From Pirellulaceae bacterium (GTDB lineage: Bacteria > Planctomycetota > Planctomycetia > Pirellulales > Pirellulaceae): a DNA stretch of 64,000 nucleotides. Position numbers and translations under genes: made by a program. The notes under the pieces are model-generated. The model was not told where the DNA came from. It ran no database searches and saw only the letters and a list, made by a program, of their open reading frames with translations. This document shows positions 1 to 64,000 of this stretch, in pieces. Numbering within the stretch: the stretch's first letter is position 1; each line of letters opens with the position of its first letter. The stretch covers positions 868,001 through 932,000 of the forward strand of contig JAGYIQ010000002.1 in NCBI GenBank assembly GCA_018402565.1, read 5' to 3'.

Positions 1-870
1 GCGTTTGGCATAGTCCCGCAGACCACGCCGGCGAAAGTTCTCCCAGCGCTGGTAACCGGCCGTCGAGCCACCCGGCGTCCCCGCGATGGGACCGACCGCA
101 TGATCAATGCGGCACCGAGCGATCAACTGACCCAAGTCGGCGTGTTGCAGCTCCAGTGGCTGGAAGGGCAAGCGTTCCACAGGAAAAGACAGCGGTTCCG
201 CGGCCAAGTCCAACTCGGGCCAACTCCTGGCGACGCGGCGACGGTACTCGGCCTCCGTCGCCTGACGGTACTCAAACGCCCGCCCGTAAGCCCGACCGAC
301 CACCTGCATGGGCAGCACACAAGCCGTATCGACCACCAACACCGGCACGCTGCTCTGTCGCACCAGCGCCCGCAAAAACCGCCGCGGTGGATCCACCGGC
401 ATGTCTTCCGTAATCACCCAGGCGGCCTGCTGAGCCAACTGCACCAACCGCGGTTCCTGATCGTCCCGGGTAGTCAAATGAAACGCATAACTCCACCCGC
501 GGGTCTGGCACTGCCGCTGCACATCCCGCGCTCCCTCCAACATGAATCGATGATGCCGATCCGACGCGTACTCGTAGTCGTCCGACAAGCCTTGATAGAT
601 CAACAGCGGCAAACCCTGCCGAGCCGCCACCCACCGCGCCACATCCAACGCCGGATTCTCGTCGGTCCGCACCGCCGTTCGCATCCAATACAACACGTAT
701 TCGCCAGCCGACTCGACTCCGCTGTCCAGCGAACGAAGCCGGCCACACCACCGCGTTCGTTCCACCAACCATGGCGGCAAATCCAGACCCACAACGACCG
801 GGGACTGGGCTGCAGCCACGTAGCGAATGTCGTCGTCAGAAGCAGCAGGGACGGACGAACGATCTGACAT
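1..870 (-). CDS. Photolyase-like protein, class II-like N-terminal part (truncated by window edge)
   Basis: The minus-strand frame stays open from an ATG at 870 to the left edge, giving 290 codons with no stop. The sequence around residues 46-75 (VLYWMRTAVRTDENPAL, then LPLLIYQG) has the 'YWM-R---R--DN-AL--A' arrangement of the antenna-binding N-terminal domain of class II DNA photolyases. A GRAYGRAFEYR stretch follows further on. The FAD-binding C-terminal domain would lie outside the window. It is probably a light-driven DNA repair flavoprotein or a non-catalytic relative. It is transcribed divergently from the DUF2256-cryptochrome operon, so the two probably share a light- or UV-stress role. 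A 255-codon open frame on the opposite strand (100-867) is a GC-rich shadow without recognisable domains. The family call is from memory of the motif; whether it repairs DNA is unknown. Confidence 0.7.
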   Translation of the reverse strand, partial: MSDRSSVPAASDDDIRYVAAAQSPVVVGLDLPPWLVERTRWCGRLRSLDSGVESAGEYVLYWMRTAVRTDENPALDVARWVAARQGLPLLIYQGLSDDYEYASDRHHRFMLEGARDVQRQCQTRGWSYAFHLTTRDDQEPRLVQLAQQAAWVITEDMPVDPPRRFLRALVRQSSVPVLVVDTACVLPMQVVGRAYGRAFEYRQATEAEYRRRVARSWPELDLAAEPLSFPVERLPFQPLELQHADLGQLIARCRIDHAVGPIAGTPGGSTAGYQRWENFRRRGLRDYAKR

Positions 871-894
871 CAGTGAAACTCCCAACAGCAAGGG

Positions 895-1055
895 TAACCG
901 TTCACGCCTCGTAGGGTGCCATGCAGCAAGTCGAGCTATCTCCACGATCATTTGCGAGTAAAAGCAACTGGAGAACGCTACTGGTTTGCCCCGAGAACCA
1001 CTCGACTTGCGGAATGCACCAGCCCCAAGGAATACCTCCCACCCGTGAACGGTTA
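895..1055 (+). repeat. 161-bp dispersed repeat with terminal inverted repeats, copy A
   Basis: It begins TAACCGTTCACG and ends CGTGAACGGTTA, perfect 12-bp inverted ends. The interior is closely similar to 36557-36717 and more distantly to 6646-6805. It lies in the divergent gap between the photolyase-like gene and DUF2256 and has no plausible gene. It looks like a MITE- or REP-like non-autonomous element. No target duplication is evident. Confidence 0.75.
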
Positions 1056-1156
1056 CCAACAAGGACCGTCACAAGCGGCGACGGGAACGCAGACCATGGT
1101 TATCACGGGCCGCCGTTTCACGGTCTAGAGCGAGTCGAACTAACCGAGAAAACACC

Positions 1157-1405
1157 ATGGTCCATCACAAACAGACGCTGCCCCAAAAGACCTGTCAAAC
1201 CTGCGGCCAACCCTTTCTGTGGCGAAAGAAATGGCAGCGAGATTGGGAGTCCGTCAAGTATTGTAGCGATCGCTGCCGTCAGCAACGACCGGTCGCGGAC
1301 GCGTCCATTGTGCAGACCGCGGCTCAACAGAGTTCGCCGGCAAGGGGCTCGGCTCAGCGGGGCTCGGCTCAGCGGGCCGCTCAACAACGCAGCGCGAGCC
1401 ACTGA
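1157..1405 (+). CDS. DUF2256 family small zinc-ribbon-like protein
   Basis: An 82-residue protein. Residues 8-42 match the DUF2256 pattern: C-x2-C (TCQTCGQPF), a [19 protein letters not shown] block and a final C-x3-C, so four Cys are placed to bind one metal ion. The last 35 residues are a low-complexity Ser/Ala/Gln/Arg tail containing a short repeat ([15 protein letters not shown]). DUF2256 proteins are commonly encoded beside cryptochrome/photolyase genes, as here, where the next start is 4 bp past this stop. The function is unknown. The ATG at 1157 follows the 161-bp repeat by about 100 bp, so the operon promoter may lie in or just after that repeat. Confidence 0.85.
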
Positions 1406-1409
1406 CGTC

Positions 1410-3014
1410 ATGCCGCGTGCTACCCCACCCTCCGATTTGCCCAGCGGCGTTCAGGCCGGACCCCAATTGGTTTGGTTCAAACGCGATCTCCGCGTGTTCG
1501 ACCACCGCCCGCTGGCCCAGGCCGTCGCTGCTGGACCGGTGCTCTGCTTGTACATTTACGAGCCCGAGCTGCTCTCGGCGGCGGACTTTGACGCCGCTCA
1601 CTTGCAGTTTATCAACCAATCGTTGGCCGACCTGCGACGGCAGCTCCAACGTCTGGGGGGTGACTTGACCATCCGTTCCGGCGAGGCCATGCAGGTCCTC
1701 CGCGACCTTTGTGAGACCCATGGCATCCGCCAGATCTGGGCCCACGAGGAGACGACCAACGCCATCGGCTACGCCCGCGACCGCCGAGTTCGGGCCTGGG
1801 CCAAGGCCAGCGGCATCCGCTTGATCGAGCAACCTCAAACCGGCGTGGTGCGTCGACTGCAGGACCGCGACGGGTGGGCCAAGCTCTGGAATCAACGGAT
1901 GTACCAGCCGCTGACACCGGCCCCGACTCGCCTGAACGCCGTACCGGAACCTTCACCCGGGGCTCTACTCTCCGCCGCCGAACTCGGGGTCGCTGGATTT
2001 GAGCGGACTGAACTCCAAGTCGGCGGCGAAGGCATCGCTCGCCAAACCCTGTACAGTTTCTTGCAGGAGCGGGGCGAGAATTATCGCCGCGGCATGTCCA
2101 GCCCGCTGACCGCGTTTGATCAGTGCAGCCGACTCAGCCCCTACCTGGCCTACGGCAATCTCTCGATCCGCACGGTGCTCCAAGCCGCCACCGAACGCAG
2201 CGACCAGTGTCGGGCCGCTCAGGTCGCCGGCTCCGACCGCGAACAGAGCGAGAACTGGTCCGCGTGGCGTCAATCCCTTTCCTCGTTCCAGGGCCGCCTC
2301 CGTTGGCATTGCCACTTCATGCAGAAGCTGGAGGATCAACCGGACATCGAGTTCCAAAATATGAACCGAGCCTTCGATGGCTTGCGTGAACAGCAGTTCA
2401 ACCAAGCTCATTTTGAGGCCTGGTGCGCCGGCCAAACCGGCTACCCGATGATCGACGCCTGCATGCGAGCCCTGCGGCAAACCGGCTGGATCAACTTCCG
2501 CATGCGGGCCATGTTGGTATCCTTCGCCAGCTACCACCTGTGGTTGCACTGGCGACCCACTGCCCTGTACCTGGCTCGCTTATTCGTGGATTACGAACCC
2601 GGCATTCACTACAGCCAGGTCCAGATGCAGTCCGGCGTGACCGGCATCAATACGGTGCGGATTTACTCACCGATCAAACAAGTGAAAGATCAAGATCCCG
2701 AGGGCAAGTTCATTCGTCGCTTCGTGCCGGAACTGGATGGCGTCCCCGATCATTTGCTGGCAGAACCCCATCGCATGACGATCTTGGAACAGAGCTTTTA
2801 CGGTTGCCAAATCGGTCGTGACTATCCCGCACCAATTGTCGACCACACGACAGCCTACCAAACGGCTCGTGAACGGATCCACAACGCCAAACGTTCGTCC
2901 CCTGCAAGGGAAGCCGCCCGAGCCGTTCATCAGAAACATGGCAGTCGTCGACGACCCACTCGCTCGACACTGCCCGAATCCCCAACCCGAAAAAGAAACG
3001 AAAATAAACCATGA
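1410..3014 (+). CDS. Cryptochrome/deoxyribodipyrimidine photolyase family flavoprotein
   Basis: A 534-residue protein when started at the ATG at 1410; the open frame extends further upstream but only through the repeat and DUF2256 region. The N-terminal alpha/beta antenna domain begins at about residue 19 with LVWFKRDLRVFDHRPLAQA, the hallmark of the photolyase/cryptochrome superfamily. The C-terminal FAD domain includes LSPYLAYGNLS, FQGRLRWHCHFMQKLED, a GYPMIDACMRAL block and a WINFRMRAMLVSF helix, then a YSPIKQ stretch. It may repair UV photoproducts using blue light or act as a photoreceptor; the sequence does not decide between these. It is operonic with DUF2256 upstream (4-bp gap) and an SDR downstream (ATGA overlap). 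The basic C-terminal tail (about 40 residues) is family-variable. Confidence 0.9.
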   Translation: MPRATPPSDLPSGVQAGPQLVWFKRDLRVFDHRPLAQAVAAGPVLCLYIYEPELLSAADFDAAHLQFINQSLADLRRQLQRLGGDLTIRSGEAMQVLRDLCETHGIRQIWAHEETTNAIGYARDRRVRAWAKASGIRLIEQPQTGVVRRLQDRDGWAKLWNQRMYQPLTPAPTRLNAVPEPSPGALLSAAELGVAGFERTELQVGGEGIARQTLYSFLQERGENYRRGMSSPLTAFDQCSRLSPYLAYGNLSIRTVLQAATERSDQCRAAQVAGSDREQSENWSAWRQSLSSFQGRLRWHCHFMQKLEDQPDIEFQNMNRAFDGLREQQFNQAHFEAWCAGQTGYPMIDACMRALRQTGWINFRMRAMLVSFASYHLWLHWRPTALYLARLFVDYEPGIHYSQVQMQSGVTGINTVRIYSPIKQVKDQDPEGKFIRRFVPELDGVPDHLLAEPHRMTILEQSFYGCQIGRDYPAPIVDHTTAYQTARERIHNAKRSSPAREAARAVHQKHGSRRRPTRSTLPESPTRKRNENKP

Positions 3015-3754
3015 ACACATCTATCCACTCGAACAACGGCTCGTTGACCGGCAACTACGTGGTGGCCGGTGGCACCAAGGGCATCGGCTTGGCCTTGGTC
3101 AATCGCCTCCGCGCAACGGCCGCCCGCGTCGATGTCTACTCGCGGGGCATCGATGAGCTGACAGTCGACGATGTAGTGCGACATCACACCTGCGACTTTT
3201 CCGATCCAGCCGCAATCATGACCGACCTGCCGGATCAGATCCACGGCGTCGCCTACTGCCCGGGGTCGATCAATTTAAGATCGTTCAAGAGCCTGAAACT
3301 GAGCGACTTCGCCACGGACATGCAAGTCAACTTTTACGGGGCGATCCAGTTCCTGCAACAATGTTATCCCGCCCTCAACCGAGATGCCGACGGTCCGCCC
3401 AAGAGCGCGGTCCTGTTCAGTACGGTGGCGGTGGGACAAGGTCTGCCGATGCACGCCTCGATCGCCGCCGCCAAAGCCGCGGTGGAAGGCCTGATGCGTA
3501 GCTTGGCGGCCGAGTGGTCGCCGCGCATCCGCGTCAATTGCCTGGCCCCGGCCCTGACCGAAACGCCGTTGGCCGCCAAGTTCTTCAGCACACCCGCCGC
3601 CCGTGAGGCCCTCAGCGCCCGCTACCCGCTGGGACGCACCGGACAAGCCGAAGACCTGGCCGCTTTGGCCGCTTTCCTGCTATCGACCGATGCCGGCTGG
3701 ATCACCGGCCAGACCATCGGTGTGGATGGCGGCATGTCCACGCTCCGCAAGTAA
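3011..3754 (+). CDS. Short-chain dehydrogenase/reductase-like protein lacking the catalytic tyrosine
   Basis: A 247-residue Rossmann protein with the dinucleotide motif GGTKGIG near residue 20 and the C-terminal SDR block GWITGQTIGVDGG. The active-site region reads STVAVGQGLPMHASIAAAKAAVEG. The Lys is present, but the position four residues before it, normally Tyr of YxxxK, is Ile. It is therefore either a non-classical SDR using another acid or a non-enzymatic binding protein. The start codon overlaps the photolyase stop (ATGA), which implies translational coupling. SDRs of this type commonly accompany cryptochrome genes. Its substrate is unknown. Confidence 0.85.
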   Translation: MNTSIHSNNGSLTGNYVVAGGTKGIGLALVNRLRATAARVDVYSRGIDELTVDDVVRHHTCDFSDPAAIMTDLPDQIHGVAYCPGSINLRSFKSLKLSDFATDMQVNFYGAIQFLQQCYPALNRDADGPPKSAVLFSTVAVGQGLPMHASIAAAKAAVEGLMRSLAAEWSPRIRVNCLAPALTETPLAAKFFSTPAAREALSARYPLGRTGQAEDLAALAAFLLSTDAGWITGQTIGVDGGMSTLRK

Positions 3755-3770
3755 AGGGTTCGTTTACCAG

Positions 3771-3840
3771 CAAGCGATAACCGGGTGCTAACGCACGCCG
3801 GCTGATTTCAGATAACCGGTTGCTAACGGGCGATGACTGA
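3771..3840 (+). repeat. Two degenerate copies of a short palindromic repeat
   Basis: Two adjacent, related units start GATAACCGGGTGCTAACG and GATAACCGGTTGCTAACG. The first (3779-3808) is almost identical to 44803-44831. Each can fold as a CCGG-GTGC stem with a TAAC loop. It lies in the SDR to small-protein gap and resembles a REP-type element. Confidence 0.6.
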
Positions 3841-3858
3841 TTTTTGGGAGGTAGCAGC

Positions 3859-4203
3859 ATGTGGAACCAATTCAGCCAGTGGGTCGCTCGCTGGTTCAAT
3901 CAGCTGGTGGGATATCGTGTCACGGAGAAAGAAATTTTGGATTGGATGGCCGATCACGGCTATGTGACCTCGGCCGCCAAACTGACTTCGGTGCAGCTAT
4001 ACGCCTTGCAACGTCCGGGCTGGGTCCAAGTCTTTCGCTTTCAAGTCGAAGCCCGCGATGCCCAAGGCCAATCCCGGCGTTGGTTCGGGGCCTTGCGTTC
4101 CGACGAGCGATACGGTGAACCGCAGATCAAGATCTTTCCGACCACTGTAGAACGCGACCAACAATTGCAACAATGGTCCAGCGGCCTGATCGTACGGCGC
4201 TGA
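3859..4203 (+). CDS. Conserved-looking hypothetical protein, 114 aa
   Basis: The ATG at 3859 is chosen because GGGAGG lies about 9 bases upstream; a TTG at 3844 is a poorer choice. The protein has no signal peptide or membrane segment. It is rich in Trp, Arg and Gln and could form a small alpha/beta domain (segments VQVFRFQVEARD and RRWFGALRSDER look like beta strands). I do not recognise the family. It sits 40 bp before the FAD oxidoreductase gene on the same strand, so it is likely part of the same photolyase-SDR transcription unit. Confidence 0.75.
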   Translation: MWNQFSQWVARWFNQLVGYRVTEKEILDWMADHGYVTSAAKLTSVQLYALQRPGWVQVFRFQVEARDAQGQSRRWFGALRSDERYGEPQIKIFPTTVERDQQLQQWSSGLIVRR

Positions 4204-4242
4204 CGCCGCGTCCACTGAGGAACTCTGGTTGGGAGAAACTGA

Positions 4243-5496
4243 ATGGAACCTGCCCCCATCATCATTGTCGGCGGCGGCTTGGCAGGCCTGGCTTGTGCCC
4301 GGCGCTTGCAAGGTGCTGGCGTCCCATATTTGCTGCTGGAGGCCAGCGACCGGGTGGGTGGCCGCGTCCGCACCGAAAGTGTGCAGGGCTTTCAATTGGA
4401 TGTGGGCTTTCAGGTGCTGCTGACTTCTTATCCAGCCGCGCGACAGCAATTGGACATGGAAGCGCTCCGCCTGGGCCGCTTCCAATCGGGAGCCCTGATT
4501 CGCCGCAACGGAAAGTTCGTGCATTTGGCAGATCCGTGGCGCGAACCGCGCCGCTTCCTGACCGCGGCCCTGGCTCCGGTGGGCAGCTTGGCCGACAAGT
4601 TGCGATTGGCGTGGCTGCGTTACGATGTGGGACGCGGCGCAGCGGACGCCTTGTTGGAACGTCCCGAGACCACCACCGCCGACCACCTGCGGCAACGTGG
4701 CTTCTCCCCCCGTTTGATCGATAGCTTCTTCCGTCCCTTTTTTGGCGGCGTGTTTCTCGAGTCCGAACTACAGACCTCCAGCCGCAAATTCGAGTACCTG
4801 TTTCGGCTGTTCTCCAGCGGTGAGGCCGCCTTGCCCGCCGGCGGGATGGGGCAGATCCCCGCCCAGATGGCGACCGAACTCCCTCCCGATCGAATTCGCC
4901 TGCACACACGCGTCCGGGCCGTCTCAGCCCACTCCGTTCAATTGGCCAACGGCGACTCGCTAACGGCCCGACAAGTTATCCTGGCCTGCGATCCCTGGCA
5001 GGCCCAACGACTGCTGGGGGCAACAGACACCCTCGCCGCCCATTCGGCTCGGGTCCTGTACTTCGCCGCCCCCAGTCCACCGATCAACGCCCCAATCTTG
5101 GTGCTCAATGGTGATGGCCAAGGCCTGATCAACAGCTTGTGCGTCCCCAGTCAAGTCGCCGCCAGCTACGCCCCGGCTGGGCAGTCACTCGTCTCCGTCA
5201 GCATACGAGGCGACGAACACTTGACCGAGGATCGTCAGCGGTGGGACCAGGTTCGACAAGAACTGACCGCTTGGTTTGGGCCACAGGTGCAAGCCTGGCG
5301 TGAACTGCAGATGTACCACATCCCCCACGCCCTGCCCGATCAATCACGATTGGAACTGCCGCTGCTGCAACCCCGTTTCACGCAGCATCCCAGTGGCGTG
5401 TTGCTGTGCGGCGATTGGCAAGATGTGGCCTCGATTCAGGGTGCCCTGCAAAGTGGCTGGGAAGTGGCTCAAGCCTGGGTGTCAAATTCGAATTGA
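4243..5496 (+). CDS. FAD-dependent oxidoreductase (amine oxidase/phytoene desaturase-like)
   Basis: A 417-residue flavoprotein. Residues 5-35 hold the ADP-binding fold PIIIVGGGLAGLACARRL, followed by LEASDRVGGRVRT, which together are the NAD(P)-binding/amine-oxidase signature of monoamine oxidases, carotenoid desaturases and protoporphyrinogen oxidases. A C-terminal FAD-contact segment reads GVLLCGDWQDVASIQGALQSG. There is no signal peptide. In many bacteria such genes sit with photolyase, SDR and lipid-modifying genes in light or singlet-oxygen response clusters, which suggests a role in pigment or lipid redox chemistry; the substrate cannot be read from the sequence. Its last 119 bp overlap the 3' end of the convergent desaturase gene. 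Confidence 0.85.
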   Translation: MEPAPIIIVGGGLAGLACARRLQGAGVPYLLLEASDRVGGRVRTESVQGFQLDVGFQVLLTSYPAARQQLDMEALRLGRFQSGALIRRNGKFVHLADPWREPRRFLTAALAPVGSLADKLRLAWLRYDVGRGAADALLERPETTTADHLRQRGFSPRLIDSFFRPFFGGVFLESELQTSSRKFEYLFRLFSSGEAALPAGGMGQIPAQMATELPPDRIRLHTRVRAVSAHSVQLANGDSLTARQVILACDPWQAQRLLGATDTLAAHSARVLYFAAPSPPINAPILVLNGDGQGLINSLCVPSQVAASYAPAGQSLVSVSIRGDEHLTEDRQRWDQVRQELTAWFGPQVQAWRELQMYHIPHALPDQSRLELPLLQPRFTQHPSGVLLCGDWQDVASIQGALQSGWEVAQAWVSNSN

Positions 5497-6502
5497 TACG
5501 GATCTGAGCCCACAACTCGCCAATCACCTGCCGCATCGACGACGCCACACATTGCCGATAAGGATGCGACGCTGGCAAGGCTTGCATCAAACGATGATGG
5601 GCCGTCTCCAAGTTGTGATAAGGCATGCCGGGAAACAAATGATGCAAGGCATGAAAGCGTAAACCCACCGGGCACAAGGCCAACGTCAACCAATCGCGAT
5701 TCGGCAAGTCCACCGAATCCAGCAACTGGTCCTCCAGGCTCATCGCCGCCCCGTGACTGGTGTAGCGATGGGCCGCCAAAGTTCGGAAGTGATTCATGCT
5801 CAGGATCGATACCGACAACCCATACAGAATCAGCGCGTTGTACCAGGGATCGATACCGACCGCGATCAACGCCACCAACAACACCGCTCGCAGATGGCAG
5901 GCGATCTCCATCGCCGTCCAAAGCCCCACGGGATCGTTCGGTCGCCGCTCGCGCTCGTAAGACAGATCGATCACGAAGCTGGACCAATGCCGCCACACCC
6001 AGCGCCGCAGCGGCGGGTAGACCAACGAGATCGGCGTCACCAGCAAATGCCGTACGAAAGTGATCAACGGCAAGTACAAAACCTGAGCAAAGTACGCCAG
6101 CAAACTCTGCCAAGTCCCCTGTGCCAGCGGCAGATACTCGCCATCGCCCTCTGTGCCATAATGCCGAGTATTGTGATGCTCGCGGTGCGTATCATAAAAA
6201 AACGATGGCAACATCAGCGGGATCCCCGCCAGAATATTCCAGGCGATCTTGAAACCCCGCATCTGACCGGCGGGCATGTGTGCGATTTCATGCATGAACA
6301 GACTGACGCGATACAACGCCACCGCCGCCATGACAAAACAGATCACCTGCACCGCTACCGGCACCGGAGCCTTGAGCAACACCAAAGAGGCGGTGTAAGC
6401 CACGGTCAGACTAACCAGAAAATCCGTCCAATAAATGGCCGGATTGGGCCGAAAGAGATCCGAGACCAAGACTCGGGCCTGCTTGATGGTCTGTTGTGAC
6501 AT
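5378..6502 (-). CDS. Membrane fatty acid desaturase family protein
   Basis: A 374-residue protein. The ATG at 6502 is chosen because AGGAG precedes it; an ATG at 6541 would add 13 residues. The three histidine boxes of non-haem di-iron desaturases are visible: HEIAH (about residue 71), HREHH (about 105) and HALHH (about 282). Hydrophobic spans lie at about 25-65, 85-100, 125-155 and 190-230. It should introduce double bonds into membrane lipid acyl chains or hydroxylate a related substrate. The last 40 codons run antisense through the end of the FAD oxidoreductase gene, so the two genes overlap tail to tail by 119 bp. The extreme C-terminus looks unconstrained and may result from loss of an earlier stop. 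Confidence 0.88.
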   Translation of the reverse strand: MSQQTIKQARVLVSDLFRPNPAIYWTDFLVSLTVAYTASLVLLKAPVPVAVQVICFVMAAVALYRVSLFMHEIAHMPAGQMRGFKIAWNILAGIPLMLPSFFYDTHREHHNTRHYGTEGDGEYLPLAQGTWQSLLAYFAQVLYLPLITFVRHLLVTPISLVYPPLRRWVWRHWSSFVIDLSYERERRPNDPVGLWTAMEIACHLRAVLLVALIAVGIDPWYNALILYGLSVSILSMNHFRTLAAHRYTSHGAAMSLEDQLLDSVDLPNRDWLTLALCPVGLRFHALHHLFPGMPYHNLETAHHRLMQALPASHPYRQCVASSMRQVIGELWAQIRINSNLTPRLEPLPSHFAGHPESRPHLANRRTATRHWDAA

Positions 6503-6645
6503 GCTTCGCTCCTCTGTCGAGAGGCAGGGGAAAAAATTCACCTTCTAGAAATCGGCCGCTACGATCGAAAATTTTGACATTTTTGCAGGAACCCAGTTTG
6601 ATAATCTAGAGAAACCAGGCAATTGTGATGAGGAGACAAAAAAGC

Positions 6646-6805
6646 CACCATTCACGCCTCGTGGGGTGTCGTGGAACAAGTCGGGCTAACAGCAAGATCA
6701 TTCGCGCGCAACAGCGCCTGGAGAATCCCAGGAGTATAACTCTCGAACGATCCGACTTGTGGAACGCACCAACCCTGAGGATTACCTTCCAACCGTGAAC
6801 GGTTA
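6646..6805 (+). repeat. 161-bp repeat family, diverged copy B
   Basis: The right end CGTGAACGGTTA is intact, and the left end is degenerate (CCACCATTCACG). The interior aligns with copies A and C with many substitutions. The right end abuts the T-tract of the terminator at 6807-6837. Confidence 0.65.
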
Positions 6806-6806
6806 C

Positions 6807-6837
6807 AAAAAAACGCCCGGCGGTTTCGCCGGGCGTT
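6807..6837 (-). terminator. Rho-independent terminator of the PQQ-propeller gene
   Basis: Perfect 11-bp arms 6812-6822 and 6827-6837 (AACGCCCGGCG / CGCCGGGCGTT) with a GTTT loop. On the minus strand the hairpin is followed by a run of T (6807-6813). It lies 36 bp past the stop of the minus-strand gene at 6873. Confidence 0.88.
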
Positions 6838-6872
6838 GCTGGTCCTAACAATCCATTGGTCCCTAGCCGCAA

Positions 6873-8456
6873 CTAGGTGGCAATCACCATCCCTGGCCGG
6901 GCTGGGCGATTGGGCCGGTTATCTTCCCGTTCCTGTCCACCCGGTCGACCGCCACCAGGCCCACCACGCTGGCCGCCACCGGGTCGCCCCCCTGGACCGC
7001 CACCGCCTTGGCCTGGCCCACGACCACCGCCAAACCCGCCGCGACCGCCGCCCGGCGGACCTTCTTCGGCCGGAGCCTCGGCCACGCGATTATCGGCCTC
7101 ATTCACCGTCTGGCCCAAATCGCCGACACAGTACAGGTGACGATTGCTGCGGAACAACAGGCGTCCACCACTGGCCGCCGGTGACCCTCCAAACGTCTCC
7201 TTCTCGGTGGTCAGACGATTGGTGGCAATCTGCTCCAAGCCCTCCCCCAGTCGAAAGACAAACACTTGGCCGGAACCGTTGACATAGTACATGTGCCCGC
7301 CCGCAATGATCGGTGAGGCGTAGTCCAGGTTGCCCATCATGCCACCACCGCCGCGCACTGCCCCCTCCAAGCGGATCTGTTCGATCCGTTCTCCCGATTG
7401 CGGATCAATCACGTTGACCATGCCGTTGGCCACCAAATACAAACGGCCTTGGTAAAAAACCGGCGAGCCAAATCGATCGGTATCGCGGCCAGTCCAAACC
7501 ACATTCGATTCGGTGACGTCGCCCTGCCCGCCTAGCTTAACGGCCGCGCTGCCGCCCCCACGACCTGTGAATCCGTAAACGGTTCCCTCGTGCACCACTG
7601 GACTGGAATTGGCTTGCTCGGCACCGCTGACCGCCGCAAACCAACGCAGCTGACCGGTGGCGGGATCCAAGCCCCAGATCTCCTTAGGCGTGCCCAGGAC
7701 CAACTCCGGCGTCCCCTCGGCTCGATTAACCACCGTCGGTGTGCTCCAAGTTCCGTCCAACATGGCCGCTTCTTGTCGCCACACCTCACGGCCCGTCGCT
7801 TTATCCAAGCCCACGAGCGATTGACTCTCGGCCGACGCCACCACGATCACAATTCCCTCGTGCACGATTGGGCTGGCCGATGACCCCCAAGCCCACGGAT
7901 CGGCTTCGGTGCCCACGGCCGTCTGCCACTGCTGATTGCCCTCCAGATCAAAGGCGAAGACGCCGCTCTTGCCGAAAAACGCGTACACCCGCTCGCCATC
8001 CGATACGGGCGTGTGCGAGGCGTACCCATGGGCCGGCACGCCTGCCCCAGTGAACGGATCCTCCGGAGTGTTCGCCGGTACATCCCGCTGCCACAATTTT
8101 TTGCCGGTCTCCAAATCGCAACACACCAAGTGCCGCACCAAGTCTTTCATCTCGCCCGGATTTTCGCGGCTCAGTCCATACCCCGAATAACAGGTGACAA
8201 ACACCTTCGAGCCCACCACAATCGGGCTCGAGACCCCGCTGCCGGGCAATTCCAACTTCCAAGCCACATTGGCGTTGGGCGACCACTGGGTGGGAAACGC
8301 TGCTGCCTCCCGACTAATGCCCTGCCCGTCCGGACCACGGAATCGGGCCCAGTCGTCCGCCGCCGAACTACCGACAGCACCCACACTGAAACCCAGCCAA
8401 CACAAGCCAGCCAGCCAGCCCCTCGAGCCGCTCCAAACTCCCATCACACGCTTCAT
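6873..8456 (-). CDS. Secreted PQQ-binding-like beta-propeller protein
   Basis: A 527-residue protein starting at the ATG at 8456, which is preceded by GGGAGG. The N-terminus MKRVMG..WLAGLCWLGFSVGAVGSSAA is a signal peptide. The body is a repeated propeller blade pattern: DWARFRGPDGQG at the start, then SSPIVVGSKVFVTCYSG, YASHTPVSDGERVYAFFGKSG, SSPVVHEGTVYGFTGRG and GSPVFYQGRLYLVANG. This is typical of the many PQQ-like (BamB-like) exported proteins of planctomycetes, which often lack known activity. The last 80 residues are Gly/Arg/Pro-rich low complexity (GGGRGGFGGGRGPGQGGGGP type). A deleted second copy is found at 16985-17151. The function is unknown; binding of a cell-envelope or polysaccharide partner is possible. 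Confidence 0.88.
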   Translation of the reverse strand: MKRVMGVWSGSRGWLAGLCWLGFSVGAVGSSAADDWARFRGPDGQGISREAAAFPTQWSPNANVAWKLELPGSGVSSPIVVGSKVFVTCYSGYGLSRENPGEMKDLVRHLVCCDLETGKKLWQRDVPANTPEDPFTGAGVPAHGYASHTPVSDGERVYAFFGKSGVFAFDLEGNQQWQTAVGTEADPWAWGSSASPIVHEGIVIVVASAESQSLVGLDKATGREVWRQEAAMLDGTWSTPTVVNRAEGTPELVLGTPKEIWGLDPATGQLRWFAAVSGAEQANSSPVVHEGTVYGFTGRGGGSAAVKLGGQGDVTESNVVWTGRDTDRFGSPVFYQGRLYLVANGMVNVIDPQSGERIEQIRLEGAVRGGGGMMGNLDYASPIIAGGHMYYVNGSGQVFVFRLGEGLEQIATNRLTTEKETFGGSPAASGGRLLFRSNRHLYCVGDLGQTVNEADNRVAEAPAEEGPPGGGRGGFGGGRGPGQGGGGPGGRPGGGQRGGPGGGRPGGQEREDNRPNRPARPGMVIAT

Positions 8457-8526
8457 CCGACAATCCTCCCGTTCGACCACCCCACCACGCCAACGACCCA
8501 AACCACGCAACCCACCCCGATTGATC

Positions 8527-8760
8527 CTAAGCCCCACCCTGGGGCGAAACAAGTTGCCGCCCCACTACAAAACCCCGCCCGGCCCCAAAACGGACCGGCA
8601 CACTCGTTGATTTTTCCGTAGCGGAATGCGTCAAGGGCTTGTTGATTTTGCCGTAGCGGAATGCGTCAAGCATTTCGATTGAGGCGGAAAAGCCGTGTTT
8701 TTGAGCAATCTTATTGAGTCGGGCGCCCCATTCGTGAGCAAGTCTGGAGAAGAAAAAGGG
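8527..8760 (-). repeat. TTGATTTTTCC repeat family with a conserved peptide remnant
   Basis: A 30-bp segment (GTTGATTTTTCCGTAGCGG...) occurs at 8606-8635 and again with one change at 8641-8670. On the minus strand 8640-8757 encodes SRLAHEWGARL..., ending DAFRYGKINKP, which matches a segment at 63540-63650 (SRHAREWAIRL..., ending DAFRYGKINQP). The open frame here is only about 100 codons, has no good start context and ends in the upstream region of the PQQ gene. I take it as a repeat carrying an old coding fragment rather than as a gene. Confidence 0.6.
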
Positions 8761-8768
8761 ACGGGGGT

Positions 8769-8831
8769 GAATGGCACTGTTGACACGTAACTCTCCTCCC
8801 CGAGACGACTTACGTGTCAACAGTGCCATTC
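8769..8831. repeat. Perfect 22-bp inverted repeat
   Basis: Arms 8769-8790 and 8810-8831 are exact reverse complements (core TGGCACTGTTGACACG) around a 19-nt spacer. It is not followed by a T-tract. It lies between two unrelated genes and is directly preceded by GGGACGGGGGT, as seen in REP-like elements. Confidence 0.8.
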
Positions 8832-9081
8832 GGGGCAGACGTAATACGTTAGGGAATACATCCCTCTAGGGTCTTTGACAGGACCAAAGATCGCGATAGT
8901 CAATTGTAGTAGCAGCCGACCGTAGAAACTCATAGTCTATTGCAACCCAAAAAATCGCGAGATTTTGTCTGTTGACTTTAACCAGTAACAAGCATAAGCT
9001 GTTGTCGGAGTATCTTCGGACGAATTTTGCTCACGCGGTTTTTTGCTCACGCGGTTTTTTGCTCACGCGGTTGGAGAAACT
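8832..9081. other. Upstream region of the three-gene exported-protein operon
   Basis: About 250 bp of AT-richer sequence with no gene. The only clear structure is a set of three exact 16-bp tandem copies of TTTTGCTCACGCGGTT at 9025-9072, ending 10 bp before the start codon at 9082. A promoter is probably present but cannot be assigned with confidence. Confidence 0.5.
9025..9072 (+). repeat. Three perfect 16-bp tandem repeats
   Basis: TTTTGCTCACGCGGTT is repeated without change at 9025-9040, 9041-9056 and 9057-9072. It occupies the 5' untranslated or promoter region of the gene starting at 9082, so copy number could affect expression. Confidence 0.9.
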
Positions 9082-10314
9082 ATGCCGACAAGCCAGTTAT
9101 TAGTAGCATTCCTTTGCTTCACGTCTGTTTTTCTTATGTACTTTAATGGTGCGACAGAGCAATGCATGTATGCGCAGGCGAATGTTATTACCGCAGGTAG
9201 CAAGGCAACTGCGGAACTCGCTAAACAGGATCGGGCAAACGAATTCGAGTCACTGGACTGTTCTGGCGTAGTCGAAAGGCGCGGCGTAAGTCTGACATCA
9301 GATTTCTTCTTAGTTGCCGATATCGTTCTTTCTCCATTGGAGGCCGGGAAAAAGTATCGATTGAACATCACGGTCGCAAATCCTTACGACGAGGCAATTG
9401 AATTTTCCACAATTGCGGTAGGTTGCGGTTGTGCAAAGTTTGAATCAGCAGTCAACGAAATCCCTGCATTCGGCCGCGCCACGTTCGTAATGCATCTCGA
9501 TGTTCCAAATGAAATTGTTGAAGGACGAGCAGCCCAAGTGATTTCGTTTTCCGGAAAAAATCCCGAGGTTCGCGCCTTAATCGTTCGTATAGAGTATCCG
9601 GTAGATAGTTCATTTGGTTTCTTGATTGACCGTGTAAACATCGAAATCTCCAAATCGGAGAATGTTGCTACATCTCGGATACCGGTCGCGATTGTCCCAC
9701 CAATGACACTAGAGCAGCTCGAATTACAAGCCTCGGAGAATTTGAAGGATGTTTCTATTCGATTGATCCGAGACGATCCTGATTCGATGGTTCCGTACGT
9801 GCAAGTTGAGGTTGCCCGACGCGTGGTCAGTCGAAACGGGATCATGGGTGAGGTGAGTTTATGGAAACCCGGCACCGCTTTGCATGCCCACTGCGTCGTG
9901 TGTATCAAACACCAAGATCTGATTTCACTTCGCCCCGAATCTTTGCGGATGTCCCGAGACAATACATCGAACTCGTACGAGGCGAGAGCAATTCTTCGAG
10001 TTAAGGCAGACGAAGAGCCCGAACAGAGGGAAATCCAAAACGACACCGTGACGGGAGAAATAAGGACAGACGTTGATGCGGATCCCCCTGAAGTCGGAGT
10101 TACGATCGACGGCGTGAACGCCAGAGTATTAGTCAAGCCACTTGGGCGGAGTGGGATATATCGGTTGACCATTGTACATAATGGTCCATTAGGGAAAAAT
10201 TCCGACGGCACCTCGGAGGTACGTTGGAGAATAAAAGTGAACGGAGAAGAGCAAATTATTGAATCGAAAGCTTTTTTCCAAAACCTCGAGATCCAGGAAC
10301 CTCAAAATGATTAG
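9082..10314 (+). CDS. Exported DUF1573-like protein
   Basis: A 410-residue protein. The ATG at 9082 follows TTGGAG at good spacing; a TTG at 9043 lies inside the tandem repeat and is unlikely. The N-terminus LLVAFLCFTSVFLMYFNGA is a signal peptide or anchor. Around residues 85-145 the pattern KKYRLNITVANPYDEAIEF, then VGCGCAKFE and PAFGRATFVMHLDVP, resembles the DUF1573 Ig-like domain (a CGC motif followed by a strand with hydrophobic/basic residues). The remainder is beta-rich, consistent with further Ig-like domains. It is first in a three-gene operon of exported proteins with lower GC than the flanks. The next gene overlaps it by 8 bp. The role is unknown; a cell-surface structural or assembly function is a guess. 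Confidence 0.75.
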   Translation: MPTSQLLVAFLCFTSVFLMYFNGATEQCMYAQANVITAGSKATAELAKQDRANEFESLDCSGVVERRGVSLTSDFFLVADIVLSPLEAGKKYRLNITVANPYDEAIEFSTIAVGCGCAKFESAVNEIPAFGRATFVMHLDVPNEIVEGRAAQVISFSGKNPEVRALIVRIEYPVDSSFGFLIDRVNIEISKSENVATSRIPVAIVPPMTLEQLELQASENLKDVSIRLIRDDPDSMVPYVQVEVARRVVSRNGIMGEVSLWKPGTALHAHCVVCIKHQDLISLRPESLRMSRDNTSNSYEARAILRVKADEEPEQREIQNDTVTGEIRTDVDADPPEVGVTIDGVNARVLVKPLGRSGIYRLTIVHNGPLGKNSDGTSEVRWRIKVNGEEQIIESKAFFQNLEIQEPQND

Positions 10315-10750
10315 ATTTATCGCTTGTGCCATTTTCGTTATGTTTCCGTCGTGCCTATTTGCCCAAGGCGTTGGCGGTGTAGCCGTGTGTAGTGTCAGCC
10401 ACATCAAGGTCTGCAATGAGATGGCAATCAAATATTCAGGTCTGCAAGGTGGCCCATGTAATTCAACTGACTGCTTGAACATCGCAGGCATGTGGCATTG
10501 CCCAAAAGGGATCGGATTAACTACGACAGTTTTTGGCCGATATATAAATGACGTTGAGCCGGCGGGCACGGGTGTCCCGGGGAGCACAATTATTAATCAA
10601 TGGCCGTTGGGGCATTCTTGTGGGGACATGTTTACATGCGACTGCTCACAAGTAGGTGCTGGTGCACGAAAGTGTAAAGACCTTGCATTCCTTAAGCCGT
10701 TTACGCCAATTGCACACAGTATTGGCATGATCAATTGCGTCGGACCTTAA
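10307..10750 (+). CDS. Small exported cysteine-rich protein
   Basis: A 147-residue protein starting at the ATG at 10307, overlapping the upstream stop by 8 bp and so probably translationally coupled. A clear signal peptide (MIRFIACAIFVMFPSCLFAQ) is followed by a mature part with at least ten Cys in pairs (GGPCNSTDCLNIAGMWHC, CGDMFTCDCS), suggesting disulfide bonds or metal binding. No family was recognised. It probably acts outside the cytoplasm together with the DUF1573-like protein. Confidence 0.75.
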   Translation: MIRFIACAIFVMFPSCLFAQGVGGVAVCSVSHIKVCNEMAIKYSGLQGGPCNSTDCLNIAGMWHCPKGIGLTTTVFGRYINDVEPAGTGVPGSTIINQWPLGHSCGDMFTCDCSQVGAGARKCKDLAFLKPFTPIAHSIGMINCVGP

Positions 10751-10915
10751 CACTCGACTCAAAGCCTATCATTTATCACTGACTGGACCCTAAAGGGTCC
10801 AGGCCGTGATGACGCATTGCTCTATACTGCGACACTTGGTGAAGTCTTGGTTCAATCGATGTAGTTGGGTAAGATCGCTGTTCGGTTCCTAATTCGATCA
10901 AAGGAGTGCGAAAAA

Positions 10916-11953
10916 ATGCGGCTGACGAATTTAATCATTATTAGCACGTTGCTGGTAATGTTGGAATCAACCGTAACTTCTCAGGACAAAATCTCGGTAG
11001 ATAGCGAACATTTCGCTGGCGTGATGGAAGCCCATCTCGCAACTCTAGAAAGTTGGCAGACGGGCGATGTACTCGTTAGGATCAGAAGTAGCGGCGAAGG
11101 TCGTTACCTTATACTGGAAGACCAAGGACCCGATAAACCCATAAAGTACGTTGAAGGCCCAGACGCAAGTACTGTGGTCGTTCGATATGACATGTTGATA
11201 AGGTTTGTTTTCGACCTAGATACCGACCGAGCCCTGATCATCATGCGTGGTGAATACGGAACCCAGGTGATCGATGCTTTGGACGATGACGCCGGACGCC
11301 CTTCGCAGATTGTCTACGACGACGTCACCCTCTTTGATAAATCACAGAACATTACAAGTTTCAAAAGCTCGAATGGACCAATCCGTAAATTGGATGAAAT
11401 TACCAATATCTCGCAGATTTTAGCAAAAGTACCAGATCTTCGTGGTTTAGGAGCACTTGAAAGAGCAGGTAGCCCATGGAACACCGAAGAACTGAAAGAC
11501 AACTTTGAGTATCGGGCGCGACCCGAATTCATTTCTAGTATCCTCCACGTTGGCAACGAACGATATCAGCTGGTTCATGTCGGAACTGACCGAACGGAAG
11601 GACAGAAGGTTGTATGGGACTGGGACATGAAGCGTCAATTGCCGTTGAAGTTCTGGCTTGGAAATGCAAAAACTGGCGTAACTTTTCTTGAAAACACCGC
11701 CGAGTGGAAGTTGGTCAACGACGGCCATGTACCAGCTTCGAGTCGTTTCTTTCAGACAAACTTACAGGTCGTAGGCGCGCGGCATTACATGGTAATGAAC
11801 GAAGGCACCATGGAATTGCACTGGTTTTCGTTCAACCAACCACTTCCTGATGACCTATTTGAGGAATCAATCTTGAGCGACCGCAAGAAGCAAGACGAAC
11901 TAATGAGCAAAGACGTCTTCGAGAAAGACGGCGTAGAAACATCGAACAAGTAG
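10916..11953 (+). CDS. Exported hypothetical protein, 345 aa
   Basis: The ATG at 10916 is preceded by AAGGAG. The N-terminus MRLTNLIIISTLLVMLESTVTS is a signal peptide. The mature part is acidic and beta-rich (for example ALIIMRGEYGTQVIDALDDD and a long run of W- and L-rich strands), loosely reminiscent of outer-membrane lipoprotein-sorting folds, but I cannot name a family. It lies 165 bp after the small Cys-rich gene on the same strand and shares its lower GC. Its stop is immediately followed, on the other strand, by the stop of the AraC-type pseudogene (11954-11956). Confidence 0.75.
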   Translation: MRLTNLIIISTLLVMLESTVTSQDKISVDSEHFAGVMEAHLATLESWQTGDVLVRIRSSGEGRYLILEDQGPDKPIKYVEGPDASTVVVRYDMLIRFVFDLDTDRALIIMRGEYGTQVIDALDDDAGRPSQIVYDDVTLFDKSQNITSFKSSNGPIRKLDEITNISQILAKVPDLRGLGALERAGSPWNTEELKDNFEYRARPEFISSILHVGNERYQLVHVGTDRTEGQKVVWDWDMKRQLPLKFWLGNAKTGVTFLENTAEWKLVNDGHVPASSRFFQTNLQVVGARHYMVMNEGTMELHWFSFNQPLPDDLFEESILSDRKKQDELMSKDVFEKDGVETSNK

Positions 11954-12113
11954 CTAGTTTTTTGGCAGTGCCTCGCTTCGGCGGAACTCGGATGGCGTCA
12001 CGCTGGTGTAAGCGTACACCGGGCACCGCGGGAAATTCGACGTCGACTCGGGTTCATGGTGTAGGCTTAGGGGTCTTTGCCTCGCAAAATGCCCCCAAGT
12101 CCAAGGAGTTTCC

Positions 12114-12458
12114 ATGGCCCTCGACACCCCGTCCATTGAGTTGACGAAAAGCCCTGATGTCCAAGAATCGCACCCGACCACGAAAGTCGAGATGTGGCGA
12201 GAGCGGCTCGCTCGGTACGAAGCATCCGAACAGTCGGTTGCCGAATTTTGCCGATCTGTAAACTGTTCCGTGCCCTCATTTTACCAATGGCGGAGAAAGC
12301 TCCGGTTGGAGCAGACGTCGCCTGGCTTCCTCAGAGTCCAATCGTCGGTCGCATCCGCGGACACCAATCTCGAAATTCGCTTGCCCAGTGGGGTGTCGAT
12401 CTTCTTGCCGCTGCATGCCATTTGCTCGTTACCTAAGATCTTGGAGCAAGTGGCCTAA
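12114..12458 (+). CDS. tnpA: IS66 TnpA, helix-turn-helix accessory protein
   Basis: A 114-residue protein. Residues 27-65 (WRERLARYEASEQSVAEFC then PSFYQWRRKL) are the helix-turn-helix of IS66 Orf1/TnpA proteins (transposase 8-like). The C-terminal part has the usual LEIRLPSGVSIFLP strand pair. It is required with TnpB for efficient IS66 transposition. It lies 3 bp before tnpB. Confidence 0.88.
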   Translation: MALDTPSIELTKSPDVQESHPTTKVEMWRERLARYEASEQSVAEFCRSVNCSVPSFYQWRRKLRLEQTSPGFLRVQSSVASADTNLEIRLPSGVSIFLPLHAICSLPKILEQVA

Positions 12459-12461
12459 ACC

Positions 12462-12827
12462 ATGCTCGCTTTCAATCCGGCAATCAAGATCTATCTGCAT
12501 ACCGAACCCGTCGATGCTCGCAAAAGCTTCGACGGGCTCTTCGGCCTGATTAAGACTGACTTTGGCTTGGACCTGCGCAATGGGGGGCTGTTCATGTTCC
12601 TCAATAAGCGACGCAATCGAGTCAAGCTGATGTATTGGGACAGTGACGGAATCGCCATCTGGATGAAACGATTGGAGCGTGGCTGTTTCCAACGCCCACT
12701 GCGCTCACCTGACGGCAAGCATGTCATCATCGAAGCGACCGAACTCCACTCCATTTTATCCGGCATTGAACTGAGTAGCATCAAGCGAAGAGTGCGCTAC
12801 CAGTCACCGCTAGTCGGCTCGACCTAG
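12462..12827 (+). CDS. tnpB: IS66 TnpB (Orf2 family)
   Basis: A 121-residue protein with the conserved IS66 Orf2 opening KIYLHTEPVDARKSFDGL and the block GLFMFLNKRRNRVKLMYWD followed by WMKRLERGCF. It is the usual full length, with no frameshift. It works with TnpA and TnpC; its precise biochemical role is not established. Confidence 0.93.
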   Translation: MLAFNPAIKIYLHTEPVDARKSFDGLFGLIKTDFGLDLRNGGLFMFLNKRRNRVKLMYWDSDGIAIWMKRLERGCFQRPLRSPDGKHVIIEATELHSILSGIELSSIKRRVRYQSPLVGST

Positions 12828-12918
12828 CGTTGGGTTATACTAGATCAGGAAATATGGCTTTATTTTTCCGATCTAGAAGAAACACCTCTTGCGCTGGTGT
12901 ACCGTTTGCAGTAAAACA

Positions 12919-14673
12919 ATGATCATGAGTACCGCACGCGAACTGCCGAACGACCTCAGTACCGCACACCAAGTCATATTGACGATGAGTGAGATGCTGA
13001 CGCAACATCGTGAAGAGTTGGCAGCCATGAAGCAAGCATTGGCGGAACTGGAGCGCGAGTGCCATGCGCTGAAGTCGAGCAAGCGTCGAGAGAAGTTCAT
13101 CAATCCAGATCAAAGGCTACTTCCTTTCGGCGATCAAGCGGCAGTTTTGGCACAACTCGAGACCGCACGGAAGGCGGCCGAGGCTGAAGTCCAACGCATC
13201 ACTTATGATCGCAAAAAGCCACCTAAGGATCACAAGAAGCCGGCCAACACTTTTCCTGCATGCTTACCACGCGAGGTGATTGAAGTTGCTATACCGCAAG
13301 CGTATCAACTACGGATTGACTCCGGTGAGCTGATCGTTAAGCGATATGAGATCAGTGAAGCACTGAAGACGATCCCCGCAAAACTGGTGGTTCTACAGTA
13401 TAACAAGCCGATATTGGCCTATGCCGCGAATCTGGAGCGTGAGTTGCCGGTTGACGGCGAGGCAAATCTGGGTGAGAAGGGGCGATACCATCCCTCGACT
13501 GGCGCGGCGGTTGTGTATGGCAAGTTCGCCCAGCACTTGCCTTTCTATCGCTTGCAAGACATGTTTGCGGCAGCGGGCTGGACACCGACTCGTTCAACCT
13601 TGGAGTACCTGACGACTTTGGTTGAAGACGCGACCAGTGACATTCTGGCAATCATGCGTCAACGGCTGTTGAAGGCTTACTGCATTGGTGTGGACGACAC
13701 CGGCGTCAAACTGATCATGCCCAAGGAGATGCCGAAGCTGACAACGAGAACGCAGGACCTGCGGCAGCAACGCTTGGTGGAGAAGATGCAAGAGGCATAC
13801 GATCAAGACAAGGGATCGATCAACGCCAAGATGTGGGGCTACACGAGCTTCGATGCAACAGCACCCTATGATATGTTCGACTTCCGCGTGTCGCGGCACC
13901 GAGATGGCCCGGAAGAGTTTTTGGCGGGCTATGCGGGGCACGTGATGGCTGATTGTTATTCTGGCAATATGAGTGTGATTCTAGCGCCCGGATCAAAAAT
14001 GATCCGTCTGGCGTGCTGGGCTCATGCGCGCCGTCATATATACGAGAACCAGAGTCACGATCCTGTTGCCGCTGCGTATCCGTTGGCGTTGATGCAGCAA
14101 CTCTATGATATTGAACGGCGTACCAGCCAATGGTCGGCCGATGCACGCAAGGACTTGCGTAACAAGGAATCCCGACCGATTCTGGACCGCCTCAAGGCCT
14201 GGCTGGATGGGCCGATTCCGGACAGCATTCTGCCGGCGAGCAAACTGAGTGGTGCCTTCAACTACTTGCGCAATCATTGGGAAGCATTATGTGAATTCGC
14301 CCGGGACGGCCAACTGCCGATCGACAACAATCAATGTGAACGCCTGATGCGTCTGTTGGCAACCGGGCGAAAGAACTGGCTGTTCATGGGCAGCGTGAAG
14401 GCAGCCCAGCGGAACGCCAACTTAATGAGCCTGGTAGCCAGTGCCCACCGGCAAGATTTAGATATCGCGGCGTATCTAGAAAGTGTGATCACTCATCAGC
14501 TCCGGGGGACTGCCTCGGCCGCCGATTGCTTACCAGACGTCTGGAAGACCCACCATCCGGAGGCAGTACGCACGTACCGGGTCGAGGAGCGACGCTACAA
14601 GGCGGACACGGCCAAACTGCGATCAGCCAAGCGTAAGTGCGAAAGTCGCTCCAAGCAGCAAGCTGAGGCCTAA
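12919..14673 (+). CDS. tnpC: IS66 TnpC transposase
   Basis: A 584-residue protein from the ATG at 12919 (an ATG at 12925 or an upstream codon at 12889 are alternatives). The N-terminal coiled coil includes EELAAMKQALAELEREC. The zinc-finger-like region typical of IS66 is present, then the DDE-type catalytic core with YCIGVDDTGVKL, ADCYSGN and the ending LMRLLATGRKNWLFMGS. There are no internal stops, so the element may be competent. The last 25 residues are basic. Confidence 0.93.
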   Translation: MIMSTARELPNDLSTAHQVILTMSEMLTQHREELAAMKQALAELERECHALKSSKRREKFINPDQRLLPFGDQAAVLAQLETARKAAEAEVQRITYDRKKPPKDHKKPANTFPACLPREVIEVAIPQAYQLRIDSGELIVKRYEISEALKTIPAKLVVLQYNKPILAYAANLERELPVDGEANLGEKGRYHPSTGAAVVYGKFAQHLPFYRLQDMFAAAGWTPTRSTLEYLTTLVEDATSDILAIMRQRLLKAYCIGVDDTGVKLIMPKEMPKLTTRTQDLRQQRLVEKMQEAYDQDKGSINAKMWGYTSFDATAPYDMFDFRVSRHRDGPEEFLAGYAGHVMADCYSGNMSVILAPGSKMIRLACWAHARRHIYENQSHDPVAAAYPLALMQQLYDIERRTSQWSADARKDLRNKESRPILDRLKAWLDGPIPDSILPASKLSGAFNYLRNHWEALCEFARDGQLPIDNNQCERLMRLLATGRKNWLFMGSVKAAQRNANLMSLVASAHRQDLDIAAYLESVITHQLRGTASAADCLPDVWKTHHPEAVRTYRVEERRYKADTAKLRSAKRKCESRSKQQAEA

Positions 14674-15159
14674 TCACGACCGAGTCCAGCCAACCGGTCG
14701 TGTACGCTTACCACGCTGGTCAAAGTCCGAAACGCGCGGGTGAAGGCGCTTTGATCGGCGTAGCCGCAATGGTGAGCGATATCGACAATCGACAGCGTTG
14801 ATTCTCTCAGGAGCAATGACGCTGCTGCCACCCGAGTCTTGGCCAACAACTGCGATGGAGTTAGAGAAAACAGCCGCTTCGTCAATCGCCCCAGACGATT
14901 GGAAGACAGCCCGGATCGCTGGGCCAAGATCGCGGGCGAAAACGGTTGCGATAAGTCGGTTTCAAACTCAGCGATCGCTCGCGCAAACCCCAATGGGGTC
15001 TCTTCGGTGCCCACCGGCGCCCGCAAATCTCGGGAAAAGCCAATCAGCCCGATGACTTGGCCCTGCTCATCTTTCAGTGGCAGTTTGGATGTCAAACTGA
15101 TAGGAAATTTGATTTCGGGGCCGAGCTGCAAGTGTACCAGGGCAAATGCTCAAGTCAAT

Positions 15160-15209
15160 GGTTTCGAGTGCTGAAAGGCGGACGCGCCCGCCTTTCAGCA
15201 CTCGAAACC
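15160..15209. repeat. Perfect 22-bp hairpin beside the IS91-type transposase
   Basis: Arms 15160-15181 and 15188-15209 are exact reverse complements (core GAGTGCTGAAAGGCGG) with a 6-nt loop. It lies downstream of the 3' end of the transposase, where IS91-type elements have their replication-origin end. CAAG at 15151-15154, a known IS91-type target tetranucleotide, sits just outside it. Confidence 0.75.
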
Positions 15210-15341
15210 CAGGCCGTTTCTAGAGGTGGCGCGCCGATTCGAGGCCTCTTGGAGTGCAACTGGCGTGTCGCTGCAGGCAAAATGCGCCTCGAGCCGACCG
15301 AAGGTGTGCAGCTTCCTCGTGCCGACCCGGGTCGGGGAAAA

Positions 15342-16776
15342 TTAGTAGTTCTCCAGGAAGTTGTCGATGTCGACGTACGTCAACTCCTGAGACTCGTCGG
15401 CTTCGTTGGGTGCATCGAGTGCGTTGCCGCAGTAGGCGGGGTCCAGCTCGAGCACCAATTCATGCACCTCAGGTGGCGCTCGCGGTGACCGAGATTCCCA
15501 CAAACCGCAGCGCGTGAGGATCGCTTCGATCACGGCGGTTTGCGGCGGTTCGATGAACGACACCACCTTCATCTGGCCGCCACACTCGGGACAACACAAC
15601 GGGTCGACTTCGTAGATTCCTTTGATCAACATCGCCCAGGTTTGGCTGCTGCGCTGCGGCTTCTTCATGGGGTGGGTCGGCCGGAGCCCCGGCGGATGCT
15701 ACCGCAGCCGCCTTCTTCCGCATGCCACGCGACTTGTTCGAGTACCAGCCATAGTACCGAATCAGGTGCGAACCCTTGGCTGGAATAGGTTGCGTAAACT
15801 CCGCCAGGAAATCGAGTGGCTCGAGGATCTGAAAGTTGCGCGGCACTCCCGCCCGCATTCCGTCTCCTTTCGGATCGGGAAAGGCTCGGCAAGCCTGCTT
15901 CTCGGACTGATAGATGACTTGTCCCGTGTCGCTGACCTTCACCAGCCGCGACAAACTAAATGGGCAACGTGTCATGTACTGGATCAGACGCTCGATGCCC
16001 GCTTGATCGCCAGCCGGCAGGAACACCGACGGATCGACGCTGAAACCGCTATGTTCCCAAGTTCGCATGTTCTCGACCACTGCCGGCTCGATCTTCTCCT
16101 CAGCCAGGTACAGCTCGAAGACCGCATCCTGCCAGGCGACGAGCAGTCGCTGTATCTCGAACTCGGGCAGCTTTAGAAACTCGCCCTCGGGCGTCCAGGC
16201 GCCGCAAGTGATCAGCACATGCATGTGGGGATGCCAGTGCAAGAGGTGGCCGTGCGTCTGTATCGCAGCGATCATGCCGGGTACGACATCGTCGCGCCCC
16301 AGCAGCCGTCGAGCTTCCGACTTCAGACACCCCCAGGCACAAGAGGAGAGTTTCCCCAGCAACTGGCGATCGAACCGCGTGTGAATTCGCAAACGTTTGG
16401 GGATCGTCAACACGACTTGCCGATGAGCGACGGGAGAGCAGACTTCTTCAGCCACATGCAGCGAGGTCAGCAACGTCCGCTTCTGGTGGCAGGACGGGCA
16501 AGTGCAGCGTTGCTTGCAGGAGAAGGCGACGAACATCTCATGTTTGCAATCGGGGCAGCGAACTCGGGCAAAGCCTTCTTGCAGATCACCGCACTTGAGA
16601 AAGGCAGACACCGACTGCTCGACGATTGGCCTCCAGTAACCGTACTTCTCCTGAAAACGCTCGTCATAGACCTGCTGGAAGGAGTCAAAATGTTGATCGA
16701 TCAGTCGCCACAGGTCGGAGGCCTGGGGATCGCGTGGATGGTAGAGCGGTCGGGGCTCGACACAGGCGGTGACCAT
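15342..16776 (-). pseudogene. IS91-family transposase, frameshifted
   Basis: From the ATG at 16776 the minus frame encodes an IS91-type rolling-circle transposase: an N-terminal zinc-binding region (VRCPDCKHEMFVAFSCKQR, then CTCPSCHQKR), the HLLHWHPHMHVLI box and the YYGWYSNKSRG tyrosine segment near 15740. The frame then runs into a meaningless Ala/Pro/Arg-rich tail that stops at 15469. The true C-terminal zinc domain (WAMLIKGIYEVDPLCCPEC) continues in another frame from about 15690 to the stop at 15342. One indel near 15680-15725, perhaps in a CCACCCC run, explains this. Programmed frameshifting is not usual for IS91, so I call it inactive. Confidence 0.85.
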
Positions 16777-16984
16777 GGCAGAAACCGTAGTGTGTACATG
16801 TGAACACACATTCAATATGACGGCATAGAGAACATCTGTACACCGGTCGTCAAGCCGACACCTGTTTCCCTGGACGGAACTGCCAGCGGGCACAGCGGGT
16901 GAGTGTGGAAAACCTGTTGGTCGGTGGCCACCTCGATCCAAAGATCAAGACCCTCTGACACCCCTTCCCAGGAAAATCAGCAAT

Positions 16985-17151
16985 CCAGATTGCCTATCAT
17001 GCCGCCACCGCCGCGGACGGCACCCTCCAATCGCACCTGTTCGATCCGCTCGCCCGATTGCGGATCAATCACGTTCACCATGCCGTTGGCCAACAAGTAC
17101 AATCGGCCGTTGTAGAAGACCGGCGAGCCAAACTCCCATCACACGCTTCAT
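16985..17151 (-). pseudogene. Deleted copy of the PQQ-propeller gene
   Basis: 16985-17130 matches 7325-7475 inside the intact PQQ gene (GSPVFYNGRLYLLANG to GGGGMIGNL in the minus frame). 17131-17151 and the upstream DNA to about 17295 match 8433-8600, the start codon and leader of that gene. About 1 kb of coding sequence is therefore missing, with the join at a shared GCCAAA/CCAAAC stretch, and the join shifts the frame. The other end is cut where the IS91-type element begins. Confidence 0.88.
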
Positions 17152-17260
17152 CCGACAATCCTCCCGTTCGACGACCCCACCACGCCAACGACCCAAACCA
17201 CGCAACCCAACCCGACTGAGCCAAAGCCCCACCCTGGGGCGAAACAAGTTGCCGCGCACA

Positions 17261-17295
17261 AAAAAACCCGCTCGGCCCCAAATGGGACCGGCGGG
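17261..17295 (-). terminator. Rho-independent terminator of the HMA lipoprotein gene
   Basis: On the minus strand CCCGCCGGTCCC / GGGGCCGAGCGGG forms a GC-rich stem with an ATTT loop, followed by a run of seven T (17260-17266 region). It lies 31 bp after the TAA at 17326. A related sequence near 8565-8600 shows that this segment was duplicated together with the PQQ leader. Confidence 0.75.
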
Positions 17296-17325
17296 CTTGG
17301 GCATGCTGGAGAACGAACCCGACCG

Positions 17326-17718
17326 TTATTCGGCGACCGAATAACCAGCCAAGTGGGTGTTGGTTTTGGCAAACTCTACCAACTGGGAGCTGTAATCGAC
17401 ATCCGTGGAAACGCGGAAGCTGCACTTCCGGGCCTGGATATCGGTTTCGATATCGGTGGCAGTCTCAATCTTGGTCAAATCGCGTCGGACCGACGCGGCG
17501 CAACCGCCTCACGTCATGTTGGGGACGTTGAGCGAGACCAGCACCAACTTCGAGGGATCAGTCGCCGGGGCAGCATCAGTTGCCTCCGAGGTCTTGGGAG
17601 CCTCCGGGGTCGAGCCACCGGCAGGCGGAGTGGTAGGGGCCGAACCCCCACCGGAATCGCACCCGATCAGGGCGCACGAGAGGCTGATCGCAATCAGCCA
17701 AGCAGTCAAATTTTTCAT
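17326..17718 (-). CDS. Candidate selenocysteine-containing HMA-domain lipoprotein (in-frame TGA at codon 70)
   Basis: The ATG at 17718 is preceded by AGGAGA. Residues 1-20 (MKNLTAWLIAISLSCALIGC) are a lipoprotein signal with lipobox, followed by a Pro/Thr/Ala-rich linker. Residues 57-130 match a heavy-metal-associated (HMA) fold: KLVLVSLNVPNMT, then codon 70 = TGA, then GGCAASVRRDLTKIE and later strands to a TAA at 17326. In HMA domains the residue after MT is the first Cys of CxxC, so TGA replaces a metal- or redox-active Cys, giving U-G-G-C. A SECIS-like hairpin follows at the right distance. If TGA is a stop, the product is a 69-residue stub with an intact but untranslated reading frame behind it. 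Translated length with Sec: 130. Conditional on selABCD elsewhere in the genome. Confidence 0.6.
17481..17497 (-). promoter_or_regulatory. Putative bacterial SECIS hairpin
   Basis: The RNA CGCGUCG-GUC-CGACGCG is a perfect 7-bp stem with a 3-nt loop starting with G. It begins 11 nt after the in-frame UGA (17509-17511), placing the loop 18 nt away. Bacterial SECIS elements lie just 3' of the UGA, with a small apical loop containing an early G at about 16-37 nt. GC-rich sequence can form such stems by chance. Confidence 0.45.
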
Positions 17719-17889
17719 GGGACAATTCTCCTGAATTGGATTGAAACGGACACCGAGGGCCAAGCCGCTCCCCGCGTTTGGGCTCCAGCACCAAGCGGGG
17801 ATCGGACACGACCCATACCGGTAATGTCGACCCAATGTCACGAATTGTCAAGGGAAACGCCGCGCAAACCAGCGTTAGGGACTGGCCAA

Positions 17890-18552
17890 TCAGGCCTGCC
17901 GCCGGCGGAAACCGTATCCAGCCGCCACGGCCGTTACCAGCAACAACGCCGCCGATGGCTCCGGCACCGCCGCCGCTTGAATCCCGCCGTTTGCCACCGA
18001 ATTATAAGCCCAACCGGTGATGCGACCCTCAACTAAATCCTTGGTCGTCGTGTCGACATCATAACGAATCCAGCCATAGTGAGTCGTTCCGACGTGACTT
18101 GCAAACTGGACACCCAAATATCCAAATTCAACTCCAGCAAACGGCCCACGCGTAAGGGTGGTGTCTCCCAAAAAAGGCTTGTATCCGCCATGCAAAATCG
18201 AGGAATTAGCATCCCAAGTCACCGCACTGTTAATGTCTTGTAAGGGATCGAAACGCCGCAATCGCTCCCAATTAGCTGGATCTGTCAAGACGACGCCGAT
18301 ACGAGCCGTACCCAAACCTTGCACCAACGCGTCAGCACTTTCTGTGTCGACAGGTACATCCCCAAAAAACCTCCAGCTCCCATTCGCAAAACCATCGAAA
18401 TTAATCTCAACGGCCGTATTCGGGCGATCGACACCAAATTGCACCTGAAGATTGATATTTCCCGAATGCACAATCCCCGCTTGGACGACGGAATCGAACA
18501 CCAACCAGGCCAGTGCCAACGCACTGAGCGTCAATCGCAACGCATGTTTCAT
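17890..18552 (-). CDS. PEP-CTERM sorting domain protein
   Basis: A 220-residue protein from the ATG at 18552 (GAGG upstream). The N-terminal signal peptide is LRLTLSALALAWLVFDSVVQA. The mature part is a beta-rich exported domain with many Asp and Gly (for example HYGWIRYDVDTTT). The C-terminus is VPEPSAALLLVTAVAAGYGF plus RRRQA: a PEP motif, transmembrane helix and basic end recognised by exosortase. It is probably anchored or released at the cell surface. The function of the mature domain is not recognised. Confidence 0.9.
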   Translation of the reverse strand: MKHALRLTLSALALAWLVFDSVVQAGIVHSGNINLQVQFGVDRPNTAVEINFDGFANGSWRFFGDVPVDTESADALVQGLGTARIGVVLTDPANWERLRRFDPLQDINSAVTWDANSSILHGGYKPFLGDTTLTRGPFAGVEFGYLGVQFASHVGTTHYGWIRYDVDTTTKDLVEGRITGWAYNSVANGGIQAAAVPEPSAALLLVTAVAAGYGFRRRQA

Positions 18553-18938
18553 AAGAACTGCCTCAATCAAAGTGAAAGTAACAACCGCATGGCCTACATC
18601 CATGACCGCACCATCCACCCCCGCGATTTACGGAAGATGGCTAAACCCTACCGACTCACCACGTTCCAGTCAGCCACTTGCGGACCCAAAACACTAGTTA
18701 TTAACCAAAGCTTCACCCGAGCTTAACCCAAGTCACACAAACCATGCATCATCAGTGCACGGAGCAGTTCCACAACGTTCGTTCCGAAAAACCTGGCGTT
18801 TGCACCGCCCAACAAAACTTCACAAATCCTTCACGCAGCAAGCGTCCGACTTGCTCGGATGGCCGTCCGGTTCCTGACGGAAAACCCGCTAGCAATGGTT
18901 CTTATCGATCCTATTTTTTGATACCACTACCGAAAAAA
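18553..18938. other. Intergenic region without recognised genes
   Basis: About 390 bp upstream of the PEP-CTERM gene. Open frames here are short shadows without start context. No repeat family of this window was recognised in it. A promoter for the PEP-CTERM gene is expected in its left part. Confidence 0.5.
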
Positions 18939-18975
18939 AATAACCGTCGACTGGCTGAGCCAGTCAACGGTTATT
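18932..18975 (-). terminator. Rho-independent terminator of the DUF1559-lipoprotein operon
   Basis: Arms 18939-18955 and 18959-18975 (AATAACCGTCGACTGGC type) pair over 17 positions with one mismatch and a TGA loop. On the minus strand they are followed by eight T (18933-18940). It is about 180 bp past the lipoprotein stop at 19155. Confidence 0.85.
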
Positions 18976-19154
18976 CACAGCGTGATCGAGTTTGGACGGA
19001 CCGGCCAAGGTCTTGGAACTGCCGACAAGCCAACCTTGGTTCTTGAAGCGAACCACGACCATGATCGGACTTAGCTGCCAAGCCTTGGCTTCAAAGTTGT
19101 CGAAGCATGATGTCACGGCCGTCCAATTTCGTCGTTACCCACCGAGTCGACTGG

Positions 19155-19589
19155 TTAGCGACGTCGGATTTGTGGTAACCGATTCGGTCGATCGGTGTTG
19201 AAGACTTCCACTGGGATGAGCGTGTTGGCCACGTCAATCTCAAGCAGTGAAAAGTCGACATTCGCCTCAAACGCATCGGCCGCCGGCAGACTTTGCCAAT
19301 GAGTTTCGTTGCTGGCGACAACGTAATAGGTCCCGGCCGGGCGATTGAACGTGAAGGTGCGGAACCGAGGAATCACGTAGCTCTGCAACGCGTCCGACTC
19401 TGCCTTGGTCGTCGGTGGATTTTGGATCTCAGCCTCCGTGAGAATCCACAGGCGGATCCGCTCGTTCGGGATATCGCCGTTGACATTGTTGACCCGAATT
19501 CCGCCTGGACCGGTCGGTGGGGGCGGGGTGCAGCCAGTGAAGCTGGTGCTGAGCAGGACCAATGCGGTCATTAACAAAAATCGATTCAT
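19155..19589 (-). CDS. Small lipoprotein downstream of DUF1559
   Basis: A 144-residue protein with the ATG at 19589 (GAGGAAGAG upstream). The signal MNRFLLMTALVLLSTSFTGC ends in a lipobox Cys and is followed by PPPPTGPGG. The mature domain includes PRFRTFTFNRPAGTYYVVAS, a beta-sandwich-like strand pair similar to transthyretin/carboxypeptidase-regulatory type domains; the family is not certain. It lies 82 bp after the DUF1559 gene. Such DUF1559-plus-small-lipoprotein pairs are common in planctomycetes, which suggests co-assembly in the envelope. Confidence 0.78.
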   Translation of the reverse strand: MNRFLLMTALVLLSTSFTGCTPPPPTGPGGIRVNNVNGDIPNERIRLWILTEAEIQNPPTTKAESDALQSYVIPRFRTFTFNRPAGTYYVVASNETHWQSLPAADAFEANVDFSLLEIDVANTLIPVEVFNTDRPNRLPQIRRR

Positions 19590-19671
19590 TTCTCTTCCTC
19601 TGCGGAAAATGCGGTTCGCGACCAGCCGGTACCCCCGGCCAAAGGCGTTCACGCGGGACATAAAACGGGGA

Positions 19672-20457
19672 TCAAAATTCGGAAACAACCTCTTGGTTGT
19701 TCCGGGTACAGAGCGCGGCGACGACATCCAACGACATCGCTTCGCTCAAGAAACGTACGGAGCCATCCGCAAACACCGCGTTGGCCCCGCCCGGATGCAA
19801 ACTGGCGATTTCATCCAGACTTCCATTACGGTTGTTGATCGGGCCTTCCTCGTGCCCCATACAATTCGCTCCAGATGCCCAGAAACCAAAGTTGTCCTCC
19901 CCCACCGCGACCCCCTCAGCGATCGCGATGGTGTGGCTGGTACCATCCCCAATCGCCGCGATGGTCACGGCTCTGGCGCTCGGAATGACCAAGAACAGAA
20001 CGCCGTTGCGGCCACCGTCGGTGGTCGCCTTGTGCGAAGAACCACTGATTCCGCAGTAGTCCGTCAGGCCGGCATAACGTTTCCACGAAGTGGGGCAACT
20101 AAAAACGGGCAAGTTTTGTTTGGTCCACACCAGGTTGTGCGGGGCATCCCAGGCCGCCTGCAGGTCGATCTGGTCATGCACGTCGCCGTGCTCCAAGTAA
20201 GGCAGGATCCGCGTGGACCAGGCCTGCAAGGTGCCCGCCTCCGCACCGGCGGGAAACGACTTAAAACTGGCTTCAAACTGCTGCAACCCCCGGCCCTGTT
20301 GGGCCAAGTTATTGCTGCATGTGAGACGCCGGGCGGCCTCGCGTGCCGCCTGAACCGCCGGCAAAAGCAAGCCCATGAGCAGGCCCAAGATGGCGATGAC
20401 GACCACGAGTTCCACCAGCGTGAAGGCTGGGCGAATTCGGAATGGTGTGTGGGGCAT
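19672..20457 (-). CDS. DUF1559 prepilin-like protein
   Basis: A 261-residue protein. The N-terminus has the type IV prepilin/pseudopilin cleavage and methylation motif PAFTLVELVVVIAILGLLMG, then LLPAVQAAREAARRLTCSNN, the DUF1559 signature. The C-terminal H-X9-DG motif region reads SLHPGGANAVFADGSVRFL. Such proteins are processed by prepilin peptidase and are very numerous in planctomycetes; their structures and functions are mostly unknown. It is divergent from the ECF sigma gene, separated by 183 bp. Confidence 0.93.
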   Translation of the reverse strand: MPHTPFRIRPAFTLVELVVVIAILGLLMGLLLPAVQAAREAARRLTCSNNLAQQGRGLQQFEASFKSFPAGAEAGTLQAWSTRILPYLEHGDVHDQIDLQAAWDAPHNLVWTKQNLPVFSCPTSWKRYAGLTDYCGISGSSHKATTDGGRNGVLFLVIPSARAVTIAAIGDGTSHTIAIAEGVAVGEDNFGFWASGANCMGHEEGPINNRNGSLDEIASLHPGGANAVFADGSVRFLSEAMSLDVVAALCTRNNQEVVSEF

Positions 20458-20640
20458 GTGACCTGTCTCCTGGTTAAAGTTCGTAGATATTCGCGACGCT
20501 CGGCTTCCAAGCCCTTCACCGATTTGGAATAATTAATCAGGCTGTAATCGAAACCACGAAATCCGAATCTTCAAAATTGGCAGGCAGTTATCAAGGGACG
20601 CGAAATCCGGTTAGCCGCGGTCGATTTTAAGGAGCGTTCA

Positions 20641-21210
20641 ATGGTTGGTTCAGAGCGAGACGACAAGCTGGCCGCCGAAGCGGTAACCGCCCTGCTCCAG
20701 GCATTGCCGGAGCGGCAGGATGAACTCTATCAATTGGTGTACGAGCACCTGAAATCGCTGGCACAAAATCGCCTGTGGGGCGAACGAAACGACCATTGGC
20801 TACAGGCCACATCCCTGGTGAATGAAGCTTATCTAAGGCTCATGCGGCACGAGAGCGGATGGCGTGATCGGCGGCACTTCTTTGGCGTCGCCGGCGAGGC
20901 CATGCGCCGCATTCTGGTGGATGCCGCTCGCCGCCGAAATCGAGAAAAACGGGGTGGAAAGATGGCTCGGCAATCGCTCTCCGGGCTTGAACTGGCTGAA
21001 TCGGAGTGGGACATGGAGGTGTTGGAATTGAACGACGCCTTACTCGAACTGGAACGACAATCGGCCGAGCACGCAGAAATCGTCAGACTCCACTTCTTCT
21101 CTGGATTGACTTTTTCAGAATGCGCCGACTTACTGGGCATCAGCCTGTCGTCGGTCGAACGACGTTGGCGGTTTGCCCGGGCCTGGTTGCGCGCGAAAAT
21201 GACCGCTTGA
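20641..21210 (+). CDS. ECF sigma factor (planctomycete type)
   Basis: A 189-residue protein with AAGGAG about 9 bases before the ATG. Region 2: LYQLVYEHLKSLAQNRLWG, then LQATSLVNEAYLRLM; region 4: VRLHFFSGLTFSECADLLGI and SLSSVERRWRFARAWL. It belongs to the ECF subfamily common in planctomycetes and acidobacteria (ECF sigma-70-like, TIGR02999-type). It lies 118 bp upstream of a Ser/Thr kinase gene on the same strand. In this arrangement the kinase is thought to control the sigma factor instead of a classical anti-sigma. No anti-sigma gene is present. Confidence 0.9.
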   Translation: MVGSERDDKLAAEAVTALLQALPERQDELYQLVYEHLKSLAQNRLWGERNDHWLQATSLVNEAYLRLMRHESGWRDRRHFFGVAGEAMRRILVDAARRRNREKRGGKMARQSLSGLELAESEWDMEVLELNDALLELERQSAEHAEIVRLHFFSGLTFSECADLLGISLSSVERRWRFARAWLRAKMTA

Positions 21211-21328
21211 GGGTGAAGGGCTGCCGCACTGTTTGACGCGAATAGCTGTGAGGAGTCCGACCTGGGGATTACCTCCAGCGTACGCGCTCGAACTGGCCGT
21301 TCGTGTTTTGCCAACCATGCTTTGATGG

Positions 21329-24040
21329 GTGACGATATTGCCTGCCGAAAACGCCGAACCCGATATCGAATCGCTCGAACGGATCTTCCAAACCATAGCG
21401 GACGCTCCCAAGTCACGCCAAGAGAGCCTGCTCGCCGAGTTATGCCCCGATCCGGAGGTCCAAGGACTATTACGCGAATTACTGAGGGCCGATTCGTCTG
21501 ATGGATTGGTCATCGACAAAAAACTTTTCCCTGACCCGGTCGAACTGAACCTGGGCGAGCAGATCGGCCCATACAAATTGCTCCAAAAAATTGGTGAAGG
21601 CGGCATGGGGGTCGTCTACATGGCCGAGCAATTGGCTCCCGTGCGGAGAAAGGTGGCCTTGAAGATCATCAAGCCGGGCGTCGACTCCAAACAAGTGTTG
21701 GCTCGATTCTCTGCCGAACGACAAGCCTTGTCGATGCTGGACCACCCCAACATCGCTAAAGTGCTAGACGTCGGGGCGACGGAATCCGGTCGCCCCTATT
21801 TCGTAATGGAATTGGTCAAAGGCCGTTCGATCACGCAATACTGCCAGGAGCAGCGACTACCGCTCCGTGATAAGCTCGTCGTGTTGATGTCGGTTTGCCA
21901 CGCCATCCAACATGCCCATCAGAAGGGAATCATTCACCGTGACTTGAAGCCCTCCAACGTGCTTGTGACGGAGTACGACGGCCGACCGGTTGCCAAAGTG
22001 ATCGACTTTGGCGTGGCGAAGGCGATTGAAAATCCGCTGACCGAGATCACCCTGTTCACCGGGTTCGGACAGATCGTTGGAACGCTGGAGTACATGAGCC
22101 CCGAACAATCTCGCATGAACCAATTGGATGTCGACGTCCGGTCGGACGTCTACAGCCTGGGAGTTTTGTTCTACGAACTCATCACCGGCAGCACGCCGAT
22201 CACCAAAGCACGCCTGCGGACTGCCGCCTGGGATGAGATGCTGAGAATCATCCGCGAAGAAGATCCGCCAATCCCCAGTAAGCGACTGTCCGACTGGGAG
22301 CGGAACGGCAACGATATCCCCCAAGAGTCCAATCTATCACGGAGTTCCCAAGCCGAGCGTCAGCGACTCTCGCTGACCGTGCGTGGCGAACTGGATTGGA
22401 TTGTGATGAAAGCTTTGGAGAAAGACCGCTCCCGCCGGTACGCCTCTCCGAGTGAACTGGCGAAAGACATTGACTGTTACCTGAATGGCGACATCGTCTC
22501 GGCCTGCCCTCCGTCGCTACTCTACCGCTGTCAGAAGACATTCAAACGAAACAAACTGGCAGTTTTGACTTCCACACTTGTCGCAGTCTCATTAGTCCTG
22601 GGCCTCGTCGGAACAGCCTGGCAAGCCTGGCGAGCGACCAAGGCCGAACGGATTGCGAATGCCGAGCGAGATCTAGCCAAAGAGCAGGCAGAGAAAGCCG
22701 CCCAAGCGGAACAGGCCGCCCAACGCGAGGCCGAAAGATTTCGCGTCGTCGACGATTTCCTGCAAATCGACCTGCTTGGATTGGAAAAAGGAACAACCTT
22801 GTTGTTGCCAACGAACGGCGGCGATCCCAACGTGACAATTGGCCAACTCTTGGACCGCGCACGTGATCGCCTCTCAGATCCAAGTGGAAAATACCAAAAT
22901 CGGCCCAACAGCAGACGCCAGTTGAAACTTTGGCTGGTCCGATCGTACTGTAGCATCAGTCGCTTCGCGGAAGCAACGGTCCTGCTCGAGGAAATCGTCG
23001 CAGAATCAAAAGCCAACGAAGGTGAGCAAAATGACAAGGTGCCTCAGTTTATCGCCAGCCTGGCTCAACTTTACACCCAGCAATATCGCTGGTGGGATGC
23101 ACTGGCCCTCCGTCAGGAGGCTTTTGCAGACAGACAACGCTTGCTGGGAGAACGACATCCCGACACTCTGAATTCACTGCACAATATGGCCAACACGTTT
23201 AGGCTATTGGGACTTTATGAGCGGTCTGCAGCATCTTATCGTGAACGTCTCGAAATGGCTATCGACTCGGAAAATAGCGCGCAAATTGCCGAATATCAAG
23301 CTCGCTTGGGAGGTGTACTGGGGCGAATTGGCGTATTCGCCGAAGCGGAAAAGCTCTTGCATCAGGCGATCGATGCGTTTGGCCAACAAGAGAACACCTT
23401 GAAACAGCGAAACGCCCTGAGCGAACTCGGTCTGGCCCTGCTCCGCCATCAGCGATTTGACGAGGCGCGTCGCGCGCTGGCCCAGGCGTACGAACTGAGC
23501 AAACAACTGGATCTAACAGACGGCGAGCTTGCACAACAACAATTTGTCCACGGCGTCGCCTGCTTGATGACACCCGCGAACCAGACGCCGCAGGACCCGT
23601 GGTTGTCGATCGACCCGTCGCTCACACAATTTCTTCAAAAACCCACTGTGGCAATGGCCTCGACCGTGGATGATTTGCAGCTCTTGGCACGCTGCCTGCA
23701 GCTGAAAGACAAACCAGATCAAGCCGAACAACTGCTGCTACGAGCGCTCGATGTACTCAACCGTCATTCTTTCCACGGCGCGCGGCGCTCGGCGATCCTA
23801 GCGGACCTGGCTGCCATCGCTCAGCATCGAGGCGATCGTCCCAAGGCAAAAAAACTGCTGTGGAAAGCCGTCGAGTGCTTAGCGGATACGAGCAAGTACC
23901 CAAGCCAGTACAATCAGACGCCGGAATTTGACGCCATGAAAAACACATTGTCAAACACTCTGGCTGAACGGCTGATCCAAGTTTATCAAGTACTGGGTGA
24001 TCCCACCGGTGGTGATCTCAAGCAAGAAAAGGTGAAATAG
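21329..24040 (+). CDS. Membrane Ser/Thr protein kinase with C-terminal TPR region
   Basis: A 903-residue protein with a GTG start at 21329. The kinase domain spans about residues 82-380: IGEGGMGVVY loop (about 89), VALKII lysine, IIHRDLKPSN (about 203), VIDFGVAK and a GTLEYMSPEQ activation segment. A transmembrane helix lies at about 410-432 (LAVLTSTLVAVSLVLGLVG), followed by an Ala/Glu/Lys-rich coiled coil and about 400 residues of TPR-like helices (for example HPDTLNSLHNMANTFRLLG). The extracytoplasmic TPR part probably senses or binds a partner. It is downstream of the ECF sigma factor, its likely regulatory target. Confidence 0.92.
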   Translation: MTILPAENAEPDIESLERIFQTIADAPKSRQESLLAELCPDPEVQGLLRELLRADSSDGLVIDKKLFPDPVELNLGEQIGPYKLLQKIGEGGMGVVYMAEQLAPVRRKVALKIIKPGVDSKQVLARFSAERQALSMLDHPNIAKVLDVGATESGRPYFVMELVKGRSITQYCQEQRLPLRDKLVVLMSVCHAIQHAHQKGIIHRDLKPSNVLVTEYDGRPVAKVIDFGVAKAIENPLTEITLFTGFGQIVGTLEYMSPEQSRMNQLDVDVRSDVYSLGVLFYELITGSTPITKARLRTAAWDEMLRIIREEDPPIPSKRLSDWERNGNDIPQESNLSRSSQAERQRLSLTVRGELDWIVMKALEKDRSRRYASPSELAKDIDCYLNGDIVSACPPSLLYRCQKTFKRNKLAVLTSTLVAVSLVLGLVGTAWQAWRATKAERIANAERDLAKEQAEKAAQAEQAAQREAERFRVVDDFLQIDLLGLEKGTTLLLPTNGGDPNVTIGQLLDRARDRLSDPSGKYQNRPNSRRQLKLWLVRSYCSISRFAEATVLLEEIVAESKANEGEQNDKVPQFIASLAQLYTQQYRWWDALALRQEAFADRQRLLGERHPDTLNSLHNMANTFRLLGLYERSAASYRERLEMAIDSENSAQIAEYQARLGGVLGRIGVFAEAEKLLHQAIDAFGQQENTLKQRNALSELGLALLRHQRFDEARRALAQAYELSKQLDLTDGELAQQQFVHGVACLMTPANQTPQDPWLSIDPSLTQFLQKPTVAMASTVDDLQLLARCLQLKDKPDQAEQLLLRALDVLNRHSFHGARRSAILADLAAIAQHRGDRPKAKKLLWKAVECLADTSKYPSQYNQTPEFDAMKNTLSNTLAERLIQVYQVLGDPTGGDLKQEKVK

Positions 24041-24273
24041 AACAGGTATCGTAACCCTGCGACTCGAAACAGCTGAGATCATCGAGAGCATGTGGCGACC
24101 GTTAGGCCACTATCGGTAATTCTAACTTTGGATTGTGCGCGTTTCGATGCGTAACGAGCCGAATTCTACAAGACGGACGGCTGCCCTTAAGATATTCTAT
24201 CCTTATCGACCAGACCTCTGGCGCTGCCCTGCACAAACTCGCCGCTGAGCCCAACTGCCACCGAGAGCCCGAA

Positions 24274-26058
24274 ATGACCAACAAGCCGACCAACGGACTG
24301 ACCATCCCGATGCTGCTGATATTCTTCACTATCAGCAGCATCGCTCCCGCGGCCGAGTCATCGCAGCCGGCCACGCCGTCACGAGTGGAAAAGCACGGCG
24401 GCCAGAGCTCGCTCGAGCAGCCGCACCAAGACGAGACATCCACCCCAATCCAACGCGTCGCTCGCGAGACGCGCGAGATCTTGGGCTGGCAAGTGCATAT
24501 CGCCAAACAACTGCTCGAGACCGAAGCGGAGGATACGGCCAAAGCCTTGGCCGGGCTGGAAAAAATGCTGACCGAGATCATCCGCGATGTGCCACCGGCC
24601 GCCGTGGACCAATTAAAGCAAGTGCCACTCTACTTTTCGCCCTCGTATCAGGAGGGACGCAGTGGGGCCGAGTTCCACCCCGGTGCGGGCTGGCTGATCG
24701 ACAATGGCCGTGACCCGGCGATGGCCCAAGCGGTCGAGTTCTCCGGCGTGAGTGACTTCGAAGCCGAGATGCGTCGCATGCCCAACTTTGCCCTGCATGA
24801 ACTGGCCCATGCCTACCATTTTCGCGTGCTCCCCGACGGCTTTGACAACGCCGAAATCAAAACCGCCTACCAACGGGCCAAACAGAGTCGCGGGTACGAC
24901 CGAGTCGAGCGAACATTTGGCAACGACCGGCCCAATACCTTCGAACGCGCCTATGCCATGACCACCGCCATGGAGTACTTCGCCGAAACCACCGAAGCCT
25001 ACTTCTCACGCAACGACTTCTTTCCCTTCACCCGCGCCGAACTGTTGGAACATGATCCCGAAATGCACGCGTTGCTCCAACAGCTCTGGGGCGTCGACAA
25101 CGACAAGTGGTTAAAGTATCCCGGCGGCGAGGGCCCCGGCCAAGGCAAACACATTGTCCTCATCGCCGCCGAACAGGAATATCGCAGCGAACAATCCCTG
25201 CCGATGCTGGCTAAGGTGCTGAGCACCCATCATGGCTTCGACTGCACAGTACTCTTCGGCGTGAACTCCCATGGAGAAGTCGATCCGACACTGCCGGTCT
25301 ATCCTGAAAAAGGCAAAGAAGCTGAATTTCAGGAACACCATATTCCAGGACTCGAGCACTTGGCGTCTGCTGATTTGGTCATCTTTTGCACTCGCTTGTT
25401 AACCCTGCCCGAGCCTGACCTCGAAAAGGTGGTCGCTTATGTGGACTCGGGTAAACCCATCATTGCCCTCCGCACCGCCAATCATGGCTTCCGTAGTCCG
25501 CTGCCGTACAAAATCAATGAAAAACAAGTCCGCTGGGGGGAAGATGTCCTGGGCGGAACGTTCCTGAACCATCATGGGAACTGGCAAGCGGATTCCACCC
25601 GCGGCTCCTTCGATCCCAACCAAACACAGCATCCCATCTTGATCGGAGTCAGCGACATCTGGGGAGACTCGGACGTTTATCGCACCTACCCAGAGGGCAG
25701 TCGACTGCCCGACGACTGCACCCCGCTGGTGTGGGGACAGCCGCTGCTGGGTCGCCAACCCAATGATCTGCCAAACGATAAACTGGAGCCGCTGCCCGTG
25801 GCTTGGGTCAAACCCTGGCAGACCAGCCAAGGCGTCCAATCGCGGGTCTTTCACTGCACGATGGGCAGTGGGCATGACTTCAAGAATCCCGGCCTGAGAC
25901 GACTGGTCGTCAACGCGGCCTATTGGTGTGTCGAGCTGGAAGGATCCATCTCAGCGACTCGGAGTGTCGACACCGTGGGCGACTACCAACCGCTGAACAG
26001 CGGCTTCAACTACGAAGAACTGGGGGTCAAACCACGACCCGTCAGTTTCCACAAATAG
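24274..26058 (+). CDS. Exported fusion of a HExxH metallopeptidase-like domain and a ThuA-like domain
   Basis: A 594-residue protein from the ATG at 24274, which starts the signal peptide (IPMLLIFFTISSIAPAA); an ATG at 24133 would bury it. Residues about 60-285 contain NFALHELAHAYHF, a zinc-peptidase HExxH with a distal Glu plausible in EYFAETTEAYF. Residues about 300-570 are a ThuA-like (trehalose-utilisation, glutamine-amidotransferase fold) domain: HIVLIAAEQEYRSEQSLPML, the D-rich GVNSHGEVDPTLPVY strand, and FHCTMGSGHDF near the end. Planctomycetes encode many exported ThuA proteins. Fusion to a peptidase domain is less usual. The substrate is unknown. Confidence 0.82.
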   Translation: MTNKPTNGLTIPMLLIFFTISSIAPAAESSQPATPSRVEKHGGQSSLEQPHQDETSTPIQRVARETREILGWQVHIAKQLLETEAEDTAKALAGLEKMLTEIIRDVPPAAVDQLKQVPLYFSPSYQEGRSGAEFHPGAGWLIDNGRDPAMAQAVEFSGVSDFEAEMRRMPNFALHELAHAYHFRVLPDGFDNAEIKTAYQRAKQSRGYDRVERTFGNDRPNTFERAYAMTTAMEYFAETTEAYFSRNDFFPFTRAELLEHDPEMHALLQQLWGVDNDKWLKYPGGEGPGQGKHIVLIAAEQEYRSEQSLPMLAKVLSTHHGFDCTVLFGVNSHGEVDPTLPVYPEKGKEAEFQEHHIPGLEHLASADLVIFCTRLLTLPEPDLEKVVAYVDSGKPIIALRTANHGFRSPLPYKINEKQVRWGEDVLGGTFLNHHGNWQADSTRGSFDPNQTQHPILIGVSDIWGDSDVYRTYPEGSRLPDDCTPLVWGQPLLGRQPNDLPNDKLEPLPVAWVKPWQTSQGVQSRVFHCTMGSGHDFKNPGLRRLVVNAAYWCVELEGSISATRSVDTVGDYQPLNSGFNYEELGVKPRPVSFHK

Positions 26059-26111
26059 CGAACCTGGAGTTTCGCTTGCTTTCTGAGCGTCCGAGAACTA
26101 CAATCTACAAA

Positions 26112-26131
26112 AGCGTAGATTTTTCTACGCT
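26112..26131. promoter_or_regulatory. Inverted repeat, likely operator of the RHH-GNAT module
   Basis: AGCGTAGA-TTTT-TCTACGCT is a perfect 8-bp inverted repeat ending 24 bp before the antitoxin start. Ribbon-helix-helix antitoxins commonly bind such palindromes to repress their own operon. Confidence 0.6.
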
Positions 26132-26155
26132 ATGCTGGCACATAGGAGAGCATGG

Positions 26156-26422
26156 GTGAATTCCACACGACAGATATCGGCCCACATTTCGACGGATACT
26201 GGGGAACTACTGGAACGCTATGTCTTGCGGCATGGAATCAAGAAATCGCATTTGATCGAAACCGCCATCCTCCACTACCTGAACTCGTTGGAGGCCATTC
26301 CGACGGATGTGGTGATTCCTCCTGTCATCAAGGTGTCTCGCCAAACAGGAAATACCATTCTCGCGGCAATCGAAAATCCGCCGCCATCGACTGAGGCGAT
26401 GCGAGCCTTGTTCAATGGTTGA
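26156..26422 (+). CDS. Ribbon-helix-helix antitoxin of a GNAT toxin
   Basis: An 88-residue protein. The GTG at 26156 is preferred because AGGAG lies 7 bases upstream; the ATG at 26132 overlaps the operator-like repeat. The N-terminal part (TRQISAHISTDTGELLERYV then KKSHLIETAILHYL) is a ribbon-helix-helix DNA-binding fold. The C-terminal part (about 35 residues) probably covers the toxin active site. Its stop overlaps the toxin start by 8 bp (26415-26422), which couples translation. It likely represses the operon through the palindrome at 26112-26131. Confidence 0.82.
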   Translation: MNSTRQISAHISTDTGELLERYVLRHGIKKSHLIETAILHYLNSLEAIPTDVVIPPVIKVSRQTGNTILAAIENPPPSTEAMRALFNG

Positions 26423-26930
26423 GATTCGTGTCTTACGGACCGATGACAAACGAGACGATTTTCGCAGTGGCGATATTGAACTCGATCGCTTTTTCCAAAA
26501 GTTTGCTGGGCAAAATCAATTTCGCCTGCATATTGGCACGACCTACGTCGCTGTGCGTGAAACCGAAATCGTCGGATTTGCCACCGTTTCAGCAACGTCT
26601 ATCACAATTGAGGACTTGCCGATATCGATCAAAAGGCGAATGCCAAACTATCCATTGCCGGCCTTAAGGCTTGCTCGCTTGGCGGTCGCGGAAGCAGCAC
26701 AAGGACAAGGCGTTGGCAAGCAACTCCTGAAAGCGGTGTTCCAGATTGCTCACGAGATGGCTGATCGCACAGGTTGTGTCGCTGTTGTGGCGGACGCCAA
26801 GCCAGACGCTGTTGAATTCTACAAACGGTTCGGTTTCCAGCCATTTGAAGCGGTCGTGGGCGCACTGGCCGATCGCCCACCCCCCACGCCGATGCTCTTG
26901 CCCATTGGTTCCATTCCGCGGGTGACATAG
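26415..26930 (+). CDS. GNAT N-acetyltransferase toxin (TacT/AtaT-like)
   Basis: A 171-residue GNAT-fold protein. Motif A reads LRLARLAVAEAAQGQGVG and the acetyl-CoA loop QGQGVGKQLL; the end has AVEFYKRFGFQPF. These are the features of TacT- and AtaT-type toxins, which acetylate charged tRNAs and block translation, and which pair with ribbon-helix-helix antitoxins as here. The N-terminal segment SGDIELDRFFQKFAGQNQ is also typical. The catalytic Tyr near the C-terminus is probably in EFYKRF. Which tRNA it modifies cannot be read. Confidence 0.85.
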   Translation: MVEIRVLRTDDKRDDFRSGDIELDRFFQKFAGQNQFRLHIGTTYVAVRETEIVGFATVSATSITIEDLPISIKRRMPNYPLPALRLARLAVAEAAQGQGVGKQLLKAVFQIAHEMADRTGCVAVVADAKPDAVEFYKRFGFQPFEAVVGALADRPPPTPMLLPIGSIPRVT

Positions 26931-27018
26931 CCAAATCGCAATCCGTGTTCTCCATTGAATCCACTCGCCTGTTCGATGATACTGCCAACTTGACACACTC
27001 GGGCACAAAGGATTTAGA

Positions 27019-29853
27019 ATGCGTTCTCAATTGAAGTCACAACGGGCGAGTGTTTGGCTGCTGATCAAGCTTTCCCTCCGCGGCCTGATGCTGCCGAGCC
27101 TGATGCTGGTGGGTCTGTTGTTATGCAGCAACCCAGCCCTTGGCCAATCGCTGACCGAGCAACTAGCGGCCGAAGACCCATCCAAGTTGGCCGCAGACGC
27201 TCGTGCCAACGGCAACATCGTCCGCGGTGCAATCCTGTTCCACCAAGGCAACATCAATTGTGCCAAATGCCATCGCCCCACCGCCGCCCAAGATCGACTG
27301 GGGCCCGACCTGAGCCGCATCGAAGCCGATGCCACCGATGCCTACCTGATCGAGTCGATCCTGCTGCCCTCCAAAGTCATCAAAACCGGCTTTGAATCTT
27401 CGTTGCTGTTGACCGTCGATGGACAAGTCTATAATGGCATCGTCCTGAGCGAAGACCCGAACCGAGTGGTCATTCGCGATATGAAAAATTTGGACCAACC
27501 GGTGTCCATCCCGCGAGCGGACGTCGAAGAACTGCAGCCCAGCACCGTCTCCAGTATGCCCGCGAATCTGGCGGACGAGCTGACAGATCGCCAGCAATTT
27601 CTGGATCTCTTGCGTTACGTCATGGACCTCAAAGAACGCGGCCCCGAAGTCGTCGTCGAACCCACCGCTGTGGCGACACGAGAACTGGCGGCGGACCTGC
27701 ACGGATGGGTACAAATCCAGCGTTGGAACTGCACCGCCTGCCATCGCGCCCCAAACGTGGCGGTGACTCTGACCGCCAAACAGGCACCCAACTTGAATTG
27801 GTCCGCGCGGCATTTGAATCCCGCTTGGATCGAGCAATTCATCCGCAACCCCCACGCGGTCAAACCCGGCACCACGATGCCCAGCGTGCTGTCCTCAGCT
27901 ACGACTGACAGCGGCCAAGCCGCCTCCGCCATCACGCACTTCTTGGTTGCCCAGGGTGACAATCAGTTCACACCTCAGGCGATCGATCCGGCGGCCCTGG
28001 ACAGCGGCTACGAACTGTTTCACACCGTGGGCTGTGTCGCCTGCCATGCCCCTCGCAATCGACAGGCCATCGAACAATCCATGGACGACTCGCAGGCCTT
28101 GGGCGATCTGTCCCACAAGTACAATGTCGCGGGATTGGTCGCGTTCCTCGAGGACCCGTTGCTCGTCCGCTCGTCCGGGCACATGCCGAACATGCGACTG
28201 ACCCACCGCGAAGCCAGCGACATCGCCCAATTTCTCCTACAAACGGCGCCCGCCGAAGCAGCGCCCTGGCAGCGAGATGCCGAATTGGCCGAAGCCGGAC
28301 GTCTGCTGTTCCTGCAAAACAACTGCCACAACTGTCACTCAGGGTTCGTGGCAGAAACGGAGCCAACGCGCCCCCAAGTGACCCTCGACCAACTGGATCC
28401 CACGCGTGGCTGTTTGTCAGAGCCCCCCGGCGACTGGCCGACGTTCCCCTTCGCCGACAGCGAGCGACAGCAGATTCGCGCGGCATTGGATCGCCTGGAC
28501 ACGGCATTGACCGCAGAGCAACAGATCGACGTCAGTTTACAGAGCCTCAACTGCTTGGCCTGCCACGAACGCGATTCTCTGGGTGGCGTCAGCTCGCTCC
28601 GCAACCCCCACTTCCAGACCACGAACTTGAACCTAGGCGAGCAAGGTCGCATTCCGCCGCGTTTGACCGGCGTGGGAGCAAAACTCAAGCCCCAATGGAT
28701 GCGCGAGGTGTTGGTGACTGGGCGGACCATTCGACCGTACATGAAGACTCGTATGCCGCAATATGGCGTAGACAATGTCGAACATCTGATCGACTTGTTT
28801 CAATCCGTGGACCAATTGTCGGAGACAAAATTTGCTGAGTTTAGCGAACCGGAAGTGGTGCGGAAGAAGGGCTTGGAACTGGCCGGTACCAACGGGCTCA
28901 ACTGCGTCTCCTGCCACACCTACCAGTACAAACTCTCGGACACGATGCCCGCTGTGGATTTGACCGAAATGGCCGAACGTTTGAAGAAGGAGTGGTTCTA
29001 CCAATACATGTTGGCTCCACAGAAGTTCAGCCCCAACACCGTCATGCCGTCGTTCTGGCCGCGGGGCATCGCCGTTCGCAAAGACATTGAAGGCACGGCC
29101 GAAGACCAGATCGAAGCGCTGTGGCAGTATCTGCTGGATGGAAGACAAGCTCCGATGCCCCACGGGGTCGTGCGGGAACCGTTGAGAATTGTCGCCACCG
29201 AAGAAGCTCAAATGCTCCGCCGCAGTTACCCCGGGATCGGCAAACGCGGCATCGGCGTGGGCTATCCCGGTCGGGTCAACGTGGCCTTTGATGCGGAGCA
29301 ATTGCGGCTGCATGCCCTCTGGCAAGGTGACTTCGCCGATCCCGGCGGGGTTTGGACAGGCCAAGGACACGGCAATGTGCGCCCCCTGGGGCAACCGATC
29401 GAATTCGAAAAGGGTCCCGACCTGGACGATCAACAACAGCCGTGGATCGTGGACGAAGGACGACCACCGCAACACCAGTTCCTCGGTTACACGTTGGACG
29501 ATCGGCAACGCCCTACCTTTCGTTATCGCTTTGCTGGCGTCGAAGTCCAGGACTATTTCCGAGAAGTCAGCGACGAAACCAACCAACGCACGCACCTGCG
29601 CCGCACGGTGTTGTTCAACGCAACGGAGGGTCGCCAGCACCTGCGGTTCCGGTTGGCATCGGCCGATCGCATTGTCCAGCAGGACCAGGCATACGCGGTC
29701 GGTGATCGGTTGAAGTTGCGGATACTCACGCAGCAACCACCTCTGATCGTGGACAACGGCAATGACGGCCAGAGCTTGGAAATTCATTTCGATCTGGCGA
29801 GCGGACAAGCGTTCGAAGGGGTTGTCGACTATCAATGGGAGTCCCAGCAATGA
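27019..29853 (+). CDS. Exported six-haem cytochrome c
   Basis: A 944-residue protein with AAAGGA upstream of the ATG and an N-terminal signal (LPSLMLVGLLLCSNPALGQS). Six CxxCH haem-binding motifs are visible: CAKCH (about residue 83), CTACH (about 239), CVACH (about 340), CHNCH (about 436), CLACH (about 513) and CVSCH (about 630). Their spacing suggests repeated cytochrome c domains of the kind attached to planctomycete membrane-bound dehydrogenases. The last 250 residues (from about 700) lack haem motifs and are beta-rich. It probably accepts electrons in the periplasm from the protein encoded next, whose start overlaps this stop (ATGA). Confidence 0.9.
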   Translation: MRSQLKSQRASVWLLIKLSLRGLMLPSLMLVGLLLCSNPALGQSLTEQLAAEDPSKLAADARANGNIVRGAILFHQGNINCAKCHRPTAAQDRLGPDLSRIEADATDAYLIESILLPSKVIKTGFESSLLLTVDGQVYNGIVLSEDPNRVVIRDMKNLDQPVSIPRADVEELQPSTVSSMPANLADELTDRQQFLDLLRYVMDLKERGPEVVVEPTAVATRELAADLHGWVQIQRWNCTACHRAPNVAVTLTAKQAPNLNWSARHLNPAWIEQFIRNPHAVKPGTTMPSVLSSATTDSGQAASAITHFLVAQGDNQFTPQAIDPAALDSGYELFHTVGCVACHAPRNRQAIEQSMDDSQALGDLSHKYNVAGLVAFLEDPLLVRSSGHMPNMRLTHREASDIAQFLLQTAPAEAAPWQRDAELAEAGRLLFLQNNCHNCHSGFVAETEPTRPQVTLDQLDPTRGCLSEPPGDWPTFPFADSERQQIRAALDRLDTALTAEQQIDVSLQSLNCLACHERDSLGGVSSLRNPHFQTTNLNLGEQGRIPPRLTGVGAKLKPQWMREVLVTGRTIRPYMKTRMPQYGVDNVEHLIDLFQSVDQLSETKFAEFSEPEVVRKKGLELAGTNGLNCVSCHTYQYKLSDTMPAVDLTEMAERLKKEWFYQYMLAPQKFSPNTVMPSFWPRGIAVRKDIEGTAEDQIEALWQYLLDGRQAPMPHGVVREPLRIVATEEAQMLRRSYPGIGKRGIGVGYPGRVNVAFDAEQLRLHALWQGDFADPGGVWTGQGHGNVRPLGQPIEFEKGPDLDDQQQPWIVDEGRPPQHQFLGYTLDDRQRPTFRYRFAGVEVQDYFREVSDETNQRTHLRRTVLFNATEGRQHLRFRLASADRIVQQDQAYAVGDRLKLRILTQQPPLIVDNGNDGQSLEIHFDLASGQAFEGVVDYQWESQQ

Positions 29854-31325
29854 CGATTTATCTGAAGCTGATGGCCTGGACGCTGCTGTGTGTCATGCCC
29901 CAACAGGAACCGCTGGGCGAGTACTGGGGTACGGCGGAAGCCGAAGCCAAGTACTACAAATTGGTCGACATCCCGCTGCCAAAAGAGTTGGCCATCGAGG
30001 CTGGCAGTTTTGAGGTCATGCCCGATCAGCGGCAGTTGGCCGTGGCGACGCGTCGCGGCGACATTTTTCTGGTGGACGGAGCCTTTGATAAATATCCGGA
30101 ACCGACCTTCAAAAAATTCGCCAGCGGCCTGGATGAAGTGTTTGGGATGGCCTATCGCGATGGTTCGTTTTACTTGACGCAACAAACCGAAGTCACCCGG
30201 GTCACGGACACAAACGGCGATGGCCGGGCGGATCAATTCGAGACCCTCAGCGATGTCTGGGGCTTTCGCCATTACCATGAATTTTCGTTTGGCTCGAAAC
30301 CGGATGCCGATGGCAACATTTGGGTCGCCCTCTGCTTGTCCGAATCGTATAACTCGAAAGTGCCCTTCCGTGGTTGGTGTCTGAAGATCATGCCCGACGG
30401 TCGGACCATTCCCATTTGCAGCGGCATTCGCAGTCCCTGCGGCATCGGCCCGAATGAACATGGCGTCATGTTCTATGCCGAGAGCCAAGGGCCCTGGAAT
30501 GGTTCCTGTTCGCTGAAGGTGTTGGAACCCGGCGGCTTCATGGGCCATCCGATCAGTTACAACTGGTACGACTTGGCACCCGAAATGGGCCCGACTCCCG
30601 TCGAACCCAACACGCCGTCACGCTTGGAGATCGAACGCCAACGAGTCAAACAGCTGGTGCCTTACGCGGTCGTGTTTCCCTACATCCGCATGGGCCGTTC
30701 GATCTCGGGGTTCATGGTTGACCAGACGGGCGGCAAGTTCGGCCCGTTTGAGAATCAGATTTTTATCGGCGACTTCAGCCTGGGGGTTGTCATGCGAGCG
30801 ACCACGGAAAAGGTCAATGGCGTGTGGCAGGGGGCCTGTTATCCGTTTCGCGAAGGTTTTGATACCGGGTTGTTGGCGGTGCAGTTCACGCCCGACGGCA
30901 GCCTGATTGCCGGTGGCACGAACCGCGGTTGGCCCGTGCGTGGTCCCAAGGCATACGCGGTACAGCGTTTGGATTGGACGGGTTTGGTCCCGTTCGAGAT
31001 CAAAGAGATCAAAGCCCGTACGACTGGCTTTGAACTAACGTTTACCAAGCCCGTCGATCGGCAACTGGCAGCGAGTCCCGACGTCTACCAACTGAAGACC
31101 TTCACGCATATCTACCATCAAGGTTACGGCAGTCCGGAAGTCGATCAAACGGTGCCGCGGGCCGTCGCTGCGACCGTCAGTGACGATGGGCTGAAAGTCG
31201 AACTGCAAGTGGACGGCTTGGTGCGAGGCCATGTGCATGACTTTTATCTCCCCGACATGCGTTCGGCGGAGGGCGAAAAACTATTGCACACCAGTGCGTA
31301 TTACACCCTGAACGAAATCCCCTGA
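29850..31325 (+). CDS. Propeller-like protein paired with the six-haem cytochrome
   Basis: A 491-residue protein. The start ATG at 29850 overlaps the cytochrome stop by 4 bp; an in-frame earlier codon at 29835 is unlikely. A short N-terminal hydrophobic segment (LKLMAWTLLCVMPQQ) could export it. The body resembles the soluble quinoprotein-dehydrogenase/NHL-type propellers that planctomycetes link to cytochromes: GLDEVFGMAYRDGSFYLTQ, DTNGDGRADQFETLSD, then SGIRSPCGIGPNEHGVMFY. Coupled translation with a cytochrome points to a two-part dehydrogenase that passes electrons to haem. The oxidised substrate is unknown. Confidence 0.8.
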   Translation: MTIYLKLMAWTLLCVMPQQEPLGEYWGTAEAEAKYYKLVDIPLPKELAIEAGSFEVMPDQRQLAVATRRGDIFLVDGAFDKYPEPTFKKFASGLDEVFGMAYRDGSFYLTQQTEVTRVTDTNGDGRADQFETLSDVWGFRHYHEFSFGSKPDADGNIWVALCLSESYNSKVPFRGWCLKIMPDGRTIPICSGIRSPCGIGPNEHGVMFYAESQGPWNGSCSLKVLEPGGFMGHPISYNWYDLAPEMGPTPVEPNTPSRLEIERQRVKQLVPYAVVFPYIRMGRSISGFMVDQTGGKFGPFENQIFIGDFSLGVVMRATTEKVNGVWQGACYPFREGFDTGLLAVQFTPDGSLIAGGTNRGWPVRGPKAYAVQRLDWTGLVPFEIKEIKARTTGFELTFTKPVDRQLAASPDVYQLKTFTHIYHQGYGSPEVDQTVPRAVAATVSDDGLKVELQVDGLVRGHVHDFYLPDMRSAEGEKLLHTSAYYTLNEIP

Positions 31326-31360
31326 ATCGGGATGGATCTCTCGCTTGACTGGTAACCTGA

Positions 31361-31412
31361 TTCGAGTTCGAGTACGAGTACGAGTACCGCCGAGGGCTGA
31401 GTACGAGTACGA
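31361..31412. repeat. GAGTACGAGTAC repeat, copy 1
   Basis: Alternating GAGTAC/GTACGA units followed by GGGCTGAGTACGAGTACGA. Related stretches lie at 40675-40733 and 51925-52005. The trinucleotide-like composition gives spurious Tyr-Ser peptides on the other strand. Confidence 0.75.
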
Positions 31413-31776
31413 CGGCCCATACCAGTAATCGTTCATAGCGAAACATCGTGAACAGTGACCGAGAAAATCTGATATCAGGCTTTCAATCCGAGGCTGTATC
31501 GCTGGCTAGCGTTTTCGCACTTCTCTGCCCCCGGATGCGCGGGGATAACCAACGACACGACTCCCCCTGCGGTTCTCCTCCTTTGTGCCGGCAGGAAATT
31601 TGAACCGTTAGAGATGGGAAAGGCGTGAGGAATTCGTGGGCGTAGAGATAGAGGAAATTAAAAAGCGTTCGAGGAAAATGAAAAATAAAAAATGGAGAAT
31701 GAAAAATGCAAAATCTGGAAGCTAACCGCTAACCGCTAACAGCTAACTTTCATCGTTCACGCCCCGCAGGAAACAT

Positions 31777-31857
31777 GAACCGCAAAAGATGGGAAGGACG
31801 CAGAGGAAGACAGCGGTGACTCGGCTTTCTCTGCGTACTTCCTCCCTTTTGTGGTTC
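31777..31857. repeat. Single palindromic unit of the 62-63 kb array family
   Basis: It starts GAACCGCAAAAG and ends CTTTTGTGGTTC, so both sides differ from the array units (CCGCGAGAG / CTCTGCGGT) in a way that keeps them paired. The centre keeps GACGCAGAGGAAG / CTCTGCGTACTTCC. Confidence 0.8.
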
Positions 31858-32010
31858 GCCTGTGCATTAATCGCATGATTGATCTTCGCATCAGTGCTGC
31901 TGCGGAACGCATCGTTAGGATTTGGGAGACACAAACGATACCGCGTGCGCGGACACACCCGTACCCAGATCAAACAACCCACTGTGAATGTCTACTTTTT
32001 TTATATACAT

Positions 32011-35000
32011 TTAATCCGGCAGCTGCAACAACCAAGCGTCCGGTTCGGTGGCGTAGGTAGGCAAAGCCGGTAGCCCTGACTCGTCGGACGGGGATGTCCA
32101 CGGGAGCGTCAGGTACTCGGCCCCGCGTCGACCCACGAAGTACCCCGAGACCTCCGACTGCGGATGCACGCGGCCGTCGGCCATGATCCATGTCCCACGC
32201 GGGAGCTCAAACTCCGGCTCATGGTTCTCCATGATTTCCTGATCTTGTGCTGACCCAAGCAGCCCGCCGAGCTTCGCAGCATTTCTCGACGATTCGGATC
32301 GCAGCGAATGATTCAAGGGCAGGACTGCCAACTTCTGTCCATCATGGCCCAACGCCATGAACTGATCGGGACGAGCAACCAGCCACCCGTAGTCGGTCGC
32401 CACGGCCGGAATTTGCCGTTCGCCGGTCCAGCCGCCATGTGCCTGGGACTTTCCGCTCTCCAAGTCAATCACTCCCACGCCACTGAGCACCGTAAAGATC
32501 AGTGAACGACCTGAAGGGTGCCATTGCGGCACCGTGGAATCCGACATTGGCCATTCCCAAGTCAATAGCTGCCGCTGCGACTTTCCTCCCGCTTCGCCCG
32601 CAGGCCACTGCGCCAAGGTCAGACGATGCTGCCCGCCCCGGAGGTTTTTGATCCAGCTGCCGTCTGGTTGCTGCTGCACTTCCGTCCCCGGCGGGTCGAC
32701 GATCTGCAAATACGCCAGACCCGTCGGCGAAACCCGCAGCTCGTCATTGATGCCGATCGTCAATTCTTGCAAATCCGTCCATTTTCCGTCATCCCATTTG
32801 ACGCGGATAAATTTCCGTGTGAGATCGGGATTCGAGGAGAACCCGGCCGGCCCCTGACGGAAAATCACATAGGGTGCTGCCAGATGGGATGGGGTCCAAT
32901 CACCGAATTCCTCGCCCACGGACAACGCCCTGCCCGCCGCTCGCTCCGGATCCAACTCAAAGATTTCGCCGCCACCTTCGAAGGTCAACCAGAAACTCGA
33001 GCCTACGCCTTGCAGCAGTTGTACGGGTCGATTCAGCACAGTCTCGGGGAGGCACTTGGTCAGATCGAGCGGCGTGCGGGTAGTCAGATCCAACACCACC
33101 GTGGGATCGACGCGGCGACGGCCCGACACCACCAACCAACGACTGTCCGCCGACCAAGCGGTCAACAGCGGCAGTAGTCTTCTATTTCCCGGACGACCAC
33201 TCTGCCCGACATTCATTGCACCGTCGATTGCGATGTCATTCCCCGCACCGGCACTCATTGGACGACCACTTCGTCCAATTAACTCATTCCCAAACGCACG
33301 AAAGTCGTACAGTACTTCATTGGTCTCCGTCGACCACAAGCGGTTATCCCGCAGCTGATAGGCCCCGTCCGGGCTGCTGGATTGCAACCACTGCGTCCAA
33401 TCCCTCTGCCACATCGTCGACAGAGGCAGCTGACTCAAAATACGAAATTGGCCCAATGTTCGATCCTCCCCCCCCGAGCGGCTCGTGGGCCCCGGCTGCC
33501 ACGAGAAGTGATTCGGACCAGCCACCTGGGCGAGCGAGGATTCGCTGGAGCTTTTCAGTCGAAATTTTGTGGCATCGGTTGGAGGAACACCGATATACTC
33601 CGACACGCGACCATGCACGTTATCCAGTCCCCCACGCCATTGGTACCAACCTGACGCGGTCTGAATCAGCAAGGTGCCATCCGGCTGCCACAACAATTGC
33701 TTTAGCTTGGCCTGCAGTTGCGTCGCTCGGATAGTCGCAGTGGCCAAATCGTGCAATCGAGTGATCGTCAACTCGCCCCGTTCGGATAACCGCGCGACGC
33801 GTTGGCCAACCGGGTCAATCGCCTGCTCGACCTGCAGCTGTCGCCCGGAGCTGGGCTCGGTAGTCTGCGGCGGATCAATTCGCTGCAACAACTTCAGTGG
33901 AGCAACTTGCCACAATTCAATCGGTTGCATCACACCACCGTCCACCACCAATCGATCCTCATCCCACTGCAGCAAGTAACCATTGTTGTTGAACTCGCCC
34001 AACGCCTGACCGCGATGCAGATCATGGACTTGGATCTGAGTCCCCAACTCCGAGTACTCACGGAAGGCCACCCAACGTCGGCTGGGCGACAGCGAGTTGT
34101 CCACCAAGTCACCTGCCACCGAGTCGACTAGTGGATACGTTTGGCCGTTATCCAGCCGATAGGCCCAGGCCCCACCGTCGCGTTTGAACAACACGCGATA
34201 ACTGCCATCCCACACCGCTTGATAACCCTCCATCGCCTCCGTGCTGAGCAGCGTGGCAGAGCCGGCATTCAATCGCCAGATCTGCAGACAATACTGCGGC
34301 GGACTGTCTGCAGGCGGAGTTTGGATCAACAACGGATTGCCACGCCACGCGATGGTGGCCAGCAATCGCGGTTGGGTCGGCGCCGGGATCGCTTTGACAG
34401 GCATACCCAAGGTCGGAATGACGTAACGCACCTGGCCAGCCGGATCCGCCACCCAGACCATGTCTTGCACTCGGTGCCCCACGCCCACCCAGAGCGATTC
34501 GTCGGAGTTCGCGGTCCATGTCAGATTGTCGTCGGCCGGAACCTGCAACGACCAGGTGTCGTAGTTGGGCAATTTCAGCGGGTTCGTGACCCAAGCCGTG
34601 GGCGAAACCGCCGCCTGGGCAGCGTACTCGTCCAAGTTCGCTTGAGCAGGCAAGTCGTCCAATCGCGCAGCCAGCCCCGCTTCCACTTCGGGCGCGTACG
34701 ATCGATCGACAATAAGTTCACGAGGAATCGGCTCGAGCCCCGCGGCGCTGCCCGCCGCCTGGGCGGCGGCATCGACTGCCGCATTGGCTGAGCATTGAGC
34801 TGAACCACCGGCCGCTGGCGCGGTCCCCTCCAACGGATCGAGCACCGGGTCCGCCGCATTGCCAGCATCGATCTCTGTCAAAGCTGAACCTGCTTCCCCA
34901 GCCGGACGCAGTTGCACGGTGACCAAGGTCTCTTGGCCGCGGCGAATGACGATGGTCTGGGACGAGAATTCCAGATCCGCTCCATCGACAGACGCGGACA

Positions 35001-36396
35001 ACATGTACACACCGCTGGGCAATGGCGTTGCACCAATCCCGACCTCGTACACCTTCTCCGTCACCGGGTCGGTCACCGTCACCCGCTGCCCTTGCACGCG
35101 CACTTCGACCTGGTCATCGTGCGTCTCCACAACCAACGTGCCTTTGTCTTGGGACTGCCAGAACAAAAAACCCGCCCAACAGAAAAACGCCCCCGCCAGA
35201 GCCGCGACCACCAAGCGCCCGCCACCGCCACCGCGACGACTCGCAAGCGGCGCCGGTCGCTCGGGTGACACAGGCGGGGCCGCCAGCGACACCTCCACTT
35301 GATCCAACGCCTGAATCAGCGCCCGGGCCGAACCCGGCCGCTGCTCGGGAGACTTGGCCAACAACTTCCGCAACAGTTCGACGAGCGGGGCCGGCAGACT
35401 CTGCCCAGCCAATTGGCCAGCAACATCCACTTCGTCGGTCGCCACCGACATCAAGGTGGAAAACAAATTGTCGCGTCGAAATGGCGATTGCCCGGTCAAC
35501 ATCTCCCACAGGACCACGCCCAAGCTGAACAGATCCGAACGGCCATCCAGCGGCTTGCCGGTCACCTGCTCCGGCGACATGTAACTGGGAGTGCCCAGCA
35601 CCGTCCCAGCCAAGGTGATCGGTTGCTGATCGTCGCCGGTTCGAGCCAAGCCAAAATCCAAGATCTGTACCTGCCCGTCGGGCCCGATCCACAGATTGTC
35701 GGGCTTGATGTCGCGATGCAAGATCCCCAGCCCATGCGCGTGCTCCAGTCCCTCGGCCACTTGCCGCGCGACGCGGACCGCCATTAGAGAGTCCAACTTT
35801 CCATGGCCGTGCAGCCAACTTCGCAGCGACTGGCCGGCCAACAGTGGCATGACCAAGTACGGCAACTCACCGTGCTGGGCGACCTCATGAATTGGGACAA
35901 TTCGCGGATGCTGCAAACGCTTGGCCGTTCTGGCCTCGCCCAGAAATCGCTGTCGCGCGGCCAACTGCTGGGCCCGGTGCGGTTGCAACAACTTGAGACA
36001 GACGGCTTGCCCCGAGTCCCCATCGAGGGCCTCGAACACCAGGCCCGTTCCACCGCGAGCCAACAATTGGCGAATAGAAAAACGCCCGATTTCACCCAGC
36101 GAATCCGGCTCGCGGGGCGGCTCCAACCAGCGTCGCCAATCGTCACTTCCGCCGTCGTCGGGTGCCAACCATTGCCCGATTCGTTCGGCCAGCGCCTGGA
36201 CCTCCGCTTGCTCCAACGCCTCCCGGGGCTTCTGCCGAAAAGCCTGCAGCAAGTCATCGTTGTCCGCGTTCAACTCGACCGACGACACGGTCTCGGCGCC
36301 AGCCAACAGGGCTTCGGCCGTCGCCACCTCGTCATCGTCGGCTCGACCCGCCAAAAATCGCTGCATCACTTCTTGCGGCTGGGTGCTCATGATCAT
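32011..36396 (-). CDS. Giant membrane Ser/Thr kinase with extracytoplasmic WD40/TolB-like region
   Basis: A 1461-residue protein from the ATG at 36396 (GGAAG upstream; an ATG two codons later is equally possible). After an N-terminal domain of about 110 residues comes a kinase domain with LLARGGTGLVFEALD, VCLKLLQ, ILHRDIKPDN (about residue 223), ILDFGLAR and GTPSYMSPEQ. A transmembrane helix lies at about 400 (VVAALAGAFFCWAGFLFW), then a PEGA-like beta domain (VRVQGQRVTVTDP) and about 850 residues of repeated strands with W and D residues, like a WD40/TolB propeller. It is downstream of an ECF sigma gene on the same strand, the usual sigma-kinase pairing, but a 161-bp repeat separates them. 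Confidence 0.9.
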   Translation of the reverse strand: MIMSTQPQEVMQRFLAGRADDDEVATAEALLAGAETVSSVELNADNDDLLQAFRQKPREALEQAEVQALAERIGQWLAPDDGGSDDWRRWLEPPREPDSLGEIGRFSIRQLLARGGTGLVFEALDGDSGQAVCLKLLQPHRAQQLAARQRFLGEARTAKRLQHPRIVPIHEVAQHGELPYLVMPLLAGQSLRSWLHGHGKLDSLMAVRVARQVAEGLEHAHGLGILHRDIKPDNLWIGPDGQVQILDFGLARTGDDQQPITLAGTVLGTPSYMSPEQVTGKPLDGRSDLFSLGVVLWEMLTGQSPFRRDNLFSTLMSVATDEVDVAGQLAGQSLPAPLVELLRKLLAKSPEQRPGSARALIQALDQVEVSLAAPPVSPERPAPLASRRGGGGGRLVVAALAGAFFCWAGFLFWQSQDKGTLVVETHDDQVEVRVQGQRVTVTDPVTEKVYEVGIGATPLPSGVYMLSASVDGADLEFSSQTIVIRRGQETLVTVQLRPAGEAGSALTEIDAGNAADPVLDPLEGTAPAAGGSAQCSANAAVDAAAQAAGSAAGLEPIPRELIVDRSYAPEVEAGLAARLDDLPAQANLDEYAAQAAVSPTAWVTNPLKLPNYDTWSLQVPADDNLTWTANSDESLWVGVGHRVQDMVWVADPAGQVRYVIPTLGMPVKAIPAPTQPRLLATIAWRGNPLLIQTPPADSPPQYCLQIWRLNAGSATLLSTEAMEGYQAVWDGSYRVLFKRDGGAWAYRLDNGQTYPLVDSVAGDLVDNSLSPSRRWVAFREYSELGTQIQVHDLHRGQALGEFNNNGYLLQWDEDRLVVDGGVMQPIELWQVAPLKLLQRIDPPQTTEPSSGRQLQVEQAIDPVGQRVARLSERGELTITRLHDLATATIRATQLQAKLKQLLWQPDGTLLIQTASGWYQWRGGLDNVHGRVSEYIGVPPTDATKFRLKSSSESSLAQVAGPNHFSWQPGPTSRSGGEDRTLGQFRILSQLPLSTMWQRDWTQWLQSSSPDGAYQLRDNRLWSTETNEVLYDFRAFGNELIGRSGRPMSAGAGNDIAIDGAMNVGQSGRPGNRRLLPLLTAWSADSRWLVVSGRRRVDPTVVLDLTTRTPLDLTKCLPETVLNRPVQLLQGVGSSFWLTFEGGGEIFELDPERAAGRALSVGEEFGDWTPSHLAAPYVIFRQGPAGFSSNPDLTRKFIRVKWDDGKWTDLQELTIGINDELRVSPTGLAYLQIVDPPGTEVQQQPDGSWIKNLRGGQHRLTLAQWPAGEAGGKSQRQLLTWEWPMSDSTVPQWHPSGRSLIFTVLSGVGVIDLESGKSQAHGGWTGERQIPAVATDYGWLVARPDQFMALGHDGQKLAVLPLNHSLRSESSRNAAKLGGLLGSAQDQEIMENHEPEFELPRGTWIMADGRVHPQSEVSGYFVGRRGAEYLTLPWTSPSDESGLPALPTYATEPDAWLLQLPD

Positions 36397-36463
36397 TTTC
36401 CACTTCCGGCGACGAGACGCCGCGCTGATTTTAGGTTCGATCGCCGTCAAAACTAGCTGTGGC

Positions 36464-36496
36464 AAATGGGTCAGGAGTCAATTGCCCCTTTACCAC
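36464..36496 (+). repeat. Half copy of the TCAGGAGTCAATTG repeat
   Basis: AAATGGGTCAGGAGTCAATTG followed by CCCCTTTACCAC resembles one arm of the palindromic elements at 51819-51917 and 56757-56856, joined directly to part of the other arm. Confidence 0.65.
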
Positions 36497-36556
36497 GTTC
36501 GGGTTGCCCAACCATTCTGACGTTACCCGACCTAGAAACCTGCCTCGAAAAATTTG

Positions 36557-36717
36557 TAACCGTTCACGCCTCGTAGGGTGTCATGCAGCAAGTCGGGCTA
36601 ACCAGACGGTGGTTTGCGAGTCAAAGCAACTGGAGAACGCTGCCGGTTTGCCCCGAGAACCATCCGACTTGCGGAATGCACCAGCCCCAAGGATGACCTC
36701 CTACCCGTGAACGTTTA
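36557..36717 (+). repeat. 161-bp repeat family, copy C
   Basis: It starts TAACCGTTCACG and ends CGTGAACGTTTA (one change from the inverse). It is the same length and orientation as copy A with high identity. It sits between the ECF sigma gene and its kinase gene. Confidence 0.75.
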
Positions 36718-36735
36718 CAAAAATTCTGCAATCGT

Positions 36736-37302
36736 TTACTCCCACAAACCGTCCAATTCCTGCCGCAGTCGCTTGAGTACCCGGCCACGGGCCAAGTAGA
36801 CGGCGTTCTCTGAGATCCCCAGTTCGCGGGCCACGTCAGCCGCCGAGCGTCCTTCCGCGACGTGCTCCCAACAGGCTCGCCAGGTACTCTCCGAGAAACA
36901 ATCTCGCATCAGTCGCAGGGCCGCTCGTGCCAAATACGCGCGATACTCCTGTTCGCCCAGCTCATCTTGGGGCGCGGGGATTACTGGCTCCAGGTCCGCC
37001 CGCGACTCGGGTTCGGTCGAGCGTCGCAGACGTCGCTGCAAGTCGCGGCACTTGTTGGCCGTGACGGTGTACAGCCAGGCTCGGAAGCGAGTCGGCCGCT
37101 GAGCCTCCAGCCACTCGCGGCGTTGAATCAAGGCGACAAAGACCTCTTGGCAGACATCCAACCGCTGCGCTGGCTCGACGCCCAGGCGGGTGACCCAGAA
37201 ATGCAACAGCGGCGAGTACAGCTGCACGAAGCGATTCCAGGCCACGGAATCTTCGGCCGTTCGCAATCGCATCAACAAACTGGAATGTGTCGAAACCACC
37301 AC
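36736..37302 (-). CDS. ECF sigma factor paired with the giant kinase
   Basis: A 188-residue sigma-70 family protein. Region 2: WNRFVQLYSPLLHFWVTRLG, DVCQEVFVALIQ and RFRAWLYTVTANKCRDLQRR; region 4: EGRSAADVARELGI and SENAVYLARGRVLKRLRQEL. It lies upstream of the 1461-residue kinase on the same strand. No anti-sigma factor gene is adjacent. The pair would form a second sigma-kinase regulatory unit in the window. Confidence 0.92.
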   Translation of the reverse strand: MVVSTHSSLLMRLRTAEDSVAWNRFVQLYSPLLHFWVTRLGVEPAQRLDVCQEVFVALIQRREWLEAQRPTRFRAWLYTVTANKCRDLQRRLRRSTEPESRADLEPVIPAPQDELGEQEYRAYLARAALRLMRDCFSESTWRACWEHVAEGRSAADVARELGISENAVYLARGRVLKRLRQELDGLWE

Positions 37303-37404
37303 TGGCTCCCTTCCTTCCGCCGCAGCCGCTGGCCCCCCATTACCTGCTGCCCATCATAACCCAAGCCGACCTTGGTGGCAGGACAGGCTAACGTCAACCC
37401 GGCC

Positions 37405-39120
37405 TCAAAAATCGATGCGCCACAGACTGGTTGCGAGCTTGGCTAATTGCTTTTGGCGGGCTTCGATCTTATGCTCATCCCATGTTTCATAGTGTTCGGC
37501 AATGGCTCGGGTGATCTGAAAATCGCTCTTTTCATAAACGACTCTCTTAGAAGCATAGTCCCTATTTCCGAGTTCTCGGTTGGGTTTGGTCTCTAGCGGG
37601 GTCATATTACCAAGGCGATAGATGAAGCGATCCTGCTTCGGCTCCTCGATGTAGGCCCAAGATTGATCTGGATGTTCAGGGAGAATGTGCTCAAGACTGT
37701 AAGAGGCACTTTCGAACTCAAAGTCTTGCCCCGACCGCTGATGCTCAATCTCAAACAGAATATATTTCACAACCTTTTTATTTCGACTATTGGTCGTCCG
37801 CAATTCTTTATCCGCGAACGCCGCTTTGAAAGGCTCGTCCTCCGGGTACACATCACGCAAGGCATTGATTACATCGAATGCCGTGGCAAGCGTCCCACCG
37901 GTCACCTTCCAGGCGATCTCATTGTAGAGACGCTCTTGATCGTGAGTCTGAAGATTGCAGATCACATTGTAGCGAAACGAAACCACTGCGACTGCTTTCA
38001 ATACACGCGTAAAAGCTGCTCGATTGGATTCAAAAAACTTGTCGTAACATGCCAGCAGCATGGCTAACGGTTGGCGTACATTAAACATCAGTAGCTGTTC
38101 GAGTGCCCTGCGTTCGTCGATGTTCCAGGTAGCATCTTGCGGATCGCGTAGGGCCGCATAGATTGACGCCGACTGATCGAGATTGCGCAAGAGATCAAAA
38201 GCGGCCTCGCGTGTTGTGATTCGCTTCCGTATCGTCTTGAACAAGTCCGATTTTCGCACGAGCTTGTTTCTGCTGTTCCAGAAAACCCTGAGGAACTCAG
38301 GTAGGCTTTCGCTGCCCATCAGCCCAACAATCCGTTCCCAGCGTTCCTCCAGAGCCTTGAATTCCGACTCATGGGTCTCTGGCGTGCTGATGACTGAAAA
38401 TAAGTAATTCTTCAGCAGATCTGTAGCTGACAATCGAACGCCGCGAGCGTTGAGTGTTTCAAAGACTTTGAACGCATTCAATTCGTCGGTCACCGTAATG
38501 ACGGTAAAAAAAAGCTTGTCGACCAACTCGTCAAGAAAGGCGGCGACGTCCCGACCACTCGTTACGGTCGCACCCGTCCGGCTGCGAATTCGATCCTTGA
38601 ACCAGTTGAACGCCTTGCGCAACTGATGTTCAGAGGCGTTCAATCCACGCTGAGGAAGCTTTTCTAGGGAAACCAGGTAGGTCTGGTAGAAACGGTTATT
38701 GTGGCGGTTCAGCTCCAGCTTGGAGCGAGGTACCAGTGTCACTGGATCAACGTAACCGATGTAGCTGTTGCGTAATTGATCTTTTCTCTTGGCGTTATCA
38801 CCTGCATCCAGGTTGGCATCCACGAGATCCTGCAAATGCGCCAGGGCGGCCAAGACCATCACGCTAATAGTCGTCATCCGCTGTTGGCCGTCGATAATGT
38901 CGAACCGCTTACTGTCCGATGACTGGAGCACCAGGTAGCCCATATAATGGGAAGCCTCTGCTCCCTCCTCAAATAGTGCCACGATATCCTGCCACAGATC
39001 GTCCCATTCGTCCTCGGACCACGAGTAGTCACGCTGAAACGGTGGCACACGATAACTCAGCCCATTTCCGAGTAGCTGCCGGAATGTGGAGTTCGTTGTA
39101 TTGAAGTTCAAAGTTGCCAT
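37405..39120 (-). CDS. DUF262/DUF1524 (GmrSD-like) protein, possible anti-phage nuclease
   Basis: A 571-residue protein from the ATG at 39120 (a TTG 27 bases upstream is an alternative). The N-terminal DUF262 domain has FRQLLGNGLSYRVPPFQRDY and the DGQQR motif in DIIDGQQRMTTI (about residue 77). The C-terminal DUF1524 His-Me-finger nuclease has SLEHILPE (about 475) and a following LGNMTPLETKPNRELGNRD. Together they make a GmrSD-type fold: a nucleotide-using DUF262 part and a nuclease. Relatives act as type IV restriction or other phage-defence enzymes on modified DNA. It stands alone and is slightly AT-richer than its neighbours, suggesting transfer. Defence function is inferred. Confidence 0.85.
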   Translation of the reverse strand: MATLNFNTTNSTFRQLLGNGLSYRVPPFQRDYSWSEDEWDDLWQDIVALFEEGAEASHYMGYLVLQSSDSKRFDIIDGQQRMTTISVMVLAALAHLQDLVDANLDAGDNAKRKDQLRNSYIGYVDPVTLVPRSKLELNRHNNRFYQTYLVSLEKLPQRGLNASEHQLRKAFNWFKDRIRSRTGATVTSGRDVAAFLDELVDKLFFTVITVTDELNAFKVFETLNARGVRLSATDLLKNYLFSVISTPETHESEFKALEERWERIVGLMGSESLPEFLRVFWNSRNKLVRKSDLFKTIRKRITTREAAFDLLRNLDQSASIYAALRDPQDATWNIDERRALEQLLMFNVRQPLAMLLACYDKFFESNRAAFTRVLKAVAVVSFRYNVICNLQTHDQERLYNEIAWKVTGGTLATAFDVINALRDVYPEDEPFKAAFADKELRTTNSRNKKVVKYILFEIEHQRSGQDFEFESASYSLEHILPEHPDQSWAYIEEPKQDRFIYRLGNMTPLETKPNRELGNRDYASKRVVYEKSDFQITRAIAEHYETWDEHKIEARQKQLAKLATSLWRIDF

Positions 39121-39265
39121 ATTCGCCGCACCTGTTCGCGTCCCCAATCGCCCGGCCTACCATCATAACTCAAGCCGACCGTTGCGGCAGGCTAGGCCAG
39201 CGGCTAGGATCAGGCGGGGAGCGAGTGCAGCGTCCCACACAGGTGACCGCAGCGGAGGAATGGGA

Positions 39266-40450
39266 ATGCAGTGGCTAAAGATTTGGGTCGTGTGTTTGTT
39301 GTGGTTGCCGGCCTTGGTGGTCGGTCAGGACGCGGCCGAAGAGGGCTTTGTGCCGCTGTTCAACGGCCAGGACTTCAGCGGCTGGGTCCGAACCAACACC
39401 CCGCCCGACACCTGGTACTACGAAGACGGGCTGCTGGTCTGCACCGGCAAACCGATCGGTGAAATCCGCACGGAGAAAATGTACCAGAACTTCATCCTGG
39501 AACTGGAATGGCGACACATGGTTCCCGGCGGCAACGCGGGCGTGTTCCTCTTCGCTGACGACATCACCGCTCGCGGCGTCCCCTTCCATCGCGGTATTGA
39601 AGTGCAAGTCTTGGAGAACAGCTATGGCAACACCCGCAGCTACACCACCCACGGCGATATCTTTCCCATCCACGGGGCCACGATGGTGCCCGTCAATGGT
39701 CGCGGCGGCGATCGGGCGTTTCCCACTGAGAACCGCTCCTTGCCCAGCCCCCAATGGAACCACTACCGGATCACCGCTCAAGATGGCGAAGTGACCCTGG
39801 CGGTCAATGGCCAAGTCGTCACGCGTGGCACGCAGTGCTCCCCACGAAAGGGCTACATCTGCTTGGAGTCCGAAGGCGGCGTGGTCCACTACCGCAACGT
39901 CCGCATCAAAGAGCTGCCCGACACGCCGATCCCGGACAGCGAAGTGGCAATCGCCAACCGCGGCTATGTCTCGATCTACTCCGGCCTGGACCTCCGCGAT
40001 TGGCAACTCCCGTCGGACGCACCCACCGCCGCCTGGCAGTCCCGCGATTGGGTCCTCAGCCATCCAGGAACCGACGGCTCTGCCACACCTTTGACCTACC
40101 AACCGCCGCTCGGTGACTTCGGCTTGGTCATCGACTTCAAGTTGAACGATCCCGCCAGCGTTTTTTCTCTGGAGTTAGCCGCCGAGACTTCCTCCACAGC
40201 GGATAACGTTGCAACGACCACCGTCTTCTCGACGGCCTCGTTGCCCACACCGGTCGCCGCCGAGCGGTGGCATCGGCTGGAAGGCAGCGTCCGCGGCCAA
40301 GACTGTCAATGGACCTTAAACGGCGTGGCCCTCGACGCGCAAGCCCAGCCCAACCTACCGACCGCTCGCCGTTTGATCCTCACACCCACCCACGCTGTCG
40401 ACTTCGCCAATCTCTACCTCCGACCATTGCCACCGAGCGAAGATCAGTAA
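39266..40450 (+). CDS. Exported DUF1080 protein with two concanavalin-like domains
   Basis: A 394-residue protein. The ATG at 39266 is chosen because GGAGG is 7 bases upstream; ATG 39260 is also in frame. The signal peptide is WLKIWVVCLLWLPALVVG. Residues about 27-215 match DUF1080 (3-keto-disaccharide hydrolase/glycan-binding fold): FVPLFNGQDFSGWV, WYYEDGLLVCTGKP, FILELEWRHMVPGGNAGVFL, and WNHYRITAQDGEVTLAVNG. A second related domain follows (YSGLDLRDWQLPS, then WHRLEGSVRGQDCQWTLNG). Such proteins are very common in planctomycetes and probably handle polysaccharide or disaccharide in the periplasm; the activity here is not shown. Confidence 0.87.
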   Translation: MQWLKIWVVCLLWLPALVVGQDAAEEGFVPLFNGQDFSGWVRTNTPPDTWYYEDGLLVCTGKPIGEIRTEKMYQNFILELEWRHMVPGGNAGVFLFADDITARGVPFHRGIEVQVLENSYGNTRSYTTHGDIFPIHGATMVPVNGRGGDRAFPTENRSLPSPQWNHYRITAQDGEVTLAVNGQVVTRGTQCSPRKGYICLESEGGVVHYRNVRIKELPDTPIPDSEVAIANRGYVSIYSGLDLRDWQLPSDAPTAAWQSRDWVLSHPGTDGSATPLTYQPPLGDFGLVIDFKLNDPASVFSLELAAETSSTADNVATTTVFSTASLPTPVAAERWHRLEGSVRGQDCQWTLNGVALDAQAQPNLPTARRLILTPTHAVDFANLYLRPLPPSEDQ

Positions 40451-40497
40451 TCCTGCACGCCTCGCAAGAGAGATGTGTCACTGGCAAATTAGCGGAG

Positions 40498-40561
40498 ATT
40501 AGCGTTAATTAGTGTTCCCATTCCCGAATCCCGTTAGAACGGAACACTGATTAACGCTAAT
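40498..40561. repeat. 21-bp imperfect inverted repeat (TTAGCGTTAATTAGTG)
   Basis: Arms 40498-40518 and 40541-40561 pair at 20 of 21 positions around a 22-nt spacer. It lies in the gap between two convergent genes and may act as a bidirectional terminator or a REP-like element. Confidence 0.7.
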
Positions 40562-40674
40562 AACCACTAATCGTTTACGCCCCCCCTCTCACGGTTAAAA
40601 TTTCCTGCTGGGTGTTAACGGTTACCGCGCATCTAAAGACTTGTTATGAGTGCTCGTACTAGACTTGTAGGCGA

Positions 40675-40733
40675 ATCGAGTACGAATACGACGACAAGTA
40701 CGAGTACCACCAAGGGCTGAGTACGCGTACGAT
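40675..40733. repeat. GAGTAC repeat, copy 2
   Basis: GAGTACGAATACGACGACAA, then GTACGAGTACCACCAAGGG, then CTGAGTACGCGTACGATGGCC. The end closely matches 31395-31415 (GGCTGAGTACGAGTACGACGG). Confidence 0.7.
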
Positions 40734-40756
40734 GGCCAGTGACATGGACCGTTCCC

Positions 40757-42202
40757 CTACAAATAGGGGCTGGCGAGGCGGGCGAGGGAGTCGCGGAAGC
40801 GGACGGGCCACGAGCGGCGCTGCAAGTCGTGCAGGGTCAAGGAACGAGAGGCCGCTAACTTGCCGCGAGCAAACTCCGACAACGGGCCGTTCAACACGCC
40901 GCCATAACACTCCACATTCAGCTCAAAGTTCAAACGCAAACTGCGTGCATCCCAGTTGCTCGAGCCGATCAACGACCAATCGCCATCCACCAAAAACAAC
41001 TTGGTATGATCAAACGGCGGCGGGGTCAAATACACCTGACAACCCCGCTCCAACAACTCGGGCAACACCGCCTGACTGGCCCATTGCACTGGCAGAATAT
41101 TATTCTTTGCCGGCACAAGAATACACACGCGTACGCCACGGAGTGCCGCCACATTCAACGCATCAATGATCGTCTCGTCCGGCAAGAAATAGGGCGTCAG
41201 TATATAAATCTGCCGCTCGGCCAATTGGATCGCGCCCAAGATCGTCAGCTTCAACTTCTCGAAATCTTCGTCCGGCCCGTCCGGTATCGCTCGACATAGG
41301 ATCGGCCCGTCCGCAATCGGCGTCGGAAACCACTGCTCGCCCGATAAAATCTCGTTGGTGGCAAAACACCAATCTACCGAAAACACCTCCTGCAACTGCA
41401 ACACGACCGGACCGCGAAATTCGAAGTGCAGGTCCTGGATCGGATGCGCCGGCTGCCAATCCGGCCGCAAGCCCTCGCGGATATTCATCCCGCCCGTAAA
41501 CGCCACCCGACCATCCACGATCAACAATTTACGGTGATTTCTCAAATTGCTATAAATCGTGGAGGCGGGATTGTACGTGGGCAAAAAGGTGACGCAGTCC
41601 AAGCCGGCTTGCTCCATGACACTGACGGCGGTCGGCCGCGAGTACCGCGAACCAACGTCGTCGATCAAGACCCGCACCGCCACGCCGCGTTGCCGCGCTG
41701 CCTGCAGGGCCTCGATGAACAACTTGCCCGCGCGATCGTTGTCGAAGATATAAGACTGCAGGGCAATCGTGCTTTGGGCCTGGTCGATGGCCTGCAACAT
41801 GGCCGGAAAGGCCTCGCAGCCATCCACCAACGGCCGCACTTGATTACCCGCCAGCAGCGGCATGGCCGTCAACCGAGTCACCAAGTCGTCCATTTGACGA
41901 AACTTCGGCTGCTGCCGTTGGATCGATTGCAACAACTCACGCGGCCCCGGCGGCATCCGGCGGCGCACTTCCACCAACACCCGCTCCAATTCGCGTTGCC
42001 AACGACAACCGCGACGCTCCAAGCGGTTGATGCCAAACGCCAAGTAGATCAAGGACCCCAGCAGCGGCGTCAACCAAATCAAGCCCACCCAACCCAAGGT
42101 GGCCTTGGTGTCCCGTCGTCGCATGATCGCATGCACGACCCAGCCCGTGGCGAAACAGCGTTCGACCAACGTCAGTGCCAACGACCAATAGACCCAAGTC
42201 AT
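40757..42202 (-). CDS. cls: Cardiolipin synthase (phospholipase D family)
   Basis: A 481-residue protein; the ATG at 42202 overlaps the upstream stop (ATGA). Two N-terminal membrane helices (TWVYWSLALTLVER and LGWVGLIWLTPLLGSLIYLAFG) precede two HKD motifs: HRKLLIVDGRVAFTGGMN (about residue 224) and HTKLFLVDGDWSLIGSSNWD (about 397). It joins two phosphatidylglycerol molecules to make cardiolipin and glycerol at the membrane. The neighbouring upstream genes are of unknown or unrelated function, so co-translation is the only link. Length and motifs are normal for bacterial Cls. Confidence 0.93.
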   Translation of the reverse strand: MTWVYWSLALTLVERCFATGWVVHAIMRRRDTKATLGWVGLIWLTPLLGSLIYLAFGINRLERRGCRWQRELERVLVEVRRRMPPGPRELLQSIQRQQPKFRQMDDLVTRLTAMPLLAGNQVRPLVDGCEAFPAMLQAIDQAQSTIALQSYIFDNDRAGKLFIEALQAARQRGVAVRVLIDDVGSRYSRPTAVSVMEQAGLDCVTFLPTYNPASTIYSNLRNHRKLLIVDGRVAFTGGMNIREGLRPDWQPAHPIQDLHFEFRGPVVLQLQEVFSVDWCFATNEILSGEQWFPTPIADGPILCRAIPDGPDEDFEKLKLTILGAIQLAERQIYILTPYFLPDETIIDALNVAALRGVRVCILVPAKNNILPVQWASQAVLPELLERGCQVYLTPPPFDHTKLFLVDGDWSLIGSSNWDARSLRLNFELNVECYGGVLNGPLSEFARGKLAASRSLTLHDLQRRSWPVRFRDSLARLASPYL

Positions 42203-43452
42203 GAGCGTTCTCGTGACAACTTTTGATAAAACGCCGCTAAGCCAAACCCAAACGCATCCCCAAACCCTTGGCACAACTGCTGCATCGGCACAAAGTCGCC
42301 CGCCAAATGACAACAGCGAAACAGCAAGGCCGTCCAGCGACTCCGCTGATGCTCGCCGCAATTTCTCAGTTGATCCGCCAACACTTCAATCGCTTCAGCG
42401 TAGCGTTGGCGACGCATCAGCAACTCCACCAACACGTCCGTGGCGTAGATCTGGCCTTCCAAACTGAGCACACTGGGGGACTGAGCCGCCGCCGTCAACT
42501 CGGCCCGACGCTGACGAAAAAACTCCAATCCCTGCTGCTCATCGCCCTGCCCCATGACGATCTCGTAATAGCTCTGATGCGCCACATAATACGGCTCAAA
42601 TACCGGTTCACCTTGTGGCTGGTACAATGCCGCCAAACGCTGGCCGTAAGCACACAACTGCCACGCCAATGGCTGGACCGCCGCATCGTCGACAATCCGC
42701 CCGATTCGCACCACGCTGCTCAAGTGCGACGTATCGATATGATAATTGTCGTTCGCCATCAGCTCCGGACACGCCTGCAACAGCGTGAGCAAGTCGATCG
42801 CACGGTCCGTCTCCGCGGCGGCAAAAAGATCCGCCACGGCTGGAGAGCCCGGTTCGGACGAGGCCTGAGCCAGCCACCGTTGCCCGTGCTGCACGACCTG
42901 GTGCCTCAGCTCGTCGTACAGATGTCGCACCAGCGCAGCGGCCGCCTGCTGCCGTTGCTCCAACGCCGCTTGTGCCAACTGCGAATCAAACGCCGTGATC
43001 GCGTTGCAGGTCCCCATCCGCTGCAACAATAAACCAAAACCGTAGGCCGGGGCCACTCCGTGCCCGACCGCCACTTCGATGACTTGCTCCACGTTGTCGT
43101 CGGTCACGGCGATGCTGCGCACCAATTGCTCGGCCCAGACCGCATCGCCGACAGGACGCAAGTACATCCAGCCCTCGGCAATTCGCCCCGCCGCCAACAA
43201 CCGCTCACCCACCGTGCGACAAGCGTCCACCAACCGATCTTCCAATTGCCGCTGTACGTCCGCTGGCAAGTCTTCAGCCTGGCCCAGGTTCCAGGGCTCC
43301 AGTCCCAGGTCAAACCGAGCCTGCAATTTGAGCGCCTCGAACCAGGCCGAGTACTGCTGGTCGCGCTCCAAGCTCTGACTCAGTTGCGCCAATAACTCGG
43401 CAGGACTGCTATCCTGCATCTCGCGTTGCAAGTCTTCAAAATTCACGCTCAC
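42199..43452 (-). CDS. Hypothetical protein, 417 aa, helical
   Basis: It starts at 43452, 17 bp inside the preceding Gfo/Idh gene, and overlaps the start of cls by 4 bp, so the three genes are translated as a tight operon. The sequence is Gln/Ala/Leu-rich and almost wholly helical (for example VVQHGQRWLAQASS, DELRHQVVQHG), possibly TPR- or HEAT-like repeats. There is no signal or membrane segment. I recognise no family; a scaffold role is a guess. Confidence 0.75.
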   Translation of the reverse strand: MSVNFEDLQREMQDSSPAELLAQLSQSLERDQQYSAWFEALKLQARFDLGLEPWNLGQAEDLPADVQRQLEDRLVDACRTVGERLLAAGRIAEGWMYLRPVGDAVWAEQLVRSIAVTDDNVEQVIEVAVGHGVAPAYGFGLLLQRMGTCNAITAFDSQLAQAALEQRQQAAAALVRHLYDELRHQVVQHGQRWLAQASSEPGSPAVADLFAAAETDRAIDLLTLLQACPELMANDNYHIDTSHLSSVVRIGRIVDDAAVQPLAWQLCAYGQRLAALYQPQGEPVFEPYYVAHQSYYEIVMGQGDEQQGLEFFRQRRAELTAAAQSPSVLSLEGQIYATDVLVELLMRRQRYAEAIEVLADQLRNCGEHQRSRWTALLFRCCHLAGDFVPMQQLCQGFGDAFGFGLAAFYQKLSRERS

Positions 43453-44740
43453 TCCGATCCACTTGTGTCGCCACTTCTACCGGCCCCCGGATCGTCTCCG
43501 TCGCCGCATCCCATTCGATCCGCTGACCAGTGCGAATCGCCAAATTGCCCAAATGACACGCGGTGGCCGTGCGATGGCCAATTTCCACGTCGCAGATCGG
43601 CAACTGGCGACTGGCGACGCAGTCCAAAAAGTTCTTGTGATGGTTGGACGACTCGGCCAAGTCCGGCAATCCCTCCGCCGGCTCGGCTTGCAGCAGCTCC
43701 GGATCGCTGGCGACCAACTTGCCCCGATCCACAAAGATCCAACCGTGCTGCCCGAAGAACTTCGTGCCCATGGCGATGTCGGGCTGTCGCTGGCCCACGA
43801 TCATCGTGACCTGATCCGGATAGGTATAGGTGATGCGGCAGGCTTCAGAGACTTCATGCCAGAGCTGCGGGTGGAACTGGGCCGAGCCCTCGACGCTCAG
43901 CGGTCCCGAATCGTCCCAGCCCATGCCCCAATGCGCGATGTCGATGTGGTGCGCCCCCCAGTTGGTCATCTGGCCACCGCTGTAATCCCAAAAAAAGCGG
44001 AAATTGTAATGCACGCGATCCGGATTGTATTCCTGCCAGGGAGCCGGCCCCAGCCACAGGTTGTAATCCAGCTCCGCGGGGGGCGCAGTGTTCGGTCGCG
44101 GTTCGCGTTCTCGGAACGGGTGATTGGACGCGGCGATGCCCACGTGAATCTCATGCACCTTGCCCAGGACGCCGCCGCGGACCAATTGACAGGCCCGGCG
44201 AAAGTTCTGACTAGAGCGTTGCTGCGACCCGGTCTGCACGATCCGCTGCTGCTGCCGCGCGGCCTGCACCATCCGTCGCCCCTGAGCGATCGTCAACGTC
44301 AAGGGCTTCTCGACGTAGACATCTTTGCCCGCTCGGCAAGCATCGATCGTCTGCCGGGCGTGCCAATGGTCCGGCGTGCTGATCACCACCGCGTCGATAT
44401 CCGCGCGATCCAACAACTCGCGGTAGTCCGTGAACTGCAAACAACTCCGCCCGGACTGCTCGACCATGGTCGCGGCTTGCTGGCGATGTTTGCTGTCCAC
44501 GTCACAGACGGCAACTGCCTGGGACAAAAACGCCTTGAGATTACCGCGGCCCTGCCCCCCCAGACCAATGTGGCCGGTGTGCACGCGTTCGTTGGCGCCA
44601 AATGCCGTCGCCGGGATAAACGTCGGTGCCACCAAGCCCAGGCCACCGGCCAACACCCCACCGAGAAATTGCCGCCGCCGCCATGGTCGCAACTCGTCTT
44701 GGGCCGTGGCGGGCTCCCCGTTTGCGTTTTGCTCAGACAT
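43436..44740 (-). CDS. Gfo/Idh/MocA family oxidoreductase with Tat signal
   Basis: A 434-residue protein. The N-terminus RPWRRRQFLGGVLAGGLGLV is a twin-arginine (Tat) signal. It is followed by a Rossmann NAD(P) fold (GHIGLGGQGRGNLKAF; the usual GxGxxG is present as GLGGQG), DYRELLDRADIDAVVISTPD and DVYVEKPLTLT, the last being the conserved EKP motif. These are exported dehydrogenases of unknown sugar substrate, very numerous in planctomycetes. Its stop overlaps the next gene by 17 bp. Confidence 0.92.
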   Translation of the reverse strand: MSEQNANGEPATAQDELRPWRRRQFLGGVLAGGLGLVAPTFIPATAFGANERVHTGHIGLGGQGRGNLKAFLSQAVAVCDVDSKHRQQAATMVEQSGRSCLQFTDYRELLDRADIDAVVISTPDHWHARQTIDACRAGKDVYVEKPLTLTIAQGRRMVQAARQQQRIVQTGSQQRSSQNFRRACQLVRGGVLGKVHEIHVGIAASNHPFREREPRPNTAPPAELDYNLWLGPAPWQEYNPDRVHYNFRFFWDYSGGQMTNWGAHHIDIAHWGMGWDDSGPLSVEGSAQFHPQLWHEVSEACRITYTYPDQVTMIVGQRQPDIAMGTKFFGQHGWIFVDRGKLVASDPELLQAEPAEGLPDLAESSNHHKNFLDCVASRQLPICDVEIGHRTATACHLGNLAIRTGQRIEWDAATETIRGPVEVATQVDRSEREF

Positions 44741-44802
44741 CGATCGTTCTCCCAGTTGTGTTAGCAGTTAGATGGGTGTGGTCCGCGTACAATGCCCACG
44801 AA

Positions 44803-44831
44803 AACCGGGTACTAACGCACGCCGGCTGATT
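44803..44831 (+). repeat. Short palindromic repeat (CCGGGTACTAACGCACGCCGG)
   Basis: It differs from 3779-3808 at one base over 29 bp. It can form a CCGG.GTGC/GCAC.GCCGG stem. It lies between the kinase and Gfo/Idh genes. Confidence 0.7.
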
Positions 44832-44863
44832 CTTAATTCGGTCGGTTAATGGCTGACAAGTCC

Positions 44864-46099
44864 TCAGGGGCTGCTGCCCAGTCCCGCCATGACTTCCTGC
44901 AGGTCTTGGATCAGTTCCGACATCGATTGGTAGCGATCATCGGCGCGCTTGGCGATGGCCTTCAAGACCACATCGTCCAGGGCTGGCGGGATGTCCGCGA
45001 ACGGGACTTGGCTACTGGGCTTGGGTGGGTCCCAGTTCTCAATGAACTGGAACGTCTCCTCGATGGAGCGGCCGCGAAACGGCTCTTTCCTGGCCAACAT
45101 TTCGTAGATCACCACACCCAAGCTAAAGATGTCGGTGCGATCATCGACAAACTGGCTGCCGCGAACTTGTTCGGGCGACATGTACAAGGGCGTCCCCAGC
45201 CGCTGGCCGTTGTTGGTCAGGGTGCGCAATTGATCGTGTTCCAGTTCCTCCGCGGAGTAGCTGCCCACGCCGCACATCTGGGGTTGCGATTCCGCCTCAG
45301 CAGCCGGCGATGCTTCCATGGCCTTGGCGTCCGCGCCAGCCGGCGAAACCGCCCCGTCGCTCGACTCTTTGTCCCCGGGTCCGCCGCCAGCAATGGCCGT
45401 GAAGGAATCGTCGACCGGTTGCAAGTCGCTTGCGATTGAGCCCGAGTCGCCCGTGCCCGAGTCGCCCGTGCCCGAGTCACTTGAGGGGATTTCCGGCGTG
45501 GGGGGCGAGAGCTCTTCCAGCTCATCGGGATAGCCCCAGACTTTGGCCACGCCCCAATCCAGGACGATGACTTCGCCAAAGTTCCCCACCCAGATGTTCT
45601 CGGGTTTGATATCGCGATGGATCACGCCCCGCACGTGCGAATAGGCCAAGGCCTGAGCGACATTGATGGCGATGTCCAACAATCTTCGCAGCGGGAAGGC
45701 GGACTTGGCACCTTCATCGCCTTGATCCAACCGGCGAATGACTTGCAACAGGTTCTCGCCCGAGATCCGCTTCATCGTAAAGTAGATGCCCAACTCGGGG
45801 TCCGTGCCGATGTCGTAAACGGGCACAGTGTTGGGGTGCTGCAACTGGGCCGTCACCCGAGCCTCGCGGAGAAACCGCCGGCGGTGTCGCCGATCCAGCG
45901 CCACGTTGGGCAATAACGACTTGATGGCCACGGTGCGGCCCACGATCGTATCAAACGCCGAGCGGAGCCGCGATCGATTGCCGGTCGCCATTTCGGCGAA
46001 GTTGATGTACCGCGTGAGGCCAGATGGCAGGACATCCGGCAGGTCGCGGTCGGTCCCCGACAGCAATATCCCCTGCGTGGAAGCTCTGGTATCCGTCAT
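44864..46099 (-). CDS. Ser/Thr protein kinase with a long insert before the activation loop
   Basis: A 411-residue cytoplasmic kinase (ATG at 46099, AAGGGAC upstream). The N-lobe has VGRTVAIKSLLP but a poor glycine loop. The catalytic HRD is VIHRDIKPENIW, the metal-binding DFG is DWG (IVLDWGVAKVWG), and the activation segment is GTPLYMSPEQ. Between DWG and the activation segment is an insert of about 100 residues, rich in Ser, Gly, Asp and Ala and containing the triplet repeat DSGTGDSGTGDSGS. There is no transmembrane segment or sensor domain. It probably phosphorylates itself in the insert. It is not adjacent to a sigma gene. Confidence 0.87.
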   Translation of the reverse strand: MTDTRASTQGILLSGTDRDLPDVLPSGLTRYINFAEMATGNRSRLRSAFDTIVGRTVAIKSLLPNVALDRRHRRRFLREARVTAQLQHPNTVPVYDIGTDPELGIYFTMKRISGENLLQVIRRLDQGDEGAKSAFPLRRLLDIAINVAQALAYSHVRGVIHRDIKPENIWVGNFGEVIVLDWGVAKVWGYPDELEELSPPTPEIPSSDSGTGDSGTGDSGSIASDLQPVDDSFTAIAGGGPGDKESSDGAVSPAGADAKAMEASPAAEAESQPQMCGVGSYSAEELEHDQLRTLTNNGQRLGTPLYMSPEQVRGSQFVDDRTDIFSLGVVIYEMLARKEPFRGRSIEETFQFIENWDPPKPSSQVPFADIPPALDDVVLKAIAKRADDRYQSMSELIQDLQEVMAGLGSSP

Positions 46100-46215
46100 G
46101 CTGGTCCCTTCAGAATCTCGCTCACAACCGCGGCGGGCGTCTTCGGCCCACGTTCCCCAGCTCATTGTACCAGGATTTTCGCTGGCTTAGCACACCTGCG
46201 GCCGGCAGAAAAATT

Positions 46216-46296
46216 GAACCGCGAGATGGGAAGGACGCAGAGGAAGACAGCGGTGCCCCGGTATTCTCTGCGAACTTCTCCCCTCTGCGGTGTTCC
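46216..46296. repeat. Single palindromic unit of the 62-63 kb array family
   Basis: GAACCGCGAGATGGGAAGG and CTCTGCGAACTTC match the array units. It is followed by the same TGTTCCGTTTTCGGGCC spacer as in the array. It lies between the kinase gene and the glutamine synthetase terminator. Confidence 0.85.
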
Positions 46297-46344
46297 GTTT
46301 TCGGGCCGGCAGGGATGTCGGGAAGCGGGGGGGTGAACGGTTAC

Positions 46345-46378
46345 CAAAAAAAAGACCTGCCGCGGTTGCGACAGGTCT
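46345..46378 (-). terminator. Rho-independent terminator of the glutamine synthetase gene
   Basis: Arms 46353-46363 and 46368-46378 (AGACCTGCCGC / GCGACAGGTCT, one mismatch) with a GGTT loop, followed on the minus strand by a T-run (46345-46352). The repeat half-site GTGAACGGTTAC lies immediately beside the T-run. Confidence 0.88.
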
Positions 46379-46454
46379 CAATAAATCGTCACCCACAAGG
46401 TCCCTGGACGCTCGGACCGCAAATATACGGCCGGGGCGGGGAACCAGGCTCATG

Positions 46455-47480
46455 TTAGCCGACGTTGGCTGGCAGCTTGGCGCTCTTGACCGTCTTGATG
46501 ATCTCGGCGGCCACCTTGTAGGGGTCAGCGTTCGAGGCCGGACGGCGATCTTCCAACCAACCCTTCCAACCGCGTTCGACGGTCGCGATCGGGATGCGGA
46601 TCGAGGCACCGCGGTCCGACACGCCGTAGCTGAACTTGTCGATCGATTGGGTCTCGTGCTGGCCGGTCAAGCGTTGCTCGTTGTCGGCACCGTAGACATC
46701 GATGTGGTTCTTGATGCGAGGCTCGAAGGCGCGGCAGATGGCTTCGTAAACTTCCTTGCTACCGCAGGTGCGCATCAGGTTGTTGGAGAAGTTCGCGTGC
46801 ATGCCCGAGCCGTTCCAGTCGCCCTTGACCGGCTTGCAGTGCCAATTGATCGACACGCCGTGATCTTCCGCGACGCGTTCCAACAGGTAGCGAGCGATCC
46901 AGGTCTGGTCGCCGGCCAACTTGGCACCCTTCGAGAACACCTGGAATTCCCACTGGCCGGCCAACACTTCCGCGTTGATCCCTTCAATGTTCAAACCGGC
47001 GTCCAAGCAGATGTCCAAGTGCTCCTCGACGATATCGCGACCGAAAGCCTTGGCGGCGCCCACCGAGCAGTAATAAGGACCTTGAGGCCCGGGGTAACCG
47101 TTGATCGGGAAGCCCAAGGGACGGTTGGTCTGGATGTCCCACAGGGTGTACTCCTGCTCGAAACCAAACCAGAAATCGTTGTCGTCGTCGTCGATCTTCG
47201 CGCGACCGTTGGTCGGGTGCGGCGTGCCATCCGGCGACATGACTTCGCACATGACCAAGAAACCATTGCGGCGGACCGGATCGGGAAACACCGACACGGG
47301 TGCCAACAAGCAGTCAGACGAATTGCCGGGAGCCTGCTCGGTCGACGAACCGTCGAAACACCAGACGGGGGCATCAATGACATTGCCGCTGAAATCATCG
47401 ACAATTTTGGTCTTGCTGCGGAGGCTTTGCGTCGGCTTGTAGCCGTCCAACCAGATGTACTCTAACTTGCACTTGGCCAT
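46455..47480 (-). CDS. glnII: Glutamine synthetase type II
   Basis: A 341-residue protein of the eukaryotic-type GSII class, much shorter than GSI (about 470). Conserved pieces: LEYIWLDGYKPTQSLRSKT, VWCFDGSSTEQAPG, FGFEQEYTLWD, GQWEFQVFSKG and DWNGSGMHANFSN. It makes glutamine from glutamate and ammonium with ATP. It starts at the ATG at 47480 and has its own terminator, so it is probably monocistronic. GSII is known in planctomycetes and some other bacteria; transfer or old inheritance cannot be decided here. Confidence 0.94.
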   Translation of the reverse strand: MAKCKLEYIWLDGYKPTQSLRSKTKIVDDFSGNVIDAPVWCFDGSSTEQAPGNSSDCLLAPVSVFPDPVRRNGFLVMCEVMSPDGTPHPTNGRAKIDDDDNDFWFGFEQEYTLWDIQTNRPLGFPINGYPGPQGPYYCSVGAAKAFGRDIVEEHLDICLDAGLNIEGINAEVLAGQWEFQVFSKGAKLAGDQTWIARYLLERVAEDHGVSINWHCKPVKGDWNGSGMHANFSNNLMRTCGSKEVYEAICRAFEPRIKNHIDVYGADNEQRLTGQHETQSIDKFSYGVSDRGASIRIPIATVERGWKGWLEDRRPASNADPYKVAAEIIKTVKSAKLPANVG

Positions 47481-47916
47481 GTTCGGTCCTCAATTTGCGC
47501 GGGAAACAACAACACTCACACTTCTACCCACTCACACTCGCAATCCGCGTAGTCCGACACTGACGCTGTCGACCACGTCCATCTCGAAACACTGCTACCA
47601 TCCCTGACAGTCGCTCGAGACAGTCCGCCTGCGCGGCTTCAGATGTCGCTGTCGCTTGCGTGATACCACTCCCGCACAACAGGACCTGGAACTGGCCCGC
47701 TCCCCGACCAACCGCACCCCGACGAACTCCGCGCCGACGAACCACGCGCCATCCAAGTCGCGCGGTTCCGGGCGGATGCTAAACATTAACCGATTTTCAC
47801 TAACAGAAAAGGGGCAATTTTCTAAATAAAAATCACCCCCCGTGAGTTAACGCAAAGGCAGATTGCCCGCCATTACCGCCCCCGTCTGGCGGGTCTGCTC
47901 AACCGCCGCTGCGGCA
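47481..47916. other. Upstream region of glutamine synthetase
   Basis: 436 bp without a recognised gene. The left part is the likely nitrogen-regulated promoter of the glutamine synthetase gene, but no operator was identified. The AT-rich segment about 47790-47850 is the best promoter candidate. Short open frames here have no recognisable features. Confidence 0.5.
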
Positions 47917-48375
47917 CTATTCGTCGTCGGCCTTCAACCAGGGCGTCAGGCAGGGCTGATAGGCGCAGATCTCGCTGGGTTGGAAGTACAAGGCGATCTC
48001 CCGCGCGGCGGCTTCCGGCCCGTCCGAAGCATGGACCAAGTTCATCTGCCGACTGCTGCTGAAGTCGCCGCGGATGGTGCCAGCGGCGGCCTTGAGACCA
48101 TTGGTCGCACCCAACATGTCGCGGACCACGCGAATGGCTTCCAAACCTTCCAAGACCAAGGCCACGACCGGTGCGCCGGTGATAAAGGCCTCCAGACCGG
48201 GGTAAAACGGCTTGGCGACGTGCTCGGCGTAGTGCTGCTTGGACAGCTCGGGCGTCACTTGCAGCAGCTTCAACGCCACGATGTTGAGCCCTTTGGCTTC
48301 AAATCGGCTGAGGATGGTGCCACAGAGACGGCGTTGCACGCAATCGGGCTTGAGCAAAATCAGGGTACGTTCCAT
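47917..48375 (-). CDS. ndk: Nucleoside diphosphate kinase
   Basis: A 152-residue protein of normal length for Ndk. The N-terminus ERTLILLKPDCVQRRLCG and the active-site block with the phosphorylated His (FSSSRQMNLVHASDGPEAA) are clear. It transfers the gamma phosphate between nucleoside triphosphates and diphosphates in the cytoplasm. It starts at the ATG at 48375 with GGGAGG-like sequence about 4 bases upstream (TCCTCCCAT on the plus strand). Confidence 0.95.
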   Translation of the reverse strand: MERTLILLKPDCVQRRLCGTILSRFEAKGLNIVALKLLQVTPELSKQHYAEHVAKPFYPGLEAFITGAPVVALVLEGLEAIRVVRDMLGATNGLKAAAGTIRGDFSSSRQMNLVHASDGPEAAAREIALYFQPSEICAYQPCLTPWLKADDE

Positions 48376-48596
48376 GGGAGGACAACTCGCTTTCTACTTC
48401 AGTCTGGTTTTGTGTTTTGATCGCAGCCCGATGCCACAAGACGACCGGGCACACGACCAAGTGTCCGGCGCGACACCTGTCGTCGCCGGCGAGATTCCGG
48501 AGTTTACCAATCAGACCGATCTTCCGCAAACCGCAGGGACCTGCCAAAATAGGGGTTGTCAGGAGTCTCCGGTTTACGGTGACCCTGCCGCCTTCC

Positions 48597-48633
48597 GGGC
48601 TTGTTGATTTTTCCGTAAAAATCAACAAACCCC
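48597..48633. repeat. Minimal palindrome of the TTGATTTTTCC family
   Basis: TTGTTGATTTTT (48601-48612) - CCGT - AAAAATCAACAA (48617-48628) is a perfect 12-bp inverted repeat with flanking GGG/CCC. It looks like the two ends of the elements at 8606 and 63531 with nothing between. It is upstream of the korA gene. Confidence 0.75.
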
Positions 48634-48717
48634 TACCCATCCAGGTGGCCGCGACCCCGTCGTTGGCCCCACACCATATTTTTGGCCAAATTGAATTGGC
48701 ACAGGTTTTTGGCTGCC

Positions 48718-49851
48718 ATGCTGCAAACACAATCGGGAGAATCGTCCAAGCCCGTTCAGGAACTCAAAGGCGCCACCGTGCGACTGGCCGGTGACTCCGG
48801 CGACGGCATGCAGTTGTCGGGCATGCAATTGACCAACACGTCAGCCCTCTCCGGCAACGACATCGCGACCTTTCCCGACTTCCCGGCCGAAATCCGGGCC
48901 CCACGGGGCACTCGAGCGGGGGTCAGCGGTTTCCAGGTGCAATTCTCCAGCGAGGAGATCTACACGCCGGGCGATGGTCTGGACGCCTTGGTCTGCATGA
49001 ACCCCGCGGCCTTGGTCACCAATCTGCGGGACCTCAAGCCCAACGGGTTGCTGATCGTCAACTCCGACAGCTTCGAGGAAAAGGACTTGAAGCTGGCCAA
49101 GCTGAGCCTGAACCCTCTGGAGGACGGCACGGTCGATGGCTACCGCTTGATCCCCGTCAAGATGACGGACCTGACCCGAAAAGCGGTGGCGGAAACAAAA
49201 ATCAGTGTCAAAGAATCCGATCGCTGCAAGAACTTCTTCGCCATGGGCCTGATCTTCTGGCTGTACGGCCGCGACATGACGCCGACGCTGCGGTTTATCG
49301 AGAAGAAGTTTTCAGGCCAGCCGGACATTGCCACGGCCAATCGTTTGGCCCTGCGAGCGGGCTGGAACTTCGGCGAGACGACCGAGGCCTTCCCCACGAC
49401 CTACCAGGTGCCACCGGCAAAGTTGGCGTCGGGCACCTACCGCAGCCTGATCGGCAACCAGGCCCTGGCCTATGGGCTGATGACCGCCGCCAAGCTCAGT
49501 GGCAAGAAGCTGTTCTTGGGTTCGTATCCAATCACGCCGGCCAGCGATGTGCTGCATGAACTGAGCCGCCACAAGTCCCTCGAGGTGCTGACCTTCCAGG
49601 CCGAGGACGAAATCGCCGCGGTCTGCTCGGTGATCGGGGCCGCGTTTGCGGGCCAGATGGGCGTGACAACCAGCAGCGGGCCCGGCATTTTGCTCAAGGG
49701 CGAAGGCATGAGCTTGGGCGTGATGATGGAGCTGCCCATGCTGATCATCGACATCCAACGCGGTGGCCCCAGCACTGGCCTGCCGACCAAGACCGAGCAA
49801 GCGGATCTGTTGATGGCGATCCACGGCCGGCACGGCGAGTGCCTCGATTAG
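48718..49851 (+). pseudogene. korA: korA, 2-oxoacid:ferredoxin oxidoreductase alpha subunit, 5' part
   Basis: The ATG at 48718 gives 377 residues: a gamma-like domain (TVRLAGDSGDGMQLSGMQLT) fused to the start of the alpha domain (YPITPASDVLHELSRHKSL, then EDEIAAVCSVIGAAFAG and GPGILLKGEGMSLGVMMELP). The frame ends just after GRHGEC at LD-stop (49851). Intact KorA proteins continue from this point for about 250 residues, and that remainder is found from 49914 in another frame. The enzyme with KorB makes 2-oxoglutarate or pyruvate to acyl-CoA with reduced ferredoxin. It is inactive if the break is real; see the insert entry. Confidence 0.88.
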
Positions 49852-49913
49852 GCTAGTGAGTGTTGCAGAGACATAGGACGACATGAAGACCACGGACACG
49901 ATTTACATTGCGG
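49846..49913 (+). other. Foreign-looking insert breaking korA; resembles the 5' end of a GDP-fucose synthase gene
   Basis: Between the two korA parts lie about 68 bp unlike korA. They hold AGGACGAC then an ATG (49883) encoding MKTTDTIYIAGHRGLAG, the N-terminal NAD-binding signature of GDP-L-fucose synthase (IYVAGHRGLVG). The fcl-like frame meets korA at GGCCATCGAGGCCTGG, which both genes can encode in different frames (GHRGL and AIEAW). It replaces about 40-50 bp of korA. It may be a recombination at this microhomology or an assembly chimera. Confidence 0.5.
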
Positions 49914-50633
49914 GCCATCGAGGCCTGGCGGGTGGCCACGCGGCTGATGACACCCGTGATGGTGCTGTCCGACGGCTACATCGCCAACGGCTCGGAGCCC
50001 TGGCGGATCCCCGACGTGAATGACTTGGAGCCGATCCCGGTCCAGCACCCGGCGGCGCCGACCGACGAGGCCGAGAAGTTCTTGCCCTACCTCCGCGACC
50101 AACTGCTGTCGCGGCCCTGGGCCCTGCCCGGCACCGTCGGCCTGATGCATCGCGTAGGCGGTTTGGAGAAAGAGGATCGCACCGGCAACGTCAGCTACGA
50201 CCCGGCCAACCACCAACACATGGTCAACACCCGCGCTCAAAAGGTGCGGAACGTCAACGACGTGGTGGCTCCGCCGCAGATCTTTGGGCCGCCGCAAGGC
50301 GACCTGTTGGTCCTGAGCTGGGGTGGCACCTACGGCGCTTGTCGCACCGCGGTCACCCACCTGCAGCAGGCCGGCCACTCGGTGTCCCACCTGCATCTCC
50401 GCTGGGTCAATCCGCTCCCCAGCGACTTGGGCAACCAACTCCGCGGCTTCCAACAGGTGGTTATCCCCGAGCTCAACACGGGCCAATTGCGGCAGTTGAT
50501 TCAGGGCCAACTGCAGGTCCCGGCCGTGGGGATCAACAAAGTCGAGGGTCGCCCGTTCAGCGTGGCAGAATTGGTGGACAAGATCGCCGCCATCCTGCAG
50601 GCTCGTGAGGCGGATCTCGCTGCCTCCGTTTGA
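49914..50633 (+). pseudogene. korA: korA, 3' part
   Basis: From 49914 (AIEAWRVATRLMTPVMVLSDGYIANG) to the TGA at 50633 the frame gives the rest of the alpha subunit: GLMHRVGGLEKEDRTGNV, NDVVAPPQIFGPPQGDLLVLSWGG, and SHLHLRWVNPLPSDLGNQL. No start codon with a ribosome site leads into it; the nearest ATG (49883) is in a different frame. It ends 105 bp before korB. Confidence 0.85.
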
Positions 50634-50737
50634 GGTCGACCCCGCTAACCACATCCGCCCATCCTCCATCCTCCGCTCCCAGATACGCTCGCCGGCCGAT
50701 GTTTCGGCAGCGACTTTCCTTTCGGAAACAGCCTCCC

Positions 50738-51751
50738 ATGAATACGGTACTCCCAGTCCTTAAGGCCAACGATTTCGGCAGCGATCAAGACATCCGCTGG
50801 TGCCCCGGTTGCGGGGATTACTCGATTTTGGCGCAAATGAAAAAAGTGCTGCCAGACGTCGGCATCCCGCCCCATCAAATCGTGTTTGTCTCGGGCATCG
50901 GCTGCAGCAGCCGCTTCCCCTACTACATGAACACCTACGGGATGCACACGATCCATGGTCGTGCCCCAGCCGTGGCCACGGGCCTGAAGATCGCCAATCC
51001 GGAACTAAACGTGTTTGTGATCACCGGCGATGGCGACGCCCTCAGCATCGGCGGCAACCACTTGCTGCACCTGATCCGCCGCAATGTCGACTTGAATATC
51101 ATTTTATTCAATAACCGAATCTACGGCCTGACCAAGGGCCAGTACTCACCGACCTCGCAGCCCGGTCACATCACCAAGAGCACCCCGACCGGATCGCTGG
51201 ACCATCCGCTCAATCCGCTGTCCGTGGTGCTGGCGGCTGACGCCACGTTTGTGGCCCGCAGCATCGACTTCAACACCAAGCACTTGGGTGAAACCTTGTA
51301 CCAAGCCACCCAACATCGGGGCACCAGCTTTGTGGAAGTGCTGCAGAACTGTAACGTCTTCAACGACGGGGCCTGGGAGCACTTGACCGACAAAGACGTC
51401 AAAGACGACAACCTGCTGGTCCTGCGACACGGGCAACCGATGGTCTACGGCAAGAACCAGGACAAGGGCGTGCGGCTGAGTGGCTTGTCGCCGCAAAGTG
51501 TCGTGCTGGGCGGCGAGATGACCGAGGACCAACTGTTGGTGCACGACCAATCGCTGCCCGAACCGCACATCGCCCATATGCTGGCCCGGTTCTCCAACCC
51601 CGAGCTACCGGTGCCGATCGGCGTGCTGCGCCAGGTCAGCCGGCCGTGTTACGAAGAACAGGTCTGGCAACAGGTCCAGCAAGCCAAGAGCAAGTCCAAA
51701 GGCGACCTGAACGCGATATTTAACTCCGGCGATACCTGGACCGTGGCCTAA
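50738..51751 (+). CDS. korB: 2-oxoacid:ferredoxin oxidoreductase beta subunit
   Basis: A 337-residue protein from the ATG at 50738. It has the iron-sulphur/TPP subunit pattern: IRWCPGCGDYSILAQMKK, then SGIGCSSRFPYYMNTYGMHTIHGRA, the TPP motif GDGDALSIGGNHLLHLIRRN and NNRIYGLTKGQYSPTS. With KorA it decarboxylates 2-oxoacids with CoA and ferredoxin. The gene is intact although its partner is broken, which is itself a reason to doubt that the break in korA is in the living genome. Confidence 0.93.
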   Translation: MNTVLPVLKANDFGSDQDIRWCPGCGDYSILAQMKKVLPDVGIPPHQIVFVSGIGCSSRFPYYMNTYGMHTIHGRAPAVATGLKIANPELNVFVITGDGDALSIGGNHLLHLIRRNVDLNIILFNNRIYGLTKGQYSPTSQPGHITKSTPTGSLDHPLNPLSVVLAADATFVARSIDFNTKHLGETLYQATQHRGTSFVEVLQNCNVFNDGAWEHLTDKDVKDDNLLVLRHGQPMVYGKNQDKGVRLSGLSPQSVVLGGEMTEDQLLVHDQSLPEPHIAHMLARFSNPELPVPIGVLRQVSRPCYEEQVWQQVQQAKSKSKGDLNAIFNSGDTWTVA

Positions 51752-52298
51752 GACTCCATCAAGCGTCAAGGATGCTGGTGACAGTACTCGTGCTCCGTCC
51801 TCACGCTTTGTCACTATTTAATTTTGGGATCGGTGTGGTAGAGGGGTCAGGCGTCAATTGTGCGAAGCACCCGTAGGGTCGTTCCGGCAATTGACTCCTG
51901 ACCCCTCCACCACACCGTAGGCGATACTCGTACTCGAATCCAGTGACCAATCGAGTAGGAGTAGGAATTCCATCCCGATTTATCGGGATTGAGTACGAGT
52001 ACGGCTCGTCTATTGCCAATCAGCCGATTTGCGGAACGCAACTGACCCAAATTCACTTGCCAACCTTGCGGCACGGCACGCGACGGGTCGTGAACGGCCA
52101 CACACTTTTTTTCCGAAAAACACACGATTGGTATTGCATGTGTGTGTGTGTGTGTAAAATAGGGGCCGTGTCCGTTAGCAAACTTAACTCATCAAACTGT
52201 CCCGAGTCCACTTGTCACTCTCGGGGCGGCGACGCAACTGCCATACGCCCAGCGGTTCAGCCTAGAAACTGACCGGTGAGCTGGCGTTAAAAACAAAG
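51752..52298. other. Repeat-rich region between korB and DUF1559
   Basis: No gene was found. It holds the palindromic element at 51819-51917, GAGTAC-like repeats (51925-52005) and a 17-nt TG microsatellite at 52139-52155. Confidence 0.7.
51819..51917. repeat. Palindromic TCAGGAGTCAATTG element, copy 1
   Basis: Arms 51831-51860 and 51888-51917 pair at 28 of 30 positions. The whole unit, including the centre TGCGAAGCACCCG, matches the reverse complement of 56757-56856. It is a REP-like hairpin element. Confidence 0.88.
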
Positions 52299-52349
52299 TA
52301 ACCGTTCACGCACCTGCCCCGAGGACAGCTCGGTTACCGGGAACGGTTA
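52299..52349 (+). repeat. Internally deleted copy of the 161-bp repeat
   Basis: TAACCGTTCACG at one end and GAACGGTTA at the other, with about 30 bp between them. It ends 19 bp before the start codon of the next DUF1559 gene. Confidence 0.65.
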
Positions 52350-52367
52350 CAAAACAAGGAGCGGAGC

Positions 52368-53315
52368 ATGCGTATCAGCGACAGACGGCGGATTGCCGGG
52401 GCCTGGGAGGGCCGCAAAACGGGGCTGACTTTGGTTGAAACCATTGTCGTGATCGCAATCATGACGGTGCTCGCAGGCCTGGGGACCATGGCAATCTCGG
52501 CGAGTCGAGCGACGGCGAGAGTCACGCAGTGCCAAAACAACCTTCGCCAAGTGGGGCTGGCCACCCTTCAGTTTATGGACGCCAACAAACAAATCCCGTT
52601 CCATCCCAGGCGTCGCGGTTTTACGGAACTGCTCCCGTTTCTGGGGGAACTGCCTCGCTACGAGCAACTCCTCGATACCACATTGCCGGTGGATACGATT
52701 AGATTACTCGCTGAACCACCGGCCGTCTTTCGCTGCCCCTCCGACTACCGAAACGTGGCGGCTCCGCCAGGACTTGGCGACTCAAACTACTTGCCTTGCG
52801 GTGGACGCAGCGAGCGCGGGCAACGCCCGCACACCCGTGGCTTCACCACGATCGCGGGATTGAATGAGGTGGTCGACGGTCTGGGGCACACGCTGTTCTA
52901 TGCCGAGCGACTCGGTGTCCACTTTGACTTCAACCAGGACTTCCGTGAGACCGTCAAGCGAAGTGGCATTGTAGTATCACAATTCTCGACAACGGAAGCC
53001 GAATTCGAGAACCACTGTTGGCAGAACTACCTAACGTCGAATCAAATTCACTTGAGCGGGTACTCATCCACGTTCCTCGACATTTTCACCCCATTTGCCA
53101 CCAAACGCACGCCGAACACGGTCACCTGTTTTTCTGTGACAGGCCGGGTGCCGCCGGAATTGGAGCATGGCGAGAGTCTCACGGCACCCAATGCCAACTC
53201 ACTGCATGTGGCCTCGGTGAATGTCTTTTTTGCAGACGGTGCGGTGAAGTCGATATCAGATGATGTGGAACCCTCGCTCTGGATCGCTTGGGGCACCGTG
53301 GCGGGACGCGACTGA
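52368..53315 (+). CDS. DUF1559-like prepilin protein
   Basis: A 315-residue protein. The N-terminal prepilin motif GLTLVETIVVIAIMTVLAGL and the NNLRQVGLATLQFMDANKQIP segment place it in the DUF1559/type II pseudopilin group. The C-terminal SVNVFFADGAVKSI resembles the usual DG motif. It is more diverged than the copy at 19672-20457. It starts at the ATG at 52368 with CAAGGAG upstream. It is probably cleaved and assembled in the envelope. The function is unknown. Confidence 0.87.
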   Translation: MRISDRRRIAGAWEGRKTGLTLVETIVVIAIMTVLAGLGTMAISASRATARVTQCQNNLRQVGLATLQFMDANKQIPFHPRRRGFTELLPFLGELPRYEQLLDTTLPVDTIRLLAEPPAVFRCPSDYRNVAAPPGLGDSNYLPCGGRSERGQRPHTRGFTTIAGLNEVVDGLGHTLFYAERLGVHFDFNQDFRETVKRSGIVVSQFSTTEAEFENHCWQNYLTSNQIHLSGYSSTFLDIFTPFATKRTPNTVTCFSVTGRVPPELEHGESLTAPNANSLHVASVNVFFADGAVKSISDDVEPSLWIAWGTVAGRD

Positions 53316-53401
53316 TTGCTGCCTTACGCTCACGGGGGCATACCTTTCTACCGCAAAATGGAGGCTAACAGAGTGCATCTAAAATCGACGAATCGCTTGG
53401 T

Positions 53402-53435
53402 AACGCCCAGAGAATTTTCGGATTCTCTGGGCGTT
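53402..53435 (+). terminator. Hairpin terminator after DUF1559
   Basis: Perfect 14-bp arms 53402-53415 and 53422-53435 (AACGCCCAGAGAAT / ATTCTCTGGGCGTT) with a 6-nt loop. A T-run starts about 8 bases later, so it is an imperfect Rho-independent terminator or an RNA-stabilising hairpin. Confidence 0.7.
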
Positions 53436-53481
53436 GCCTGTACTTTTTTAGCATCCTTGAGTGTCGGAAAATGGTGATCTT

Positions 53482-53958
53482 ATGACTAAATGGTGGATGA
53501 TAGCGGTGTTCGTGGTTGGCCTGCTGGTCGTGCTGGGACTATTCTTTTGGCGGAAACCCGCCGAGTTCTCACAGGAGCGGTGGGATACCCTCAAGATGAC
53601 GCCACCCAGCGAGATCAAGGTCAGGTTACTCGATCCACAGGACCAGCCCCAAGACAAACTCAACCTCAAGACACCCGGCCATTTTTCACTCGAAATCACC
53701 GGCCAGATCAGCCCGGGCATTCGCGCCGATTTTGCGTCTTTTGCGGCTCTCAATCAATTATTACGTGTACAACTGAATAACCCCGGTACGGATCAAGCCA
53801 TTTGGCGATCTACGCCCGAGAAATTTGTTGTGACCGGTGATCAGTTCGAATGCCGCATTCCCATGCTGCTGGCATCAGAAAGCCGACCTGGCACGTATGA
53901 CTTGTCCGTGAGTTATTACTTCAATGAGATCCACACCCAAAAAATAGAATTTCATTAA
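53482..53958 (+). CDS. Single-span membrane protein, 158 aa
   Basis: From the ATG at 53482 (a GTG at 53461 is an alternative). The N-terminal anchor is WWMIAVFVVGLLVVLGLFFW, followed by a soluble domain with beta strands (HFSLEITGQISPG, YDLSVSYYFNEIHTQKIEFH). No family was recognised. It lies after the DUF1559 gene as a possible small partner, as in the other DUF1559 locus. Confidence 0.7.
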   Translation: MTKWWMIAVFVVGLLVVLGLFFWRKPAEFSQERWDTLKMTPPSEIKVRLLDPQDQPQDKLNLKTPGHFSLEITGQISPGIRADFASFAALNQLLRVQLNNPGTDQAIWRSTPEKFVVTGDQFECRIPMLLASESRPGTYDLSVSYYFNEIHTQKIEFH

Positions 53959-54081
53959 GGAAAGATCCGGTAAGCAGTGGGGGCAAGTCATTCGGGCGGT
54001 GATCGAGTACAATCGGCTTGGGGTTTCGCCGGTCGGCCCACCCTCGCGTCGGATGGGCCCCTACGAGCGAGGAGTGGTGCA

Positions 54082-54843
54082 GTGAGCTTTTTACCGATGA
54101 GCTTTTTACCGATGAGCCTGGTTCCGATGAGCCTGGTGACCATGCGGCCGATCTTCCGCCTGCATTTGGCAGGTGACATGGCGGCCAATCAAGCCAAACT
54201 GGAACAGGTGCTGCGGCGGCCGGAATGGCGGGCCCAGGGCCAGATGTTCGGCGACTACATCGAGTTCCATGTGGCCGAGAACCAGCAGCGGTGCTGGTCC
54301 CCGCACCTGGCCGTGCATCTCGAGCCACTGGACCAACACGATCGCGTTCAATACCGCCACACGGACGGAGCCCAGCTGGCCCAACTAGCCCAGCAAACCA
54401 ATCCGGCCAACGGGGCCAATCCGGCCCACGGAGCCAATGCGGCTAACGGGGCCAATGCGGCTAACGGGGGCCAGCTTGAGGCCGGCAGGGCCAATGGGGA
54501 GGGGCACGGCAACGGGGCCGCCCAGGACCCGTCGCTGGCGACCGGCCACACGCTGCTCCTGGGCCGGTTCGCACCGCGGCAAAACGTGTGGATGCTGGTC
54601 TGGATCGTGTACCTGGCGATGGCTTGTGTGGTATTCTTTGCGGTCTTGGGAGCCGTGGTCCAGCAGTGGTTGAACCAGTGGCCGTGGGCCTGGGCGATCG
54701 CGGGATCAGCGGTACTCATCATCGTCGGCCTGCACTTGATCAGCCAGATCGGCCAACGCTGGAGCACCGACCAGATGGTAGAATTGCGGAGCCGCTTGGA
54801 CAACTTGCTGCGTGAGAGCGGCGTGCAAACGCGGGCGTCCTGA
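54082..54843 (+). CDS. Membrane protein with N-terminal 15-bp tandem repeat
   Basis: A 253-residue protein. A GTG at 54082 is chosen because GGAG lies 8 bases upstream. The N-terminus is a repeated VSFLP-MSFLP-MSLVP-MSLVT series coded by four 15-bp repeats, so the start could also be any of the following ATG codons. A soluble part (AANQAKLEQVLRRPEW) and an Asn/Ala/Gly-rich repeat (GANAANGANAANGG) precede two membrane helices (VWIVYLAMACVVFFAVLGAV type and WAWAIAGSAVLIIVGLHL). No family was recognised. Confidence 0.7.
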   Translation: MSFLPMSFLPMSLVPMSLVTMRPIFRLHLAGDMAANQAKLEQVLRRPEWRAQGQMFGDYIEFHVAENQQRCWSPHLAVHLEPLDQHDRVQYRHTDGAQLAQLAQQTNPANGANPAHGANAANGANAANGGQLEAGRANGEGHGNGAAQDPSLATGHTLLLGRFAPRQNVWMLVWIVYLAMACVVFFAVLGAVVQQWLNQWPWAWAIAGSAVLIIVGLHLISQIGQRWSTDQMVELRSRLDNLLRESGVQTRAS

Positions 54844-54888
54844 GCGGACACGGGAACGGGACACGGGAACGGGAGTGGAAACCATAAA

Positions 54889-55593
54889 ATGCGACCCATT
54901 GTACAAATTTCTTTGGACTTGACCGACATTCGCGAGGCGCTCGAGACCGCCCACTTGGCGATCCGCGCGGGTGTCGATTGGCTGGAGGCCGGTACGCCGT
55001 TGATCCTGGCCGAGGGCCTGCACGGGGTCCGCGCTTTGCGGGCGGAGTTCCCGCAGGTGCCGATCGTGGCGGACTTGAAGACCATGGACGGTGGGTATCT
55101 GGAGGCCGAGATGATGGCCAAGGCGGGAGCCACCCACGTGGTGGTGATGGCCCAAGCCCATGCCGAGACCATCAAATGTGTGGTCCAAGCCGGTCGCGAC
55201 TTTGGCTGCCAAGTCATGGGCGACAACATGATCTACCCGGACTTGGTGGCCGGCGCCAAGCGACTCGAGGACCTGGGCTGCGACTTTGTCATTCACCACA
55301 TCGGTTACGACGAGCGGCGGGGGATTGCCGCGGCCGGTGGGCGGATGCCCAGTCCCTTGGATCAGTTGCGGGAAGTCGTCCAGGCGGTCCGTGTGCCGGT
55401 CCAAGCGGTGGGTGGCTTGAGCTTGGAGCAAGCCATCGCCTGCCCCAGTTACGGCGCGCCGTTGGTGGTCTTGGGAGCGCCACTGACGATCGATGCCGAT
55501 TCGTTCAAGACCGCGGAGGGCGACTTGGAGTCGTCCTTGCGGATGATCTGCCAAGCCATTCACGCCCAAGATGTCCCTCAGAGCACCAGGTGA
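54889..55593 (+). CDS. HPS/KGPDC-family (orotidine decarboxylase superfamily) enzyme
   Basis: A 234-residue TIM-barrel protein. The conserved Asp/Lys block VADLKTMDGGYLEAEMMAKAG and the GGLSLEQA and LTIDADSFKTAEG phosphate-binding region mark 3-hexulose-6-phosphate synthase and 3-keto-L-gulonate-6-phosphate decarboxylase. The DxKxxD of the superfamily is present as DLKTMD. It may make or split a pentulose/hexulose phosphate. The next gene, a Zn dehydrogenase, starts 4 bp after its stop, pointing to a sugar or sugar-acid pathway rather than formaldehyde fixation. Confidence 0.85.
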   Translation: MRPIVQISLDLTDIREALETAHLAIRAGVDWLEAGTPLILAEGLHGVRALRAEFPQVPIVADLKTMDGGYLEAEMMAKAGATHVVVMAQAHAETIKCVVQAGRDFGCQVMGDNMIYPDLVAGAKRLEDLGCDFVIHHIGYDERRGIAAAGGRMPSPLDQLREVVQAVRVPVQAVGGLSLEQAIACPSYGAPLVVLGAPLTIDADSFKTAEGDLESSLRMICQAIHAQDVPQSTR

Positions 55594-55597
55594 TTCC

Positions 55598-56617
55598 ATG
55601 CCCGCGGCCGTTGTCAATTATGCACCGGAAAAACACAGCGTCGAACTGCGCGAAGTTGCCCCACCGACGATCGGTTCCCACGACGTGTTGCTGGAGGTCG
55701 GCAACGTGGGCGTCTGTGGCAGCGACCTGCACCAATGGACGGCGGATCACTCGTGGCCAGTGAATTACCCGGTCATCTTGGGCCATGAGTTCGGGGGCAC
55801 GATCGTCGCCGTTGGTGACGAGGTCTCGGGCTGGGAGGTGGGCCAACGGGTGGTGAGCGAGACGGCGGCGATTGTCGACCCGAACAACCCAATGACGCGG
55901 CAGGGACGTTACAACTTGGATCCGACCCGCAAGGGCTTTGGCTACGGTGTGGACGGTGCCATGACGCGATTTGTCCGCGTTCCGGCGCGGATCCTGCACC
56001 ATGTGCCGGACGACTTGCCGATGGAGCAAGCCTGCCTGACCGAGCCCTGCTGTGTGGCCTACAACGCCGTGGTCCGCAACGTGCGGATCGAACCGGGGGA
56101 TCGCGTGATTGTGATCGGTCCCGGCACCATCGGCATCCTCTGCGCCGCCATGGCTCGGTTGTGCGGCGCCCAGGTCGCCGTGGTGGGCTTGCCGCAGGAC
56201 GCGGGGCGATTGCAGATCGCTCGGCAGTACGGCTGCGAGGTGATCACGGGGGATGCGACCGACTACGCCCGCGAGCGGGATGGGCTGGGCTGCGAAGGCG
56301 TGGTCGACGCGGCCGGCGCCAGTGCCACGTTGCAATTGGCCTTGAAGTGGGTCCGCCCGGGGGGCTGGATCAGCAAGGTCGGCTGGGGCCCGCAACCGTT
56401 GGGCTACAACTTGGATCCCTTGGTCCAGAAGAACGTCACCTTGCAAGGCAGCTTCAGTCATCACTGGGCGATCTGGGAACGGGTCTTGGCGTTGATGGCC
56501 AGTGGCCAATTGGACGTGCGTCCCATCATTGGCGGCGTGTGGCCCTTGGAGCAGTGGCACGAGGCGTTTGAGCAGATGCACCATGGCCAAGTCGTCAAAG
56601 CCGTCCTGCGGCCGTAA
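55598..56617 (+). CDS. Zinc-dependent alcohol/polyol dehydrogenase
   Basis: A 339-residue medium-chain dehydrogenase. The GNVGVCGSDLHQW segment (catalytic Cys), GHEFGGTIVAVGDEVSGW (zinc-binding Glu and His), and the Rossmann motif GPGTIGILCAAMARL are present. The structural-zinc four-Cys loop is replaced by a shorter segment (VDPNNPMTRQGRYNL), so the structural zinc is probably absent. The likely substrate is a polyol or sugar; threonine- and sorbitol-type dehydrogenases are related. It is co-transcribed with the HPS-family gene. Confidence 0.85.
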   Translation: MPAAVVNYAPEKHSVELREVAPPTIGSHDVLLEVGNVGVCGSDLHQWTADHSWPVNYPVILGHEFGGTIVAVGDEVSGWEVGQRVVSETAAIVDPNNPMTRQGRYNLDPTRKGFGYGVDGAMTRFVRVPARILHHVPDDLPMEQACLTEPCCVAYNAVVRNVRIEPGDRVIVIGPGTIGILCAAMARLCGAQVAVVGLPQDAGRLQIARQYGCEVITGDATDYARERDGLGCEGVVDAAGASATLQLALKWVRPGGWISKVGWGPQPLGYNLDPLVQKNVTLQGSFSHHWAIWERVLALMASGQLDVRPIIGGVWPLEQWHEAFEQMHHGQVVKAVLRP

Positions 56618-56756
56618 ACTGCAACAGGCTCGCTGGCAGGGCAGGCAGCGATCCTAATGTGAGCTTAAAGCCCGTTTAGCATGGGGTGGCAAGCGGTGCG
56701 TCAGTCCCGTTTTGAAATCCGGCAATTCAACGAGTGCTTTGTCACAGCCAAAACTT

Positions 56757-56856
56757 GGCGTGTGGTAAAGGGGTCAGTAGTCAATTGCCGGAACGGCCCT
56801 GCGGGTGCTTCGCACAATTGACTCCTGACCCCTTTACCACACCGATCCCAAAATAA
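56757..56856. repeat. Palindromic TCAGGAGTCAATTG element, copy 2
   Basis: Arms 56760-56787 and 56815-56842. It is the reverse complement of 51819-51917 apart from scattered changes. It lies between the dehydrogenase gene and the convergent TPR gene, where it could serve as a bidirectional terminator. Confidence 0.88.
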
Positions 56857-56871
56857 AAAGTCGACAAAGCA

Positions 56872-59253
56872 CTAGGAGCTGATTCGGGGCCTCTGCCAGA
56901 CGACTCCAACGTGTTCGCGGTAACCCTCGCCTGCCAATTCAACATCGAGGATTTTGGCGGCTAAGGGGAAGCACTTAGACTGCCATTCCAAGACGGACTC
57001 GGCGGCTTCGTTGTCAGATCTGGCAATCACGCCCCACGTTGCTTGATAGCTGCTTAGTTCTTCTTCACCGACGAGTCGACCGGGCCAGTTCAACCATCGC
57101 TCGTCGAGCGGTTGCTCGATCGTGCAGCGATAGAAGTTCACGTTCTCAAGCGGCTCACCAATAACCCGATGTTGTTCGAACAAACGATCGGGAGCCAAAT
57201 GACTGGCCACCAAAAGTTCTATCACCTGTACCCGCAGCGGATCGTCCGCGGCAAGCGTCTCGGCTGCCTGCCACAAAACAGCCAGTGCTTTTTGCAAACC
57301 GCTTGGGGTCAGGTAGTCAATCGACGACAGCGGAAGCGAGAGGATCTCAGTGACCCATTGCTGCAGTTTCGCCGTTTGCCCTGTTCCCGCCGCGATTGCT
57401 GCGCGTTGAGCCAGCACGGGGAACGGGCTATCGGGATTCAATTCCGTTTCCCGTTCCACGGCGGTCAGAGCCTCCTCGAACCGCTGGAGCTCGAGCAAGG
57501 AATTGGTTCGATAGTAATTGCCCCATGGCTGGTCGGGGACCAAATCATCAAATGCCTGTAGGTACGTCAGTGTCGACTCGTGTTGCCCCAAAACTTGAGC
57601 GGACAATGCAGCTTCCCACAGGAGATTGGGATCTTCCGTCCCCGTGCGAATCGTCATATCCAAAACTGCCAACGCGTCGCGTTCTCGCTCGGTTCGCCGG
57701 TAGATTCGAGCGAGCTTGGAGGCCAGGTCGCCGTCGCTCCGATCCAACCGCCAGCCTCGCGCGTAACAGCGTTCGGCCTCTCCTAGGTTCTCGAGAAACA
57801 AGAAAAAATCACCCGCGCGCCCAAAGTTTGAAGCGTTTTCTGCGTCCAGATCCAATGATTCTCGAAACCAACCCTCCAACTGCTTTTCATCGATTCTGTC
57901 AGACATCTGCTCGGAACCGTTGTACTTCAGTATGGACCCGAGCCGAGCGACTAGGCTGAGCGTCACGGCATCCTGACGTTGGCCAGCCAAAAGCTTGCCT
58001 GCCCAGTCCCAGACCTCGTTGGCCAATTCCGTTTGCGGAACAAGCAGGGAGAGGGTGTACAAAGCCCACCGGGACGTTGACTGCCTGTCATCTTCGCTAG
58101 TCTGATCCAAGGTGTTGATCGCCATCAGATCCGTGATGATATTGTCGATCGAGTCCTGACCTTCATCCGCGGGAGTTTCGTCGGCAATCAGTTTGGCCAA
58201 CCTTTCATGAATCTCGGCAATAACGGGAGGTAGTTCATGATCGGATGAATCATCAATGGTGATCGATTGGTCTGCGGAGGCGTCTTCTTCTTTTTCCGAG
58301 TCAGAGTCAGAGCCAGAGTCAATGGAACTCGTCGCTGCGACGTTTGATTTCTGAGGGGCAAATGGCCCCACATCGAGATGATTGGTGATGACTCGGGGCA
58401 CCGGGATCGTCGATTCATCTCGCATGTATTTTAAGCATCGCAGTGCATGCCAATCACGCGCAGCTTGCAATTTGCGTTGCAATTGATCGGCAAGTCGTTC
58501 AAATTCAAGTTGATTACCTGCCATCCGATAGGCGGCCAAGAGACAGAATCGCGTTTCAGCCCACTGCTCGAAGCACTGCCGCCGAGTTAGTTGCTGCTCC
58601 CACCGGGTCAATCGCTTGATCGCCGCATCGAAGTCCCCTGCGATGCATTCGATCATGGCTTGCATACAATCACAACTCAACTCGTAGGACAGGTACTCCC
58701 CTTTTGGCGGAGCGGCTTGCACGCATTGCTCTTCCCATCGTTTGGGGTCGCCAAGGAGGTACGCTATTTCGGTGAGAATATTTTTGGTAATCAAACGAGC
58801 CCGGATGGGCGAATGCCAAGTCTCCACGAACTCAATCGCCGAATCGGCCAGTTCGGAGGCCGCCGCAAGTTCGCCACGGGTCAGCAAAATTTCCATGACA
58901 TCTGTAACGCTGGCCCAACGCCGATCTTGTGATTCGAGGTTTTCGGCTGCCATCCCCATGCGAGCGTAGTGCAACGCCATATCAGTGTCGTCAGCGGTAT
59001 GGTAGACATCGGTGGCATACTCGCGGAAACAGGTAATGCACTGGGTCTTACCGGTTCGCCGACAGACCTCGATGCCTTCGCTGATACAAGCGTGCATGCC
59101 CTCCGAATTGTGTCCGCTGATCTCGGCTGTGGCTTTAGCCAAATTGTCATACCCGCACGATGAATACCAATGAACCGCCCACTCGTATTCTTGCTCCGAC
59201 AGATCGGGCTGGATCGATCGAGCCAATTCGTTGCTCGCCAGCAAACCGATCAC
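56872..59253 (-). CDS. TPR protein of an Hsp90-like operon
   Basis: A 793-residue protein from the GTG at 59253, with helical tandem repeats throughout (for example LGEAERCYARGWRLDRSDGD, LARIYRRTERERDALAVLD, RFEEALTAVERETELNPD), a TPR pattern in the C-terminal half. An acidic low-complexity stretch (SIDSGSDSDSEKEEDASAD) lies near residue 310. There is no signal peptide. The frame upstream of the GTG continues without a stop for about 130 bp and reads like real protein (SVSKSHVYHHEQFWGPALDP), so an upstream frameshift may have cut off the N-terminus (next entry). It may act as a co-chaperone for the Hsp90-like protein. Confidence 0.82.
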   Translation of the reverse strand: MIGLLASNELARSIQPDLSEQEYEWAVHWYSSCGYDNLAKATAEISGHNSEGMHACISEGIEVCRRTGKTQCITCFREYATDVYHTADDTDMALHYARMGMAAENLESQDRRWASVTDVMEILLTRGELAAASELADSAIEFVETWHSPIRARLITKNILTEIAYLLGDPKRWEEQCVQAAPPKGEYLSYELSCDCMQAMIECIAGDFDAAIKRLTRWEQQLTRRQCFEQWAETRFCLLAAYRMAGNQLEFERLADQLQRKLQAARDWHALRCLKYMRDESTIPVPRVITNHLDVGPFAPQKSNVAATSSIDSGSDSDSEKEEDASADQSITIDDSSDHELPPVIAEIHERLAKLIADETPADEGQDSIDNIITDLMAINTLDQTSEDDRQSTSRWALYTLSLLVPQTELANEVWDWAGKLLAGQRQDAVTLSLVARLGSILKYNGSEQMSDRIDEKQLEGWFRESLDLDAENASNFGRAGDFFLFLENLGEAERCYARGWRLDRSDGDLASKLARIYRRTERERDALAVLDMTIRTGTEDPNLLWEAALSAQVLGQHESTLTYLQAFDDLVPDQPWGNYYRTNSLLELQRFEEALTAVERETELNPDSPFPVLAQRAAIAAGTGQTAKLQQWVTEILSLPLSSIDYLTPSGLQKALAVLWQAAETLAADDPLRVQVIELLVASHLAPDRLFEQHRVIGEPLENVNFYRCTIEQPLDERWLNWPGRLVGEEELSSYQATWGVIARSDNEAAESVLEWQSKCFPLAAKILDVELAGEGYREHVGVVWQRPRISS

Positions 59254-59489
59254 CTCAATGGCGGCGTCGCGACCGGCTTGTGGATCGAGAGCCGGTCCCC
59301 AGAATTGTTCATGATGGTAAACGTGGCTCTTAGATACGGAGTGAAACGTCGCTCGGCCCGCGCCAGACGTCGAATTTCAGTTGCCACCCGATGGGCTGAT
59401 TCAAACATACAGAGACTCGTAAACTCGGACTCTTTTGCCTGAAGCGATTGCAGTTGTTCGTCGATATCTCGATCCGATGATTCACTCAT
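59250..59489 (-). CDS. Short open frame, probably the frameshifted N-terminus of the TPR protein
   Basis: From the ATG at 59489, overlapping the Hsp90-like stop by 4 bp (ATGA), 79 residues. The helical part DEQLQSLQAKESEFTSL and VATEIRRLARAERRFTP looks genuine. The end (NNSGDRLSIHKPVATPPLR) does not resemble the rest and stops at 59250, overlapping the GTG of the TPR gene. A single indel near 59320-59345 would join this to the long frame. Alternatively it is a true small coupled protein. Confidence 0.6.
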   Translation of the reverse strand: MSESSDRDIDEQLQSLQAKESEFTSLCMFESAHRVATEIRRLARAERRFTPYLRATFTIMNNSGDRLSIHKPVATPPLR

Positions 59490-61333
59490 GATTTTTGTCC
59501 CCAGAGACAATCAGCGATCCAGTCAAGGTCGCTTTGCTGTTGGTTAATGATTGACGAAGGTAACGATGCACCCGCCGTTCGCAGTGCACTGACGACAAGT
59601 AGTCGCAAGACACTTGCCAACGGCGAACTTGTCTTTTGTTCCAAGGCCCTGGCGATGAGGCGATGATTCCGATTGAGCAATATCTCGTTGCGAGCCCGTT
59701 CGCCCTGAGCAAAATGCTGATCGATCATCCGCTGAAAACCACTGGGTATGCCCCCGTTTTTCTTCAAGTCTTCAAAGGTTTTGATCACTTCATGACGCTC
59801 GTTAAGAAATGCCATGACCGGTTGGTTGGAGTCGAATGAGGCCATGCGAACGATGGCGTCGGTATCGCTGAGAAAATCGGCCCACTGTGGATCGGCCTCT
59901 TGCATATCGTCTATCTGCAGGATCTGCGCTGCGAAGCCGGGCGATGCGGGACTGACCACTCGCAACTCGGCCCGGTCGCTACTATCCGCCACCATACTGG
60001 CCAATAACGATTCCTCAAAACTACGAACCGTATGCACACACGGCGCATCGTGATGGGTAAACAGAGCGTTTATCCAACCTTCTTGGCGACGATCTGTGTT
60101 GAACCACACGACGTAATCCGCTTCCAGCTCAAAGATCGGATTAGCGGTGCTGCGTTGTATGATTTCATGGAACGTCAATTCTCCCTGAGATGTCGAAAAA
60201 GGATAGCAGCGACGCAGTAGAGCTCGGAGGCGAGGTTCCGACAACGCTGCTCCGGCAAACGTGTAACGATGCCAGGTCAAGATCGACCGCAAACGAATCG
60301 GCTGTTTTTCGGCCAGCTGCTCCAAATGTTCAAATAGGTGAATCTCCAATGCTTGCGACGCGATCGCAAATTCCCTGTCGCGAACCAGATCTTCCCGACT
60401 CGCAGTAGGTGAGCACTCTTTCAATTCCAAGACACCGCGGAGGAACGATGCCCACTCCGGCAAAAGACCCCGCAAGCGACGCGAGATCACCATACGACGC
60501 AGCGTCGCCGTGACGACCGACTCACCCGCAAACCCGGGCGTGCGCTGGGGCGAAATATAGAGTGCGCCCTGAATTGCCGGCCGCTGCAACTGCACCGGAA
60601 TAACATCCAGCGGTGTCTCGTCAAAGTAGCTGGCCAACTCCAATTCAATCGCTTCAGGTTCAGGCGTCGCCTCAAACCAACTTGCGTGGATCACATTGAC
60701 CCGAGCGACGCTGCCATTCAAGTGAATCGGAATGGTGAGAAAATCGGTATACTCTTTTAAAACGGCTTCAATTGACTGAGAGTCAGTAGCAAAATTGCGG
60801 AATTGTGGCTTCAGCAGCAAGCGGACGGTCGTCCCCGCCTGCTCGCGTTGCCACGACGATAATTCGATGTCGGTGCCACCTTCGGCATCCCAACGTACCG
60901 CTTGCTCACAATCCACGCGGCGGCTTTCCACAATCATACGCTCGGCAAGCATGAAGGCACTGAACATGCCAATTCCAAACATGCCGATCAACTGCTGTTG
61001 ATCACCCTTGGGCAAAACAGAAGACGGGTGTTCGCCTTTGAGCAATCCCGTCAAGCCAATCCCCAATGTTCCAAGATACTGTTCCGCATCCTCCGGACTC
61101 AGTCCGTAACCATCGTCATGAAATTCGATGATCCCCTGTTCGGGGAATTGGAGAATATCGATTCGTCCCTGATAACCAAGATCGACCTGACGTCGCCGCA
61201 TGGCCGCGTCGTGACTGTTCTGCACCAATTCACGCACGGCTGCGTCGGGACGACTGTACAACGCCGAGCCCATAATTTGAATGATGCCCGCAATATCGAC
61301 CTTAAAAGGAATGCGGCGTGTCCAATTAGCCAT
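59486..61333 (-). CDS. Hsp90-family (HtpG-like) ATPase
   Basis: A 615-residue protein from the ATG at 61333. The N-terminal GHKL ATPase fold shows VRELVQNSHDAAMRR (E-x3-N), FHDDGYGLSPEDAEQYLGTL (the D-G-x-G loop) and LIGMFGIGMFSAFMLAER (G-x-x-G-x-G lid). The middle domain is diverged from standard HtpG, for example RTPGFAGESVVTATLRRM and the catalytic Arg region SPTASREDLVRD. It is close in length to HtpG (about 630) but belongs to a separate Hsp90-like branch. Its stop overlaps the next start, and the downstream genes are TPR proteins, which suggests an Hsp90/TPR pair. Confidence 0.88.
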   Translation of the reverse strand: MANWTRRIPFKVDIAGIIQIMGSALYSRPDAAVRELVQNSHDAAMRRRQVDLGYQGRIDILQFPEQGIIEFHDDGYGLSPEDAEQYLGTLGIGLTGLLKGEHPSSVLPKGDQQQLIGMFGIGMFSAFMLAERMIVESRRVDCEQAVRWDAEGGTDIELSSWQREQAGTTVRLLLKPQFRNFATDSQSIEAVLKEYTDFLTIPIHLNGSVARVNVIHASWFEATPEPEAIELELASYFDETPLDVIPVQLQRPAIQGALYISPQRTPGFAGESVVTATLRRMVISRRLRGLLPEWASFLRGVLELKECSPTASREDLVRDREFAIASQALEIHLFEHLEQLAEKQPIRLRSILTWHRYTFAGAALSEPRLRALLRRCYPFSTSQGELTFHEIIQRSTANPIFELEADYVVWFNTDRRQEGWINALFTHHDAPCVHTVRSFEESLLASMVADSSDRAELRVVSPASPGFAAQILQIDDMQEADPQWADFLSDTDAIVRMASFDSNQPVMAFLNERHEVIKTFEDLKKNGGIPSGFQRMIDQHFAQGERARNEILLNRNHRLIARALEQKTSSPLASVLRLLVVSALRTAGASLPSSIINQQQSDLDWIADCLWGQKS

Positions 61334-61400
61334 GCAATCAACCAATTAAAAAGTTGTGTCCAATCACTAAAACTCACATCCTAACAATACAACCATCGAT

Positions 61401-61787
61401 TTAGGGCGAACAGGGACAAGTTGGCCTGCACAGCACTCGCCAGTGTTTCCCAATTTCACTGGCAGGTCCCATGATAAAACGGACAATATCGCCGATCCAG
61501 TCGGCATGCCCAAGAAAATTCAGGGCGTTGCCCTGGCTATCACATCTCTGACAATCATGGCGCCGTCGACATACGTCGACGACCCGTTCGACCTGGCCGA
61601 AGAACGCGTTTAGCAGCAGTTGAACGGCGGCGGTGCTTCTACCGTTACGCGAAGAACGGAGACAGGGCTGGACATGGAACACGAACAGGTTGGGGCCGCC
61701 TGAAAGCGGAACTACAAGCGGCGGGGCCTCACCCAACAGTGCCCTCTTGAGACCGACGGGAGAGATTCTATTTGCCACCGAGCTCAA
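61401..61787 (-). pseudogene. Possible degraded cytochrome c fragment
   Basis: A 128-residue frame whose C-terminal half, HDCQRCDSQGNALNFLGHAD then WIGDIVRFIMGPASEIGKHW, resembles the haem domain and distal helix of short planctomycete cytochromes, but the haem motif reads CQRCD, with the axial His replaced by Asp. The N-terminal half is not recognisable. It overlaps the YciI gene by 20 bp. It may be a remnant or no gene at all. Confidence 0.3.
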
Positions 61788-62079
61788 ACGGTGGGTCGGT
61801 GACGGCGGAGCCGGCGACAGTCAGCCACTCCGTGACACTCCAGGCCGTCACCAAGCCGTGCTGGACGTACGGATCGGCGGCCGCAAACCCTTCCGCTACC
61901 ACCGCCGAATCGCCGGCAAAGACCAACAACGAGGCCTGCGGGGGATCGCCCAAGACGCCGCCCAAGACCAACTCGCCGCGGTCGGCCGCCGCCCAAGCCA
62001 ACGCCAAATGCGCCGCGCGGAATTCGGCTCGGCGGGTCAAATAGTCCGACGCGATCTCATAGCGCAGGAGATAATGCAT
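61768..62079 (-). CDS. YciI-like protein
   Basis: A 103-residue protein from the ATG at 62079 (a GTG at 62106 would add nine residues). It has the YciI/YCII fold pattern: MHYLLRYEIASDYLTRRAEF, RGELVLGGVLGDPP, LLVFAGDSAVVAEGFAAADP and VTAWSVTEWL. These small proteins form dimers and have dehydrochlorinase-like or unknown activity. A His near the N-terminus (MHYLLRYE) and an Asp (ADPYV) are the usual putative active residues. There is no operon context. Confidence 0.82.
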   Translation of the reverse strand: MHYLLRYEIASDYLTRRAEFRAAHLALAWAAADRGELVLGGVLGDPPQASLLVFAGDSAVVAEGFAAADPYVQHGLVTAWSVTEWLTVAGSAVTDPPFELGGK

Positions 62080-62144
62080 GATCCAGGTACTCCAATCGGT
62101 TGACACCCGCGCTGTTTCCGACGCCGATGCCGACTACGGGCTTG

Positions 62145-62182
62145 TTGAGTTTTCGTAACCGTTCACCCCTCGTCAAAAATTT
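62145..62182 (+). repeat. Half-sites of two repeat families at the left edge of the array
   Basis: GGGCTTGTTGAGTTTTCGTA (TTGATTTTTCC family) is joined directly to TAACCGTTCACCCCTCG (161-bp family left end), then the array begins. Confidence 0.7.
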
Positions 62183-63535
62183 TAACCGCGAGAGATGGGA
62201 AGGACGGAGAGAAAGACAGCAGTTGCCCAGTTTTCTCTGCGTACTTCCCCCCTCTGCGGTGTTCCGTTTTCGGGCCAGCAGGAAATTTGAACCGCGAGAG
62301 ATCGGAAGGACGCAGAGCAAGACTAGCGGTGGCCCGGTTTTCTCTGCACTTCCCCCTCTGCGGTGCTCCGTTTTCGGGCCAGCAGAAAACTTGAACCGCG
62401 AGAGATGGGAAGGACGCAGAGAAAGACAGCAGTTGCCCGGTTTTCTCTGCGCACTTCCCCCCTCTGCGGTGTTCCGTTTTCGGGCCAGCAGGAAATTTTA
62501 ACCGCGAGAGATGGGAAGGACGGAGAGGAAGACAGCAGTTGCCCAGTTTTCTCTGCGTACTTCCCCCCTCTGCGGTGCTCCTCCTTCCGGCTGGCAGGAA
62601 ATTTGAACCGCGAGAGATGGGAAGGACGCAGAGAAAGACAGCAGTTGCCCAGTTTTCTCTGCGTACTTCCCCCCTCTGCGGTGCTCCTCCTTCCGGCTGG
62701 CAGGAAATTTGAACCGCGAGAGATGGGAAGGACGCAGAGAAAGACAGCGGTTGCCCGGTGTTCTCTGCGCACTTCCCCCCTCTGCGGTGCTCCGTTTTCG
62801 GGCCAGCAGAAAACTTGAACCGCGAGAGATGGGAAGGACGCAGAGGAAGACAGCAGTTGCCCGGTTTTCTCTGCGTACTTCCCCCCTCTGCGGTGTTCCG
62901 TTTTCGGGCCAGCAGGAAATTTTAACCGCGAGAGATGGGAAGGACGGAGAGAAAGACCGCAGTTGCCCGGTGTTCTCTGCGCACTTCCCCCCTCTGCGGT
63001 GCTCCGTTTTCGGGCCAGCAGGAAATTTGAACCGCGAGAGATGGGAAGGTCGCAGAGGAAGGCAGCGGTTGCCCGGTATTCTCTGCGTACTTCCTCCCTC
63101 TGCGGTTCTCCTCCTTCGGGCCAGCAGGAAATTTGAACCGCGAGTGACCGGAAGGACGCAGAGGAAGACAGCAGTTGCCCGGTATTGTCTGCGTACTTCC
63201 CCCCCTCTGCGGTGCTCCTCCTTCCGGCTGGCAGGAAATTTGAACCGCGAGAGATCGGAAGGACGCAGAGGAAGACAGCGGTGGCCCGGTATTCTCTGCG
63301 TACTTCCCCCTCTGCGGTGTTCCGTTTTCGGGCCAGCAGGAAATTTGAACCGCGAGAGATGGGAAGGACGCAGAGGAAGACAGCGGTGGCCCGGTATTCT
63401 CTGCGTACTTCCCCCCTCTGCGGTGTTCCGTTTTCGGGCCAGCAGAAAATTTGAACCGCGAGAGATGGGAAGGACGCAGAGGAAGACAGCAGTGGCCCGG
63501 TTTTCTCTGCGCACTTCCCCTCTCTGCGGTGTTGA
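62183..63535. repeat. Array of 13 palindromic repeat units (about 105 bp each)
   Basis: Units start with AACCGCGAGAG at about 62183, 62290, 62393, 62500, 62606, 62711, 62817, 62924, 63029, 63135, 63242, 63347 and 63453. Each has GGGAAGGACGCAGAG and, after a short centre, CTCTGCG(T/C)ACTTCCC and CTCTGCGGT, so it can fold as one long hairpin. It ends with a spacer TGTTCCGTTTTCGGGCC or TGCTCCTCCTTCCGGCTGG. There are no unique spacers, so it is not CRISPR. Long open frames on both strands are a by-product of the repeat. Spacer types alternate in a pattern that suggests duplication of pairs or blocks. Confidence 0.93.
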
Positions 63536-63647
63536 TTTTTCCAGACATGCTCGCGAATGGGCCATCCGACTCAAGGAAATCTCGCGAAAACAGGGCGTTT
63601 CCGACTCAATCGAAATGCTTGACGCATTCCGCTACGGAAAAATCAAC
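63531..63647 (+). repeat. TTGATTTTTCC element with inverted ends and a conserved peptide
   Basis: The left end GTTGATTTTTCC and right end GGAAAAATCAAC are perfect inverses. The interior codes on the plus strand for SRHAREWAIRLKEISRKQG and IEMLDAFRYGKIN, matching the minus-strand peptide at 8640-8757. It closes the array on its right side. Confidence 0.75.
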
Positions 63648-63697
63648 CAGCCCCAAGCGTCCAGGGGGATCGCCAGACCGTGGTGATTGGGCCAAAC

Positions 63698-64000
63698 TTA
63701 CTGAGCGGCCGCCAGTTGGTCGGCGACCAGGAACGCGATCTCCATTGCCTGCTCGTGGTTCAAACGGGGGTCCACCACACTCTTGTAGGCCCGGCCCAGA
63801 TCGGTGGCCGTCAAGCCACGGGCTCCACCCACACACTCGGTCACGTTGTCGCCGGTGAGCTCCAAATGGATGCCGCCGAGAATCGACCCGGCACCGCGAT
63901 GGATGGCAAAGGCCTCGGTGATCTCACGCACGATCGTGTCGTAGTTCCGCGTCTTGACGCCGTCGGCCGTCGAAATCGTGTTGCCGTGCATCGGGTCGCA
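63698..64000 (-). CDS. Class II DAHP synthase (3-deoxy-7-phosphoheptulonate synthase), C-terminal part
   Basis: The minus frame enters at the right edge (CDP-MHGNTIS) and ends at the TAA at 63698. The segment DPMHGNTIS, GVKTRNYDTIVREI, LGGIHLELTGDNVTECVGGA and DPRLNHEQAMEIAFLVADQL is the conserved C-terminal metal and phosphate region of type II DAHP synthases. The enzyme condenses phosphoenolpyruvate and erythrose 4-phosphate at the start of aromatic amino acid synthesis. The start codon and N-terminal two thirds lie outside the window. Confidence 0.94.
   Translation of the reverse strand, partial: CDPMHGNTISTADGVKTRNYDTIVREITEAFAIHRGAGSILGGIHLELTGDNVTECVGGARGLTATDLGRAYKSVVDPRLNHEQAMEIAFLVADQLAAAQ

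Follow-up and report, generated by a model that had tools for sequence, protein, structure and literature searches.

The gene described here lies on the minus strand of the window, i.e., the whole stretch of 64,000 nucleotides of Pirellulaceae DNA that was analysed, and its features are collected in Table 1. Read with TGA as U, it gives a protein of 130 residues (MKNLTAWLIAISLSCALIGC...NMT-U-GGCAASVRRDL...GYSVAE), and a Shine-Dalgarno-like AGGAG stands close 5' of its ATG. An earlier note on this DNA had placed the gene at the correct coordinates, its strand being left unstated, and had claimed that a TGA at codon 70, at the position of the first Cys of the metal motif, is the only interruption of the frame. 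Direct reading bears this out: 60 residues follow up to the TAA and, as the note had also proposed, they continue an HMA domain, according to both the frame and the Pfam PF00403 match. A terminator had been announced after the TAA, and folding indeed gives a U-tailed hairpin there (-27.7 kcal/mol, z -5.05); a terminator consensus scan reported none, probably because of a bulged A. The neighbouring stretch (12114-16941) carries an IS66-type transposase set (12114-14673) and, on the minus strand, an apparently disrupted IS91/ISCR-like transposase (15469-16941), both identified by eye. The gene content, which includes proteins of the PEP-CTERM and DUF1559 types, points to a planctomycete.

Table 1. 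Features of the candidate selenoprotein gene and its surroundings, in window coordinates.
Feature	Position	Strand	Details and basis
Whole gene	17326..17718	-	130 codons, UGA read as predicted Sec at codon 70, TAA stop
Lipoprotein signal sequence	17659..17718	-	Lipobox ALIGC, predicted lipidated Cys20 (17661-17659); direct reading and homologues
Low-complexity linker	17548..17658	-	Gly/Ser/Thr/Pro/Ala, residues 21-57; sequence and low model confidence
HMA domain	17329..17547	-	Residues 58-130, beta-alpha-beta-beta-alpha-beta; Pfam PF00403, AlphaFold2, Foldseek
In-frame UGA (predicted Sec70)	17509..17511	-	First Cys of MxCxxC; reading and homologue alignment
Cys73	17500..17502	-	Second residue of U-x-x-C, invariant; alignment
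Candidate bacterial SECIS hairpin	17481..17497	-	7-bp stem, GUC loop 17490-17488; folding and comparison
Terminator-like hairpin with U tract	17258..17298	-	Folding

The signal peptide and its lipobox Cys, which can be read directly in the sequence and agree with the exported lipoprotein of the earlier note, predict that the window protein is a bacterial lipoprotein, and many of the stand-alone homologues retain a hydrophobic stretch with a GC lipobox at its end. The Gly/Ser/Thr/Pro/Ala linker that follows (around 37 residues) is probably disordered, judging from the AlphaFold2 model, whose block pLDDT is 55-58 over residues 21-50. The remainder is recognised as an HMA domain (34.5 bits for a cut-off of 24.8) and modelled with a block pLDDT of 83-94 across residues 61-120, with beta strands at 58-64, 88-93 and 98-104 and alpha helices at 71-82 and 109-119. 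The top Foldseek match is MerP (1osd; E 5.8e-5, TM by target 0.78), with Atx1 and copper ATPase domains next in rank. In the alignment, the MxCxxC motif takes the form MxUxxC, with Met68 and Cys73 invariant and either Sec or Cys at position 70. Another residue, Cys99, at the start of strand 3, is present in many but not all members (it is missing in the Sec members L031, L037-L039, L073, and L079) and is thus not an essential third ligand.

The homologue search covered 397 genomes of the same order and returned 45 matches in 36 genomes. Exactly one internal stop, always a TGA, was found in 35 of these 45 matches, and none of the 45 contains an internal TAA or TAG. In all of the 34 TGA matches that were read, the TGA falls at the first Cys of MxCxxC. 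This form occurs in 25 genomes belonging to at least six families of the order, and also in a genome of the same class that belongs to another family, outside the order (G707). Three true relatives carry a Cys at this position (L029 in G352, L042 in G262, and L044 in G221). At this codon, UGA replaces the Cys of the Cys homologues, with conservation on both flanks; the N-terminal signal and linker are weakly conserved and the HMA part is conserved. Over the 60 codons downstream of the TGA, the window gene and that of its congener G330 differ by 24 synonymous and 18 non-synonymous changes, i.e., a dN/dS of 0.13, compared with 0.26 upstream of the TGA, and other close pairs give downstream values of 0.03-0.5. 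In a decaying tail, a dN/dS near 1 is expected. As judged from these substitutions, the codons past the TGA are under purifying selection. The tree of this short domain is poorly resolved at many forks and gives no timing for the changes between Sec and Cys.

These results bear on the alternative put forward in the earlier note, namely a nonsense mutation of TGC to TGA, the rest of the gene being a decaying pseudogene. The frame is otherwise that of an ordinary HMA lipoprotein, and one base separates TGA from TGC. However, the close relatives have TGA at codon 70 and not TGC, the same TGA recurs in all the genomes counted above, inside and outside the order, the downstream part is conserved by selection, and the hairpin described below covaries. 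We consider that these observations refute a nonsense mutation, whose probability has become practically nil.

Past the UGA lies the hairpin CGCGUCG-GUC-CGACGCG, and the earlier note had described it accurately: the 17 nt form a perfect palindrome, which starts 11 nt past the UGA, and its 3-nt loop, with G in first position, starts 18 nt past the UGA. The bSECIS model (PMC13188914) specifies an apical loop of 3-9 nt with a G in its first two positions, a stem of 4-16 bp, a spacing of 16-37 nt, and an MFE of at most -7.5 kcal/mol. With its 7 bp, its GUC loop, its spacing of 18 nt, and its MFE of -9.8 kcal/mol, the hairpin of the window gene fits this model, in agreement with the SECIS-like element first suspected. 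It resembles the E. coli fdhF-type SECIS in being located just past the UGA and in presenting a small GU-containing apical loop at 16-37 nt; on the contrary, its stem is a simple perfect one of 7 bp, closed by a GUC triloop, with no bulged U. Among the 1858 TGA triplets of the window, 0.3% are followed 16-24 nt downstream by a fully paired stem of 7 bp or more whose triloop starts with G, and a GU or GG loop combined with -9.8 kcal/mol is attained after 0.8%. Taken alone, the hairpin is therefore suggestive of a SECIS, and its significance comes from its conservation among relatives. In single-sequence folding, the 40-50 nt past the UGA do not stand out clearly from shuffles in stability (z around -1), so that the SECIS claim rests on comparison.

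This comparison was made on 24 distinct relatives, in which paired cells reach 85% in the register of the hairpin versus 33-44% in slid registers, and in which 15 cells are changed on both sides versus 3.6 in shuffles. The pair 18-28 is the most telling one, being seen as CG, UA, GC, and AU: column 18 is the third, synonymous position of an Ala codon, where C, G, or T stands according to the codon at column 28, respectively GGC (Gly), CGC (Arg), or AGC (Ser). The hairpin shows compensatory changes, synonymous Ala bases tracking the Gly/Arg/Ser change in the opposite arm. Under synonymous-codon resampling, 173 pairs were observed versus 110 expected (sd 6.8), a contrast inflated by relatedness, and the test on single genes gave P values of at best about 0.003-0.03, related sequences not being independent. 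None of the three Cys forms retains the hairpin, 1-2 of the 7 pairs being left. In the genus g27 and in G298, it is found in a different register (e.g., G298 has an 8-bp GUC hairpin at a distance of 23 nt) or does not reach the limit of -7.5 kcal/mol set by the model. The hairpin alone is also weaker than this limit in some other relatives (e.g., L032, L036, L040, L041, L045, L074-L077, and L079-L081).

The genome possesses all four components whose search had been suggested in the earlier note: SelA (553.7 bits), a full SelB (352 bits joined), SelD (187 bits, Cys form), and the tRNA-Sec encoded by selC (70.6 bits), to which ARAGORN assigns the anticodon tca. The SelD sequence (L049, G000 C158:47364-48149) is fused to a preceding NAD(P)/FAD oxidoreductase-like part within a frame of 820 residues and carries the Cys motif CLGCGSK. 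With a presence threshold of E < 1e-100, SelA was detected in 21 of the 25 genomes with the TGA form and in 87 of the 372 others (Fisher P 1.3e-9, without correction for kinship). A second SelA-like group, with E values of about 1e-61 to 1e-94 (e.g., G015, G079, G221, and G262), stands apart from the true SelA. In each of the four TGA-form genomes devoid of SelA, a full-length SelB scores above the cut-off, and a tRNA-Sec occurs in two of the four; hence, with SelA or else SelB as the sign, Sec machinery is detected in 25/25 of the TGA-form genomes. Two of the Cys-form genomes, G221 and G262, have neither a SelB above the cut-off nor a tRNA-Sec. The third, G352, has the Cys form despite a complete Sec machinery, which indicates that Sec is not essential to the function of the fold. 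FdhA of the source genome, checked as another selenoprotein, contains no internal TGA, so that no second selenoprotein is known for this genome.

The UGA could also be decoded as Trp or another amino acid, because of a reassigned code or of a leaky stop, and a single TGA read in this way would likewise give an open frame. However, TGA terminates 16 of the 32 long ORFs of the window and is thus an ordinary stop there, which led us to reject a code reassignment. Moreover, the TGA is always located at the Cys position, where true relatives have a Cys, and the TGA form co-occurs with SelA, SelB, and tRNA-Sec. We hold decoding as an amino acid other than Sec to be exceedingly improbable.

Taken together, the lipoprotein signal, the HMA fold, the conserved UGA, the covarying SECIS, the Sec machinery, and the purifying selection lead us to predict, with high confidence, that the product of the gene is an HMA-domain lipoprotein anchored in the envelope and containing selenocysteine. 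Following established biology, SelB on the SECIS would deliver Sec-tRNA(UCA) at UGA70, and the pre-lipoprotein would be exported, lipidated on Cys20, and displayed on its flexible linker. In the absence of selenium, translation would yield a lipopeptide of 69 residues devoid of the HMA domain; expression would therefore be selenium-gated. One might go further and see in the UGA a regulatory stop that depends on selenium: the cell would make mainly the 69-residue lipopeptide, with its complete lipoprotein signal and linker, and would add the HMA part at high selenium only. This seems very unlikely: the signal and linker are poorly conserved compared with the HMA domain, as the two dN/dS values of the congener pair illustrate, and in the fusion proteins presented below, YceI or helical N-terminal domains take the place of the linker.

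Selenocysteine is rare and is used mostly in redox enzymes. As to the role of the selenoprotein predicted here, the HMA fold argues for metal and the general habit of selenoproteins argues for redox chemistry. From the fold and the motif, we lean towards a high-affinity two-coordinate soft-metal site formed by Sec70 and Cys73, which would bind Cu(I), Hg(II), or Ag(I) as in MerP or Atx1. Sec would raise the metal affinity and keep the ligand deprotonated outside the cytoplasm, and the window protein would serve as a metal scavenger or carrier. A possible but less probable reading is that U-x-x-C is here a redox centre (selenol/selenenyl-sulfide), and the protein a periplasmic reductant or reductase built on an HMA scaffold. 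The majority of the catalogued prokaryotic selenoproteins are regarded as redox enzymes with UxxC or CxxU (PMC13188914), Cys99 could resolve a selenenyl-sulfide in the many members that have it, and the YceI fusions of several genomes do not indicate metal transport. On the other hand, the domain is an HMA and not a thioredoxin-like one, the nearest solved structures being MerP, Atx1, and copper ATPase domains, and Cys99 is missing in the several Sec members cited above. No conserved neighbour of the stand-alone form, and hence no reductase, emerged from the all-against-all comparison of the flanking ORFs at 33 loci; without a conserved operon partner, no neighbour gene points to a metal system either, or decides the function.

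Within the order, a YceI domain is fused to the Sec-HMA in L072, L074, L079, L080, and L081 (PF04264, 107.9 bits for the L072 protein), and a charged helical domain with an LTDDQK-like motif takes this place in L073, L075, L076, L077, and L078, proteins in which Pfam recognises the HMA part alone. In a profile search of the phylum, followed by reading of the matches, further exported HMA proteins carry the TGA in their motif, as MT-U-GGC (G731 and G553), MT-U-ASC (G772, beside a Cys paralogue), or MG-U-SSC (G519), and others show a U-x-x-x-C spacing (G423, G461 with two Sec, G590, and G442). SelA is present in all of these eight genomes, as well as in G707. The exported Sec-HMA proteins L183, L186, L188, and L189 have one extra residue in their motif (e.g., MTUGVGC, MTUGAGC, MTUAVGC, and MQUGGAC), and L188 contains two such domains, MTUGAGC and MTUGSSC. 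At L185 of G772, on the minus strand, the Cys-form and Sec-form HMA genes adjoin, with their motifs about 560 bases apart, making a natural Sec/Cys pair. A scan of genome contigs with the alignment returned solely Cys-type HMA of other phyla, since the Sec column was back-translated as Cys codons, and is uninformative on Sec forms elsewhere. We tentatively propose, at somewhat less than even confidence, a phylum-wide Planctomycetota family of exported selenium-based metal binders, comprising stand-alone lipoproteins, YceI fusions, tandem two-Sec proteins, and UxxxC forms, which might together handle Cu(I), Hg(II), or a similar soft metal in the envelope in a selenium-dependent way.

The presence of Sec in HMA-type proteins is already predicted, by NF041115, NF045683, a UxxC P-type ATPase, and MerP sequences from ocean metagenomes. 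NF041115, the UxxU metal-binding (seleno)protein catalogued as a putative mercuric reductase (ref. 60 of PMC13188914), resembles the window protein in its HMA-type metal-binding domain, whose metal motif contains Sec. However, both Cys are Sec there, whereas the window protein has one Sec, retains the Cys of the second position, and is a lipoprotein whose close relatives were all found within the same order and class; it scores 18.6 bits against this model, for a cut-off of 95. NF045683, a MerT/CopZ fusion-like heavy metal transport selenoprotein, also has a CopZ/HMA-like domain, but it is fused to a MerT membrane part that is absent from the window protein (22.1 bits for a cut-off of 375). 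MerP (TIGR02052; PDB 1osd and 1afi) is the best structural match and, similarly, an exported single HMA domain; it differs by its Cys-x-x-Cys, by its score (26.9 bits for a cut-off of 92.55), and by the mer operon, no mer gene having been noticed near the window gene in the list of ORFs at 10-26 kb. PMC2398784 also lists two MerP sequences with Sec, from ocean metagenomes. The Sec cation-transporting P-type ATPase (TIGR01525, ABB15669.1; PMC13188914) likewise has UxxC in a metal transporter but, from its catalogue description, is a multi-domain membrane pump and not a stand-alone lipoprotein. The HMA lipoprotein is not among the 119 selenoprotein families and subfamilies of this 2026 catalogue, a paper that nowhere uses the words planctomycete or HMA. 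We found no description of a Sec-HMA lipoprotein family, and an HMA entry is possible among the planctomycete P1/P2 selenoprotein candidates (PMC4807772). What is new here is the planctomycete lipoprotein family, the YceI fusions, the two-Sec proteins, and the UxxxC spacing, the latter also being absent from the catalogue.

As gene callers stop at TGA, genes of the Sec-HMA family are probably cut short or overlooked when planctomycete genomes are annotated. The conservation of Sec at the metal-ligand position of an exported chaperone-like domain raises the question of why selenium is worth its cost. The UGA/Cys pairs (G352, G221, and G262 versus the rest), together with the Sec/Cys tandem of G772, offer natural comparisons in which metal affinity can be set against redox chemistry.
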